NCBI GenBank assembly: GCA_017437285.1
Contig: JAFSBM010000229.1
Location: forward strand, 1-47,372
Direction: 5' to 3'
From: Ruminococcus sp.
Lineage (GTDB): Bacteria > Bacillota > Clostridia > Oscillospirales > Ruminococcaceae
DNA length: 47,372 nt
The position numbers and the translations under genes were made by a program. Shown in pieces: positions 1 through 47,372 of this stretch. A model generated the notes under the pieces. The model saw nothing but the letters and a program-made list of their open reading frames with translations. It was not told the DNA's origin and did no database searches. Every line of letters starts with the position of its first letter. Position 1 is the first letter of the stretch.

Positions 1-5
1 GCCGC

Positions 6-51
6 ACCTATCTGTTTTTTCTTTAATCAAACGAGTTTTTAGAGATGCCCT
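6..51 (+). repeat. 46-nt terminal repeat, left copy
   Basis: This 46-nt segment recurs as an inverted copy at 47235-47280 with only two mismatches. It ends in the motif AGAGATGCCC, which also occurs in the hairpin at 2581-2616. It may be the end of an insertion sequence or a MITE-like repeat. No transposase is visible because the window stops at it. The repeat itself is seen directly; its mobile nature is inference. Confidence 0.7.
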
Positions 52-98
52 AGAGAAGATTTCAGAGAGATGTCCTATATTTTGTTAATGAGAGCAAA

Positions 99-132
99 AG
101 TACATAAAGAGTACACATCTATAGTTTATAAT
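99..132 (+). promoter_or_regulatory. Candidate promoter with paired AGTACA boxes for the first two-component operon
   Basis: Two direct AGTACA repeats (99-104 and 110-115) lie 11 bp apart, one helical turn, just upstream of a perfect TATAAT at 127-132. There is no recognisable -35 hexamer. That arrangement is typical of promoters activated by an OmpR-family regulator, so autoregulation by the downstream regulator is plausible but not shown. Confidence 0.35.
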
Positions 133-168
133 CATATCAGATACTCAGATATGAAAGGAAGTATTCAA

Positions 169-1908
169 ATGAAAAAGCATTATATTTTATTGTCGGTGGT
201 AATAACTACACTTATTCTTCTGTTGTTTGGTGGTGTTGGGGTATGGTATACATACGAAACAGCGACAAACATTATGGATGAAAAATGGTTGGATGTTATA
301 TCTAATCGAACACATTATGCATTAAACAAACCATTGGAATCTGACGGTGAAATAGTGGCTGATTTGTATTGTGATTCTTTTAATCCAATATACAGACAAG
401 ATGATATCGGTGCCTATGAGGTCTATATATCTGATGCCGGTAAGAAATATGAAATAGGCAATTACATTTGGGTATCTTTTTATGATCCTGACTCACGAAA
501 TTTTGATTATGATAAATTCATCTCTGTAGGTCCTGACTTTAAACTTAAAAATCGTAAGAATTGGAATAATGGTAGTATAGAGGAATTAAAAATTGATGCC
601 ATGTGTGATGAAAATTTTATATTCAATGGAACAATTGAAGCAACAGATACTAATGATGAACATTTTAAGTATACTATAGGTAAAAACGAATTAGTTTCTG
701 ATGAAAATACTGTACATATAAACGAAGCTGTACATATAAACGAATTTTTAAAACAGAGAAAAATTGATGTGTATCAAGCAACGTGTTATGCACTTGCAGA
801 AACAAAACGTGAAAAAAAGCTGTGTGATGAGGCAAAGAAAAAGCTTGAAGATACACTTGCTGCAACAAAAGATGATTCGTGGTTCAAAGAATATAGCAAC
901 AGTAACGATGACTACTATTACTATTCTCTTGGTCATTCAACAGATGAAGATGAATATCCAGAGTTTTCATACAGCAATGGAGTATATAACAACGAAAATG
1001 TAGTAGTCCATGCTCAGAAAAACCTTGAAACATCGTTTTATATAACTCATCACGCTATCAATTCAGATACTGATAACGTGTATAGTATATTTCTTTTTCA
1101 TCCGCTTAAACTTGCACTCAGATATAATATGAAAATATATATTATCAGTCTGCTTGTGCTTATTATACTCGAAGTTTTAGTTATATTTTTTATAAGAAAG
1201 CTGTACAGAAACGGCAGGGACTATGAACTTTTACGTCAGGGCCTTACAAGAAGTATTGCCCATGACCTTAAAACACCTCTTGCAATTACAAAAGCCTATG
1301 TCGAGAACTGGGAATATATTGATGAAGCCGACAGACATGAACATGCAGAAAAATTAAATCTGGAAGTTGACCATATGACGTATATTATCAATACTATGCT
1401 TAATATGTCAAGGTTTGATTTAAAGAAAAGCATAAAGCTGGAGGAAGTTAATATTCACACAATGACTATGACGATGTATGAGAGAATGAAGCCGTTAATC
1501 AGCGAACGTAAACTTGATGTAAGAATTTATACCGATAATGAGAACGGTGATTATTACGCATATGCCGATCCAAAAATGATAAGAATAGTAATCAATAATT
1601 TTCTTACAAACGCTGTCAAGTACGCTAAAAGCACGATCTATCTGGAATTTTACAACCATAGGAAAAAGATAAAATTCGTTATAGGAAATGACGGTACAAC
1701 TATAAGCAAAAAGGATATCAAAAAAATATGGGAGCCTTTTTACAAGCCAGACAAGACAAGAACTGACAGAATAGGAAGCAGCGGTATGGGACTTGCAATA
1801 AACAAAAGCATACTGGAACTTCATAAGGCAAAATTCAAGTGTACAAGCAATGCAGGAAGAACTACATTCAGTTTTGAAATGAAAAAGGTGGGTAATAATG
1901 GAAAATAA
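169..1908 (+). CDS. Membrane sensor histidine kinase
   Basis: This is the sensor kinase of a two-component system, 579 aa from the chosen ATG. An N-terminal membrane segment (about residues 5-27) is followed by a large acidic, Asp/Tyr-rich extracytoplasmic region and a second membrane segment near 325-345. The HisKA motif AHDLKTPLA has the phospho-accepting His at 365. The ATPase domain shows the N box (NNFLTNAVKYAK), an F-box WEPFYKP and the G2 box SSGMGLAI. No HAMP domain is evident. The ATG at 169 is preferred because AAAGGAAG lies 7 nt upstream; a longer reading from 70 has no such site. It overlaps the regulator gene by 11 nt, implying translational coupling. The signal sensed is unknown, and the sensor region matches no family I recognise. 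Confidence 0.9.
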   Translation: MKKHYILLSVVITTLILLLFGGVGVWYTYETATNIMDEKWLDVISNRTHYALNKPLESDGEIVADLYCDSFNPIYRQDDIGAYEVYISDAGKKYEIGNYIWVSFYDPDSRNFDYDKFISVGPDFKLKNRKNWNNGSIEELKIDAMCDENFIFNGTIEATDTNDEHFKYTIGKNELVSDENTVHINEAVHINEFLKQRKIDVYQATCYALAETKREKKLCDEAKKKLEDTLAATKDDSWFKEYSNSNDDYYYYSLGHSTDEDEYPEFSYSNGVYNNENVVVHAQKNLETSFYITHHAINSDTDNVYSIFLFHPLKLALRYNMKIYIISLLVLIILEVLVIFFIRKLYRNGRDYELLRQGLTRSIAHDLKTPLAITKAYVENWEYIDEADRHEHAEKLNLEVDHMTYIINTMLNMSRFDLKKSIKLEEVNIHTMTMTMYERMKPLISERKLDVRIYTDNENGDYYAYADPKMIRIVINNFLTNAVKYAKSTIYLEFYNHRKKIKFVIGNDGTTISKKDIKKIWEPFYKPDKTRTDRIGSSGMGLAINKSILELHKAKFKCTSNAGRTTFSFEMKKVGNNGK

Positions 1909-2581
1909 ATATAAGCTTCTTTTAGCAGAGGACGACACGGCATTGCGTGATATAGCCGCATTGTTTTTCCGCAAGAACGGATTTGATGTTGATACAGCAA
2001 TAAACGGCGATGAAGCCTGTGCGTTGGTTGATAAAAACAGATATGATACTATTATACTTGATATAATGATGCCTGGGAAAGACGGAAAAGAGGTTTGCAG
2101 CTACATAAGAAAAAAGTATGATGTTCCTGTGATTTTTCTTACTGCCCTTGGGGAGGAAAATGACATCGTTGACGGCTATGAAGTAGGTGCTGACGAATAT
2201 GTGACAAAACCCTATTCAACAAAACTTCTGCTGGTTAAGGTTAACGCCCTTATTAAACGATACCACGGGCTTATGACTAAAAATGGCAGAATTGTAGTAG
2301 ACGAAATAGAAATAGAGCCTGCAAGAAGATATGTGACTGTCAACGGTAAGGAAGTTGTTATGGCACCAAAGGAATATGAGCTTATGATGTATTTCATTGA
2401 CAACAATAACATTGCGTTGAGCAGGGACAAGATACTTGATGCAGTATGGGGAATGGATTACGAGGGATATGACAGAGCCGTAGATACCCATGTTAAAAAG
2501 CTCCGTGCTGCCCTTGGCAAGGCAAGCCGCCACATAGAAACGGTAGTCAAGGTTGGCTATATGTGGAAGAATTATCCTTAG
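1898..2581 (+). CDS. OmpR-family response regulator
   Basis: This DNA-binding response regulator (227 aa) partners the kinase immediately upstream. The receiver domain (1-115) has the acidic pocket EDD (11-13), the phosphorylation site D55 in ILDIMMPG and the conserved K104 in TKPYS. The C-terminal half (about 130-227) is a winged helix with the OmpR/PhoB signature (PKEYELMMYF, AVDTHVKKLRAAL). Its start overlaps the kinase end. The TAG stop is part of the inverted repeat TAGGACATCTCT. Targets are unknown; the 11-bp-spaced boxes before the kinase gene are one candidate. Confidence 0.95.
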   Translation: MENKYKLLLAEDDTALRDIAALFFRKNGFDVDTAINGDEACALVDKNRYDTIILDIMMPGKDGKEVCSYIRKKYDVPVIFLTALGEENDIVDGYEVGADEYVTKPYSTKLLLVKVNALIKRYHGLMTKNGRIVVDEIEIEPARRYVTVNGKEVVMAPKEYELMMYFIDNNNIALSRDKILDAVWGMDYEGYDRAVDTHVKKLRAALGKASRHIETVVKVGYMWKNYP

Positions 2582-2616
2582 GACATCTCTAAAAATAAAA
2601 GATTTTAGAGATGCCC
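2581..2616 (+). terminator. Hairpin terminator after the first two-component operon, built from the terminal-repeat motif
   Basis: GGACATCTCTAAAA pairs with TTTTAGAGATGCCC across a short A-rich loop (14 bp with one mismatch), and T-rich sequence follows. The arms carry the same AGAGATGYCC motif as the repeats at 41-50 and 47236-47245. This suggests the terminator was derived from, or hosts, the dispersed element. Confidence 0.6.
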
Positions 2617-2642
2617 TTTATATAATATTTTATTATGTGGTA

Positions 2643-2671
2643 TTGACATATTTTAATATTTTTGTTATAAT
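2643..2671 (+). promoter_or_regulatory. Consensus sigma-70 promoter for the LRR/dockerin gene
   Basis: TTGACA (2643-2648) and TATAAT (2666-2671) are both perfect and separated by 17 nt. The gap to the ATG at 2776 leaves about a 100-nt leader, with a strong AGGGAGG ribosome-binding site at 2762-2768. Confidence 0.8.
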
Positions 2672-2775
2672 AAATATAACAAAATATTATATTAGCAGTT
2701 GTATATAGTACAGCTGGGGGATAATAGTTAGGATATATTTTTGACAAATGTATATATTTTTAGGGAGGAATTGCC

Positions 2776-5523
2776 ATGAAAAACAAATTCAAAAAAATCG
2801 CTGCTCTTGTTGCAGCGGAGGTAATGTGCGTAAGCACATCACTTTATTATCCTGCAAATGCGGTTGAAACCGATGAGCCGAATTCGTCTGTTTCAGAGGC
2901 AGAGGGAGTTGCCATTGATAAAACCAACTTCCCCGATGATATTTTCCGCAGTTACATTGACCTGAACTTTGACACAATCAATGACGATATTCTCACAGCT
3001 GAGGAAATTTCAGCTGCAAAGACAATTGAAAGTGCTATAGCGATAGTAAATGAATACGAGGATGTATCTGACATTCAGATTAAAACCCTTGAAGGCATCC
3101 AGTACTTTACCGAATTGGAAGCCATAGATGTAAGCGGCAATATGATTGCAAATCTTGAACTGGACGGATTTGAAAAGCTTGAATATGCGGCTATAGATTC
3201 AAATCATCTTGATTCGCTGAAAATAAGCAATTGCCCGTCACTTGAAAGACTCCATTGCAGCTATAATGACCTTACTTATCTTGATTTCGGGGAATTGCCT
3301 GCTCTTAAAATTTTGTGCTGCACAGACAATAAGCTGACTAATATTGATTTCACAAAATTCCCTACCCTTGAAGAAGCGTATTGCTGGGGAAACAGTATGG
3401 ACTATTTCAATATAGAAAATATGGAAAGTCTTATAATCGCTGAGTGTTCGAATAACAATGTTGAAAGAGTCTTTTTGGACGGATGTGAAAATCTGAGAGA
3501 ATTATATTGCAGCGGCAATAGAATTGAAAGTATTGATTTAAGCCCGTGTACAAATCTTGCATCTTTAAGCATCGGTCAAAACGAGCTTAAAAGCCTTGAT
3601 ATAAGCTGCTGTAAAAAATTATACAAAGTTTTGGCATACGATAATCACCTTACAAGCCTTGATTTGAGCCAAAATGAAGAACTTACAGATGTTTCTGTTT
3701 TCTGGAACAGCTATCAGCTTCGACTTGATGAAAATAATTCCTTTGACCTTTCAAAACTTCCAGAGGGATTTGACCTTGAAAAAGTAATTGAGTGGAATGG
3801 CGGAACTGTTGAGGGCAATATCCTCACATTTGACGAGGGAGCAGAGGAAGTTAAATACAAATATGACTTTGGTATGGGATTTTCAGAGGAGATTACTCTT
3901 AAAAAAGCACCGCCCTTGCCGTCAGAACCTCTTGCAGAGGGTGCTACAAGAGTTACACTTTACGGCATAAACGGTGAGCTTGTTCCCGAGGAATTTGTTA
4001 AAGGTGCAAATTGGGGATTTGGCACGAATATTGGTATAAAAAATCCAAGTTCTCCCAACGGCTGGATGTATACATCACCTATATTCTATTTAGATTCCAA
4101 CCCCTGCATAGTCGATACCACACAGCTGGCAGATTTGTATAAAAGAGCTGATAAATTCGAAGTAGGAAGCTTGAGGAATCATGAAAAGCCTGAAATAGTT
4201 CTCAATGAAAACGGCTCTTTGGAACTCATTTTCACTATTGAATATGACCACACAGTATTTACATTTTATGATGCGGATTCACGTGAAAAGATTGAAATTC
4301 CCGAAGAATCCATATTGACAATTCAAGACTTTAACTCTCCCGATGATGCAGTATTCAATATTGCATCAAATCCTGCTTACTTCCCCGGTACAAACCAATC
4401 ACTTTCTTATTATCGTAGTTCTATGAAAATTGAAACATCGGCAGGCTATTATGATGTCTGTGATGTTAATTATAATGATGATACCCGTGGAAGAATCAGT
4501 GTTGATATTTATATGGAATGGCATGCAAAGGGTGATGTAAATGGTGACAGCAAGCTGACAGTTGCAGATGCTGTACTGGTTGAAAAGTGGCTTCTCGGTA
4601 AATCAGATGTTGAATTTGCGGACTGGAAAGGTGCAGACTTTGTATATGACAACAAGCTTGATGTATATGATATGATTAAATTAAGACAAAGACTTGTTGA
4701 AAAGGAATATGTAATGCCTGATATTGAGGTGAAATATGGTCCCGATATGACTGTAATAGCTGATGAACTGAAAATGTATCTCGGACCTGATGAAAGCTAT
4801 GAAGTTGCAGCTGTAATACCAAAGGATACATGGCTTAATGAAAAGGGCTTTTGCGAAGACAATGATTTCTGGGTATTCGTTGAATATCATGGACAGCACG
4901 GCTGGATAAGAATTTATGAAGCTGATAATGAAACAATGACAGTTAGGTATATGGTGGAAGCGAAAAAACCTGTAATTTACCTCTATCCCGAAGAAGAAAC
5001 AGATGTTCACGTAGAACTTGAACTTACAGAGTCAGACCTTGCAACAACATATCCCAAGTATAACAACGGCTGGGATGTTACAGCATATCCCGACGGTTCA
5101 CTTGTGAATAAGGCTGACGGTTCAAATCATAAGTATCTTTTCTGGGATGCTAAAAACTGCCGTACAAGATATGATATGACAAAGGGATTTTGTGTTGCAG
5201 GAAGTGACACGGAGAAATTCCTGAAAGAGAAACTCACATATATGGGACTTACGGAGCAGGAGATGAACGAATTTATCGTTTACTGGCTGCCTGAAATGGA
5301 GTCAAATGAGTACAATCTCATTACATTCCAAGGGGAAGCATATACAGAGTCCTCAAAGCTTAAAATTACGCCAACTCCCGATAGCTTATGCCGTATATTT
5401 ATGGTATACACCGCACTTGATAAGCCTGTGAACATTGAACCGCAGGAACTTGAAACCTTTGAAAGAAAAGGCTTTACAGTTGTAGAGTGGGGCGGAAGTG
5501 AAATTAATAAAAAAACTGAATAA
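2776..5523 (+). CDS. Secreted leucine-rich-repeat protein with internal type I dockerin
   Basis: This is an exported protein of 915 aa with a signal peptide ending near residue 29 (ANA). Residues about 110-330 form at least nine 21-23-residue leucine-rich repeats of the type LKSLDISCCKKLYKVLAYDN. Residues about 586-645 are a type I dockerin: GDVNGDSKLTVADAV is a canonical calcium loop, and the second repeat YDNKLDVYDMIKLRQRL is looser. An SH3-like stretch (about 650-730) follows, then a C-terminal domain starting KPVIYLYPEEETDV, which I recall from other clostridial surface proteins. Dockerins bind cohesins on scaffoldins, so the protein is probably displayed on a cellulosome-like complex. 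LRRs suggest protein or glycan binding; no catalytic domain was recognised. No cohesin is present in the window. It stands alone with its own promoter and terminator. Confidence 0.88.
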   Translation: MKNKFKKIAALVAAEVMCVSTSLYYPANAVETDEPNSSVSEAEGVAIDKTNFPDDIFRSYIDLNFDTINDDILTAEEISAAKTIESAIAIVNEYEDVSDIQIKTLEGIQYFTELEAIDVSGNMIANLELDGFEKLEYAAIDSNHLDSLKISNCPSLERLHCSYNDLTYLDFGELPALKILCCTDNKLTNIDFTKFPTLEEAYCWGNSMDYFNIENMESLIIAECSNNNVERVFLDGCENLRELYCSGNRIESIDLSPCTNLASLSIGQNELKSLDISCCKKLYKVLAYDNHLTSLDLSQNEELTDVSVFWNSYQLRLDENNSFDLSKLPEGFDLEKVIEWNGGTVEGNILTFDEGAEEVKYKYDFGMGFSEEITLKKAPPLPSEPLAEGATRVTLYGINGELVPEEFVKGANWGFGTNIGIKNPSSPNGWMYTSPIFYLDSNPCIVDTTQLADLYKRADKFEVGSLRNHEKPEIVLNENGSLELIFTIEYDHTVFTFYDADSREKIEIPEESILTIQDFNSPDDAVFNIASNPAYFPGTNQSLSYYRSSMKIETSAGYYDVCDVNYNDDTRGRISVDIYMEWHAKGDVNGDSKLTVADAVLVEKWLLGKSDVEFADWKGADFVYDNKLDVYDMIKLRQRLVEKEYVMPDIEVKYGPDMTVIADELKMYLGPDESYEVAAVIPKDTWLNEKGFCEDNDFWVFVEYHGQHGWIRIYEADNETMTVRYMVEAKKPVIYLYPEEETDVHVELELTESDLATTYPKYNNGWDVTAYPDGSLVNKADGSNHKYLFWDAKNCRTRYDMTKGFCVAGSDTEKFLKEKLTYMGLTEQEMNEFIVYWLPEMESNEYNLITFQGEAYTESSKLKITPTPDSLCRIFMVYTALDKPVNIEPQELETFERKGFTVVEWGGSEINKKTE

Positions 5524-5528
5524 CATTA

Positions 5529-5570
5529 ATGCGGTATTCCCTGTGAATAGTTTTACAGGGGATACCGCAT
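5529..5570 (+). terminator. Rho-independent terminator after the LRR/dockerin gene
   Basis: ATGCGGTATTCCCTGT pairs with ACAGGGGATACCGCAT (5529-5544 with 5555-5570), followed by TTTTTG. It lies between convergent genes, so it may also slow transcription from the minus-strand ABC operon, although that side has few T residues. Confidence 0.85.
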
Positions 5571-5584
5571 TTTTGTGTGAAATA

Positions 5585-7921
5585 TTACTCGCAAATAAGC
5601 TTATATGCGGAAATTTTTCTTATATTTCCCGATACAAGATAGGTTATTGCGTAAATGAATATTGCAAGACTGATAACCGAAATAATTCCCACAGAAACAG
5701 GTACAAAGAAATCTGCTTTCATTACACCAAATCCACGGAAAATCAATGATACAATTTTATTTGTGAAATAACAGCCAAGAATTGCACCTATTATATTTCC
5801 GATTACAGAAACAGACATAGTTTCTGTTGCAAGCTGCCCTCTGATTTGTCTGCTTGTGAAACCAATTGCCTTTTGTATGCCAAATTCGTGCTGTCGTCTT
5901 ACGGTTACTGTTTTGATAATCAGATTAATAATCAGCGTAACAAATACGAGAATAAGAACGGCAAAAGCAAATACAATTCCTTTCATCATATTAAGAAGTG
6001 AGTTATCAACATACAATTCCCTATCTATATTATATGTACCAATTATATTATTGCCGAATTTATCTTTAAGCTTATTTATAAATTCATCGGTGCTGTCAGC
6101 GTAGTCTTTTCCTTTTGCACCTTCAAGGTCAACGCACAAATGAGTATAATTCAGCGGAATATGCAGGCGGTTTATTCTTGCTTCTTCTGTGATATAACAA
6201 CCCCAGCCCATTGATGATGTAGTCTGTGTCAATCCAACAATAAGGAATTTTTCTGTGTACGCACCGCAGCTGACTTCTATTTCTTCCCCCAATTCAACTT
6301 CGAGATGCTTTTTAATATTACCTGATATAACTATCTCGTTGTCATATTTTGGGGTTCTGCCTTCATAAATTCCGTCATAACTGAAATCGCTGTAATCATC
6401 GGCTGATTCAAGAGTTACCTGATAATCGCCTATAGTTGCCGACATTTCTGAATTATATCTGTAAACCTTTTCAACCTTATCCATTGCAGCAATTTCAGGA
6501 ATTATATCATCATCATTAATGAACACAGCAGCATTTTCGTGATTTGAGGATAAAAGCCTCATCATACGAGTATCATCAATTACCACATTATAGCCGAAAA
6601 CAAGAACAAATGCTGTTGTAAAACCAATGGCAATCATCATAACCATAAGGAGTACACTTTGTTTTCCCCAATGGAAAATTGCCTTAAAGGGAAGAAGTAT
6701 ACCCAATGTGCCTTTTGACTTATCAAGAGGAAAATGATTTTTTCTGAAATTATGAACATTCAAGCCCTGTCTTAATGCTGTAACAGGCTGTAATTCATTA
6801 ATTCTGCGTGTAGAGAAAAATGATACCGCAATTGCCGCAAATGTAAGCAAGCCTGCTGTTACCATAACGCAAAACCAGTCAATTCCGTATTCCCAGATGC
6901 AAAGTGCCTCTGTTCTGATAATCTGCTCCCATGTAGGCAAAAAAAGATATGTAAGGCTGATACCAATTGCAGAAGCCGCTGCTGTTACTAATGCAAATTG
7001 AAGAATAATCGAAAGTCGTATCTGAAAACTTGTATAGCCTATAGCCTTTTGCACACCGATATTTTTTATATCCTGTTCAATGCTGTTGGAAATTCTGAAA
7101 TTTATTACAAGCAGGGTTAAAACTACCGCAATAAGAGAAAAGGCAATCATTATAGAAGAAAGTATATCGGGGAGATGCATTCTTGCAAATTTCGCATCAC
7201 TTCGAAAAATATTAAATGTGGTTATCTGATATTTTCCAAGCTCTTTTGTAATACGGACGGAAATTTTCGCATCATCTTCGTTTTCGTCTATATTTATGAA
7301 ATATGCCGTGTCATTATGGGAAATGGGATTTTCTGAAATCAGCTTATAATCCTCGTCATTTACAAAAATTGAGTATCGGTATACACCATTTCCGCCTGTC
7401 ATCATTCGCTCAAAAAATCCTGCAACCATAAAAGTGTATTCAACATCGCCGATAGTACACTTGAATTCGGTATCAAGCTCTGAATCCCAGTAATATTTGC
7501 ATACAATAGGAAGATATATTGCATTTTCGTAATTATGCTCTGATTTTTCAATCATATTGGGATTGTCGCAAATTCCGAAATCGCTGTAGGGCTGAAAAAG
7601 AATATCTCCTACATTTTCCTCATCGCCGATTTTATTCATAATAATGGTATAAACCATATCTGTATGGGAATAATCTTTAATTCCATTTGTATTGTCAAGA
7701 GCTTTTTCAATTGCTGCCGTATCTTTGCTTTCCACAACTGAAAGAATATCCGGAGTCTGACATTCCTTAATTTTTACGTCCCACAAATTCTGATAGCCTT
7801 TTGCGGTAATGAAGCCTATATAAAGCAATGCAGAGGCGAATATTATGATAAAAAAGAATGAAATAGTCTGCTTTGCATCTTTTCTGATGTTTGATTTAAT
7901 CAGATTAACAATTTTATTCAT
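5585..7921 (-). CDS. ABC exporter permease with two FtsX-like modules
   Basis: This membrane permease (778 aa) works with the ATPase encoded 11 nt upstream. The first membrane segment is near residues 17-40. A first extracytoplasmic domain spans about 45-250, then three membrane helices (about 255-370). A fourth helix near 420-440 precedes a second extracytoplasmic domain (about 445-640), and three more helices end the protein. Each three-helix block carries the FtsX-like sequence around QKAIGYTSFQIR and QKAIGFTSRQIR. This duplicated layout differs from the ten-helix BceB type. The associated two-component system suggests export or resistance to an envelope-active compound such as a peptide; the substrate is unknown. 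Confidence 0.88.
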   Translation of the reverse strand: MNKIVNLIKSNIRKDAKQTISFFFIIIFASALLYIGFITAKGYQNLWDVKIKECQTPDILSVVESKDTAAIEKALDNTNGIKDYSHTDMVYTIIMNKIGDEENVGDILFQPYSDFGICDNPNMIEKSEHNYENAIYLPIVCKYYWDSELDTEFKCTIGDVEYTFMVAGFFERMMTGGNGVYRYSIFVNDEDYKLISENPISHNDTAYFINIDENEDDAKISVRITKELGKYQITTFNIFRSDAKFARMHLPDILSSIMIAFSLIAVVLTLLVINFRISNSIEQDIKNIGVQKAIGYTSFQIRLSIILQFALVTAAASAIGISLTYLFLPTWEQIIRTEALCIWEYGIDWFCVMVTAGLLTFAAIAVSFFSTRRINELQPVTALRQGLNVHNFRKNHFPLDKSKGTLGILLPFKAIFHWGKQSVLLMVMMIAIGFTTAFVLVFGYNVVIDDTRMMRLLSSNHENAAVFINDDDIIPEIAAMDKVEKVYRYNSEMSATIGDYQVTLESADDYSDFSYDGIYEGRTPKYDNEIVISGNIKKHLEVELGEEIEVSCGAYTEKFLIVGLTQTTSSMGWGCYITEEARINRLHIPLNYTHLCVDLEGAKGKDYADSTDEFINKLKDKFGNNIIGTYNIDRELYVDNSLLNMMKGIVFAFAVLILVFVTLIINLIIKTVTVRRQHEFGIQKAIGFTSRQIRGQLATETMSVSVIGNIIGAILGCYFTNKIVSLIFRGFGVMKADFFVPVSVGIISVISLAIFIYAITYLVSGNIRKISAYKLICE

Positions 7922-7932
7922 ATCCGCACTCC

Positions 7933-8694
7933 TTACCAGTTCATTTCTTTAAGGAAAGCACGGAGCTTTTCGTGACGCTCTTTATCTCCGCTTACATATT
8001 TTCCGAGGTTACATTCACCGCAAACCACACCGTCTTTGAGGTAGACAATTCTGTTTCCACGTCTTGCGGATTTCATATCGTGAGTAACCATTACAACCGA
8101 TTGCCCGTCGTTATTTATCTCTGACAGCACATTTAAAACTGCATCGCTGTTGGAACTGTTAAGCGCACCTGTCGGCTCATCGGCAAATACCACATCGGGG
8201 GCATTTATAACTGCCCTGACAATTCCTGCACGCTGTGACTCACCGCCCGAAAGCTGTGAGGGAAATTTCTTTTGCAGTTTTTCATCAAGTCCAACTCTTT
8301 CAAAAAGCTTTTTCGCTTTTTCAATAAGTTCCTTTTTCTTCTGCCCTGTGAGAAGTCCTGCACTAAGGACATTATCCATAATGCTCATTGAATCCATAAG
8401 GTGAATTTGCTGGAATACAAAGCCGCAATGCTTTCTGCGGAATACCGCCAGTTTATCGCTGCAATAGTCGGAAATAACCTCGCCGCAGAACGTGATTTTT
8501 CCAAGTGTAGGCTTATCCATTCCCGAAAGTGCATACAAAAGGGTTGATTTACCCGCACCCGATGAACCCATAATTACAGTAAAATCTCCTTCGTATATTT
8601 CAAGGTCAAGATTTCTTATAATATGCTGCTGCAATCCGCCGTTAGAAAAGGTTTTGCACAGCTTTTCGGTTTTAATTAAGATTTTTTTGCTCAT
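7933..8694 (-). CDS. ABC transporter ATP-binding protein (LolD/MacB-like)
   Basis: This cytoplasmic ATPase of 253 aa powers the FtsX-type permease downstream. It shows Walker A GSSGAGKST (from residue 43), the Q-loop FVFQQIHLMD, the ABC signature LSGGESQRAGIVRA, Walker B VVFADEPTGALN and the switch histidine in VTHD. The sequence GALN after Walker B is typical of the MacB/LolD group. Its promoter region (8745-8820) holds four phased boxes, so this gene is the likely point of control by the adjacent response regulator. Confidence 0.95.
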   Translation of the reverse strand: MSKKILIKTEKLCKTFSNGGLQQHIIRNLDLEIYEGDFTVIMGSSGAGKSTLLYALSGMDKPTLGKITFCGEVISDYCSDKLAVFRRKHCGFVFQQIHLMDSMSIMDNVLSAGLLTGQKKKELIEKAKKLFERVGLDEKLQKKFPSQLSGGESQRAGIVRAVINAPDVVFADEPTGALNSSNSDAVLNVLSEINNDGQSVVMVTHDMKSARRGNRIVYLKDGVVCGECNLGKYVSGDKERHEKLRAFLKEMNW

Positions 8695-8744
8695 AACTGT
8701 TACTCCATATCAAATAAAATTTACAAGCATCAGCCTGTATTTTT

Positions 8745-8820
8745 ATTATACTTTTTATTTTCTTAACGGTCTTTATCCGTTTCTTAACAGATTCTTAATT
8801 ATGACAGCAAAATTCTTAAT
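8745..8820 (-). promoter_or_regulatory. Promoter with four phased TTCTTAA boxes upstream of the ABC genes
   Basis: On the plus strand TTCTTAA[CT] occurs at 8760, 8781, 8792 and 8813, giving spacings of 21, 11 and 21 bp (two, one and two helical turns). On the minus strand these read [AG]TTAAGAA and run toward a perfect TATAAT at 8750-8745. No good -35 hexamer exists at the expected place, and the nearest box covers that area. This is what an activator-dependent OmpR-family promoter should look like. The two distal boxes overlap the 3' end of the kinase gene. Confidence 0.65.
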
Positions 8821-10067
8821 TCTGTGCAAAATCCCTTTTCTGTATTGTAGCAAGCAAGATTTCCGCCCATTTTTTCAATAAGCTGTGCGGATATGTATAA
8901 TCCCAGTCCGCTGCCGCTTTTGCCTGTGGAATTTCCGCCACGTTTGAATTTCTGCATTATAAGCGGCAGTTCATCTTTTGGAACACCTCCGCCGAAATCA
9001 GCAATTCTTATTACAAGGTGATTTTCTTCAATTTCAGCTGATACTTCAATTTCCGTATCCGCATATTTGTATGAGTTAAAGATGATATTATCAAAAACCT
9101 GTCCCAATCGCAGTTTATCCGCAGAAACAATACAGTCGGGAATATTATTTTTCGTTATCTGATTTTTGAAGTCGCTTGCTTTCAGAAGTTCCGCAATTTC
9201 ATTGCTGCCGATTTCCGAAATTTCAACGTGAAGCTGATTAAGTTCGTCCATTGTGGAGTTGAAAATATCGTTTACCAGCTTGTCAATCTGATTTGCTTTT
9301 TCAATAATTCGGGACAGCTTTTCACGGTGATTTTCGTCCTTTACCGTAACCTGCATTACCTCTGAAATGGCAGTAATTGAGGCAACAGGAGTTTTTATAT
9401 CGTGGGAAAGCTGTGCCGTAAGCTCTTGTTTGCTTATATTTGCAAGCCGTTCACGCTCCTTAGATGCCGCAAGTTCTGTTCTCATCATATCAAAGCTTTC
9501 GGTGAAATCTCCGAAAATATTGTTCTTTTCAATATCAAGTGGAATGTCAAGTTCACCCCTTGCCACATTAGCTGCAAAGCGTTTCAGCTTATTGAAAGGC
9601 TTAACTATACGATATTCAAGATAGAAATAATAAACCGCAATAAGACCGATTACAATCAAATTTGTGGCAACTAAAACAATAACCACGCTTTTTTGCTTAT
9701 CAGATAAAATAATCCGCATATTATTGGGAATAATCAGCCAGCCGATTATCTCCTTATCCTTTTCAATTGCCCTTATGGTGCATCTTTCCTCCGAAGCTTT
9801 TACTACTGTGGTAGGAATTGCCGTATCAGTTGTCATAAGCAGATTTTCATCACGGTCAATAACTGCATATTCAAATTTAAATGGACTTTCTACTGTTTTA
9901 TCGGTAGTGAGTTTATCCCAGTTTTCAACGGCAAGATGAATAGCCTCATTCATCTCAACTGTGTCTATTCTGGAGGTTTCCTTACATTCTCCAAGAATCA
10001 GAAATACTGATAATATAGTGACTATTACATAAATAATCACAATTGAAATTAATCCTTTTTTCTTCAT
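8799..10067 (-). CDS. Sensor histidine kinase of the ABC exporter locus
   Basis: The kinase has 422 aa with two membrane segments (about 5-26 and 128-150) around an extracytoplasmic sensor of about 100 residues. A HAMP domain (about 151-205) follows, then the HisKA motif LSHDIKTPVAS with phospho-accepting H222, an N box (NIIFNSYKYAD), G1 (ADFGGGVP) and G2 (GKSGSGLGLY). The extracytoplasmic domain and HAMP separate it from the small intramembrane-sensing BceS-type kinases usually found beside peptide-sensing ABC systems. Its start overlaps the regulator stop by 4 nt (ATGA). Confidence 0.93.
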   Translation of the reverse strand: MKKKGLISIVIIYVIVTILSVFLILGECKETSRIDTVEMNEAIHLAVENWDKLTTDKTVESPFKFEYAVIDRDENLLMTTDTAIPTTVVKASEERCTIRAIEKDKEIIGWLIIPNNMRIILSDKQKSVVIVLVATNLIVIGLIAVYYFYLEYRIVKPFNKLKRFAANVARGELDIPLDIEKNNIFGDFTESFDMMRTELAASKERERLANISKQELTAQLSHDIKTPVASITAISEVMQVTVKDENHREKLSRIIEKANQIDKLVNDIFNSTMDELNQLHVEISEIGSNEIAELLKASDFKNQITKNNIPDCIVSADKLRLGQVFDNIIFNSYKYADTEIEVSAEIEENHLVIRIADFGGGVPKDELPLIMQKFKRGGNSTGKSGSGLGLYISAQLIEKMGGNLACYNTEKGFCTELRILLS

Positions 10068-10753
10068 ACCGTATCCTTTTTAAATATGTAGCCCACACCC
10101 CATACAGTCTGAATAAACTGAGGTTGATTGGGATTTTTTTCAAGCTTTTCACGAAGATGACGTATATGCACGTTTAGCGTTCCGTCACCTGTGAATTTAT
10201 CTTCCCATACGTTTTGGAACAGCTCATCTTTATCAATTACACGGTCTGGATTTTTTACAAGATAGGTCAAAAGCTTGTATTCCATATATTTCAGTTTAAG
10301 CAGTTCACCATTTTTCCTGACAGTTTTTGCATCAAGGTCAATTTCTATGTCGCCGAATACTATTAATTCCGATTTGGCAGTATTATTGTTCTCGTACCGT
10401 TTCAGCACAGCTTTCGCTTTTGCACATAAAACTCCGAGGGAAAATGGCTTGCAGATATAGTCATCCCCACCGATATTGAGAGCAATTATCATATCATCTT
10501 CACTTGACCTTGCGCTTATAAAAAATATAGGTACATCAAGATTCTGACGGATTTTCTTGCAAAGCTCGAAGCCTGAATTATTGCCTAAATTAATATCAAG
10601 AAGTATGAGTTCAGCCTGATTTTCTTTGAAAAAATCCATACACGCCTCACCGTCATAAACGCTGTATGTGGGAATATCAAACATATTGAAATATTCCGCA
10701 ATTGAATCCGCCAAATCTTTTTCATCATCTACAACAAGACATTTATATTTCAT
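10064..10753 (-). CDS. OmpR-family response regulator of the ABC exporter locus
   Basis: The protein has 229 aa. The receiver domain has DDE at 9-11, phosphorylation site D53 in LLDINLG and K102 in CKPFS. The C-terminal winged helix (about 130-229) has the usual LKYMEYKLLTYL and LNVHIRHLREKL segments. It is first in its transcript and drives co-translation of the kinase. The phased TTCTTAA boxes before the ATPase gene are the best candidate binding sites, because OmpR-family dimers bind tandem repeats spaced by about one turn. Confidence 0.95.
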   Translation of the reverse strand: MKYKCLVVDDEKDLADSIAEYFNMFDIPTYSVYDGEACMDFFKENQAELILLDINLGNNSGFELCKKIRQNLDVPIFFISARSSEDDMIIALNIGGDDYICKPFSLGVLCAKAKAVLKRYENNNTAKSELIVFGDIEIDLDAKTVRKNGELLKLKYMEYKLLTYLVKNPDRVIDKDELFQNVWEDKFTGDGTLNVHIRHLREKLEKNPNQPQFIQTVWGVGYIFKKDTV

Positions 10754-10787
10754 TTTTTACATCCTTTCTCAAAGTATCCATTACATA

Positions 10788-10816
10788 ATTATACCACTCA
10801 TTAATTTAAAATGCAA
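10788..10816 (-). promoter_or_regulatory. Promoter of the second two-component operon
   Basis: On the minus strand TTGCAT (10816-10811) and TATAAT (10793-10788) are separated by 17 nt, about 35 nt before the response regulator start. It contains none of the TTCTTAA boxes, so basal constitutive expression of the regulator is likely. Confidence 0.65.
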
Positions 10817-10912
10817 TACATTTTGATAACCTAAATTACATTTATAATCAAAGAAAATACATCAGCTTTGAAAATCAGCAAAAAAAAACTTCAAAAAATT
10901 TTTGAAAACCCC

Positions 10913-10944
10913 TTGACAAATTATTAATAATGTGATATTATTAA
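10913..10944 (+). promoter_or_regulatory. Promoter and overlapping palindromic operator of the NAD operon
   Basis: TTGACA (10913-10918), 17 nt, then an extended -10 TGA-TATTAT (10936-10941). A perfect 8-bp inverted repeat TTAATAAT (10924-10931) and ATTATTAA (10937-10944), spaced by GTGAT, covers the -10. A repressor bound there would block the polymerase. NrtR regulators bind palindromes of about 21 bp in NAD genes, and the first gene of the operon ends in an NrtR-like module. The sequence is AT-rich, so the palindrome alone is only moderate evidence. Confidence 0.6.
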
Positions 10945-10973
10945 AATGGAAATAAGGTAAAAGGGGGATTCCT

Positions 10974-13139
10974 ATGGATAACAAAAACACATACGAAACA
11001 GGGTTACTGTATCATCACTATGCTAATACAGCATATCCGCTGACACCGCACTCATTTATGCAGTATAAGCTTACGGACAAAGGCGAGATTATGGATTTTG
11101 TCACGGAGCAATGGAAAAATGTGGATGAACTAAGTTTGTACATTCATATTCCGTTCTGCAAGAGCCGCTGTAAATTCTGCGAATATGTGGTATTAGAGGG
11201 TACTGATGAAACAATTGAGGATGAATATGTAGATTTGCTTTTAAAAGAAATGGAGATGTATTCTCAAATCCTCAAAGGCAAAAAAATTGTTGGTTATGAC
11301 CTTGGCGGCGGTACACCTACAAAGCTTTCGGTAGAAAATCTGAAAAGGATTACTGATGCAGTTAACACGTTGTTTAACATTGATACAGATGTGATTTACA
11401 GCATTGAAACCACACCGCTTATTGCTGCAAACGAACCCGAAAAGATAAAGGCAGTTTATGATATGGGGTATAAGCGAATTAGTATGGGTGTGCAGACGGT
11501 ATCGGAAAAACTGCTGTCGGAGCTTGGCAGGGACGGTTCAAAGAGTATTTATGAAAGGGCAGTTGAGAATATCCGAAATGCAGGTTTTCAGCGTTTTAAC
11601 ATTGACCTTATGTACGGTTTTCTCTATCAGACTGATGTGGATTTTGATAACACCCTCAATTATGCTATTAAGCTTAATCCCGAATATATCACGCTTTACA
11701 GAAACCGTTACAAGGGAACAAAGCTTGAAAGTGAAGCAGGCGGCGTTTCCATTTATAAAGCAATGCATCAGTACCGCATAGCATACAGAATTCTTACTGA
11801 TAACGGCTATATGGCAAATGTTGGAAAGAACACATTCAGCCGCATTGAGGGGGATTACGGTACAAGTGATTACCTCACAAAGCGAGTAATTAACGGCACA
11901 TCTTATGTGGGTATGGGACTTGGAGCCCAATCCTTTGGCGACAGTTATCTTGCCTATAATCTTGGTGCAGCTGAGAAGAAAATGGAGCGATACCGCAAGG
12001 CTGTTAATGCAGGGGAGTTGCCATTTCAGGATATTTACAGACTGCCGCAGGATGAAGCAATTGCAAAAATGGTATCCGTAGCATTTTACTTCGCTTTTGT
12101 GGATATGGACGCTTTTGAAAAGAGATTTCACATTAATTTCAAGGAAAGATTTGCAAGTGAAATTGAATTTGTTCTTGAAAACGGCTTAATGGAAATCAAG
12201 GGCAGCCGAATTTATCTTACTGAAAGAGGTTCGGATTATATCAACGGTGTAATTCCGTTGTTCTATTCAGAACGGTCAAAAGAGGAACTTAAAACGGCAT
12301 TCAGTAAAAAATCCTTGGCAGCGGAAGATGATGAAAAACTCTTTTTATCAGCGTACAATGCAAATGATTACGACAGACCGTCAATTGCTGCTGATATTGT
12401 AGTTTTTTCTGTGACGAACCAAAAGGATATCGAGCCTAAGCGTTCTCCCGATCCGAAACTGAAAGTTCTGCTCATTAAACGTGGCGAACATCCCTTTATG
12501 AATCATTGGGCATTACCCGGAGGATTTCTCAAAAATGATGAAACCATGGAAGAATGTGCATTCAGAGAGGTTGCAGAGGAAACAAATGTATCTCCGAAAG
12601 CGCTGCTTCCAATCGGAGTATTCAGCGACCCTGACAGAGATGTGAGAACGAGAGTTGTTTCAAATGCATTTTTATCCGTGGTTGATGCGGAGGAATATCA
12701 CGCTGTAGGCGGCGATGATGCTGTGGCTGCGGAATGGTTTGAGGTATCTTTCCATGTGGGGGAGGATAATAAGATTACGATAAACCTTTCAAAGGACGAT
12801 ACACAAATTGAGTGTATTCTTGAAATGCAGATTAATCAATTTGGAAATGTAACATACACTATTTTAGAAAACGGCGGACTTGCATTTGACCATGCAAAAA
12901 TACTTGCAACTGCATTTCGTATAATGCGTAATCAGAAAGATGAATATGAACTGGTATTCCGTTTTCTTCCTAAGAAATTCACTTTATCTTCAATGCAGAG
13001 GGTTTACGAAATTATCAACAATATTTTTGACCAGCCTGCAAATTTCAGAAGAAAAGCTGCAAATTATGTAGTTGAAACGGATGAATATGAGGACTGTATC
13101 GGACACAGACCTGCAAAATTATATGAACGAAAGCTATAA
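10974..13139 (+). CDS. Radical SAM (HemW-like) / NUDIX / winged-helix fusion protein
   Basis: This 721-aa protein joins two unrelated modules. Residues 1 to about 430 resemble HemW/coproporphyrinogen oxidase-like radical SAM proteins: C62, C66 and C69 form CxxxCxxC, followed by GGGTPTKL, SMGVQT and GLGAQSFG, with a HemN-like C-terminal part. Residues about 465-620 are a NUDIX domain with a nearly complete box at 517-539 (G x5 E x7 REVAEE), the late Gly being N538. Residues about 660-715 (LPKKFTLSSMQRVYEIINNI, NFRRKA) match the winged helix of NrtR, the ADP-ribose-responsive repressor of NAD genes. It leads an operon of NAD salvage genes under a palindromic promoter, so autoregulation is likely. 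What the radical SAM part does here is unknown. The gene reads through without a frameshift, so it is a true fusion. Confidence 0.85.
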   Translation: MDNKNTYETGLLYHHYANTAYPLTPHSFMQYKLTDKGEIMDFVTEQWKNVDELSLYIHIPFCKSRCKFCEYVVLEGTDETIEDEYVDLLLKEMEMYSQILKGKKIVGYDLGGGTPTKLSVENLKRITDAVNTLFNIDTDVIYSIETTPLIAANEPEKIKAVYDMGYKRISMGVQTVSEKLLSELGRDGSKSIYERAVENIRNAGFQRFNIDLMYGFLYQTDVDFDNTLNYAIKLNPEYITLYRNRYKGTKLESEAGGVSIYKAMHQYRIAYRILTDNGYMANVGKNTFSRIEGDYGTSDYLTKRVINGTSYVGMGLGAQSFGDSYLAYNLGAAEKKMERYRKAVNAGELPFQDIYRLPQDEAIAKMVSVAFYFAFVDMDAFEKRFHINFKERFASEIEFVLENGLMEIKGSRIYLTERGSDYINGVIPLFYSERSKEELKTAFSKKSLAAEDDEKLFLSAYNANDYDRPSIAADIVVFSVTNQKDIEPKRSPDPKLKVLLIKRGEHPFMNHWALPGGFLKNDETMEECAFREVAEETNVSPKALLPIGVFSDPDRDVRTRVVSNAFLSVVDAEEYHAVGGDDAVAAEWFEVSFHVGEDNKITINLSKDDTQIECILEMQINQFGNVTYTILENGGLAFDHAKILATAFRIMRNQKDEYELVFRFLPKKFTLSSMQRVYEIINNIFDQPANFRRKAANYVVETDEYEDCIGHRPAKLYERKL

Positions 13140-13163
13140 TCAAGTCGAACAGGAGGAAATTTT

Positions 13164-13694
13164 ATGAAACATTTATTAGTAGTTGTAGACATTCAGAAAG
13201 ATTTTGTTGACGGAGCCCTTGGAACTGCCGAAGCAGTTGCAATTGTGGAGAATGCGGCAAAGAAAATCCGTGAATTTGACGGCGAAATTTTCGTAACTTA
13301 CGATACACATTTTGAAAATTATATGGAAACAGCTGAGGGTGCAAAGCTTCCCGTTCCCCATTGTATCAAGGGAACTGAGGGCTGGGAACTCAATGCAGAT
13401 ATTGCAGATGCTTTAGCGAATAAGAAATATACTGTCGTTGAGAAAATCACTTTCGGTTCAACGGAACTTCCTGAGCTTGTGAAAAAAGCTGTGGGCGATG
13501 AGGATTTTGATGTAACGCTTATTGGTCTTTGTACCGATATTTGCGTAGTATCCAACGCTCTCATTCTTAAAGCAAATTTCCCTGAAAAAGAGGTTTATGT
13601 AGATGCTGCTTGCTGTGCAGGTGTTACAGTTGATACACATAATGCCGCACTTGCAACAATGAAAATGTGCCAGATTAACGTGATAGGTGAATAA
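13164..13694 (+). CDS. pncA: Nicotinamidase (isochorismatase-fold amidase)
   Basis: It probably hydrolyses nicotinamide to nicotinate and ammonia, the first step of the deamidating NAD salvage route. The 176-aa isochorismatase-family protein shows the presumed triad D9 (VVVDIQKDF), K94 and C127 in GLCTDICV. The D47-x-H49 pair is a likely metal-binding motif as in PncA enzymes. It lies 24 nt after the fusion gene, with an AGGAGG ribosome-binding site, and 2 nt before the next gene. The operon makes nicotinamidase more likely than another hydrolase of this fold. Confidence 0.88.
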   Translation: MKHLLVVVDIQKDFVDGALGTAEAVAIVENAAKKIREFDGEIFVTYDTHFENYMETAEGAKLPVPHCIKGTEGWELNADIADALANKKYTVVEKITFGSTELPELVKKAVGDEDFDVTLIGLCTDICVVSNALILKANFPEKEVYVDAACCAGVTVDTHNAALATMKMCQINVIGE

Positions 13695-13696
13695 AA

Positions 13697-14494
13697 ATGA
13701 TTGAGCTTAACGGAAAGAAAATCGAAATCGGCAATTTCCCTGACGGAACGCTTCTGATAAAGGAAAACGTGGAGAAAAGCTACGATACAGACCGTAGTGC
13801 GGCGATAAAATGGCATTTTGAAAATAACGAGGAACTGGTGGCACTTATCTATATTGTCAAGCATCTCAAATTCCACGGCATTAACAGAGTACACCTTGAT
13901 ATGCCGTATATTCCCAACGCAAGACAGGACAGAGTAAAATCCGATGAAGATGTGTTCACTTTGAAATATTTTGCGGAAACAATCAATTGGCTTGGATTTG
14001 CCTCTGTAACGGTATTGGACCCACATTCAACTGTCAGCGAAGCACTTTTTGACAATATAATTATCAAAACTCCAAAGGAAAATATTGCAAAGGTAATTGA
14101 TGAAATCGGCGAAGAAAATCTGATGATGTTCTATCCTGATGAGGGTGCAATGAAACGATACAACGCATTAGCAGATAAGCCCTTTGCCTTTGGTATCAAG
14201 AAAAGGGATTGGGCAACGGGTAAAATTAAGGGGCTTGATGTTTCAGGTGCAACTGAAATGATTGAGGGAAGCCGTGTGCTGATTGTAGACGATATATGCT
14301 CTAAAGGCGGTACATTCTACCACAGTGCCAAAAGACTCAAAGAGCTTGGTGCTGCCGAAGTTTATCTCTATGTATCCCATTGCGAAAATTCTATTTTGCA
14401 GGGTGAAGTTCTCACAAGCGGACTTATTGAAAGGGTATTCACAACAGACAGTATCTTTACCGAAAAACATGAAAAGATTACTGTTATAAAATAA
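13697..14494 (+). CDS. PRPP-synthetase-like pyrophosphokinase, short and divergent
   Basis: The protein has 265 aa, shorter than usual bacterial Prs enzymes of about 315. It retains ARQDR (75-79) and H110 (DPHS for DLHA) of the ATP site, and a KKR loop at 168-170. The ribose-5-phosphate loop, normally DDxxDTGGT, reads DDICSKGGT (198-206): the Asp and Thr are replaced by Ser and Lys. It could make PRPP for the neighbouring transferase. The loop changes and the pairing with a NAMPT-like gene also recall phage pairs, once annotated Prs plus NadV, reported to pyrophosphorylate ADP-ribose (Adps) and join it to nicotinamide (Namat). Which acceptor it uses cannot be decided from the sequence. Confidence 0.75.
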   Translation: MIELNGKKIEIGNFPDGTLLIKENVEKSYDTDRSAAIKWHFENNEELVALIYIVKHLKFHGINRVHLDMPYIPNARQDRVKSDEDVFTLKYFAETINWLGFASVTVLDPHSTVSEALFDNIIIKTPKENIAKVIDEIGEENLMMFYPDEGAMKRYNALADKPFAFGIKKRDWATGKIKGLDVSGATEMIEGSRVLIVDDICSKGGTFYHSAKRLKELGAAEVYLYVSHCENSILQGEVLTSGLIERVFTTDSIFTEKHEKITVIK

Positions 14495-14508
14495 GGGGAG
14501 AATTTGAA

Positions 14509-15984
14509 ATGAATAAGAAAATTAATCCGATGCTTTTAATTGATTTTTACAAGGCAGTTCATGCTGAAATGCTGCCAAAGGATATTACAAAATCCGTGTC
14601 CTATTTCACTCCCAGAATGAGCAGAGTGAAGATGTGGGATAAGGTTGTAATGTTCGGTTTACAGGGATTTATCAAGACATATCTCATTGAATATTTCAAC
14701 AGCGAATTTTTTGACAGACCCTTTGACGAGGTAATGGGGGAGTACAGAAGAATTATGGACGCATCTCTTGGAAAGGATGCCTACAAAATCGAAAAGGTGG
14801 AAAAGCTGCATCAGCTTGGCTATCTGCCAATTGAAATTATTTCTTTGCCCGAGGGTACAAGAGTTCCCATGCACGTGCCGATGTTCGGAATTACAAATAC
14901 ACATCCTGATTTTGCATGGCTGCCACAATCTCTTGAAAGCCTTATTTCCGCTGAAAGCTGGCATCCGATGTTAGCGGCAACAGTTGGTGCAACTTACCGT
15001 GATATAGTTAACAGATATTATGCCAAAACCTGTGATGATAACGTATCCCGTGCAAGGGCATTGGGTGCATTTGATTTCAGAGGTGAGGAGTGTACGGAAT
15101 CCGCAATTAAAGCAGGTGCAGGCTGGTGTCTGTCATTCCTCAATACCGCTACAGTTCCCACAATTCCCTATCTTGAAGCATATTACAACTGCGATTGCAC
15201 AAAGGAGCAGGTAGCTTTTGGAAGTCCCAGCACAGAACATTCTGTAATGTGTTCGAATTTCGCCATTGACGGCGATGAAATCACACTTCTCCGCAGACTT
15301 CTTACAGAGATTTATCCCAATACAAGCTTTTCTGCGGTGCTTGACTCCTACGATTACTGGAATATCATTGAAAATGTTTTGCCGCAGCTTAAAGAGGAAA
15401 TCCTTGCCCATAACGGCTGTATGCTGATGCGTGGCGACAGCGGTGATTGCGTTGAAGTTGTTACACGGACAGTATTTAAGCTTTGGGAAATTTTCGGCGG
15501 AACTGTAAACAGCAAGGGTTACAAGGTGCTTGACCCTCATGTGAAGGCTATTTACGGCGATTCTATTACAATTCAAAGATGTGAGGCTATCTATAAAATC
15601 CTTGAAGAAAATGGATTTGCCTGTTCAAATGTTGCATTGGGCGTAGGTTCATTCTCAATGCAATGCGTGGAGGAGGACGGCATATTGAAGCCGTTTACAA
15701 GAGATACATTTTCTTCCTGCATTAAGGCGACATATTGCGAAATTGCAGATGTTCCCTATCCGATTTTCAAAAATCCCAAGGACGGCGGATTTAAGAAATC
15801 TCAGAAAGGCTGCTGTATCGTAACTTTTGAGGACGGCGAATATCGCTTTACCGATGGTCATACATGGGCAGAAGCTTGTGCAGATGAAAATAATCAGCTT
15901 GTAACTGTATTCAAAGACGGAAATATGGTAAAAGAGCAGACTCTTGCAGAAATCAGAGGAGTTCTGCATAACGGTAATTTCTGA
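14509..15984 (+). CDS. NAMPT/NadV-family phosphoribosyltransferase with altered base pocket
   Basis: This 491-aa protein aligns along its length with nicotinamide phosphoribosyltransferase. The catalytic His is H244 (PSTEHS for AAEHS), and the phosphate-site region GDS (RGDSGD, IYGDS) and NSKGYK are kept. From the shared RG (191-192) an ungapped match to the mammalian enzyme puts A214 (FLNTATV) at the position of Asp219 (FKGTDTV), the residue that contacts the nicotinamide amide. Loss of that Asp suggests nicotinate rather than nicotinamide as the base, which fits PncA and NadE in the same operon. The sugar donor may be PRPP or, as in phage Namat, ADP-ribose pyrophosphate. The symbol is withheld because substrate specificity is uncertain. 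Confidence 0.82.
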   Translation: MNKKINPMLLIDFYKAVHAEMLPKDITKSVSYFTPRMSRVKMWDKVVMFGLQGFIKTYLIEYFNSEFFDRPFDEVMGEYRRIMDASLGKDAYKIEKVEKLHQLGYLPIEIISLPEGTRVPMHVPMFGITNTHPDFAWLPQSLESLISAESWHPMLAATVGATYRDIVNRYYAKTCDDNVSRARALGAFDFRGEECTESAIKAGAGWCLSFLNTATVPTIPYLEAYYNCDCTKEQVAFGSPSTEHSVMCSNFAIDGDEITLLRRLLTEIYPNTSFSAVLDSYDYWNIIENVLPQLKEEILAHNGCMLMRGDSGDCVEVVTRTVFKLWEIFGGTVNSKGYKVLDPHVKAIYGDSITIQRCEAIYKILEENGFACSNVALGVGSFSMQCVEEDGILKPFTRDTFSSCIKATYCEIADVPYPIFKNPKDGGFKKSQKGCCIVTFEDGEYRFTDGHTWAEACADENNQLVTVFKDGNMVKEQTLAEIRGVLHNGNF

Positions 15985-16004
15985 TTGAAATGGTGGTGTT
16001 TTGA

Positions 16005-16736
16005 ATGTTTGATGCTAAAAAAGTAAAGGACGAATGTGTTCTTTGGATAAGAAAATTTTTCGAGGAAAATGGTGCAGGCTGTAACGCTGTACTGGGAATT
16101 TCAGGCGGAAAGGATAGTTCTGTTGCAGCAGCTCTCTGTGTTGAAGCATTGGGGGCAGACCGTGTAATCGGCGTGCTTATGCCGCAGGGTGAGCAGCATG
16201 ATATTGATATGGCTTATATGCTTGTAAATCATCTGAATATCAAGCATTATGTTGTAAATATCAAGGATGCAGTTGACGGTATTCTCAAAAATATTCCCGA
16301 TAATCTTGCTATTACAGAGCAGGCAAGAACAAATCTTCCTCCACGAATCAGAATGTCAACTTTGTATGCTGTTTCTCAAAGCTGCAACGGCAGAGTATGC
16401 AATACCTGCAATTTATCTGAGGACTGGGTTGGATATTCAACACGTTACGGCGACTCTGTAGGCGATTTCAGCCCATTGTCACAGCTGACTGTTGCAGAGG
16501 TCAAGGAAATCGGCAGATTATTAAATCTTCCTGATGTTTTGGTTGATAAAGTTCCGATTGACGGCTTATGCGGAAAGACTGACGAGGACAATCTCGGATT
16601 CACATATGCCGAGCTGGATAAATATATTCGCACAGGTGAAATTGAGGATATGGATAAAAAACAGCGTATTGATACAATGCATAAAAAGAATCTGTTTAAA
16701 TTACAGCTTATGCCGTCTTTTGTACCGACAAAATAA
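16005..16736 (+). CDS. nadE: Ammonia-dependent NAD+ synthetase
   Basis: It amidates nicotinate adenine dinucleotide (NaAD) to NAD+ using ATP and ammonia. The 243-aa protein has the PP-loop SGGKDSS at 33-39, the conserved segments TNLPPRIRM and GDSVGDFSPLSQLTVAEV, and the typical C-terminal KRIDTMHKKN-like motif (KQRIDTMHKKN). There is no glutaminase domain, so it uses free ammonia. It is last in the operon. Its substrate, NaAD, implies that the upstream transferase feeds the deamidated branch. No NaMN adenylyltransferase gene accompanies it here. Confidence 0.95.
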   Translation: MFDAKKVKDECVLWIRKFFEENGAGCNAVLGISGGKDSSVAAALCVEALGADRVIGVLMPQGEQHDIDMAYMLVNHLNIKHYVVNIKDAVDGILKNIPDNLAITEQARTNLPPRIRMSTLYAVSQSCNGRVCNTCNLSEDWVGYSTRYGDSVGDFSPLSQLTVAEVKEIGRLLNLPDVLVDKVPIDGLCGKTDEDNLGFTYAELDKYIRTGEIEDMDKKQRIDTMHKKNLFKLQLMPSFVPTK

Positions 16737-16772
16737 AACACTACGTTTCTTATTGGTATAAGTATAAAAACA

Positions 16773-16806
16773 AAGGCAATACCGCACAAAACTGCGGTAT
16801 TGCCTT
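16773..16806. terminator. Bidirectional terminator between the NAD operon and the ccdA operon
   Basis: AAGGCAATACCGCA and TGCGGTATTGCCTT form a perfect 14-bp stem with a 6-nt loop. T-rich tracts follow on both strands (GTTTTTATTT on plus, TGTTTTTATA on minus), so it can end both convergent transcripts. Confidence 0.92.
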
Positions 16807-16810
16807 GTTT

Positions 16811-17533
16811 TTATTTGTAGCCGTAAATAATATATACTTTTTCATTTTCATCGTATTCAAGGGGAATTGAATATTTATTCATAAGTGTGAGAAATTCAGC
16901 TGTATAGTCGTGGTGGTTTTTTTCGGCATCCATTAAATTTCCCTTATGGATATATTCATCAAAAGCAGGCTGAACTTTTACCCATTCAATTAAGTTAAAC
17001 TGATAAAAGTTGAAGCTTTCGGCATCATAGGATGTACCTAAGAGCAAATCCTGTGGTTCCTGGTCAATTCGCTTATAATCATAAGGAAGTGCAGCAGGCA
17101 TTTCCTTTGTCATAGCGTGGAGAAATTCATTCCATTTGGTGGAATTCATATATGACACAAGATTTCTTTCCGCAATAATCTTCTGTAATTTTTCGTTGCA
17201 GGATTTTTTATTGTTGTATTTCCCGTCGGAAATTTCATTAATTAATTTCCGGATTGGTTTTATATAGCTGTCATTTTTTATTTCATAGGCTGAAACAATG
17301 TGATATTGTCCGATTAAGCTGTTATTTCTTGAAATATAGTAAATAAACTGTAATTGATACAAATTGAGTTCAGCAATAAAATGAATTGAATTCTGAAATT
17401 TCACATCAATTATTCTGCCATTTGCAGCCGTTTCCTCGTTTATTTCCTGAATAATACCATTTATGAAATTAATATTTTCAATAATTTCTGATTTTATTTT
17501 ATTGTACCATTCATCATATACAAATTTATTCAT
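16811..17533 (-). CDS. Uncharacterised 240-aa cytoplasmic protein
   Basis: I do not recognise the family. The protein has no signal peptide or membrane segment. The N-terminal half is rich in Asn, Ile and Tyr, with a possible helical stretch. The C-terminal half holds a more conserved-looking segment (STKWNEFLHAM, YDYKRIDQEP, FNFYQFNLIEWVKVQP) of a kind seen in some small immunity-like proteins, but I cannot place it. It lies 17 nt after the tlpA fragment and is probably co-transcribed with ccdA and tlpA. Base and codon use looks more AT-rich than its neighbours, which could mean acquisition. Confidence 0.75.
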   Translation of the reverse strand: MNKFVYDEWYNKIKSEIIENINFINGIIQEINEETAANGRIIDVKFQNSIHFIAELNLYQLQFIYYISRNNSLIGQYHIVSAYEIKNDSYIKPIRKLINEISDGKYNNKKSCNEKLQKIIAERNLVSYMNSTKWNEFLHAMTKEMPAALPYDYKRIDQEPQDLLLGTSYDAESFNFYQFNLIEWVKVQPAFDEYIHKGNLMDAEKNHHDYTAEFLTLMNKYSIPLEYDENEKVYIIYGYK

Positions 17534-17550
17534 CGTATTTTCACCTGTCT

Positions 17551-17847
17551 TTATTTATTGTAAATCATATCAATTCCCTTTTGGAGAATATCGCCGCTTA
17601 TTGCACCTGTGGCATAGGTAACGAAATTTCCGTCAGCATCAATAAAGAAAGTTGTGGGGAGAGAGTATACACCATATTTCATTGACGCATCGGAGTCGTT
17701 GTCGTAATATACAGGAAAACTATAACCTGTGGATTTTATAAATTCCGAGGCAATTTCAACTGTTTCCCGTGAGCCGTCGGTGGAATTGACCATAATGAAA
17801 TTTATATCCTCGCCAAGTTCCAGATATTTTTCATTGAAATCAGGCAT
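17551..17847 (-). CDS. TlpA/ResA-like thioredoxin-fold protein, C-terminal part after in-frame stop
   Basis: This 98-aa reading carries the second half of a thioredoxin fold: MPDFNEKY, the VNSTDG strand and the cis-proline loop GVYSLPTTFFIDADG. It starts with an ATG directly after the TAA (17850-17848) that ends the N-terminal part, in the same frame. Across the stop the reading is CGPCKM-stop-MPDF, where family members have CxxE-MPDF, so a single GAA-to-TAA change explains it. Alone it lacks the CxxC and would not be a redox enzyme. Restart at the adjacent ATG, read-through or a sequencing error are alternatives. Confidence 0.7.
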   Translation of the reverse strand: MPDFNEKYLELGEDINFIMVNSTDGSRETVEIASEFIKSTGYSFPVYYDNDSDASMKYGVYSLPTTFFIDADGNFVTYATGAISGDILQKGIDMIYNK

Positions 17848-18150
17848 TTACATTTTACACGGACCGCACCAGCTTGCCCAGAAATTCAGCACAACGGGTT
17901 TACCCTTAAAATCCGAGAGATGAACAGGATTTCCGTCAATATCATATACAGTAAAATCGGGGGCGACAATTTTTTCAGCCGATTGTTCCGAGGAATTGCC
18001 GGATGAAGAATCTGAGCTTGTCTGAGAAGTTTGGGCTGCAAGCTGCTGTGACTCCACTTTATCGCCAAGTTTATTGTAAAGCACAGATGCACCGCCAATG
18101 AGTAAAATAAGTAAAACCGAAAGAATAACAAGAGTTTTTTTGCTTTTCAT
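17848..18150 (-). CDS. TlpA/ResA-like thiol-disulfide oxidoreductase, N-terminal part truncated by a stop codon
   Basis: This 100-aa reading has an N-terminal membrane anchor (about residues 6-25), a Ser/Gln-rich linker (about 33-60), the domain start [14 protein letters not shown] and the active site WCGPC (C95, C98). It stops two residues later. The intact protein would be an extracytoplasmic thioredoxin-like reductase of about 199 aa receiving electrons from CcdA, whose gene ends 9 nt upstream. Its start has AAGGAG at good spacing. The fragment keeps the CxxC but lacks most of the fold, so it is probably inactive unless the stop is bypassed. Confidence 0.75.
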
Positions 18151-18159
18151 AATATCTCC

Positions 18160-18822
18160 TTATCCGAGAATTGCCAGTAATCTGCCAATTGTTCCTGTTG
18201 CCATAAGTACTCCCACAATGATTAGAAATACACCGCAAATCTTGTTTATGATGTTGTAATTCCGCTTGATAAAGCTGAACACGGATTTCAGATAATCAAT
18301 GAGAACAGCACTTATAATGAAAGGGATTCCAAGTCCGAGAGAGTAGACGAGGAGCATTAACATTCCCTTTAAAACTTGTCCCTCCTGTGATGCCATCATA
18401 AGTGCTGAGCCTAAAAATGCACCTACACAGGGCGTCCAGCCAATTGAAAAAATGATACCGAACAGCACAGCGGAAAAGAAATTCATATTTGATTTATCGA
18501 GATTACTGTTCATTCCCTTGAAAAATTTAATTTGAAAAACGCCTAAATAATTAAGTCCGAAAAGGATAACAATAAGTCCCGAAATAATATCGACTATAGT
18601 CTGATGTTCTTTGAAAAAGCTGCCCACAGTACCTGCAAGAGCACCCATTACCATAAAAATAGCAGTAAAACCTGTTACAAATCCCACGGCACATAAAAGA
18701 GTTTTTTTGGTACTTCGTTCTCCGCCTCCTGCAAAGTAGGTGATATATATAGGTAACATAGGGAGCAGACAAGGTGAAATAAAAGTAATTATTCCCTCTA
18801 AAAAAGCTACAATATATTGCAT
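18160..18822 (-). CDS. ccdA: CcdA-type thiol-disulfide interchange membrane protein
   Basis: This six-helix membrane protein of 220 aa passes reducing equivalents from cytoplasmic thioredoxin to extracytoplasmic thioredoxin-like partners. The redox cysteines are visible as C18 (ISPCLLPMLP) and C132 (GWTPCVGAF), the two hallmarks of the CcdA/DsbD-beta family. Its partner would be the split tlpA-like gene immediately downstream. It is first in the minus-strand operon, right after the tmRNA terminator. Confidence 0.92.
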   Translation of the reverse strand: MQYIVAFLEGIITFISPCLLPMLPIYITYFAGGGERSTKKTLLCAVGFVTGFTAIFMVMGALAGTVGSFFKEHQTIVDIISGLIVILFGLNYLGVFQIKFFKGMNSNLDKSNMNFFSAVLFGIIFSIGWTPCVGAFLGSALMMASQEGQVLKGMLMLLVYSLGLGIPFIISAVLIDYLKSVFSFIKRNYNIINKICGVFLIIVGVLMATGTIGRLLAILG

Positions 18823-18852
18823 TAAATCCTCCTAAAATAGACTTTTATGAAA

Positions 18853-18890
18853 AAACGCTATAAATCGGGAAAATCCGAAATATAGCGTTT
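18853..18890 (-). terminator. tmRNA terminator
   Basis: On the minus strand AAACGCTATA and TATAGCGTTT pair with an inner CGG/CCG extension, followed by TTTC. It begins 6 nt after the CCA end of the tmRNA. Confidence 0.85.
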
Positions 18891-18895
18891 GCGGT

Positions 18896-19266
18896 TGGTG
18901 GAGGCGAGGAGAATTGAACTCCTGTCCGAAAACCCATTCATGCAACTTTCTACGAGCGTAGTTTATCTACTGAAATTCCCCAAGCAAGCCGCCGATAAAC
19001 AGGCTGAAAGCTCAGGTAGTCCGAATACAATCAAGCGGAACGGACACTCCGCAGGATCGTTCACCGTTAGTCGATGCCCATGTGAAAGCCACGGTACTCA
19101 ATCACAGGACAGAAGCAGACTTAAGCTGCTACCAGTGCACTATTTCTAGTAACTGTAATGTTATTTCTTGCGTTTATATTTAAACGTGGTGCAGTTTAAG
19201 GAGATTACACCGAAGCTCCGCTCGCTTATCACACTTCAAGATCCCCGTCGAAACCTTTACGCCCCC
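18896..19266 (-). ncRNA. ssrA: Transfer-messenger RNA
   Basis: This is a 371-nt tmRNA that rescues stalled ribosomes. The 5' end GGGGGCGTAAAGGTTTCGACGGGG and the 3' end (GGTTCAATTC-like T arm, then CGCCTCCACCA with encoded CCA) pair in a 7-bp acceptor stem with one G-U. The tag reading frame most likely resumes at GCA (19171-19169) and ends at TAA (19123-19121), giving ARNNITVTRNSALVAA. The LVAA end fits the hydrophobic C-terminus required by ClpXP. The chain is one piece, not permuted. Confidence 0.96.
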
Positions 19267-19338
19267 ATACATGGTATAAGGTGAGCATATGGGTTACTTT
19301 AATGTGTTTAGATATTATTCTTCAACTCAACCATAAAT

Positions 19339-19367
19339 ATTATAGCACAAATCAGAGGTGTTGTAAA
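19339..19367 (-). promoter_or_regulatory. Candidate tmRNA precursor promoter
   Basis: TTTACA (19367-19362), 17 nt, TATAAT (19344-19339) with an upstream TG. It would start about 65 nt before the mature 5' end, leaving a leader for RNase P to remove. A weaker TTAAAG/TTATAC pair lies closer to the mature end. Confidence 0.5.
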
Positions 19368-19466
19368 TAGTTTTCACAGAAATTTTATAAATTATTTTAT
19401 GGGGCAGGGGATTTATGCGGAAAAAAGAGTGAATTTGTCGGAAACAAAAGATTTACACTAATATAA

Positions 19467-19497
19467 AACGCCGAACTTGAGATACAAATTCGGCGTT
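19467..19497 (-). terminator. pnp terminator
   Basis: AACGCCGAA pairs with TTCGGCGTT around a 13-nt loop 20 nt after the pnp stop on the minus strand, followed by TTATATT. Confidence 0.8.
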
Positions 19498-19516
19498 ATT
19501 ATTATTTTAGCAATAA

Positions 19517-21631
19517 TCAGGAATTTCTCTTTGCCTCGATATCAGCAAGAGCATCCTTGCGGGAGAGATTAATTCTGCCCTGACGGTCAATTTCAGTAAC
19601 CTTAACAACGATTTCATCGCCGATAGAAACAATATCTTCAACCTTGTCAACTCTTGATTTATCAAGCTTGGAGATATGAACAAGACCGTCCATACCGGGA
19701 ACGATTTCAACAAATGCACCGAAGTCCATAATGCGAACAACCTTACCTCTGTAGATTGCACCAACCTCAGGACCATTTGCAATTGTATCAACAATCTGGA
19801 GAGCCTTTTTAGCTTCGTTGCCGTTGATACCGCTGATAAATACATTACCCTCGTCGTTGATATCAATCTTTACGTTGCAGTCAGCAGAAATCTTCTGGAT
19901 AACCTTACCGCCCTGACCGATAACTTCACGAATCTTCTCAACGGGAACCTTAGTCTGGAGCATCTTAGGAGCGTACTCATTAACCTCTGAACGAGGTGCA
20001 GGAATAGCCTTAAGCATAATCTCGTCAAGGATGTAAAGACGAGCTTTTCTTGTCTTTTCAAATGCTTCCTTGATGATAGCAGGTGTAAGGCCGTCAACCT
20101 TGATATCAACCTGAATAGCTGTGATACCATTGTGAGTACCGCCAACCTTGAAGTCCATATCGCCGAAGAAGTCCTCAAGACCCTGAATATCAACCATAGT
20201 CATAAAGTCATCACTATCGGGGAGAGTGATAAGACCACAGGAGATACCTGCAACAGGAGCCTTAATCGGAACGCCCGCATCCATAAGAGCAAGAGTTGAA
20301 CCACAGATTGAACCCTGTGAAGTAGAACCGTTAGAGGAGAGAACCTCTGAAACGAGTCTTAGAGCATATGGGAATTCCTCAACAGAGGGGATAACAGGAG
20401 CAAGAGCTCTTTCAGCAAGAGCACCGTGACCGATTTCACGACGTCCGGGACCTCTGCTTGGCTTAGTTTCACCAACTGAATAGCTTGGGAAATTATACTG
20501 GTGCATATATCTCTTTGTGTCTTCCTCATCAAGACCGTCAATTCTCTGAGCCTCGCTTACAGGACCGAGAGTTGCAATTGTAAGAACCTGGGTCTGACCT
20601 CTTGTGAAAAGACCTGAACCGTGAACTCTTGGGAGTACGCCTGCCTCAGCAGCAAGAGGACGGATTTCATCAATACCTCTGCCGTCAACACGCTTGCCCT
20701 CGTAGAGCCATGCACGAACAATCTTCTTCTGGAGCTTGTAGATGCACTCGTCAATCATAGCAATCTTTTCAGGATACATTTCATCGAACTTAGCGTGAAT
20801 ATCATCAATAATCGGAGCAAGTCTTGCATCACGAACTGTCTTGTCATTTGTATCAAGAGCAACCTTTACACGGTCAGCAGCAAATGCCTCGATAGCATCA
20901 AACATATCGTGGTCAACGTCCATAGACTCGAAAGCGAACTTGGGCTTACCGATTTCCTTGCGGATATCGTCAATGAAAGCAACCATTTTCTTGATTTCCT
21001 CGTGACCTGTGAGGATACATTCAAGCATCTTATCCTCAGGAACTTCGTTAGCACCTGCCTCAATCATAACGATTTTTTCAGCAGAACCTGCAACTGTAAG
21101 AACGAGGTCAGTTTTAGCTCTCTGCTCAAGTGTTGGGTTGAGAACGATTTCACCGTCAACAAGACCAACATTGATGCTTGCAACAGGGCCGTTCCAAGGA
21201 ATATCGGAAATTGAAATAGCGATAGATGTAGCAATCATACCAGCGATTTCAGGTGAATTGTCAGGCTCAACAGCAAGAACAGTCATAACAACGGAAACGT
21301 CATTACGCATATCCTTAGGGAAAAGGGGACGGATAGGTCTGTCGACGCAGCGTGAAGTAAGAATTGCCTTTTCGCTGGGCTTACCCTCTCTCTTTGTGAA
21401 AGAACCTGGGATTTTGCCAACTGAATAGAGTCTTTCCTCGTAATCAACGGAAAGAGGGAAGAAGTCAACGCCTTCTCTGGGCTTTGCACTTGCAGTTACG
21501 TTAGCCATTACAACAGTTTCGCCGTAACGAACCCAGCAAGAGCCGTTGGAAAGACCGCAGGTCTTGCCTGTTTCAACAACGATAGGTCTGCCTGCATAAG
21601 TGGTTTCAAAAGTTCTGTAGTTTTCAAACAT
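19517..21631 (-). CDS. pnp: Polynucleotide phosphorylase
   Basis: This 704-aa exoribonuclease degrades RNA phosphorolytically from the 3' end. Two RNase PH-type domains (about 1-230 and 315-545) carry FTKREGKPSE, SRCVDRPIRPLF and the catalytic-core sequences RGPGRREIGHG, SNGSTSQGSICG and SDDFMTMVDIQGLEDFFGDM. A KH domain (about 550-610, VIGQGGKVIQKI) and a C-terminal S1 domain (about 620-690) follow. The start has GGAGG at good spacing. The leader holds a long hairpin (21664-21722) that could mediate autoregulation as in E. coli. It sits downstream of rpsO, the common bacterial pairing, but with a gene inserted between them. Confidence 0.98.
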   Translation of the reverse strand: MFENYRTFETTYAGRPIVVETGKTCGLSNGSCWVRYGETVVMANVTASAKPREGVDFFPLSVDYEERLYSVGKIPGSFTKREGKPSEKAILTSRCVDRPIRPLFPKDMRNDVSVVMTVLAVEPDNSPEIAGMIATSIAISISDIPWNGPVASINVGLVDGEIVLNPTLEQRAKTDLVLTVAGSAEKIVMIEAGANEVPEDKMLECILTGHEEIKKMVAFIDDIRKEIGKPKFAFESMDVDHDMFDAIEAFAADRVKVALDTNDKTVRDARLAPIIDDIHAKFDEMYPEKIAMIDECIYKLQKKIVRAWLYEGKRVDGRGIDEIRPLAAEAGVLPRVHGSGLFTRGQTQVLTIATLGPVSEAQRIDGLDEEDTKRYMHQYNFPSYSVGETKPSRGPGRREIGHGALAERALAPVIPSVEEFPYALRLVSEVLSSNGSTSQGSICGSTLALMDAGVPIKAPVAGISCGLITLPDSDDFMTMVDIQGLEDFFGDMDFKVGGTHNGITAIQVDIKVDGLTPAIIKEAFEKTRKARLYILDEIMLKAIPAPRSEVNEYAPKMLQTKVPVEKIREVIGQGGKVIQKISADCNVKIDINDEGNVFISGINGNEAKKALQIVDTIANGPEVGAIYRGKVVRIMDFGAFVEIVPGMDGLVHISKLDKSRVDKVEDIVSIGDEIVVKVTEIDRQGRINLSRKDALADIEAKRNS

Positions 21632-21663
21632 TATTTTTGCCTCCTAAAAAATTTTGATTTTTT

Positions 21664-21722
21664 CGGCTTTAGCAATAAACTCTGCACCCAATTCAAGGTG
21701 TACAGTTTAATGCTAAAAGCCG
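21664..21722 (-). promoter_or_regulatory. Long hairpin in the pnp leader
   Basis: On the minus strand CGGCTTTTAGCATTAAACT continues to a 6-7-nt loop and returns through AGTTTATTGCTAAAGCCG, giving an imperfect stem of about 25 bp ending 32 nt before the pnp ATG. In E. coli a long leader hairpin is cut by RNase III and PNPase then represses its own mRNA; a comparable role here is inferred from position only. The following U-run is weak, so a terminator is less likely. Confidence 0.6.
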
Positions 21723-21730
21723 TATATTTA

Positions 21731-21747
21731 CCTGTTTAATAAACAGG
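21731..21747 (-). terminator. Small hairpin after the membrane-anchored protein gene
   Basis: CCTGTTT and AAACAGG form a perfect 7-bp stem with a 3-nt loop just after the stop of the gene at 21750. Downstream sequence is only moderately U-rich (TAAATATA). It may be a weak terminator or an mRNA 3'-end stabiliser between that gene and pnp. Confidence 0.45.
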
Positions 21748-21749
21748 GA

Positions 21750-22277
21750 TTAATTAAGGTAAAAACTTTCAATCCATTTAATCATGGATTCCTCATATTG
21801 TGTTCTTTCAAGAGCAGGACATCCTGTTGAAACGCTGTAAACAGCACTATCATTTTTAAAGATAGCATCAATTCTGAAAATTTCACCGGATGAATTTGAA
21901 CCTTTAGCTCTGTAATAATATCCTCCGTTTACTTCAACGGGATTAACAGGTTCGCCGTTTATAGTAAGGTTATTGAGGTATGTTTTCAAGTCAAGGCTTG
22001 AAATGTCAGCAGAACTCATACCTTTTTTAGCAACGCTGAAAAACACCTCATCTTTTGAATAGCAAGCAATCTGTTCTGTTCCAAGGGAAGTAGAATAAAG
22101 CTGTGTTGATGATTCAAGAGCTTCGGGAAGTTTTACACTGAATTCGCTGTGAGAAACATTAACCCACTTTGAACTGTCATTCAAGTCAATTTTGTTAGCA
22201 GAAGCCACCATAAATATTATTACAGCACAAATTGCAACTGCGATTACTGAAACTGATATAAGAATTATTTTTTTCAT
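21750..22277 (-). CDS. Membrane-anchored extracytoplasmic protein of unknown function
   Basis: This 175-aa protein has one N-terminal membrane segment (about residues 3-25, no lipobox cysteine) and an extracytoplasmic domain of about 145 residues. That domain resembles a compact beta-rich fold around HSEFSVKLPEALE, YYYRAKGSNSSGEIFRIDAIFKND and a C-terminal YEESMIKWIESFYL helix. I do not recognise a named family; the layout recalls small PsbP/DUF-like lipoproteins. It lies between rpsO and pnp, an unusual insertion in a normally tight pair, and has its own AAAGGAC ribosome-binding site. Confidence 0.8.
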   Translation of the reverse strand: MKKIILISVSVIAVAICAVIIFMVASANKIDLNDSSKWVNVSHSEFSVKLPEALESSTQLYSTSLGTEQIACYSKDEVFFSVAKKGMSSADISSLDLKTYLNNLTINGEPVNPVEVNGGYYYRAKGSNSSGEIFRIDAIFKNDSAVYSVSTGCPALERTQYEESMIKWIESFYLN

Positions 22278-22318
22278 AAATAATTAGTCCTTTAATTTAA
22301 GTAATGATTTTAGACTTA

Positions 22319-22345
22319 AAGGCAGAAGGGAAGCCCCTCTGCCTT
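22319..22345 (-). terminator. rpsO terminator hairpin
   Basis: AAGGCAGAGGGG pairs with CCCTTCTGCCTT (one mismatch) across a 3-nt loop 12 nt after the rpsO stop, followed by TTAAG. The U-run is short, so partial read-through into the next gene is possible. Confidence 0.6.
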
Positions 22346-22356
22346 CGCAAACGGAA

Positions 22357-22623
22357 TTACTTACGGAGACCGAGCTTCTCAACGATAGCACGGTATCTGT
22401 TGATATCCTTCTTCTTGAGGTATGCAAGAAGGTTACGTCTGTGACCTACCATCTTGAGAAGACCTCTTCTGGAGTGATGATCGTTCTTGTGGATCTTAAG
22501 GTGAGCGTTAAGGTCATTGATTCTCTTTGTGAGAATAGCAACCTGAACTTCAGGAGATCCTGTGTCGTTTGCGCTGGTTCTGTTAGCCTCGATAACGGCT
22601 GTTTTTTCTTCTTTCAGTAACAT
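22357..22623 (-). CDS. rpsO: Small ribosomal subunit protein uS15
   Basis: This 88-aa ribosomal protein binds 16S rRNA in the platform. It has the family segments [27 protein letters not shown] and [11 protein letters not shown]. The ATG at 22623-22621 is chosen because it gives the normal family length and has GAGGTG 7 nt upstream; an in-frame extension to 22806 runs through the promoter and has no homology. Its promoter lies at 22739-22711. Confidence 0.97.
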
Positions 22624-22710
22624 TGAAAGCACCTCATATAAATATATTCCGTTAACGTAGAGTAAGGTGATAATTGAGGACAAGCCTGACTCCAAGTACA
22701 CGGTGTTTAT

Positions 22711-22739
22711 ATTATAACACATAAAAAACGATTTGTAAA
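22711..22739 (-). promoter_or_regulatory. rpsO: rpsO promoter
   Basis: TTTACA (22739-22734), 17 nt, TATAAT (22716-22711) with an upstream TG, on the minus strand. The roughly 80-nt leader that follows contains GC-rich segments and could hold an S15 autoregulatory structure, but I could not define one. Confidence 0.7.
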
Positions 22740-22816
22740 GGGATTTTTGAAATTTTTTCAAAAAAATTTCGTGGAAGAAGCTGCAAAAAGTAAAAGAAAA
22801 AATCAATTAAAACATA

Positions 22817-22845
22817 TTGACGTTTAGTGAGAAATATTATATAAT
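22817..22845 (+). promoter_or_regulatory. Promoter of the rpe-rnf operon
   Basis: TTGACG (22817-22822), 17 nt, TATAAT (22840-22845), giving a start only about 15-25 nt before the ribosome-binding site AAAGGA (22868-22873). Confidence 0.75.
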
Positions 22846-22884
22846 TATATATAGGGATAATCAGTGTAAAGGAATGATTTGAAT

Positions 22885-23559
22885 ATGAAAACTGAAGTAT
22901 CGGTTTCTGTTTTAAGTGCAAATCCTCTTGAATTCGGAAATGAAATCAAGAAGATTGAAAAATCAGGTGCGGAAATGATACATTATGATGTTATGGACGG
23001 AATTTTTGTCAATAATATTACTTTCGGAATTCCGCTTCTGAAAAGCATGAAGGGCAAAACAAAATGTATCCTTGACGTTCATCTGATGATACAGGAGCCA
23101 TTAAAATATGTAGATGATTTTGCAGATGCAGGTGCTGATATAATCACATTCCACATTGAAAGCGGAAGTGACGTGGCTGAAACTATAGCCGCAATCCGCA
23201 GAAAAGGCGTAAAAGCCGCTGTATCTATAAAGCCGAATACTCCTGCTGAGGCGGTATATCCATATATAAACGATGTGGATATGGTACTTGTAATGACAGT
23301 TGAACCCGGCTTCGGTGGCCAAAAATTCATGGATATGAGTAAAAAAATCTCGGCTATAAGACAATATGCCGATGTAAACAGAACCACAGCCGCACCTCTG
23401 GACATACAGGTTGACGGCGGAATTGACAATGTCACAGCTGCTCTTGTAAAAAATGCGGGAGCAAATATTCTTGTATCGGGCAGTTACCTGTTCAGAGCAG
23501 AGAATATGGCTGATGCAGTACGAACATTAAAGGAAGATAATTCAACAAATGCAGAATAA
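22885..23559 (+). CDS. rpe: Ribulose-phosphate 3-epimerase
   Basis: This TIM-barrel enzyme interconverts ribulose-5-phosphate and xylulose-5-phosphate. It shows the family motifs SVLSANPLEF (usually SILSAD), HYDVMDGIFVNNITFG, DVHLMI, VLVMTVEPGFGGQKF and VDGGI, with catalytic Asp residues in MDG and VDG. About 224 aa. The ATG at 22885 is used; a TTG at 22879 in frame sits nearer the AAAGGA site (22868-22873) and is a real alternative adding two residues. The end overlaps the RnfD-like gene by 11 nt, linking it translationally to the membrane module. Confidence 0.93.
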   Translation: MKTEVSVSVLSANPLEFGNEIKKIEKSGAEMIHYDVMDGIFVNNITFGIPLLKSMKGKTKCILDVHLMIQEPLKYVDDFADAGADIITFHIESGSDVAETIAAIRRKGVKAAVSIKPNTPAEAVYPYINDVDMVLVMTVEPGFGGQKFMDMSKKISAIRQYADVNRTTAAPLDIQVDGGIDNVTAALVKNAGANILVSGSYLFRAENMADAVRTLKEDNSTNAE

Positions 23560-24559
23560 AACCAAATCACAGCGATTTATATGGATTGACATAATGCTGA
23601 CGCTTCTGACTCTTGCAGTAATGAATTTTTTCTACTGCGGAATCAGAACTGTTGTCCTTGGGGGAATATGCGTTGCAGTATCAATGGCGGCTGAAATAAT
23701 ATCGCTCCGCCTGATGCACAGAAGATTTACAGCAGATGACCTGACCTGTATATCCGACGCATTAATACTTTTTCTTATGCTGCCTGCCGTAATTGATTTC
23801 AGAATGGCAGGAATAGCCTGTATTTTTGCAGCTGTTGCAGCAAAAAATATTTTCGGCGGAAGAAGAAATATGATATTTTCACCTGCCGCCGCAGGATATG
23901 TATTTCTCTTTACCTCGTGGAAGGGCAATCTGCTGATGTACAGTCAGCCTCACGTCCACACGGGAATTTTTGAAAAAGCGGAACATCTTGTAAATTCCGC
24001 AAGCAGTATATTCAATACAACAGGACGAATTGAATATACCGATTTTGAGATTTTAATGGGAAATGTCCCCGGACCTGTAGGAACAGGAAGTATACTTCTC
24101 CTTGCGGTTTCGGCTGTGATATTACTTTTAAGACGAGATATTTCAGCAGGTGCATTTATAGGAACATTTATGGGGACAGCCATACCTGCTATGCTTGTTC
24201 CTGTCTGCAATAATTCTCTTGAATCCCTTAAATATACTCTTTCTGCGAATATGGTGCTGTTTACTGCTATATACATTATATCAGATAAACGAATTGCACC
24301 AAGGCGAAATTATTACGCATTTTTCTACGGCTTTTTCATAGCTGCATTTTCCTATGTCCTTGTTCTCACAACGGCAAAGGAGAACGCAATTGTCATAGTA
24401 TCCCTTTTATTCACACCCGTAGGACTGGGCTTAAGAAATCTTGAAAAGAAGATTGACGGATTTGTAAAGGAAGAAAAGGATGCTGTGGAGCTGTGGGAGG
24501 CTATAAAAAGCGGCGAATATGTAATTCCCGAAGACGAGGAGGCTGTATATGAGGAATAA
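23549..24559 (+). CDS. RnfD/NqrB-like membrane subunit
   Basis: This 336-aa polytopic protein resembles RnfD: FSPAAAGYVFL, the segment FEILMGNVPGPVGTGSILLL (for LFGNIGGSLGETSALLLL) and a C-terminal multi-helix block. In RnfD an FMN is bound covalently to Thr in the motif SGATPL. The matching stretch here is NSASSI, putting S152 at that position, so covalent flavin attachment is doubtful. It overlaps rpe upstream and the RnfE-like gene downstream by 11 nt each. RnfB, RnfC and RnfG, needed for ferredoxin:NAD oxidoreductase activity, are absent from the window. Confidence 0.82.
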   Translation: MQNKTKSQRFIWIDIMLTLLTLAVMNFFYCGIRTVVLGGICVAVSMAAEIISLRLMHRRFTADDLTCISDALILFLMLPAVIDFRMAGIACIFAAVAAKNIFGGRRNMIFSPAAAGYVFLFTSWKGNLLMYSQPHVHTGIFEKAEHLVNSASSIFNTTGRIEYTDFEILMGNVPGPVGTGSILLLAVSAVILLLRRDISAGAFIGTFMGTAIPAMLVPVCNNSLESLKYTLSANMVLFTAIYIISDKRIAPRRNYYAFFYGFFIAAFSYVLVLTTAKENAIVIVSLLFTPVGLGLRNLEKKIDGFVKEEKDAVELWEAIKSGEYVIPEDEEAVYEE

Positions 24560-25181
24560 GCGTATCCCTCCCGTTGAAGGTTTTTTCAGAAAAAATTCCG
24601 TACTTTCGGGACTTATGGTGATTTCACCAATAATAGTCTGTGGAAATACTGTAATAAATGCCCTTGCATTGATTTATGCTTTTTCTGCTATTACATTTTT
24701 ATCTGTAATGGCAGGTTCATTTGTGCCTAAAAAGCTGCCATATGGAATAAAAATCATAATCTATGCAATTCTCGGAGCATTGGCATACATTCCTGTCAAA
24801 GAAGCGGCAGAAATGTTTTTTCCCGGAGTCATTGACAGAATAGGCGTATACTTTATGCTTTTGGCAGTAAATTCACTTATTACCGTTCAATCTGAGGTTA
24901 AGTTCTACAAAATGCCCAAGGGTAAAATGATGTTATCACTTTTATGTCATATACTTGGATTTGATGCAGTTCTGCTTATAATATCCGCAATCCGTGAAGT
25001 GCTGGCATACGGTACATTCTGCGGAAGAATTGTTGACAGCGATATACTGATAAGCGGAATAGGTATGCCCTTTGGAGGATTTATAATCCTTGGCATAGCC
25101 TGCGGAATTTACAGATATATAGCACCGTCAGGCAAAAATACCGATGATTTCGGAGGTGACAGCGATGTTTTTGATTACTGA
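24549..25181 (+). CDS. RnfE/NqrD-like membrane subunit lacking both cluster cysteines
   Basis: This membrane protein of 210 aa aligns without gaps to RnfE around KNSVLSGLMVISPIIV (E. coli KNNSALVQLLGLCPLLAV) and LLAVNSLITVQSEV (LIVTNCIVVGRAEA). In RnfA/RnfE the two aligned cysteines help hold an intramembrane [2Fe-2S] cluster; here they are S26 and S109. The SAIREVLAYGTFCG segment (GSLREIIGNGTLF) confirms the family. The chosen ATG has GAGGAGG in front and overlaps the RnfD-like gene. The role is unknown; classical electron transfer seems unlikely. Confidence 0.82.
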   Translation: MRNKRIPPVEGFFRKNSVLSGLMVISPIIVCGNTVINALALIYAFSAITFLSVMAGSFVPKKLPYGIKIIIYAILGALAYIPVKEAAEMFFPGVIDRIGVYFMLLAVNSLITVQSEVKFYKMPKGKMMLSLLCHILGFDAVLLIISAIREVLAYGTFCGRIVDSDILISGIGMPFGGFIILGIACGIYRYIAPSGKNTDDFGGDSDVFDY

Positions 25182-25722
25182 ATTAGTCGCACTCCTTGCC
25201 TCTAATCTTATATTGACGCAGGCACTTGGCACAAGTACCCTGTTTATAGCCGCAGGAAGCAAAAAAAATCTACTCTGGACAGCTATAACCATATCTGTTT
25301 TCACAACCTTAGGTGCATTCGGAGCTTGTCTTGTTGACTCGCTTCTGCCTGAGGGAATGTATGATTTCAGATTATTGTTTTATGTTCTGATTATCGGCAT
25401 ATTGTACATTCTTCTGCTTACAGTTCTGTATTTTGCCGACAGAAGGGATTTTTCAACTACACGAAAATATGTTCACGTATCTGCATTCAACTGTGCTGTT
25501 ATGGGAACTCTTTTCACATTATCCGACAGAGCAGATACAAATATGCTCGACTATATCTATGCAGGAGCAGAAGCAGGAACAGGCTTTATTTTTGCTGCAT
25601 TTGTATTCACAGCGGCATTCAGTCGTGTCAATTCAAAGGATGTCCCTGCATCATTCCGTGGATTTCCTGCATCACTTGTTTACCTTGGCATTATTTCAAT
25701 GGCGATTTATGCTTTGAATTAG
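25165..25722 (+). CDS. RnfA/NqrE-like membrane subunit with one cluster cysteine lost
   Basis: The protein has 185 aa and six predicted helices. The C-terminal KDVPASFRGFPASLVYLGIIS closely matches RnfA [21 protein letters not shown]. The first cluster cysteine (LGLCPF) is S24 in LGTSTL, while the second is kept (C110 in FNCAVMG, for TNCAVLG). The ATG at 25165 is preferred to one at 25144 because GGAGGTGA lies 5 nt upstream; it overlaps the previous gene by 17 nt. It closes a D-E-A trio with no B, C or G partner. Confidence 0.82.
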   Translation: MFLITELVALLASNLILTQALGTSTLFIAAGSKKNLLWTAITISVFTTLGAFGACLVDSLLPEGMYDFRLLFYVLIIGILYILLLTVLYFADRRDFSTTRKYVHVSAFNCAVMGTLFTLSDRADTNMLDYIYAGAEAGTGFIFAAFVFTAAFSRVNSKDVPASFRGFPASLVYLGIISMAIYALN

Positions 25723-25789
25723 GGTATTGTATGCCCTGCAATTTCGCATATAGTGCGGTATGGTTTATTATTTCAGGAGATATAAATTA

Positions 25790-26977
25790 ATGAAATTTAA
25801 GAATAAAGGAAGAAAAATATACAAAACGAAAGAAAAGAATTACTACGGAAAAAGCCCCTTTGGAAAATTTATGTCGGGAGCTTTGACGGTACTTCTCATA
25901 GGTGGAATAGGCTTTTTAGGCTATAGTGCCGCAGAACCTATAATAAATTACACAAAGCACAAGGGCGATGAACCCTCAGTTCCTGAGCAGACTTCTGCCC
26001 CCACAGAAGCAGGGACGGAGGCAGTTACAACAGCAATGACCGAAGCAGTAACTGAGCCGCCTACAGAGCCTGTAACAGAGAGCAGTTATACAGCTGCATC
26101 TCTCAAAGGCAGCGACCTTGCAAATATTGACACATTGAGGGCGGCACTTGCTGCATTGCCGAAAAATGAAGATATCACATATATTCAGCTCCCCTTGAAA
26201 ACAGCAGGCGGAGATGTTAATTACGCTTCATATATCGCAGAGGCACAGAATTCACTTACGTCAGTACTTACTTTGCAGGAAATAATTACAGAGGTGGAAA
26301 ACAGCGGTTACAAGCCAACTGCTGTAGTAAGTATATTCCGTGACAATTCAATGCCTGCATATTATCACGACGGAGGATATGTGTTTGCGTCAGATGGCAC
26401 ATTATGGTATGACGGTCAGGGAAAGCCATGGGCATCTCCATATGCTCAGCGTGCGATTGATTACAATTCCGCAATTGTAACGGAACTTGTAAACGCAGGT
26501 TTTGAGAGAATTATATGCTCTGATTTTGTATTCCCTGATTTTACGGAATACGATTTGCAGATTCTTGACCCTATTCTGGGTAAGAACGACAGATGTATGT
26601 CGATGACTTCAACAGCAAATCTGCTTTATAGTATAGCTGTGTCAAACGGCTCTGAAATGCAGGTTGAAGTCACCGCAGAGGATATAATTTGCGGCAGAAA
26701 AGATATATTGCAGCCAATGCTGCTTTCATCTAACAATATTGTACTTAATATTGAAATCAACAAGCTGGTAAGCGGAATTCAGGCAGGAGAAACTCTCTAT
26801 GAATTCAAGGGCAAACCCTCAGAAATGGTGGATCAATGCCTTATGCAGGTTAACGGCGATATTGTGGATTTCAATACTACTGTAAGAATATCGGGAGCAT
26901 CACTCCCAACAGCAGAATTAACCTCAATTAAAAAAATATTATCTGATTACGGCTTTAAGTCAGTTGTAATCGGATAA
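25790..26977 (+). CDS. Membrane-anchored DUF4015-type putative glycoside hydrolase
   Basis: The protein (395 aa) has a basic cytoplasmic start, a membrane segment (about residues 30-50), a Thr/Pro/Glu-rich linker (about 65-105) and an extracytoplasmic TIM-barrel-like domain. The run AVVSIFRDNSMP, GTLWYDGQGKPWASPYAQRAIDYNSAIVTELVNAGFERIICSDFVFPDF matches the pattern of DUF4015 proteins (IVVFKDP, WVDPYNREVWDYN, FDEIQFDYVRFP). Start at 25790 has AGGAGA at good spacing. Likely acts on a cell-wall or external glycan; the substrate is unknown. It follows the Rnf-like trio by 67 nt and precedes hprK by 37 nt, so co-transcription with both is possible. Confidence 0.78.
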   Translation: MKFKNKGRKIYKTKEKNYYGKSPFGKFMSGALTVLLIGGIGFLGYSAAEPIINYTKHKGDEPSVPEQTSAPTEAGTEAVTTAMTEAVTEPPTEPVTESSYTAASLKGSDLANIDTLRAALAALPKNEDITYIQLPLKTAGGDVNYASYIAEAQNSLTSVLTLQEIITEVENSGYKPTAVVSIFRDNSMPAYYHDGGYVFASDGTLWYDGQGKPWASPYAQRAIDYNSAIVTELVNAGFERIICSDFVFPDFTEYDLQILDPILGKNDRCMSMTSTANLLYSIAVSNGSEMQVEVTAEDIICGRKDILQPMLLSSNNIVLNIEINKLVSGIQAGETLYEFKGKPSEMVDQCLMQVNGDIVDFNTTVRISGASLPTAELTSIKKILSDYGFKSVVIG

Positions 26978-27014
26978 CGTAAAAAAGCCGATAAATCGGA
27001 GAATGGAGAAAGTT

Positions 27015-27974
27015 ATGGCAGAGAATTTTACAGTATCCCTGAAGAAAATTATTGATGAATTCAAGCTTGAAGTAATTTTCATTCAGAAGGAGTCCGAAGA
27101 AATTTTGATTGACGAAACTGAAGTAAATCGTCCGGGACTTCAGCTTATGGGATTTTATGAGTACTTCAATCCCGAAAGAATTCAGATTATCGGAAAGGTA
27201 GAATTTGCATATCTTTCCACATTGGACGAAAAAACACGTCACGACAGACTTGAAATGCTTTTTTCACAGAAGCTCCCTGCAATTATCATTACCCGTGAAT
27301 TGCCGTATTTTGCAGAAATGCTGGAGCTTGCGAAGAAGTATGAAATTCCGCTTTTAAGAAGTAAGGAAAGCACTTCAAACTTTATGTCGGGACTTATTGC
27401 ATTCCTCAACCTCAATCTTGCCCCAAGAGTTACACGTCACGGTGTACTTATTGAAATTTACGGCGAGGGTGTATTTATCACAGGTGAAAGCGGCGTAGGT
27501 AAGAGCGAAACTGCTATCGAGCTTGTAAAGAGAGGTCACAGACTTGTAGCCGATGACGCTGTTGAAATCAGAAAGGTTTCAAATATCAGTCTTGTGGGCA
27601 GCTCACCTGATAATATCCGCCACTTCCTCGAATTGAGAGGTATTGGAATTATCAATGCCCGTCGTCTTTTCGGTATCGGTGCTGTTAAGATGACAGAGAA
27701 AATTGACCTTGTAATTGAGCTTGAACAGTGGAATCCTGAGAAGATTTACGACAGAATGGGTGTAGATACCGAGTATGTAACACTTCTTGGAGTAAAGATT
27801 CCGTCACTTACAATTCCTGTAAAGCCGGGACGTAACCTTGCAGTAATTCTTGAAGTTGCGGCAATGAACAACAGACAGAAGAAAATGGGTTATAATGCAG
27901 CTGCTGAGCTTCTCAACAGACTCGGTATGCAGTCCGACCCAAAGGAAACTGTAAGAAATTACGAAAACTTCTGA
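27015..27974 (+). CDS. hprK: HPr kinase/phosphorylase
   Basis: This 319-aa enzyme phosphorylates HPr on Ser46 with ATP or PPi and reverses the reaction, controlling carbon catabolite repression in Firmicutes. It has the P-loop GESGVGKSE (from residue 157), the ADDAVEI segment and the HprK signature LELRGIGIINARRLFG. ATG at 27015 is preferred: GGAGAAAG (27005-27012) lies just before it, whereas an ATG at 27003 has poor spacing. Followed by murB, rapZ and whiA. Confidence 0.95.
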   Translation: MAENFTVSLKKIIDEFKLEVIFIQKESEEILIDETEVNRPGLQLMGFYEYFNPERIQIIGKVEFAYLSTLDEKTRHDRLEMLFSQKLPAIIITRELPYFAEMLELAKKYEIPLLRSKESTSNFMSGLIAFLNLNLAPRVTRHGVLIEIYGEGVFITGESGVGKSETAIELVKRGHRLVADDAVEIRKVSNISLVGSSPDNIRHFLELRGIGIINARRLFGIGAVKMTEKIDLVIELEQWNPEKIYDRMGVDTEYVTLLGVKIPSLTIPVKPGRNLAVILEVAAMNNRQKKMGYNAAAELLNRLGMQSDPKETVRNYENF

Positions 27975-28053
27975 TAGAAAAACTCTGTAGGCGAACCGCA
28001 CAGCCAATGTGCGGAATCGCCTGTAATAAACCATTATCCATAGGAGCGTAGAT

Positions 28054-28959
28054 ATGATAAATATTCTCGAACTGGCTGAGATATGCAGCAAATACGGCTG
28101 CAAATACAGCGAAAAATGCTTGCTGAACAGTTACACTACATTTAAAATAGGCGGCGAATGTCCCATTGTCATTGATGTGAATTCGGCTGAATGTGCCGCA
28201 GAATTGGCGAAATATCTTACAAAAAGCGGAACACGATATACAGTTCTTGGAAAGGGCAGTAATATAATTGCTTCGGATAAGGGATATAACGGAGTTATAC
28301 TTCATCTTGGCAGCGATTTTTCTGATGTTGCCATAGACGGCACAACTATCTGTGCAGAGGCAGGAGCATCTCTTGCTTCCGTTTGTCGTGCGGCACAGGA
28401 AAATGGTCTGAGCGGTATGGAAAATCTTTACGGAATTCCGGGAACAGTAGGCGGCGGATTATTTATGAATGCAGGTGCATACGGCAGCGAAATGAAAGAT
28501 GTAGCTGTATCTGCGGAATATGTAGATGAGAATGGCGAAATCCGCACAATGTCTGCTGAGGATATGGAACTTTCCTACCGTCACAGTATATTTTCTGAAA
28601 AGAATTATATAATAACAGCTGTAACTTTTGAACTTAAAAAGGGCGACAGCGAGGAAATAAAAGCGGCAATGACTGAATGTATGAAAAAACGTACATCAAA
28701 ACAGCCTCTTGAATATCCCAGTGCAGGCAGCACATTCAAAAGACCTGAGGGCAGCTATGCCTCACTTCTCATTGAGCAATGCGGTCTTAAAGGGATGTCG
28801 GTAGGCGGTGCTGAGGTCAGCACAAAGCACAGCGGATTTGTAATCAATAAGGGCGACGCAACTTGTGAAGATGTCCTTGAACTCTGCCGCAGAGTAAAAG
28901 AAATTGTACTTGAAAAAACAGGCTATAGTCTTGAACTTGAACCTGTAATTCTTGAATAA
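28054..28959 (+). CDS. murB: UDP-N-acetylenolpyruvoylglucosamine reductase
   Basis: This FAD/NADPH enzyme makes UDP-N-acetylmuramate for peptidoglycan. The 301-aa protein starts with TTFKIGG (as YTTFKIGGEC), has the FAD-binding segments LGKGSNII and ENLYGIPGTVGGGLFMNAGAYG, the YRHSIF motif, and the catalytic region GSTFKRP near the substrate-binding C-terminal domain. It is a type II MurB of Firmicute length. It lies between hprK and rapZ, a common clostridial order. Confidence 0.96.
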   Translation: MINILELAEICSKYGCKYSEKCLLNSYTTFKIGGECPIVIDVNSAECAAELAKYLTKSGTRYTVLGKGSNIIASDKGYNGVILHLGSDFSDVAIDGTTICAEAGASLASVCRAAQENGLSGMENLYGIPGTVGGGLFMNAGAYGSEMKDVAVSAEYVDENGEIRTMSAEDMELSYRHSIFSEKNYIITAVTFELKKGDSEEIKAAMTECMKKRTSKQPLEYPSAGSTFKRPEGSYASLLIEQCGLKGMSVGGAEVSTKHSGFVINKGDATCEDVLELCRRVKEIVLEKTGYSLELEPVILE

Positions 28960-28970
28960 GAGGTTTTAAT

Positions 28971-29840
28971 ATGAAGCTTTTGATAGTGACAGGAATGTCA
29001 GGTTCAGGAAAATCCAGCGTTATGGATGTTATGGAGGATATCGGATATTACTGCATAGACAATATCCCCCCAAAGCTTATTCGTCAGTTTGTGGAGCTTT
29101 GCAACAAATCTGAAATGAATATCGACAAAATTGCAGTTGCCGTTGATATTCGTACAGGCGAAATGTTTGCGGAGATTTATGACTGCCTTAATGCTATGGT
29201 AGATGATGAGGAAATTGAGCTGAAAGTTCTTTTCATCGAGGCTGAGGATGAGGTGCTTATAAAGCGATATAAGGAAACTCGCCGCAAGCATCCCCTTGAT
29301 GAAAAATTCAATGGAAATATGCATGATGCATTGAGTTTTGAACGCAGACAGCTTTCTCGAATGAGAGGAAATGCCGATTTCTTCATTGATTCATCACGTT
29401 TATCCGCCTCCGAATTAAAGGAGCAGGTCAGAGAAACATTCCTTGAAAATTCCTCTGATTCATTGGTGGTAAAGGTAATGTCATTCGGCTTTAAATATGG
29501 CGTATCCACCGAAGCTGACCTTGTTTTCGATGTAAGATGTCTGCCAAATCCGTACTATATAGATTCACTCCGTGAACATACGGGACTTGAAAACTGCGTG
29601 CAGGATTATGTAATGCAAATGGAGCAGTCGCAGGAGCTTTTCAAAAAGCTGACTGACCTGATGGATTTCCTTATGCCGCTGTATATCAGCGAGGGAAAGA
29701 GCCAGCTTGTAATTGCATTTGGATGCACAGGCGGAAAGCATCGTTCTGTGACATTTGCAGAGCGTATGCACGATTATCTTGAAGAAAAAGGCTACAAGGT
29801 GCAGAAATATCACCGTGATTTGCCGAAATACATAAAATAA
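28971..29840 (+). CDS. rapZ: RapZ/YvcJ family nucleotide-binding protein
   Basis: The 289-aa protein has Walker A GMSGSGKSS (8-16), the SRADF-like SRMRGNADFFIDSS segment, and the C-terminal signature FGCTGGKHRSV with the HRDL end (YHRDLPKYIK). Firmicute homologues (YvcJ) bind ATP/GTP; the E. coli RapZ guides RNase E. It starts 11 nt after murB. In many Firmicutes yvcK lies next, but here a terminator-like hairpin and whiA follow. Confidence 0.94.
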   Translation: MKLLIVTGMSGSGKSSVMDVMEDIGYYCIDNIPPKLIRQFVELCNKSEMNIDKIAVAVDIRTGEMFAEIYDCLNAMVDDEEIELKVLFIEAEDEVLIKRYKETRRKHPLDEKFNGNMHDALSFERRQLSRMRGNADFFIDSSRLSASELKEQVRETFLENSSDSLVVKVMSFGFKYGVSTEADLVFDVRCLPNPYYIDSLREHTGLENCVQDYVMQMEQSQELFKKLTDLMDFLMPLYISEGKSQLVIAFGCTGGKHRSVTFAERMHDYLEEKGYKVQKYHRDLPKYIK

Positions 29841-29851
29841 TCCAATTTAAG

Positions 29852-29884
29852 AAAAAAACGCATACATAATGTGTGCGTTTTTTT
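29852..29884 (+). terminator. Terminator-like hairpin between rapZ and whiA
   Basis: AAAAACGCATACA and TGTGTGCGTTTTT form a stem with a 3-nt loop and a long T-run, 11 nt after the rapZ stop. It should separate hprK-murB-rapZ from whiA-dnaE unless read-through occurs. The whiA ribosome-binding site follows directly. Confidence 0.8.
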
Positions 29885-29904
29885 ATGAAAAGAGATGAAA
29901 TATA

Positions 29905-30825
29905 ATGTCATTTTCAGATGAAGTGCGTAAGGAAATATGTGCTAATATAAACGACAAGGATAAGCGTTTTGCCTGCCTTTACGGAATGTTGCTTTTCAGC
30001 AGAACCCTTACAGAGGAACGCATCTGCTTTCAGAGTAAAAGCAGTATAGCCGCTGATACTTTCGGCGAAATGTTCTCCGCAGTTTTCGGAAGTAAGCCTG
30101 AATTCCGCATATCCCACGTAAAAAACGGCAAGGATATGTATATCTACGACATAACCGATAAAGAACTTATACAGAAAATATTTGTAAAATACGGCTTTGA
30201 CGGAAAAGAGCGTCACATAAACCGTGAAATTATTTCTATCGGAAGTTTGGGAACATTTACCGCTGGTGTATTTCTTGCAGGAGGAAGCGTCAACGACCCC
30301 GAAAAGGAATACCACCTTGAATTTACATCTCCCGAAGAAAAATTGGCTGAGGAATTAATAGAAATTCTCAGCGAAATTGAGATAAGTGCAGGATTAACTC
30401 TCCGCCGCAGTCAGTTTATTGTGTATATCAAGGGAAGCGAATCTATAGAAGATACGCTGACTTTTATTAATGCACAGCAATGCACATTGGAGCTTATAAA
30501 TGTGAAAATTTATAAGGATATGCGAAATAAAATCAATCGTCAGACAAATTGCGACAATGCCAACATAAACAGAACAATAAATGTTGCTTTGAAGCAGATT
30601 AAAGATATTGAACTTATAGCAAAGACAAAGGGACTTGACAGCCTTTCGGACGAACTGCGGCAGGTTGCTGAACTGCGGCTTGAGGATACATCTTTAAGCT
30701 TAAAGGATATAGGCGAAAGCCTTGAACCGCCAATCAGCCGTTCGGGAGTAAATCATCGTTTAATGAAAATTGCAAAAATAGCAGATGAAATCAGAAACAG
30801 CGGAGGGCAGAATGGAAAGAAGTGA
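29905..30825 (+). CDS. whiA: DNA-binding protein WhiA
   Basis: This 306-aa protein has an N-terminal homing-endonuclease-like fold (SFSDEVRKEI, GTFTAGVFLAGGSVNDPEKEYHLEF) and a C-terminal helix-turn-helix (about 240-300; ELRLEDTSLSLKDIGESLEPPISRSGVNHRLMKI). WhiA proteins affect cell division and, in actinobacteria, sporulation. Start with the family-typical MSFS. It overlaps dnaE by 14 nt. Confidence 0.95.
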   Translation: MSFSDEVRKEICANINDKDKRFACLYGMLLFSRTLTEERICFQSKSSIAADTFGEMFSAVFGSKPEFRISHVKNGKDMYIYDITDKELIQKIFVKYGFDGKERHINREIISIGSLGTFTAGVFLAGGSVNDPEKEYHLEFTSPEEKLAEELIEILSEIEISAGLTLRRSQFIVYIKGSESIEDTLTFINAQQCTLELINVKIYKDMRNKINRQTNCDNANINRTINVALKQIKDIELIAKTKGLDSLSDELRQVAELRLEDTSLSLKDIGESLEPPISRSGVNHRLMKIAKIADEIRNSGGQNGKK

Positions 30826-33800
30826 TTTTGTTCATCTTCATTTGCATACAGAATACAGCCTTCTTGACGGTGCTTGCAGGATAAACGGATTGATGAAACG
30901 GCTGAAAGACATTGGACAGACAGCCGTTGCAATTACCGACCACGGAAATATGTACGGTGCAATGGAATTCTGCCAGACAGCTGAAAAAAACGGCATAAAG
31001 GCAATAGTTGGCTGTGAGGTTTATGTTGCCCCACGTACACGATTTGACAAAGAGCCGAAAATTGATACAAAGCCATTTCATCTTGTGCTTTTGTGTGAAA
31101 ATAACGAGGGTTACAGTAATCTTGTAAAGCTTGTTTCAGCTGCAAATACCGAGGGATTTTACGGCAAACCGAGAGTTGACAAGGAACTTCTGAAAAGGCA
31201 TCATAAGGGGCTTATCTGCCTTTCAGCCTGTCTTGCAGGAGAAATTCCACGGTATCTTTCGGATAATAATTATGAGGCGGCAAAGAAAACTGCCCTTGAA
31301 TATAAAGAAATATTCGGTGAGGGCAATTATTTCATAGAAATTCAAAATCACGGCTTGCGTGAGCAGATTGAAATTCTGCCGAAACTGTATAAGCTTTCAG
31401 CTGAAACAGGAATACCACTTGCTGCTACAAATGACTGCCATTATCTCACAAAAGAGGACAGCGAACTTCAAAAGCTTTTGATTTGCATACAGACGGGAAA
31501 GGTATTCGGTGAGCCTGATACACTTGAATTCGCCACAGATGAATTTTACGTGAAATCCGCAGACGAAATGGCAAAGCTATTCAAAGGTCACGAGGAGGCA
31601 GTTTCAATTACAGCTGAAATTGCAGACAGATGCAATGTAGATTTCAACTTTGACAGCGGAATAAAAATCCCCCAGTTCAGAACAGAGGGTGTAACGAATA
31701 ACAGGGAATTCCTCCGCAAATTGAGCTTTGACGGACTTTACAGGCATTACGGCAGAGATGTTCAGGAGGATATAATCAAGCGGCTTGAATATGAGTTGTC
31801 GGTAATTGAGGAAAAACATTTTGTGGATTATTTTCTCATTGTATGGGATTTTATCCGCTATGCAAGGGAAAATGATATTCCCATAGGTCCCGGACGAGGT
31901 TCGGGAGCAGGCAGCCTATGTGCCTATTGCATTGGCATAACAGGCATTGACCCCATAAAATATAACCTTATGTTTGAGAGATTTCTCAATCCTGAGCGTG
32001 TAAGTATGCCCGATTTCGATATAGATTTCTGCATTGAGGGCAGACAGGCTGTAAAGGATTATGTAGTTGAGAAATATGGTGCGGATAAGGTAGCTGAAAT
32101 TATTGCTTTTGATACGCTGAAAGCAAAGGCGGCTGTAAGAGATATTGTAAGAGTTCTGGGGCTTTCATACAGTCTTGGGGATAAGATTGCGAAAATGATT
32201 GACCCAAAAAATGACCTTACCTTTTCCCTTAGGGAGAATAAGGAACTTGCAGAGCTTTACAATGCCGATAAATCGGTAAAACGGCTTATTAACTTTGCCT
32301 TGAAATTAGAGGGAATGCCACGTCATACCTCAACTCATGCGGCAGGAGTTGTCATATCCGATATAAAGCTTGATGACCTTGTACCTGTTCAGAAGAACGA
32401 CAATACCATTGTTACTCAATACACAATGGCACATCTTGAATCTCTTGGACTTCTTAAAATGGATTTTCTCGGTTTGCGAAATCTTACAGTTATTCGTGAT
32501 GCCGTAAGAGAAATCCGAAAAATCCATAAAAATTTCGATATAAATGCCATTCCCGTAGATGATAAGGCGGTATATGAAATGCTGTCAAAGGGCGATACTG
32601 CGGGAGTATTCCAGTTTGAAAGCGGCGGAATGACAAAGTGGCTTATGGAGTTGAAGCCTGAGCGAATGGAGGATTTAATCGTAATAATCTCCCTTTACCG
32701 CCCCGGACCTATGAAATCAATTCCTGTCTATATCAATAACAAGCGTAATCCCGACAAAACCGAGTATCTTCACCCAATGCTTAAAGAGATTTTAGAGGAT
32801 ACCCATGGTGTTATGGTCTATCAGGAGCAGGTTATGGAAATATGCCGCAGACTTGCAGGGTATTCCTACGGACACGCCGATATAGTTCGCCGTGCAATGG
32901 CAAAGAAAAAGCAGGATATTATGCTTAGTGAGCGTGAAAGTTTTGTAAAGGGAGCAATTGAAAACGGCTTGCCCAATGAGATTGCCAACAGAATTTTTGA
33001 TGAAATGATAAGCTTTGCGTCATATGCTTTCAATAAATCCCATGCGGCGGCATATGCCTATCTTGCCTATCAGACTGCATATCTGAAATGCCATTACAGA
33101 GGAATATATATGGCAGCTCTTATGTCAAGCGTAATGACAGGAGGGGACAGGCTTGCGGAGTATATTGCCGACAGCCGTTCAGCAGGAGTTGAAGTAATGC
33201 CTCCCGATATAAACAGAAGTGAAAAGGGATTTGTCTATGAGGACGGAAAGCTGTATTTCGGCTTGCTTGCCATAAAAAACGCAGGCAGCGGTCTTGCGGA
33301 TAAAATCATTTCCGAGAGAAAAGAAAATGGCAGATACAGCGGTTTGCAGGATTTTTGCGAGCGAACTACAGGCAAGGAACTTAATAAAAAGGCTCTTGAA
33401 AATCTCATAAAATCGGGAGCATTTGACGGCCTTGGACTTAACAGGCGGCAGATGCTTGACAGCTATGAAATGCTTCTGGAAATGGCTGGAAAAGGCTCAC
33501 GGGGAGTAATTGAGGGGCAGATGAATTTGTTTGACACAGCTGATAGTGCCGATACAAATATAAAAATCCCATACCGTCCCGAATTTGACAAAAAGCGATT
33601 GTATGCCATGGAAAAGGAAGCGGCAGGAATTTATCTCACAGGTGAACCCTTGGGAGATTATGAATACCTCGGCAGGCTTATGAGAGTGAGAAATCTCGGA
33701 GAACTTTCCTATGAAAATACAAAGGACGAGCAGGAAGTGAAGCTATTATGCGTAATCGGCGAAAAAAAGCTTTACGACACAAAAAAAGGCTCTAAAATGG

Positions 33801-34213
33801 CATTTCTTACCTTGGAGGACAAAACAGGGGAAATTGATGCAGTTGTATTTCCTGATTTGTTTCTGCTTACGGCATCAAAGCTGAATACCGATGCAATTGT
33901 AATGATTAACGGAAAAATTTCCAAAAAAGATGACAGCGTATCGGTAATCTGCGGAAGTATAGCAGGGGAGGATGAATTTTCTTATCTGACAGAGCATATG
34001 CAGCTTTGCGTAAAAACTCCCTCGGATAAAGTACCCGTGGAATTTCTTGAAAGACTTTCACAGCGATATAAAGGCAATACACAGGTATGCTTTTTTCTTA
34101 CGGACACAAAGAAAATGGTGCGTCCGAGAAATAAAATCAGCCTTTGTATAAATAGCGAATCATACAATGAACTTTTTGAAACTCTTAAAAGTGAGAATAT
34201 TGGTTTGATATAA
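30812..34213 (+). CDS. dnaE: DNA polymerase III alpha subunit (DnaE type)
   Basis: This 1133-aa replicative polymerase has a PHP domain (VHLHLHTEYSLLDGA, TDHGNMYG), the polymerase core with the PDFDIDF motif giving catalytic D401 and D403, and a third Asp at 551 in KMDFLGLRNL. The helix-hairpin-helix and OB-fold parts follow in the last 300 residues. Start at 30812 has GGAGGG 4-5 nt upstream; an in-frame ATG at 30785 lies inside whiA. It is the DnaE type; the PolC type common in Firmicutes is not in the window. Confidence 0.96.
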   Translation: MERSDFVHLHLHTEYSLLDGACRINGLMKRLKDIGQTAVAITDHGNMYGAMEFCQTAEKNGIKAIVGCEVYVAPRTRFDKEPKIDTKPFHLVLLCENNEGYSNLVKLVSAANTEGFYGKPRVDKELLKRHHKGLICLSACLAGEIPRYLSDNNYEAAKKTALEYKEIFGEGNYFIEIQNHGLREQIEILPKLYKLSAETGIPLAATNDCHYLTKEDSELQKLLICIQTGKVFGEPDTLEFATDEFYVKSADEMAKLFKGHEEAVSITAEIADRCNVDFNFDSGIKIPQFRTEGVTNNREFLRKLSFDGLYRHYGRDVQEDIIKRLEYELSVIEEKHFVDYFLIVWDFIRYARENDIPIGPGRGSGAGSLCAYCIGITGIDPIKYNLMFERFLNPERVSMPDFDIDFCIEGRQAVKDYVVEKYGADKVAEIIAFDTLKAKAAVRDIVRVLGLSYSLGDKIAKMIDPKNDLTFSLRENKELAELYNADKSVKRLINFALKLEGMPRHTSTHAAGVVISDIKLDDLVPVQKNDNTIVTQYTMAHLESLGLLKMDFLGLRNLTVIRDAVREIRKIHKNFDINAIPVDDKAVYEMLSKGDTAGVFQFESGGMTKWLMELKPERMEDLIVIISLYRPGPMKSIPVYINNKRNPDKTEYLHPMLKEILEDTHGVMVYQEQVMEICRRLAGYSYGHADIVRRAMAKKKQDIMLSERESFVKGAIENGLPNEIANRIFDEMISFASYAFNKSHAAAYAYLAYQTAYLKCHYRGIYMAALMSSVMTGGDRLAEYIADSRSAGVEVMPPDINRSEKGFVYEDGKLYFGLLAIKNAGSGLADKIISERKENGRYSGLQDFCERTTGKELNKKALENLIKSGAFDGLGLNRRQMLDSYEMLLEMAGKGSRGVIEGQMNLFDTADSADTNIKIPYRPEFDKKRLYAMEKEAAGIYLTGEPLGDYEYLGRLMRVRNLGELSYENTKDEQEVKLLCVIGEKKLYDTKKGSKMAFLTLEDKTGEIDAVVFPDLFLLTASKLNTDAIVMINGKISKKDDSVSVICGSIAGEDEFSYLTEHMQLCVKTPSDKVPVEFLERLSQRYKGNTQVCFFLTDTKKMVRPRNKISLCINSESYNELFETLKSENIGLI

Positions 34214-34296
34214 TGCACAAATCAATCAAAACAAATAGGTTAATTTGTACAAATCAACTGAAAATCTCTGTAATCTAAAAAAAACAAGGATTAGTC

Positions 34297-34325
34297 TTGA
34301 CTTTTTTGTTAAAAAGAGGTAAAAT
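34297..34325 (+). promoter_or_regulatory. pfkA: pfkA promoter
   Basis: TTGACT (34297-34302), 17 nt, TAAAAT (34320-34325). It stands alone in the 180-nt gap between dnaE and pfkA. Confidence 0.65.
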
Positions 34326-34393
34326 AATAGATATATGGAATAATAGCCATAATAGGCTCAATATATGCAAATAGCAGAATGGAGAATTTGATT

Positions 34394-35356
34394 ATGAGTA
34401 GAAAAATTGGTGTACTTACAAGTGGCGGAGATGCTCCCGGAATGAATGCTGCTATCAGAGCAGTTGTAAGAAGCGCTCTCAGCAAGGGTATGGAGGTTTA
34501 CGGCGTACACAGAGGATATAACGGACTTATCAACGGTGACGTTTTCCAGATGGACGAGAGAAGTGTTTCTGATATTATTCATCAGGGCGGTACAATCCTT
34601 TACACAGCAAGATGCCCCGAATTCAGAACACAGGAGGGTGTTGCTAAGGCAAAGGCTAAGTGTGACGAACTCGGTATCGAAGGACTTGTAGTAATCGGTG
34701 GTGACGGCTCATTCAGAGGTGCTGCTGACCTTTCTGCTATGGGCATGGTTTGTGTTGGTATCCCAGGCACAATCGACAACGACATTTCCTGCACAGATTA
34801 TACAATCGGTTTTGATACAGCTATGAATACAGCTATGGAGCTTGCAGACAAGCTTCGTGACACATCACAGTCCCACGACAGAATTTCTGTTGTTGAGGTT
34901 ATGGGACGTGGAGCAGGTCATATTGCAGTTAACACAGGTATTGCTTGTGGTGCAACAGACATTATCACACAGGAAGTTCCTTACAATATTGACGCTATTG
35001 CTAATACAATGCTTGAAAAGAAAGCAAAGGGCAAGCAGAATTTCGTAGTAATCGTTGCTGAGGGTGTTGGTCATTCACAGGAAATCGCAACAGCATTACA
35101 GGAAAAGACAGGAATTGAAGCAAGAGCTACTATTCTCGGTCACGTTCAGAGAGGTGGCAGCCCTACTCTCAGAGATAGAGTTGAGGCTACACGTATGGGT
35201 TATTATGCAGTTGAGCTTATCGAGCAGGGCATCGGAAACCGTGTTGTAGGTATCAAGGACAGCAAGATTGTTGACTATGATATTCAGGAAGCACTTTCAA
35301 TGACAAAGCCTTATGATGAAAAGCTTCACCACATTGCAGAAGAAATCGCATTCTGA
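34394..35356 (+). CDS. pfkA: ATP-dependent 6-phosphofructokinase
   Basis: This glycolytic enzyme, 320 aa, phosphorylates fructose-6-phosphate. It has the ATP-site start GVLTSGGDAPGMNAAIRAVV, IGGDGSFRGA, the catalytic GTIDNDISCTDYTIGFDTA and LGHVQRGGSPT. The GGDGS form favours ATP rather than pyrophosphate as donor. ATG at 34394 is chosen for family length and GGAG 9 nt upstream. It is monocistronic, with its own promoter and terminator. Its codons are unusually regular, consistent with high expression. Confidence 0.96.
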   Translation: MSRKIGVLTSGGDAPGMNAAIRAVVRSALSKGMEVYGVHRGYNGLINGDVFQMDERSVSDIIHQGGTILYTARCPEFRTQEGVAKAKAKCDELGIEGLVVIGGDGSFRGAADLSAMGMVCVGIPGTIDNDISCTDYTIGFDTAMNTAMELADKLRDTSQSHDRISVVEVMGRGAGHIAVNTGIACGATDIITQEVPYNIDAIANTMLEKKAKGKQNFVVIVAEGVGHSQEIATALQEKTGIEARATILGHVQRGGSPTLRDRVEATRMGYYAVELIEQGIGNRVVGIKDSKIVDYDIQEALSMTKPYDEKLHHIAEEIAF

Positions 35357-35401
35357 TTTATCAAAGAGTAAATTAAGACTGATAGTCATATAGAATGTTT
35401 C

Positions 35402-35440
35402 AAAGCCACTTTTGGTATTATGTCAAAAGTGGCTTTTATA
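35402..35440 (+). terminator. pfkA terminator
   Basis: AAAGCCACTTTTG pairs with CAAAAGTGGCTTT around a 9-nt loop, followed by TATAATTT, 46 nt after the pfkA stop. Confidence 0.9.
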
Positions 35441-35515
35441 ATTTAAGATTTTGATTTTATCTGATAATTGTGTTATGATTAACTGACAGATAATAATTTG
35501 CGGAGGAGAACGCAT

Positions 35516-35878
35516 ATGAAATACAAAGGAACCCTTATTGTTGTTAAAGATTGTAATCGTGCGTTAAAATTCTATAGTGATATGTTTGGGTTTCAACTGC
35601 TTCAGGACAATGATGGAAATATGGAATTGACAAATAATTTATATTTACAGGAAGCAAGATACTGGGAACAATTCACTAATAGAAGTATAATTCCGAATAA
35701 TAATCAGTCTGAGTTGTATTTTGAGGAATCCAACATAGAACAATTTGTAGAACGTCTTGAAACGCTTTACCCTGAAATCGAATATGTAAATCACCTTATG
35801 ACACATAGTTGGGGGCAACGAGTAGTCCGATTCTACGATTTGGACGGTAACTTAATCGAAGTAGGAACACCGTTGTAA
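35516..35878 (+). CDS. VOC-superfamily (glyoxalase/bleomycin-resistance-like) protein
   Basis: This small protein of 120 aa has the paired beta-alpha-beta-beta-beta layout of the vicinal-oxygen-chelate fold: KGTLIVVKDCNRALKFYSDMFGFQLL at the start and RVVRFYDLDGNLIEVGTPL at the end, with the usual final Glu metal ligand in LIEVG. Start at 35516 has GGAGGAGA before it. Members act as glyoxalases, dioxygenases or drug-binding proteins; the substrate cannot be told. Codon use is more AT-rich than in neighbouring housekeeping genes. Confidence 0.82.
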   Translation: MKYKGTLIVVKDCNRALKFYSDMFGFQLLQDNDGNMELTNNLYLQEARYWEQFTNRSIIPNNNQSELYFEESNIEQFVERLETLYPEIEYVNHLMTHSWGQRVVRFYDLDGNLIEVGTPL

Positions 35879-35890
35879 TCTTTAAATTCT

Positions 35891-35924
35891 ATAGCAAACG
35901 ACAAAATCTTTTGACGTTCACTAT
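35891..35924 (+). repeat. 34-nt hairpin repeat, first copy
   Basis: ATAGCAAACGACAAAATCTT followed by TTGACGTTCACTAT folds into a hairpin with a TC loop (two mismatched pairs). A second copy at 42039-42072 has only three differences and a better stem. Each copy lies 5-13 nt after the stop of an unrelated gene (VOC protein; M18 peptidase), so the repeat family may act as an mRNA 3' end. Confidence 0.7.
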
Positions 35925-35944
35925 AATTATCAAACATATATAAT

Positions 35945-35982
35945 AAACTCCAGAGAAGACTGCTTACTTCTCTGGAGTTTTT
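35945..35982. terminator. Bidirectional terminator between the VOC and S1-domain genes
   Basis: AAACTCCAGAGAAG pairs with CTTCTCTGGAGTTT around an 8-nt loop. TTTTTT follows on plus and TTATTATAT on minus, so it can serve both convergent genes. Confidence 0.9.
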
Positions 35983-36013
35983 TGAATGATACGCTTTTTG
36001 TAAGAGTTTTCTT

Positions 36014-36937
36014 TTATCTGAAATCGGTGAAAATCTTTCTGCCTGAACTGTCAGGGGAGTATTCCCAACGGTCAAAATGTTCGGTATCTGTGAAATATCT
36101 ACATTCCGATGTACTGTCGTAATCTTCGCATATATCCACAATTACAAGCTTAATTTTCATTTTTTCGGGTATAATGGCTTTTATGTAAACGCTGACATTC
36201 TGCCCTGCTGTGATATCATCACGAAGTTCCGCAAGGCCTGCAAGATTAGGTGCAAGTTCCACGAATATTCCGTAATCCTCAACAGAACGGACAATTCCCG
36301 ATACCGTTTCCCCTGTATTGAAAAGAGCGGCGTTTTCCTGCCATGTGCCGAGTAATTCCTTATGAGTAAGGCAAATCCTCGAACCGTCACGGGAGCGAAC
36401 AACCGCCTTGATATGCTGTCCAACAGAAAATCTGTCGGAGGGATGTGAAATGCGTGAAACCGAAATTGAATCAATAGGAATCAGTGAGGGAACACCGCAG
36501 CCGATATCCACAAAACAGCCGAATTGTTCAAGGTGAGTAATTCTCGCATCTATCACATCTCCGGGGTTAAGATTGTCGGTATATTGGGCGATACAATCCT
36601 TTTGTGCAGCTGACCTTGAAAGTTCCACCGTAATTTTTCCGCTTTCGGAGGACATAATCCGCACCACCTTAAAGCATACAATTTTGTTTACTCTTGAAAT
36701 AATGGCTATATCACGGGTTGAACCGTCAGAGATACCGACAGCACCGTTTTCACGGTAAATAATACCCTCAGCACAGGGCAAATCTACAATAAGGTTGTGG
36801 GAATTGTCGCAGAGAGAGGCTCTCGCTTCAAGAATCATACCTTTTTCCATAGCCTCTGTAAGTCCGTCAAGGGTTGAGATGTACTTTTGGTTAGCCGCTG
36901 TTCTGAAAAGACAGCCCTCAGGTTTGAATGTGTTCAT
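36014..36937 (-). CDS. S1-domain RNA-binding protein
   Basis: This 307-aa protein resembles a short ribosomal protein S1. Three S1-type domains are visible: a degenerate one at about 30-105, one at about 122-190 (GDVIDARITHLEQFGCFVDIGCGVPSLIP) and one at about 207-265 (GETVSGIVRSVEDYGIFVELAPNLAGLAE). A charged C-terminal tail follows. Firmicute S1 homologues bind mRNA; whether this one is ribosome-associated is unknown. It may be co-transcribed with the gene at 37077. Confidence 0.82.
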   Translation of the reverse strand: MNTFKPEGCLFRTAANQKYISTLDGLTEAMEKGMILEARASLCDNSHNLIVDLPCAEGIIYRENGAVGISDGSTRDIAIISRVNKIVCFKVVRIMSSESGKITVELSRSAAQKDCIAQYTDNLNPGDVIDARITHLEQFGCFVDIGCGVPSLIPIDSISVSRISHPSDRFSVGQHIKAVVRSRDGSRICLTHKELLGTWQENAALFNTGETVSGIVRSVEDYGIFVELAPNLAGLAELRDDITAGQNVSVYIKAIIPEKMKIKLVIVDICEDYDSTSECRYFTDTEHFDRWEYSPDSSGRKIFTDFR

Positions 36938-36961
36938 AATTTTTACCTCCGAAATATTTTA

Positions 36962-37045
36962 ATACCAATTCAAAAATATTAGCAAATGTTGGTATAAGAA
37001 TTGGTATAAGCAGTACCGCAAAGGATATACTGTACAGTACTGCTT
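36962..37045. repeat. Two inverted repeats in the gap before the S1-domain gene
   Basis: ATACCAATTC (36962-36971) pairs with GAATTGGTAT (36998-37007), and AAGCAGTAC (37008-37016) pairs with GTACTGCTT (37037-37045). The two hairpins abut. Neither is followed by a T-run, so they look like structured leader or attenuator elements, not a terminator. There is also a GGTATAAGAATTGGTATAAG direct repeat. Confidence 0.5.
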
Positions 37046-37076
37046 TACAATACATCATATTCAGAGTCAATGAAAA

Positions 37077-37442
37077 TTATACCACCGAAACAGGCGGGAT
37101 ATAAATATTATTTCCCCCCGATGAATTAAGAATTGCACTTATTTCATCTTTTCCTCTGCCGTCGCATACAATAAAAACGCTGGTTTTTCTACTCCGTGCA
37201 GGTTCGGGTATAATATCCTCGCTGGCAGGCGAGTTCATAACCATTGTGAGATAATTTGATGTAACGGCATTTGTGGGGAGAACGGTGTAAATATCCTTTC
37301 CACGCAGTGCCTCAGCCTTGTCGGATTCCCTGTTGTATACGAAATTTGTGGAGTATACGCCGCCCACGTTTTCACGTATTTTTTTCAAAGCAAGCTCAGC
37401 TGTTTCGGGAGTTTCAAAATCCGCCGTTATTCGTGTAACCAT
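37077..37442 (-). CDS. Hypothetical 121-aa protein
   Basis: I do not recognise the family. The N-terminus (VTRITADFETPETAELALKKIRENVGGV) reads like a beta-alpha unit of a ferredoxin-like fold, as in small heat-shock-related or general-stress proteins. The C-terminal part (KTSVFIVCDGRGKDEISAILNSSGGNNIYIPPV) looks like a second such unit, so the protein may be a duplicated alpha/beta domain. There is no signal peptide. It is divergent from the DUF951 gene. Confidence 0.7.
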   Translation of the reverse strand: MVTRITADFETPETAELALKKIRENVGGVYSTNFVYNRESDKAEALRGKDIYTVLPTNAVTSNYLTMVMNSPASEDIIPEPARSRKTSVFIVCDGRGKDEISAILNSSGGNNIYIPPVSVV

Positions 37443-37540
37443 AGTATAACCTCTTTTCTGTCACTTTGTATGGTATTGCCATAAAATTATTTGGTTTTTA
37501 TTATTTTTACACAAACTTTAAAAAATATACACCGTAAATA

Positions 37541-37569
37541 TTGATTTAATTTGAATTTTAGGTTATAAT
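37541..37569 (+). promoter_or_regulatory. Promoter of the DUF951-prfA operon
   Basis: TTGATT (37541-37546), 17 nt, TATAAT (37564-37569), with AAAGGAG at 37601-37607. Confidence 0.7.
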
Positions 37570-37616
37570 TATAAGGTACGATTAAAGTGCATTTCTAAAA
37601 AAAGGAGCGAGTGAAA

Positions 37617-37805
37617 ATGGATGTCCGTCCCGATGATATACTTACAATGAAAAAGCAGCATCCCTGCGGTGCAAGCGAAATGCTGGTTCTTCGTGCAGGT
37701 ATGGATTTCAGACTGAAATGCATGGGATGCGGCAGAGAATTTCTCGTTCCCCGAAAAAAAATCGAAAAGAGTATTAAAAACATCCGCAGAGAAACAGAGG
37801 GTTAG
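37617..37805 (+). CDS. DUF951 small zinc-ribbon-like protein
   Basis: This 62-aa protein resembles DUF951: MDVRPDDILTMKKQHPCGAS, then CMGCGREFLVPRKKIEKSIK. Three cysteines (HPCG, CMGC) could form a partial zinc site. The ATG at 37617 is preferred (AAAGGAG 9 nt upstream) over a GTG at 37611 that is too close. Function is unknown. It lies before prfA, and both probably share a transcript. Confidence 0.85.
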   Translation: MDVRPDDILTMKKQHPCGASEMLVLRAGMDFRLKCMGCGREFLVPRKKIEKSIKNIRRETEG

Positions 37806-37874
37806 ATTATCCTGTAAAATGGTATAATAAATATGGACAAATATTATTAATGTATAATTTGAAAGGATATTATT

Positions 37875-38948
37875 ATGTTTGAAAAACTTGCGGTAATGGA
37901 AAATAAATACGAGGAGATCAGCGAGAGATTGTCTGATCCCGAAATAGTAAGCGATAATAAGCTTTATGCACAGCTTATGAGGGAGTATAAGAATATGACT
38001 CCCATTATTGAAAAATTCAGAGAGTACAAATCAGCAGAAGCAAGCTTTACAGAGGCAAAGGAGCTTCTTGACGCAGGCGGACTTGACAGGGATTTCAAGG
38101 AAATGGCACAGGCTGAATATGAGGAAAATAAGGCTGCTATGGAGAACATTTCACAGGAGCTTAAAATACTTCTTTTGCCTAAGGACCCTAACGATGACAA
38201 GAATGTTATCATTGAAATCAGAGGCGGTGCAGGCGGCGAGGAAGCGGCTTTATTTGCCAATTCTCTCTATCGTATGTATACAATGTATGCGGAATCTAAG
38301 GGTTGGAAGCAGGAAATTCTCAACGCTCAGCCTACAGAGCTTGGCGGATTTAAGGAAATCAGCTTTTCAATCGAGGGCGAAAATGCCTATTCCCGTCTGA
38401 AATACGAAAGCGGAGTTCATCGTGTACAGCGTGTTCCCGAAACAGAATCACAGGGACGTATCCACACATCTACTGTAACTGTTGCAGTTCTTGTAGAAGC
38501 TGATGAGGTGGAGTTGGAAATCAATCCCACTGACCTTAAAATAGATTATTTCAGAGCAAGCGGTGCAGGCGGTCAGCACATCAACAAAACAGAGTCGGCT
38601 GTAAGAATTACTTATCTTCCCACAAATGTTGTTGTTGAATGTCAGGACGAAAGAAGCCAGCATAAGAATAAGGATAAGGCAATGAAAATTCTCCGTTCCC
38701 GTATTTACGAGGCTATGCAGGAGGAACAGGCAGCTAAGGTTGCCTCTGAGAGAAAAATGCAGGTAGGAACAGGTGACCGTTCTGAGCGAATCCGTACCTA
38801 CAATTATCCACAGGGCAGATTAACTGACCATAGAATAGGACTTACTATATACCGTCTTGAAGATTTGCTCAACGGCAATTTGGACGAGGTATTTGACGCA
38901 CTTGCAACTGCCGATCAGGCAGCAAAACTGGCAAGTCAGGAAGAATAA
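37875..38948 (+). CDS. prfA: Peptide chain release factor 1
   Basis: This 357-aa factor ends translation at UAA and UAG. The GGQ motif that triggers peptide release is at 232-234 ([20 protein letters not shown]). The stop-codon-reading region contains [20 protein letters not shown] (PxT-like element PET). It starts 2 nt before the tsaC gene ends up downstream, with AAGGA in front of the ATG. Normal family length. Confidence 0.97.
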
Positions 38949-38950
38949 TT

Positions 38951-39964
38951 ATGGAAACAAAATTATTAGGCGGCTGTGCCGAGGATATTGCAAAGGCGGC
39001 TGAGCTTATAAAAAACGGATATGTTGTAGGAATCCCCACAGAAACCGTATATGGTTTAGGTGCTGACGCTCTCAACGAGCAGGCAGTACGTGCAGTATTT
39101 GCCGCAAAGGACAGACCTGCTGACAATCCGCTTATAGTTCATATAGCCGATTTTTCTGACGCTGAAAAATATGCGTCATACATTCCCGAACTGGCACGAA
39201 AACTGGCTGAGAAATTCTGTCCGGGTCCTTTAACTATGATTTTTCCTAAAAAAGATATTATTCCCTCTGTAACATCAGGAGGTCTTGACACGGTAGGCAT
39301 ACGTGTACCCTCTCATGAAGTTATGCACAGAATAATAGTTGAATCAGGCTGTCCCATAGCTGCTCCCTCAGCTAATTTGTCGGGTTTGCCAAGCCCAACT
39401 TGTGCTGAACACGTTATGGACGATATGCAGGGGAGAATTGCTGCTGTTCTTGACGGCGGTTCATCTGAATTTGGCGTGGAATCCACAGTAATCTGCTTTG
39501 AAAATGAGGATACTGTGAGAATTCTCCGTCCCGGTGCAGTTACAAGAGAAATGCTTCTTGAAATCTGCGGCGAAGTCAATATAGACCCCGCTGTTTTGAA
39601 GGAACTGGAAAATGGAGAAACTGCTGCATCTCCGGGAATGAAATATATTCATTATTCCCCAAAGGCAAATGTAGTTGTAGTTGAGGGAAATACAGAAAAT
39701 TTCAGAGAGTTTATTTCACGTAACAATGGGGAAAATGTCTATTCTCTTATTTACGGCAGTGAGGAAATGGACTCTGACTGCAAATATATGGCATATGGCG
39801 AAACTGCCGAAGAACAGGCACATCTGCTTTTTCAGCGTCTGAGAGAGCTTGATGAAGCCGAGGCAAAAACCGTGTATGTCAGACCACCCTCAAAGGAGGG
39901 AATAGGGCTTGCTGTATATAACCGCCTTATTAGGGCGGCAGGATTCGAGGTGATAAGGGTATGA
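38951..39964 (+). CDS. L-threonylcarbamoyladenylate synthase (Sua5 type)
   Basis: This enzyme makes threonylcarbamoyl-AMP from Thr, bicarbonate and ATP for the t6A37 tRNA modification. The 337-aa protein has the YrdC domain (about 1-205; GIPTETVYGLGADAL, DRPADNPLIVHI, GPLTMIFPKK, PSANLSGLPSPT, ESTVI) and the linker SPGMKYIHYSPKA leading to the C-terminal Sua5 domain (about 230-337). That length marks the Sua5 and not the short TsaC form. It sits 2 nt after prfA and overlaps coaE by 4 nt. Confidence 0.94.
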   Translation: METKLLGGCAEDIAKAAELIKNGYVVGIPTETVYGLGADALNEQAVRAVFAAKDRPADNPLIVHIADFSDAEKYASYIPELARKLAEKFCPGPLTMIFPKKDIIPSVTSGGLDTVGIRVPSHEVMHRIIVESGCPIAAPSANLSGLPSPTCAEHVMDDMQGRIAAVLDGGSSEFGVESTVICFENEDTVRILRPGAVTREMLLEICGEVNIDPAVLKELENGETAASPGMKYIHYSPKANVVVVEGNTENFREFISRNNGENVYSLIYGSEEMDSDCKYMAYGETAEEQAHLLFQRLRELDEAEAKTVYVRPPSKEGIGLAVYNRLIRAAGFEVIRV

Positions 39965-40608
39965 TTAGTCTTGATGTGCTTGTAGTTGGCCTTACAGGGC
40001 AGACAGGTGCAGGAAAAAGCACCGTGTCAAGGGTTTTTTCTGAAAATGGATTTGCTGTAATTAATGCTGATTTGATTTCAAGACAGGTAGTTGAAAAAGG
40101 TTCACCATGTCTGGGGGAACTTGTAGAAATATTCGGTGAGGGTATACTCAACCCCGATAAAACTCTTGCAAGAAAAACTTTAGGAAATATAGTTTTCAGC
40201 GATAAGACAAAGCTTGAAATGCTCAATACTACCATTTACCCGTATATCACAAGTGAAATTCTGAAAGAGATAAAGCAGTATTCCGACAGCGGAAAAAAGC
40301 TTGTTCTCCTTGATGCACCGACTTTATTTGAAAGTCACGCTGATGATTTCTGTGAAATCATAATTTCCGTTCTGTCCGATGAAAAACTCCGTGAGGAGCG
40401 TATAATCAACCGTGACGGACTTACAAAAAAACAGGCTAATGACCGTATGAACAGCCAGCTTGATGCGGAATATTTTGCGTCACATTCCGATTATGTCATT
40501 GAGAATAACGATACCCTTGAAGCTTTGGACAGTATTTCAAGAGAGGTTTCGGATAAAATAAAGTATTATTACTATCACATACGTTCAGCTGAAATGAGCG
40601 TTTTATAA
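39961..40608 (+). CDS. coaE: Dephospho-CoA kinase
   Basis: It catalyses the last step of coenzyme A synthesis. The 215-aa protein has the P-loop VGLTGQTGAGKSTVSRVF (about 9-26), the NADLISRQVVEKG segment, DAPTLFE (for DxPLLFE) and the INRDGLTKKQANDRMNSQ lid. It is translationally coupled to the Sua5 gene through ATGA. Confidence 0.95.
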   Translation: MISLDVLVVGLTGQTGAGKSTVSRVFSENGFAVINADLISRQVVEKGSPCLGELVEIFGEGILNPDKTLARKTLGNIVFSDKTKLEMLNTTIYPYITSEILKEIKQYSDSGKKLVLLDAPTLFESHADDFCEIIISVLSDEKLREERIINRDGLTKKQANDRMNSQLDAEYFASHSDYVIENNDTLEALDSISREVSDKIKYYYYHIRSAEMSVL

Positions 40609-40629
40609 AATTAAAAGGAGCAAATTTCA

Positions 40630-42033
40630 ATGGAAGAAAACAAAAGTGTTGCAAAAGAACTTAAAGAAAAACTTTTTATGCAGCGTAAAAATGGATATTC
40701 AAGAATTGATGAAGCTGAGGAAAAGGCAATTTTTGACTTTGCTGAGGGTTACAAGAAGTTTCTTGATACTGCCAAAACAGAGCGTGAAGCTGTATGCGAA
40801 GCAGTAAAAGTACTTGAAGAAAACGGCTTTGTTGAGTATAAAAAGGATATGAAGCTTAGTGCAGGTGATAAGATTTACCGCAATAACAGAGGAAAGGCAA
40901 TAATTGCCGCTGTTATCGGTTCAGCTCCCATTGCTAAGGGAGTTCGCCTTTGTGCTGCTCATATTGACAGTCCAAGACTTGATTTAAAGCAGAATCCTCT
41001 TTATGAGGACTGTGAACTTGCACTTTTCAAGACTCACTATTACGGCGGAATTAAGAAGTATCAGTGGACAACAATTCCGCTTTCACTTCACGGTGTGATT
41101 ATAAAGGCTGACGGTACAACAGTTACAGTAAATATTGGTGAGGACGAAAATGACCCCGTATTCTGTGTAACTGACCTTTTGCCCCACCTTGCAACAGAAC
41201 AGATGACAAGAACTGCTACAAAGATTATCAGAGGTGAGGATTTAAATCTCCTTATCGGTTCAATTCCTTTCCGTGATGATGAAGCAAGTGAAGCTGTAAA
41301 GCTGAATATTCTCAATATTCTCTTTGAAAAATACGGCATTATAGAAGCTGATTTCATTTCATCCGAGCTTGAAGCTGTACCTGCATTCAAGGCGAGAGAT
41401 ATTGGCTTTGACAGAAGCCTTATCGGCGGTTATGGTCACGATGACCGCTGCTGTGCATATCCTGCATTGAGAGCAGCTGTTGAGTGTACAGCACCTGTTC
41501 ATACAACTGTTACAATCCTTGCAGATAAGGAAGAAACAGGAAGTGACGGAAACACAGGACTTTGCTCTTCTTATCTGAGATACTTTATCGAAGATATTGC
41601 TGAGGCTATGGGAGCAAAGGGCAGAGATGTGCTTACAGCATCAGAATGTCTTTCTGCCGATGTAAATGCTGCATTTGACCCCACATTCCCCGAAGTTAAC
41701 GAGAGAAACAATGCCGCATATGCAAACAAGGGCGTATGTATCACAAAGTATACAGGTTCAAGAGGAAAATCTGGCACATCAGATGCATCTGCTGAATTTG
41801 CAGGCAGAATTCGCCGTCTTATGGATAAGAATAATGTAATCTGGCAGACAGGCGAACTGGGCAAGGTTGATGCAGGCGGCGGCGGAACAGTAGCCGCATA
41901 TATTGCAAATCTTGATGTTGATACAATTGATATGGGAGTGCCTGTACTTTCAATGCACGCACCATTTGAGGTAATTTCAAAGTTAGACCTTTATATGGCA
42001 TATAAGGCATTTGCCGCCTTTATTGCTGACTAA
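40630..42033 (+). CDS. M18-family aminopeptidase
   Basis: This 467-aa cytosolic metallopeptidase probably removes N-terminal acidic or other residues from peptides. Metal-site sequences are visible: CAAHIDSPRLDLK (first His/Asp), YGHDDRCC (bridging Asp), ADKEETGSDG (catalytic Glu pair) and MHAPFEV near the end (final His). The GGIKKYQW segment is typical of the family. It follows coaE by 21 nt with AAAGGAG and ends the operon. Confidence 0.92.
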   Translation: MEENKSVAKELKEKLFMQRKNGYSRIDEAEEKAIFDFAEGYKKFLDTAKTEREAVCEAVKVLEENGFVEYKKDMKLSAGDKIYRNNRGKAIIAAVIGSAPIAKGVRLCAAHIDSPRLDLKQNPLYEDCELALFKTHYYGGIKKYQWTTIPLSLHGVIIKADGTTVTVNIGEDENDPVFCVTDLLPHLATEQMTRTATKIIRGEDLNLLIGSIPFRDDEASEAVKLNILNILFEKYGIIEADFISSELEAVPAFKARDIGFDRSLIGGYGHDDRCCAYPALRAAVECTAPVHTTVTILADKEETGSDGNTGLCSSYLRYFIEDIAEAMGAKGRDVLTASECLSADVNAAFDPTFPEVNERNNAAYANKGVCITKYTGSRGKSGTSDASAEFAGRIRRLMDKNNVIWQTGELGKVDAGGGGTVAAYIANLDVDTIDMGVPVLSMHAPFEVISKLDLYMAYKAFAAFIAD

Positions 42034-42038
42034 TTAAT

Positions 42039-42072
42039 ATAGCAAACGACAAAATCTTTTGGCGTTTGCTAT
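42039..42072 (+). repeat. 34-nt hairpin repeat, second copy
   Basis: ATAGCAAACG-A-CAAAA pairs with TTTTG-G-CGTTTGCTAT over a TC loop, followed by TTTTCC. It begins 5 nt after the aminopeptidase stop and matches the copy at 35891-35924. It could work as a first terminator. Confidence 0.75.
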
Positions 42073-42078
42073 TTTCCG

Positions 42079-42109
42079 ATCCGCACGGAGCAAACTTTAG
42101 TTTGCGGAT
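42079..42109 (+). other. Nested hairpin in the M18 peptidase 3' region
   Basis: ATCCGCA (42079-42085) pairs with TGCGGAT (42103-42109) and an inner GCAAACT/AGTTTGC can extend the alternative fold. No T-run follows. Meaning unknown; it fills the gap between two terminator hairpins. Confidence 0.4.
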
Positions 42110-42131
42110 GTGCGAGGCACTTTAAATCATT

Positions 42132-42169
42132 AAATGCACTTCTGATATAAATTCAGAAGTGCATTTTTT
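42132..42169 (+). terminator. Terminator of the prfA-coaE-M18 operon
   Basis: AAATGCACTTCTG pairs with CAGAAGTGCATTT around a 9-nt loop, followed by TTTT. Confidence 0.9.
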
Positions 42170-42175
42170 CGTAAA

Positions 42176-42209
42176 AAATCCGAAGAAGCTATAAAACTTC
42201 TTCGGATTT
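42176..42209 (-). terminator. Terminator of the MoxR-DUF58-transglutaminase operon
   Basis: On the minus strand AAATCCGAAGAAG pairs with CTTCTTCGGATTT around an 8-nt loop, followed by TTTT, 4 nt after the transglutaminase stop. Confidence 0.9.
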
Positions 42210-42213
42210 AATA

Positions 42214-44922
42214 TTATAATAAGCATTTAATATATTTCATTACAATCTTATTTAAGGTTTTTTCTCTTGCGTATGTCATATTTGCAATATTTCTGACTAT
42301 ACTGAGGTATTTTTCATTATCTTTCTTAGCAGGCGGCTTATTATAGAAAGCGGCAGCAAGAGCAGCTTGCATAAATTCCGCAAATTCGCCTGATTTGAAA
42401 TAAACATCGGAATACGAATTCTCCATAAGTTCAGTCAGCTGAGTATAATTCATTTCATTGATATTTAAATCTTTATAATTCAGCAGTCGTTCTGCATAGG
42501 AGTAAATATTCTTTATCTGCTTAATTGGGTCAGAAACATTCAATTTTTTATTAATGCCGTAAATTATAATTTTTCGCCGCAGAATAAATATAAGTACAAT
42601 AAATGCAACTGCCAAAATAAAGTAGAATACCTGCTTCAAAAACGAAATGAACATTACAAATTCTTTATCTACTCTTTTATTTGCTGTACCTTTACCGCCT
42701 GATTTATCAGTTACAGCAGTAGTTGGAGAAGTAGAACTACCATTTTGATTATTATTTTCAGTCGTTTCTTCATTTGAATTTGTTTCGGAAGTATCGGTTG
42801 CAGTTGTTGTTTCGGTAGTATTTGATGTAGTTGTAGTAGTTTCTGTGGTAGTCGTTGTTGTAGTGGTGGGAGATGTATCAATAGTATGCTGTGTATATCC
42901 CTCTGTAAATTCAAATGGAACCCAGCCATAACCGTCAAGGTAAATCTCAGCCCATGCGTGACGGCGGTTATCCTTTAATGTGATTGTATAAGTTCCGTCT
43001 GAATTTTTATTTGATGAATTAAAATCATCCATTACAAGAACGTAGCCGGCGGAATATCTTGCAGGAATACCTGCCATTCTCGCAAGGAGTACACCTGCTG
43101 TAGCGTAGTGAATACAATATCCCTTGTTATTTTCCATAAGGAAATAATTGACAAAATCTCTGTTTTTTGGAGTTTTTCCGGGAGCAAGAGAATACTCAGC
43201 TTTTTCAGCAATAGCCTCACGTATATCATAAAGAGTTTTCATTCTGGAGTCAGGGTCAAATGTTGTATCAGCATTATCGAGGATATATGAAAACTCATCA
43301 CGAACCTCAGTCATATTTATATTATCGGGAACATTAAGATAATTTTCGTAGACAAAATCCCTGTATTTTTCTTCCATAATCTGAGTAGAAATCAACTGAG
43401 GATTGTTATAGAGCATTAATTCAGGAAATTGCAGGGGAGAATCAATATTGATAAAATTGCCATATTCGAGAAGATTATTTTCCTTACAGTAGTCAATAAT
43501 GGTGTTTCTTTGAGTTTCATCATTAATAAGGTCAAGATTTATAACACTTCTTACAGGGGTACTGAGATATAATGAAACTAATTGAGCGTCAGTATTTGTA
43601 AATAAATATGAATATTTTTTCTTACCACGCTTTTTTGAAGAAACAGTAAGGTCACGGTCATAAGTAAGACCGCCTATGTTTTCTGTACCATATGGCGAAA
43701 AACTACGATTTCCCTTTAAAAGGGACTCAATATTCATTGAGTTGTCACCTTGATATTCCGCAAGGGTAACATTATACCTATGGAGAAAGTCCTGTGGATA
43801 TATATTTTGGTTAACGATTTCATCAAACAGCGGAGCATTATACACGCTGTCAGGAAGTGAAGACCATTCGTTATCCCCATAAACGGCACAGGTGTACTCT
43901 TTGAGATAAATTGCACTGTCAGTAGGAGTATTTATGGTGATTTTCAAATCGTCAGTATTTCTGTATTTATTTACCGCAACAGTACCAAGCTTATGGGTTT
44001 CAACCTTAAATTCCAGACCAAAAGCAGCAGAAAGTTCAGTAATACTATCGGCTAAATCATCGGATGAAAAATTATTAACAGCGTCCTTGATTTCAATTCG
44101 TTTTGTATTTAAATCATCACTTCGCTGATATTTTGTGAGCTTTAAACCGCTTATAGTTAATCCTGAAATAATCATAACAAACAAAAGCAGAAGAAAACCG
44201 CATTTTTCGGTAACTTTTAGCCGCATCTGACGTTTCGGGATAAACTGATTTCCTTTACGGACAAATCCGCCTGTTCCTCCCGAATATTCGCCCATATCAA
44301 TGGTACTCATTGCAAATGATGCGAGGAGGAAAGCAATAACCAACATTCCCCAGAAGATATTTACATCAAGACCATTATAAAGTCCGATTTCAAGGATAAG
44401 AAAAGAGGCTATAAGCGGAGGCAATGGATGAGGGTGATATAATGTAAAGACATATATCACAACAGCAAGAACCCATACGCCAAGAATGAAAAAGGTAGTT
44501 ACTGATTCAGCTTCATATGTTTTGTCAAGAAATTTGTAGTAATTAAGTTCAGTATGATATGCCGCTTTGTAAATCGTGTTATAAACGAATTTAAAACCAT
44601 TGGTAATAAATTCCATTTTCTTCCAGAATATAATTCCCGTTACAACAATAGAACCTGAAATAAACCAGATACCGATTTTTTTAAAGCTGGATAAAAAGAT
44701 ATAAATAGCAGAAAAAATGACAGCTGAAATAATAACAGGAGATTTGTTGTAGTTGAAGTCGAACATGGTGAAAAATACCATAATTGTGGAAATATAGCCT
44801 GCAATGGCGATTATTACCGATTCAAGCAAACGCAAATCCATTTTTTTATTTTTGACAGACATAACAATACTGTCGCATACACGAATACCGCTGTTATTCT
44901 GTTTTAGTTTTTTGTTTTTCAT
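42214..44922 (-). CDS. Membrane transglutaminase-like protein
   Basis: The 902-aa protein has several membrane helices in the first 260 residues, then an extracytoplasmic part with a transglutaminase-like core (about 580-675). The presumed catalytic residues are C603 (KGYCIHYATAG), H655 (RRHAWAEIY) and, where family members usually have Asp, E671 (VPFEFTEGY). A Thr-rich linker (about 680-730) precedes another membrane helix (about 760-785) and a cytoplasmic tail. It is last in an operon with DUF58 and MoxR genes, a conserved trio thought to handle assembly or cell-envelope protein processing. Cross-linking or protease activity is inferred from the fold. Confidence 0.88.
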   Translation of the reverse strand: MKNKKLKQNNSGIRVCDSIVMSVKNKKMDLRLLESVIIAIAGYISTIMVFFTMFDFNYNKSPVIISAVIFSAIYIFLSSFKKIGIWFISGSIVVTGIIFWKKMEFITNGFKFVYNTIYKAAYHTELNYYKFLDKTYEAESVTTFFILGVWVLAVVIYVFTLYHPHPLPPLIASFLILEIGLYNGLDVNIFWGMLVIAFLLASFAMSTIDMGEYSGGTGGFVRKGNQFIPKRQMRLKVTEKCGFLLLLFVMIISGLTISGLKLTKYQRSDDLNTKRIEIKDAVNNFSSDDLADSITELSAAFGLEFKVETHKLGTVAVNKYRNTDDLKITINTPTDSAIYLKEYTCAVYGDNEWSSLPDSVYNAPLFDEIVNQNIYPQDFLHRYNVTLAEYQGDNSMNIESLLKGNRSFSPYGTENIGGLTYDRDLTVSSKKRGKKKYSYLFTNTDAQLVSLYLSTPVRSVINLDLINDETQRNTIIDYCKENNLLEYGNFINIDSPLQFPELMLYNNPQLISTQIMEEKYRDFVYENYLNVPDNINMTEVRDEFSYILDNADTTFDPDSRMKTLYDIREAIAEKAEYSLAPGKTPKNRDFVNYFLMENNKGYCIHYATAGVLLARMAGIPARYSAGYVLVMDDFNSSNKNSDGTYTITLKDNRRHAWAEIYLDGYGWVPFEFTEGYTQHTIDTSPTTTTTTTTETTTTTSNTTETTTATDTSETNSNEETTENNNQNGSSTSPTTAVTDKSGGKGTANKRVDKEFVMFISFLKQVFYFILAVAFIVLIFILRRKIIIYGINKKLNVSDPIKQIKNIYSYAERLLNYKDLNINEMNYTQLTELMENSYSDVYFKSGEFAEFMQAALAAAFYNKPPAKKDNEKYLSIVRNIANMTYAREKTLNKIVMKYIKCLL

Positions 44923-44928
44923 ATATTG

Positions 44929-46119
44929 TTACACCTCGATGTCAGTAATTGATGAAGAAATTTTACCTATGAGAACAGGGGTGATGACTACATTTGAATT
45001 GCTGTCCATAAGATTTAAACAATCTTCCTCAGCGGAAACAGTAACAAGAATATTTTTAAAATCTGCATCAATTTCATCATCAATAAAGCTGATCAAATCG
45101 CTTTTTACAGAACCTGAAATATATACAAAAGATGAAAGTGACAAATCTGAATTTTCTGAAAAATAATCGAGATAGGTAAGACTTGTATCATTATTAAGAG
45201 AAAAAATAAGATTTTTCACAACCACCGCAATAGAATCAGCGTCAGTAACTGTAAATTCAGAAAAGCATTTTTTCTGGCAATTATAAAAAACAATGGAATG
45301 ATTTTTTTCGTTTTCAATCAGGAAAGTAGAAAGAGAAATCAGTGTTTCGATTATAGTATCAAACATTGGCAGCTGGAGATTATTTGCACAATCCGTATTC
45401 AGGTCAACAAAAATAAGACATGGAACATCAATTGGAAGGCTGTAATCCTTGACAATAAACTCGTCCTTTTTTGAGCTGAGTTTCCAATGAATTCGATTCA
45501 GCTTATCACCGGGATTGTAGCTGCGGAGGTCAAAAATCTGTGACGGATCATCTCCTGGTTTATATTCGGAGTAAATATTGCTTTCATCATTTGCCTTGTC
45601 GCTATAGACAACAATACCGCTTATTTCGTGGCTTTCAGGCATAACAGTAACAGAAAGCTCAATATTTTTTCCTACAGTAAAGCTGAAAAGTCTGAGAGAA
45701 TCAAAAATTTTAATTCCTGCACATCGGATTTTTATAATTCCGCAGAATTTTGAATTAAGCTGGAACACAGCACTTTGTTCGTTTCTTGCCTGTATTGGCA
45801 TATGCAGAACAAAATTCACATTCTCGTTATTGAAAGTATTGCAGTATTCAATTAAAGCCTCTGCTTTACCTACAGGGAAAAAGCTTGAATTATCTATTTT
45901 AATCTGAACAGGAAAACTTTGATTTTTCTGTATTGTTTTAGAATTTACAGACATTGAAACTTTCAAATTTTTCTTTGTAATCCAAAGAGAAACTAAGAGA
46001 AAGACAGGAATTGCAAGAAGTACAATGAGAAGAACAATGGCAAAATCCCAAAGATACATAATGTAGAAAACAATAGCGGCAATAATGAGAATAATATAAA
46101 ATAATCTTATAATAAACAT
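44929..46119 (-). CDS. DUF58 membrane protein
   Basis: This 396-aa protein has two N-terminal membrane helices (about 5-50) and a cytoplasmic-type region with the DUF58 signature: YKPGDDPSQIFDLRSYNPGDKLNRIHWKLSSKKDEFIVKDY. A von Willebrand-like fold follows (CLIFVDLN, MFDTIIETLISLSTFLIE). DUF58 proteins are regularly encoded with MoxR ATPases and are thought to be their partners. It lies 6 nt from each neighbour. Confidence 0.9.
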   Translation of the reverse strand: MFIIRLFYIILIIAAIVFYIMYLWDFAIVLLIVLLAIPVFLLVSLWITKKNLKVSMSVNSKTIQKNQSFPVQIKIDNSSFFPVGKAEALIEYCNTFNNENVNFVLHMPIQARNEQSAVFQLNSKFCGIIKIRCAGIKIFDSLRLFSFTVGKNIELSVTVMPESHEISGIVVYSDKANDESNIYSEYKPGDDPSQIFDLRSYNPGDKLNRIHWKLSSKKDEFIVKDYSLPIDVPCLIFVDLNTDCANNLQLPMFDTIIETLISLSTFLIENEKNHSIVFYNCQKKCFSEFTVTDADSIAVVVKNLIFSLNNDTSLTYLDYFSENSDLSLSSFVYISGSVKSDLISFIDDEIDADFKNILVTVSAEEDCLNLMDSNSNVVITPVLIGKISSSITDIEV

Positions 46120-46125
46120 ATCCGC

Positions 46126-47079
46126 TTAATTCTCCGAAATTCCTGGAGCAGGAGTCTTTTTGACAATTTCGCTAATTATATCTCCTGCGGTCATTTCTGC
46201 AAGTTTTGCCTTTGAATTGAGAATTATACGATGTTCAAAAACATCACGGCAGATATAAGAAACATCATCGGGAATAACGTAGTCACGCCCCATAGCAACA
46301 GCAATTCCCTTTGAAATCTGCATAAGAGCAAGAGTTCCACGAGGGCTGATACCAAGCTTTATATAGGGATGATTTCTTGTTTCATTGGAAAGCTTAACGA
46401 TATATTCGTAAATTCTGTCATCAATGTAAACAGAAGAAATATGCTCCTGCAATTCAATAATAGTTTTTTCATTGGCAACAGCGTTTACTTTTTCAAGAGG
46501 TGCGGCATTGAATTTTGCCTTTAAGATTGAAACCTCATCATTGAAATCGGGGTAACCCATACTGAGCTTTATCATAAAACGGTCAAGCTGTGAGTCGGGC
46601 AGATTGTGAGTACCGGCTGAACCTATAGGGTTCTGAGTAGCAACTACTGTATATGGTTCAGGCAGCTTGTATGTATTTCCGTCAACAGTAATACTTTTTT
46701 CCTCCATAAGTTCAAGGAGAGCTGATTGAGTTTTACTTGAAGTACGGTTGATTTCGTCAGCAAGGAAAAGATTGCAGAAAGCAACACCCGGACGGAATTC
46801 AAAAGAATTTGTCATTTTATTGTACACAGAAAATCCTGTAATATCAGAGGGGAGAACATCGGGGGTAAACTGCATACGGTTATGTTCAAGAGAAAGAGCC
46901 TTTGAAAAAGCAAGAGCCATAGTAGTTTTACCTACACCCGGGATATCCTCGATAAGAATGTGTCCTTTGCAGAGAATAGCAAGGAGAGTTTTTATAATAA
47001 TGGCATCTTTACCGATGACAGCTTTTTTTACTTCTGCCACGATATCGTTAATCTGTTTAGCATAATACTGATTAGTCAT
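46126..47079 (-). CDS. MoxR-family AAA+ ATPase
   Basis: This 317-aa ATPase has Walker A EDIPGVGKTT, Walker B LFLADEINR, sensor 1 VVATQNP, the arginine finger region LPDSQLDRFM and the C-terminal lid RGTLALMQISKGIA. MoxR proteins act as chaperone-like remodellers of partner complexes, here probably the DUF58/transglutaminase pair. It leads the minus-strand operon, with AGGAG at good spacing and its promoter at 47178-47150. Confidence 0.95.
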   Translation of the reverse strand: MTNQYYAKQINDIVAEVKKAVIGKDAIIIKTLLAILCKGHILIEDIPGVGKTTMALAFSKALSLEHNRMQFTPDVLPSDITGFSVYNKMTNSFEFRPGVAFCNLFLADEINRTSSKTQSALLELMEEKSITVDGNTYKLPEPYTVVATQNPIGSAGTHNLPDSQLDRFMIKLSMGYPDFNDEVSILKAKFNAAPLEKVNAVANEKTIIELQEHISSVYIDDRIYEYIVKLSNETRNHPYIKLGISPRGTLALMQISKGIAVAMGRDYVIPDDVSYICRDVFEHRIILNSKAKLAEMTAGDIISEIVKKTPAPGISEN

Positions 47080-47105
47080 ATTTTATACTCCTAAAAATAA
47101 AATGT

Positions 47106-47115
47106 CTGTATACAG
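47106..47115. repeat. Perfect 10-bp palindrome in the moxR leader
   Basis: CTGTATACAG is its own reverse complement and lies between the promoter and the ribosome-binding site, with a related GCATACAG at 47138-47145. It could be an operator; no regulator is identified. Confidence 0.35.
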
Positions 47116-47149
47116 CTATAATTTTAGACATATAACAGCATACAGATAT

Positions 47150-47178
47150 ATTATATCATATTATTAAATATAATGCAA
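47150..47178 (-). promoter_or_regulatory. moxR operon promoter
   Basis: On the minus strand TTGCAT (47178-47173), 17 nt, TATAAT (47155-47150) with TGA directly before it (extended -10). Confidence 0.75.
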
Positions 47179-47234
47179 GGAAAAAACAGATATTTCTTTG
47201 AACGTAATTTAATTGTTGCTTTTTTGTAATATTT

Positions 47235-47280
47235 AGGGCATCTCTAAAAACCCGTTTGATTAAAGAAAAAGCAGATAGGT
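47235..47280 (-). repeat. 46-nt terminal repeat, right copy
   Basis: Inverted copy of 6-51, differing at two positions. Beyond it (47281-47372) the sequence has no partner at the left end of the window, so the shared repeat either ends here or the left end simply runs out after 5 more bases. Confidence 0.7.
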
Positions 47281-47292
47281 ATGACAGCTACA

Positions 47293-47336
47293 AGGAAACC
47301 TCCCGAAGGCGTGCTTTCGCACTCCGAGGGAGGTTG
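47293..47336. other. Strong hairpin next to the right-hand repeat
   Basis: AACCTCCC (47299-47306) and GGGAGGTT form the outer stem, with GTGC/GCAC nested inside around TTTC. It lies 20-60 nt inside the presumed element. Hairpins of this sort occur near ends of some insertion sequences, but no transposase is visible. Nothing else is recognised in 47281-47372. Confidence 0.4.
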
Positions 47337-47372
47337 ACGAAATAGATGTCGTGCATAGCTGTTTTTTCTCAA

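Follow-up and report, generated by a model that had tools for sequence, protein, structure and literature searches.

A predicted nicotinate-using version of the NAD+ reconstitution pathway NARP1 in a Ruminococcus operon and its viral relatives

How might an operon with a nicotinamidase-like gene at one end, an NAD+ synthetase gene at the other and no adenylyltransferase between them make NAD+? The question arises at positions 13,164–16,736 of a 47,372-nucleotide stretch of DNA (the window) from Ruminococcus sp., a bacterium of gut type, for which a first-pass annotation had proposed a route from ADP-ribose to NAD+ through NaAD. We put the probability at about 0.8 that the operon encodes NARP1, the phage pathway of NAD+ reconstitution, in a deamidated form, a reading drawn from sequence comparison. 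PncA would convert nicotinamide to nicotinate; the Prs-like protein, acting as an Adps, would pyrophosphorylate ADP-ribose to ADPR-PP; the NAMPT-like protein, acting as a Namat with a base pocket altered to take nicotinate in place of nicotinamide, would make NaAD directly; and NadE would amidate NaAD to NAD+, leaving the NaMN adenylyltransferase step unneeded. In the viral relatives, the operon would probably repair NAD+ that NADases or ADP-ribosyltransferases of the host have broken. We observe which genes are present and occur together, where the proteins fall among families and which residues stand in the pocket; substrates, products, direction and regulation we infer.

A tight operon behind a fused regulator

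The annotated layout holds: four open reading frames on the + strand encode a PncA-like protein (13,164–13,694; 176 aa; Pfam Isochorismatase, 80.2 bits), a Prs-like, or Adps-like, kinase (13,697–14,494; 265 aa; Pfam Pribosyltran/Pribosyltran_N), a NAMPT-like, or Namat-like, transferase (14,509–15,984; 491 aa; Pfam NAPRTase/NAMPT_N) and NadE (16,005–16,736; 243 aa; NAD_synthase, 175.2 bits; TIGR00552, 168 bits against a cut-off of 63.65). The gaps between them are 2, 14 and 20 nt, a regulator gene ends 24 nt before pncA, and no adenylyltransferase was found inside the operon, as annotated. NadE, with an SGGKDS motif at residues 33–38, is predicted to be an ammonia-type synthetase converting NaAD to NAD+. 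While PncA matches the NCBIfam nicotinamidase model NF008623 weakly (25 bits; cut-off 174), its D9, K94 and C127, together with D47/H49/H66, fit what we take to be the expected nicotinamidase sites.

The regulator (10,974–13,139, + strand; 721 aa) joins HemN-like radical SAM, NUDIX and NrtR winged-helix domains, all above their Pfam cut-offs (Radical_SAM 63.7, NUDIX 59.5, NrtR_WHD 51.1 and HemN_C 26.9 bits); as in NrtR regulons, a NUDIX and winged-helix regulator belongs to the operon, here fused to a radical SAM domain. By homology with NrtR, the NUDIX module may sense ADP-ribose, and the fusion is presumed to be an ADP-ribose-responsive regulator; MsNrtR is described in PMC6800001 as released from DNA by ADP-ribose. 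The bacterial operon would then probably be derepressed by ADP-ribose. Upstream lies a sigma-70-like promoter (TTGACA-17-TATTAT with TG before the −10; 10,913–10,941, + strand; 11/12 matches), weak evidence alone because the region holds 20 such sites where 17.0 are expected. It is overlapped by a candidate operator palindrome read from the sequence, TTAATAAT-GTGAT-ATTATTAA (10,924–10,944). As an NrtR site this palindrome is a weak candidate: resembling elements occur upstream of relatives but are not clearly conserved, 147 of 2,000 shuffles reach 13/16, and the window scores 16/16 because the pattern was derived from it. At the operon's end stands an unstranded terminator-like stem (16,773–16,806; 14 pairs, T-rich tails on both strands), one of six in the region against 4.1 expected; promoter and stem are consistent with a single transcript.

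Transferase pocket and kinase family

Transferase-like open reading frames were collected at 208 loci, of which 204 encode at least 400 aa and 170 remained after dereplication at 95% identity; relatives were the best 80 of 214 and the best 80 of at least 525 IMG/VR matches. At the positions of SPbetaL1 Namat D215 and A242, these 170 listed homologues fall into two classes: D or E with A242 in 86 of 86 (D/E), and A or S with S242 in 84 of 84 (A/S). The class sizes, 84 and 86, are themselves meaningless because each class was gathered with its own query alignment (A1 or A2) and best-80 list, and the 86 include three clamp-less Nampt-like references (L134–L136) as well as L226. The window transferase has A214, S241, R39 and F382 for SPbetaL1 D215, A242, R40 and F392, so the Asp215 that binds the nicotinamide amide in NARP1 is replaced by alanine. 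As described in PMC10907753, the pocket Asp favours nicotinamide over nicotinate and gives way to Ser in nicotinate phosphoribosyltransferases. The catalytic His is kept in all 84 listed A/S members, and the window protein retains the R306, D308, F189 and R192 places.

Among PDB sequences, the window transferase matches SPbetaL1 Namat (386 bits) and 9ke8 (310 bits; a title that also reads nicotinamide phosphoribosyltransferase) best, far above Nampt (170/145 bits). A tree built from 140 of the 170 rows (all 84 A/S and 56 of the 86 D/E) gathers the A/S class in a single clade (SH-aLRT 99). Its sister group is the D-type Namats (80; both together 87), and the three clamp-less Nampt-like references, taken as PRPP-type, and L226 fall outside. 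The window transferase therefore lies in the Namat branch, but beside the D-type Namats rather than within them. Clustering with PRPP-using nicotinate enzymes, the outcome named as refuting in the first pass, was not seen in this tree, whose PRPP-type sequences were these references; the genome's own PncB matches a different NCBIfam family.

The adenine clamp is less well preserved. In place of the Namat motif GSX-phi-X-phi-X-phi-TRD with its stacking SCL residue, the window has GSFSMQC(VEEDGILKP)FTRD, with nine residues inserted before TRD; the F392 and R40 equivalents are kept, whereas Tyr396 is not, being Cys by a pairwise alignment, although the residue found there varies with the placement of the insert. 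Of the 84 listed A/S members, 82 have an insert in the clamp helix and 74 keep R40, and all 84 have F or Y at 392. Namat clamp and A215/S242 pocket stand together in the deep members L043 and L129 (GSYTYQYVTRD) and the phage Phass-1 (GAYTYQYVTRD, Ala for Ser), which argues for the reaction ADPR-PP + nicotinate → NaAD + PPi. We predict the same reaction for the window transferase; its preference for ADPR-PP is less certain than that of L043 or Phass-1 because its clamp motif is broken, and since SPbetaL1 Namat is described as also accepting PRPP in vitro (PMC12774641), donor use could be mixed. Phass-1 may represent a second origin of the A/S pocket; as an independent switch it is not decisive, the trees placing it outside the A/S clade with an outgroup and inside (92/86) without one.

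The kinase shares 44% identity with SPbetaL1 Adps and 22–28% with four Prs proteins. The altered loop noted in the first pass is indeed distinct, reading DDICSKGGTF against DDIISTGGT/DDIIDTAGT in three solved Prs proteins; the SPbetaL1 Adps counterpart is DDLSSFGGTF. In trees of 70 of 160 rows and of 42 rows, the window protein groups with Adps-like sequences, apart from four and three PRPP synthetases, respectively. It is predicted to convert ADP-ribose and ATP to ADPR-PP and AMP, and it adjoins the transferase as in NARP1; an Adps occurs in 81 of the 84 listed A/S loci. The Adps phylogeny is noisy, with A/S and D/E classes intermixed. In the window-like loci L023, L041 and L045 (the last retaining only about the first 45 transferase residues), the Adps groups with that of a D-type virus (99/97); L023 shares 88% identity with the window in the transferase and 35% in the Adps. 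Exchange of Adps between classes would fit this grouping, which is not decisive, as an AU test did not reject a single A/S Adps clade (p 0.20).

Neighbouring genes and spread

The choice of nicotinate as base, proposed in the first pass, accords with both pocket and neighbours. Of the 84 listed A/S loci, 76 have PncA nearby, 73 NadE and 82 at least one of the two, in 20 gene orders, against 0 of the 86 listed D/E loci within the DNA examined, where a flank is shorter than 1 kb on one side in 10 of 86 D/E loci and 1 of 84 A/S loci. Further loci, picked blind to residue 215, fit the rule in 7 of 7 cases. The two A/S loci with neither gene nearby, L071 and L079, come from records holding NadE elsewhere, and that of L071 a PncA-family protein as well. 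D215/A242 versus A or S/S242 is a testable residue rule that separates the two system types; the A/S class being essentially one clade, this association may reflect a single retained evolutionary event.

Viral contigs supply 57 of the 84 listed A/S loci, and NrtR is present in 12 of the 17 listed bacterial A/S loci with good flanks. The distribution in bacteria is patchy: a phylum-wide sample gave 3 matches in 398 (two weak, the sole strong one being the window's genome) and a family-wide sample 5 in 197, that genome included. Scans of viral_contigs with the L239 and L245 transferases found no relative, and in five phage records that contain a PncA homologue (L240–L244), no transferase was found in the stretch examined. 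The PHROG 2 model, that of the terminase large subunit, also gives hits in 11 of the 14 bacterial and archaeal genomes used as controls.

A plausible source of ADP-ribose for A/S loci is a DarG-like macrodomain, found at 60 bits in 30 of the 84 A/S loci and 0 of the 86 D/E loci listed (at 28 bits, in 8 of the 86 D/E loci); it would feed the pathway in about a third of loci. Four macrodomains tested matched DarG best (47–66 bits; one PADLOC DarG, 68.7 bits), but these short proteins lie far below the DarG equivalog cut-off of 250 and match only the N-terminal part, about 145 of 338 positions. No macrodomain was found in the window. Encoded in the same operons of phages, such a DarG-like glycohydrolase may retrieve ADP-ribose from DNA that DarT has modified, combining repair of the mark with rebuilding of the cofactor.

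Alternatives and known systems

Ordinary salvage, in which the kinase makes PRPP, the transferase NaMN, a nadD elsewhere NaAD and NadE the final product, would be the conservative account. The assembly does encode nadD (contig C81; TIGR00482, 169.8 bits, cut-off 112.45), which rejects the idea that an operon without an adenylyltransferase implies a cell without one, and it also holds a separate PncB (C121; TIGR01514, 416 bits) and a separate PRPP synthetase. With these the PRPP route exists apart, and the kinase–transferase pair is not needed for it, though at 4% contamination the assembly's other NAD genes might partly be foreign. The family names seem to favour salvage, since the transferase exceeds NF006629 (nicotinate phosphoribosyltransferase; 440 bits, cut-off 405) and the kinase slightly exceeds TIGR01251 (ribP_PPkin; 118 bits, cut-off 113), but they do not discriminate: NF006629 gives the same name to SPbetaL1 Namat, an assayed enzyme (593.7 bits), and to a pair of Nampt-like proteins that lack the clamp, and SPbetaL1 Adps scores 106 bits against TIGR01251. 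Both window proteins cluster with Adps and Namat, and the viral carriers keep NadE; of 38 whole viral records (perhaps including fragments), 9 contain PF01467, with 11 hits in all, and the eight hits read (four CoaD, one RfaE/TagD-like and three NMNAT/NadR-like) included no NadD above cut-off. We consider salvage unlikely.

Equally doubtful is an enzyme with two donors, making NaAD from ADPR-PP and NaMN from PRPP according to supply. The in vitro PRPP activity described for SPbetaL1 Namat (PMC12774641) would suit it, and the altered clamp of the window's sub-clade, with an insert in 82 of 84 A/S members, could mark relaxed donor choice, but the retention of F/Y392 and, mostly, of R40, and the near-constant presence of Adps, speak against it. 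Least credible of all is that the pair, close kin of Namat and Adps as it is, makes NAD+ from ADPR-PP and nicotinamide as in NARP1, with PncA and NadE a side route: the Asp for the nicotinamide amide is absent from all 84 members, PncA would consume the substrate, and none of the 86 D/E-type loci has PncA or NadE nearby.

The deamidated reading keeps its place, and the comparison of families, pocket and neighbours supports the annotated route through NaAD. It probably entails a nicotinate ADP-ribosyl-pyrophosphate transferase in phages and clostridial bacteria, closing an NAD+ cycle; the literature searched yielded no prior description of this activity or of a route from ADP-ribose and nicotinate. 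If true, such a sister system to NARP1, which was defined by nicotinamide, would add a new enzyme activity and explain viral operons with pncA and nadE in records where nadD went unrecognized. It would also point to NAD+ rebuilding being tuned to the host's base pool (host deamidation of nicotinamide being a guess), mean that such systems are hidden by annotation as nicotinate phosphoribosyltransferase, and show, through the bacterial copies under NrtR, the route at work in regulated metabolism. NaAD may, moreover, be an intermediate that NADases cannot cut.

Among known systems, the Preiss–Handler pathway (PncA–PncB–NadD–NadE) shares the PncA and NadE ends and the nicotinate base, and its NAPRTs are described as having Ser at the same pocket position (PMC10907753); the window differs in a transferase not of PncB type, an Adps-like kinase and an operon without NadD, a step available elsewhere in the assembly. 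The phage systems pairing NadV/Nampt with an NMN adenylyltransferase (ACP17, L136) share a NAMPT-family transferase but have D215, no adenine clamp (GMGGALLQ), an adjoining adenylyltransferase and no Adps found. With DarG, the DarTG antitoxin, the likeness is confined to the short, low-scoring macrodomain of some A/S loci. In NARP1 (Adps and Namat; SPbetaL1, bacterial pfNARP1, ICP1 NrsAB), an Adps-type kinase likewise adjoins a Namat-type transferase, with both viral and bacterial carriers described (PMC12774641; PMC11559045). The window class departs from it in having A or S with S for D215/A242 and in the clamp insert of 82/84 members; in addition, PncA and NadE are present, a DarG-like macrodomain frequently joins them, and NrtR accompanies most bacterial loci whose flanks are good.

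Operon content and host background

Five consecutive plus-strand open reading frames, separated by 24, 2, 14 and 20 nt and bounded by a promoter-like site upstream and a 14-pair terminator-like stem downstream, encode a 721-residue protein with Pfam matches to radical SAM (HemN-like), NUDIX and NrtR winged-helix domains (10974-13139), a PncA-like protein of isochorismatase fold (13164-13694), a short Prs-like protein (13697-14494), a NAMPT-like transferase (14509-15984) and NadE (16005-16736). Frames, gaps and domain matches thus bear out the first-pass annotation, which placed PncA, Prs-like, NAMPT-like and NadE genes together without an adenylyltransferase. Given the observed gene content, family placement, residue switch and co-occurrence, we consider it likely (probability about 0.8) that this operon regenerates NAD+ from ADP-ribose and nicotinamide: nicotinamide would be converted to nicotinate and ADP-ribose to ADP-ribose pyrophosphate (ADPR-PP), and these would be joined as NaAD, giving NAD+.

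The in-frame fusion of a HemN-like radical SAM protein to a NUDIX-NrtR regulator recurs, again by Pfam, in one relative (L022, 1504-3666); full-length NrtR matches in other relatives are frames of roughly 230-320 residues. Heme-related or redox input into NAD regulation is a possible function of the fusion. Downstream, a thioredoxin/TlpA-like gene (17551-18150, minus strand) is split into two abutting frames by a single in-frame TAA just past CGPCKM.

The search for nadD that the first-pass annotation had proposed found the gene elsewhere in the assembly (4.13 Mb, completeness 99.9%, contamination 4%), so that its absence from the operon proves nothing by itself. The assembly also holds, outside the operon, another PRPP synthetase, pncB (TIGR01514, 416 bits) and nadA; ordinary PRPP-based salvage can therefore probably dispense with the two middle genes of the operon. 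A second NadE frame (contig C122) carries one in-frame TAG, and the operon's NadE may be the sole intact copy.

Kinase and transferase

Both phylogenetic comparisons proposed at first pass favour the ADP-ribose route. The Prs-like protein shares 44% identity with SPbetaL1 Adps, an assayed enzyme, against 22-28% with four Prs; Adps-like proteins group apart from Prs (97 in a tree with four Prs, 100/100 with three), and we infer that the kinase would act on ADP-ribose. Three bacterial loci of the window's type (L023, L041, L045) have a very different Adps that groups with a viral D-type one, that of L023 being 35% identical to the window's; this suggests an apparent swap of the kinase within the operon, which an AU test does not confirm.

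Among solved structures, the transferase sequence best matches the phage Namat 9W5X/9W5W (386 bits), followed by 9ke8 (310 bits), ahead of Xanthomonas Nampt (170 bits) and mammalian Nampts (about 145 bits). PMC12774641 describes, for SPbetaL1 Namat, a D215 that hydrogen-bonds nicotinamide, a clamp of F392, Y396 and R40 on the adenine of ADPR-PP, and a clamp motif, GSX-phi-X-phi-X-phi-TRD, that tells Namat from Nampt. The window's enzyme has A214 in place of D215 and S241 in place of A242; its clamp retains R40 and F392, loses Y396 and bears a nine-residue insert ahead of TRD. Nicotinate phosphoribosyltransferases have Ser where this Asp stands, an Asp there being expected to favour nicotinamide and not nicotinate (PMC10907753); Asp219 is fundamental to NAMPT substrate choice (Khan et al., as credited in PMC7096376). 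The NCBIfam equivalog NF006629 labels assayed Namat, clamp-less Nampt-like proteins and A-type enzymes alike "nicotinate phosphoribosyltransferase", so annotation conceals systems like NARP1, the Adps-Namat pathway.

In a 140-row tree, transferases with Ala or Ser at position 215 (A/S class) form a single clade (99), sister to D-type Namats (80; both jointly 87), with Nampt-like references outside. Its earliest branch, an Oscillospiraceae MAG (L043) and a genome of the window's family (L129), has the complete Namat clamp, GSYTYQYVTRD, and Phass-1, whose tree position is unsure, has GAYTYQYVTRD; the ADPR-PP clamp was thus probably in place when the base pocket switched. F or Y occupies position 392 in 84/84 members, and 82 carry a later clamp-helix insert; in 70 of these a Phe or Tyr immediately before TRD might substitute for Tyr396. 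Phass-1 (OQ749652.1), a human-gut phage filed under a 'code 15 clade' with an annotated suppressor tRNA (CTA), carries PncA-Adps-transferase-NadE; its transferase, a very long branch, could be an independent switch to nicotinate.

Base pocket and gene neighbours

Relatives were drawn from GTDB contigs, IMG/VR (two large scans each contributing their best 80, from 214 matches in one and at least 525 in the other), sampled genomes and phage records, leaving 170 after removal of near-copies. Position 215 is D/E in 86, all with A242, and A/S in 84, all with S242 (57 IMG/VR contigs, 26 bacterial genomes including the window, one phage record). No D/E locus has PncA or NadE within the available flanking DNA, whereas A/S loci have PncA in 76/84, NadE in 73/84, at least one of the two in 82/84 and Adps in 81/84, in 20 gene orders, part of them from short-cut flanks. 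Restricting the viral loci to those flanked by 3.5 kb or more in each direction gives 48/52 (PncA) and 47/52 (NadE) in the A/S class, against 0/56 in D-type loci. In one viral contig (L104, 5983-7449) the transferase is broken into two frames.

The rule was checked on 12 records picked by other routes: six of seven phage matches to a PncA search (the seventh, MT835544, was already in the set), five of 52 plasmid transferase matches and one phage match to an S-type query. All seven with a transferase obey it: Phass-1 (PncA-Adps-transferase-x-NadE) and Acetoanaerobium noterae (NrtR-PncA-Adps-transferase-NadE) are A215/S242, and Persicobacter, Bacillus phage KLEB27-3 and plasmids of B. subtilis, Jeotgalibacillus and Paenibacillus are D215/A242 with neither PncA nor NadE. 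No transferase was seen in the remaining five PncA-bearing phage records. Because the A/S class is a single clade, the statistics of this association are limited; by the tree it appears to be mainly one event, retained across many rearrangements.

Were NaMN the product, a virus bringing its own NadE would profit from NadD too. PF01467 matched 11 times, in nine of 38 whole viral records (possibly fragments); the eight matches examined comprise four CoaD, one RfaE/TagD-like and three NMNAT/NadR-like below their cut-offs, with no NadD over cut-off. Where a partner was absent nearby, NadE lay elsewhere in 4/6 viral records and 2/2 bacterial genomes (expected of the latter anyway), and a PncA-family protein in 3/6 and 1/1. 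PHROG 2, which we take to be the terminase large subunit, matched 25/38 viral records, some weakly; it marks phage only roughly, since 11/14 control genomes match too.

ADP-ribose context and comparison with NARP1

At a threshold of 60 bits, macrodomains occur in 30/84 A/S and 0/86 D/E loci; at 28 bits, 8/86 D/E loci have one. DarG, whose macrodomain takes ADP-ribose off DNA (PMC11481870), was the best match of the four tested, which score 47-66 bits where the cut-off is 250 (PADLOC DarG, 68.7 bits for one). NrtR adjoins 12/17 genome-collection A/S loci with good flanks versus 1/52 viral ones. NrtR also controls ordinary NAD genes, and on a Persicobacter plasmid (L246, 4306-7470) a D-type Adps-Namat pair follows a NUDIX-NrtR regulator; an NrtR neighbour therefore indicates ADP-ribose or NAD control and says nothing on the base, and an ADP-ribose sensor may likewise govern NARP1 proper in bacteria. 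MsNrtR is freed from DNA by ADP-ribose, at 50 mM (PMC6800001, in part).

Two NARP1 papers nowhere mention nicotinate, NaAD or nicotinamidase, and the literature listings searched, outside the content of the first NARP1 report, show no nicotinate version of the pathway. PMC11559045 at first interpreted the ICP1 pair NrsAB as a nicotinate route based on PRPP, and revised this to the nicotinamide route once Adps/Namat had been reported; D215 in the ICP1 transferase agrees with the latter. In NARP1, Adps makes ADPR-PP from ADP-ribose and Namat joins it to nicotinamide; from the residues and neighbours we infer that the window's transferase would join ADPR-PP to nicotinate, under ADP-ribose-responsive control and with NAD+ regeneration as its role. 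The operon would thus work like NARP1, but the defining base residue differs, and it is not NARP1.
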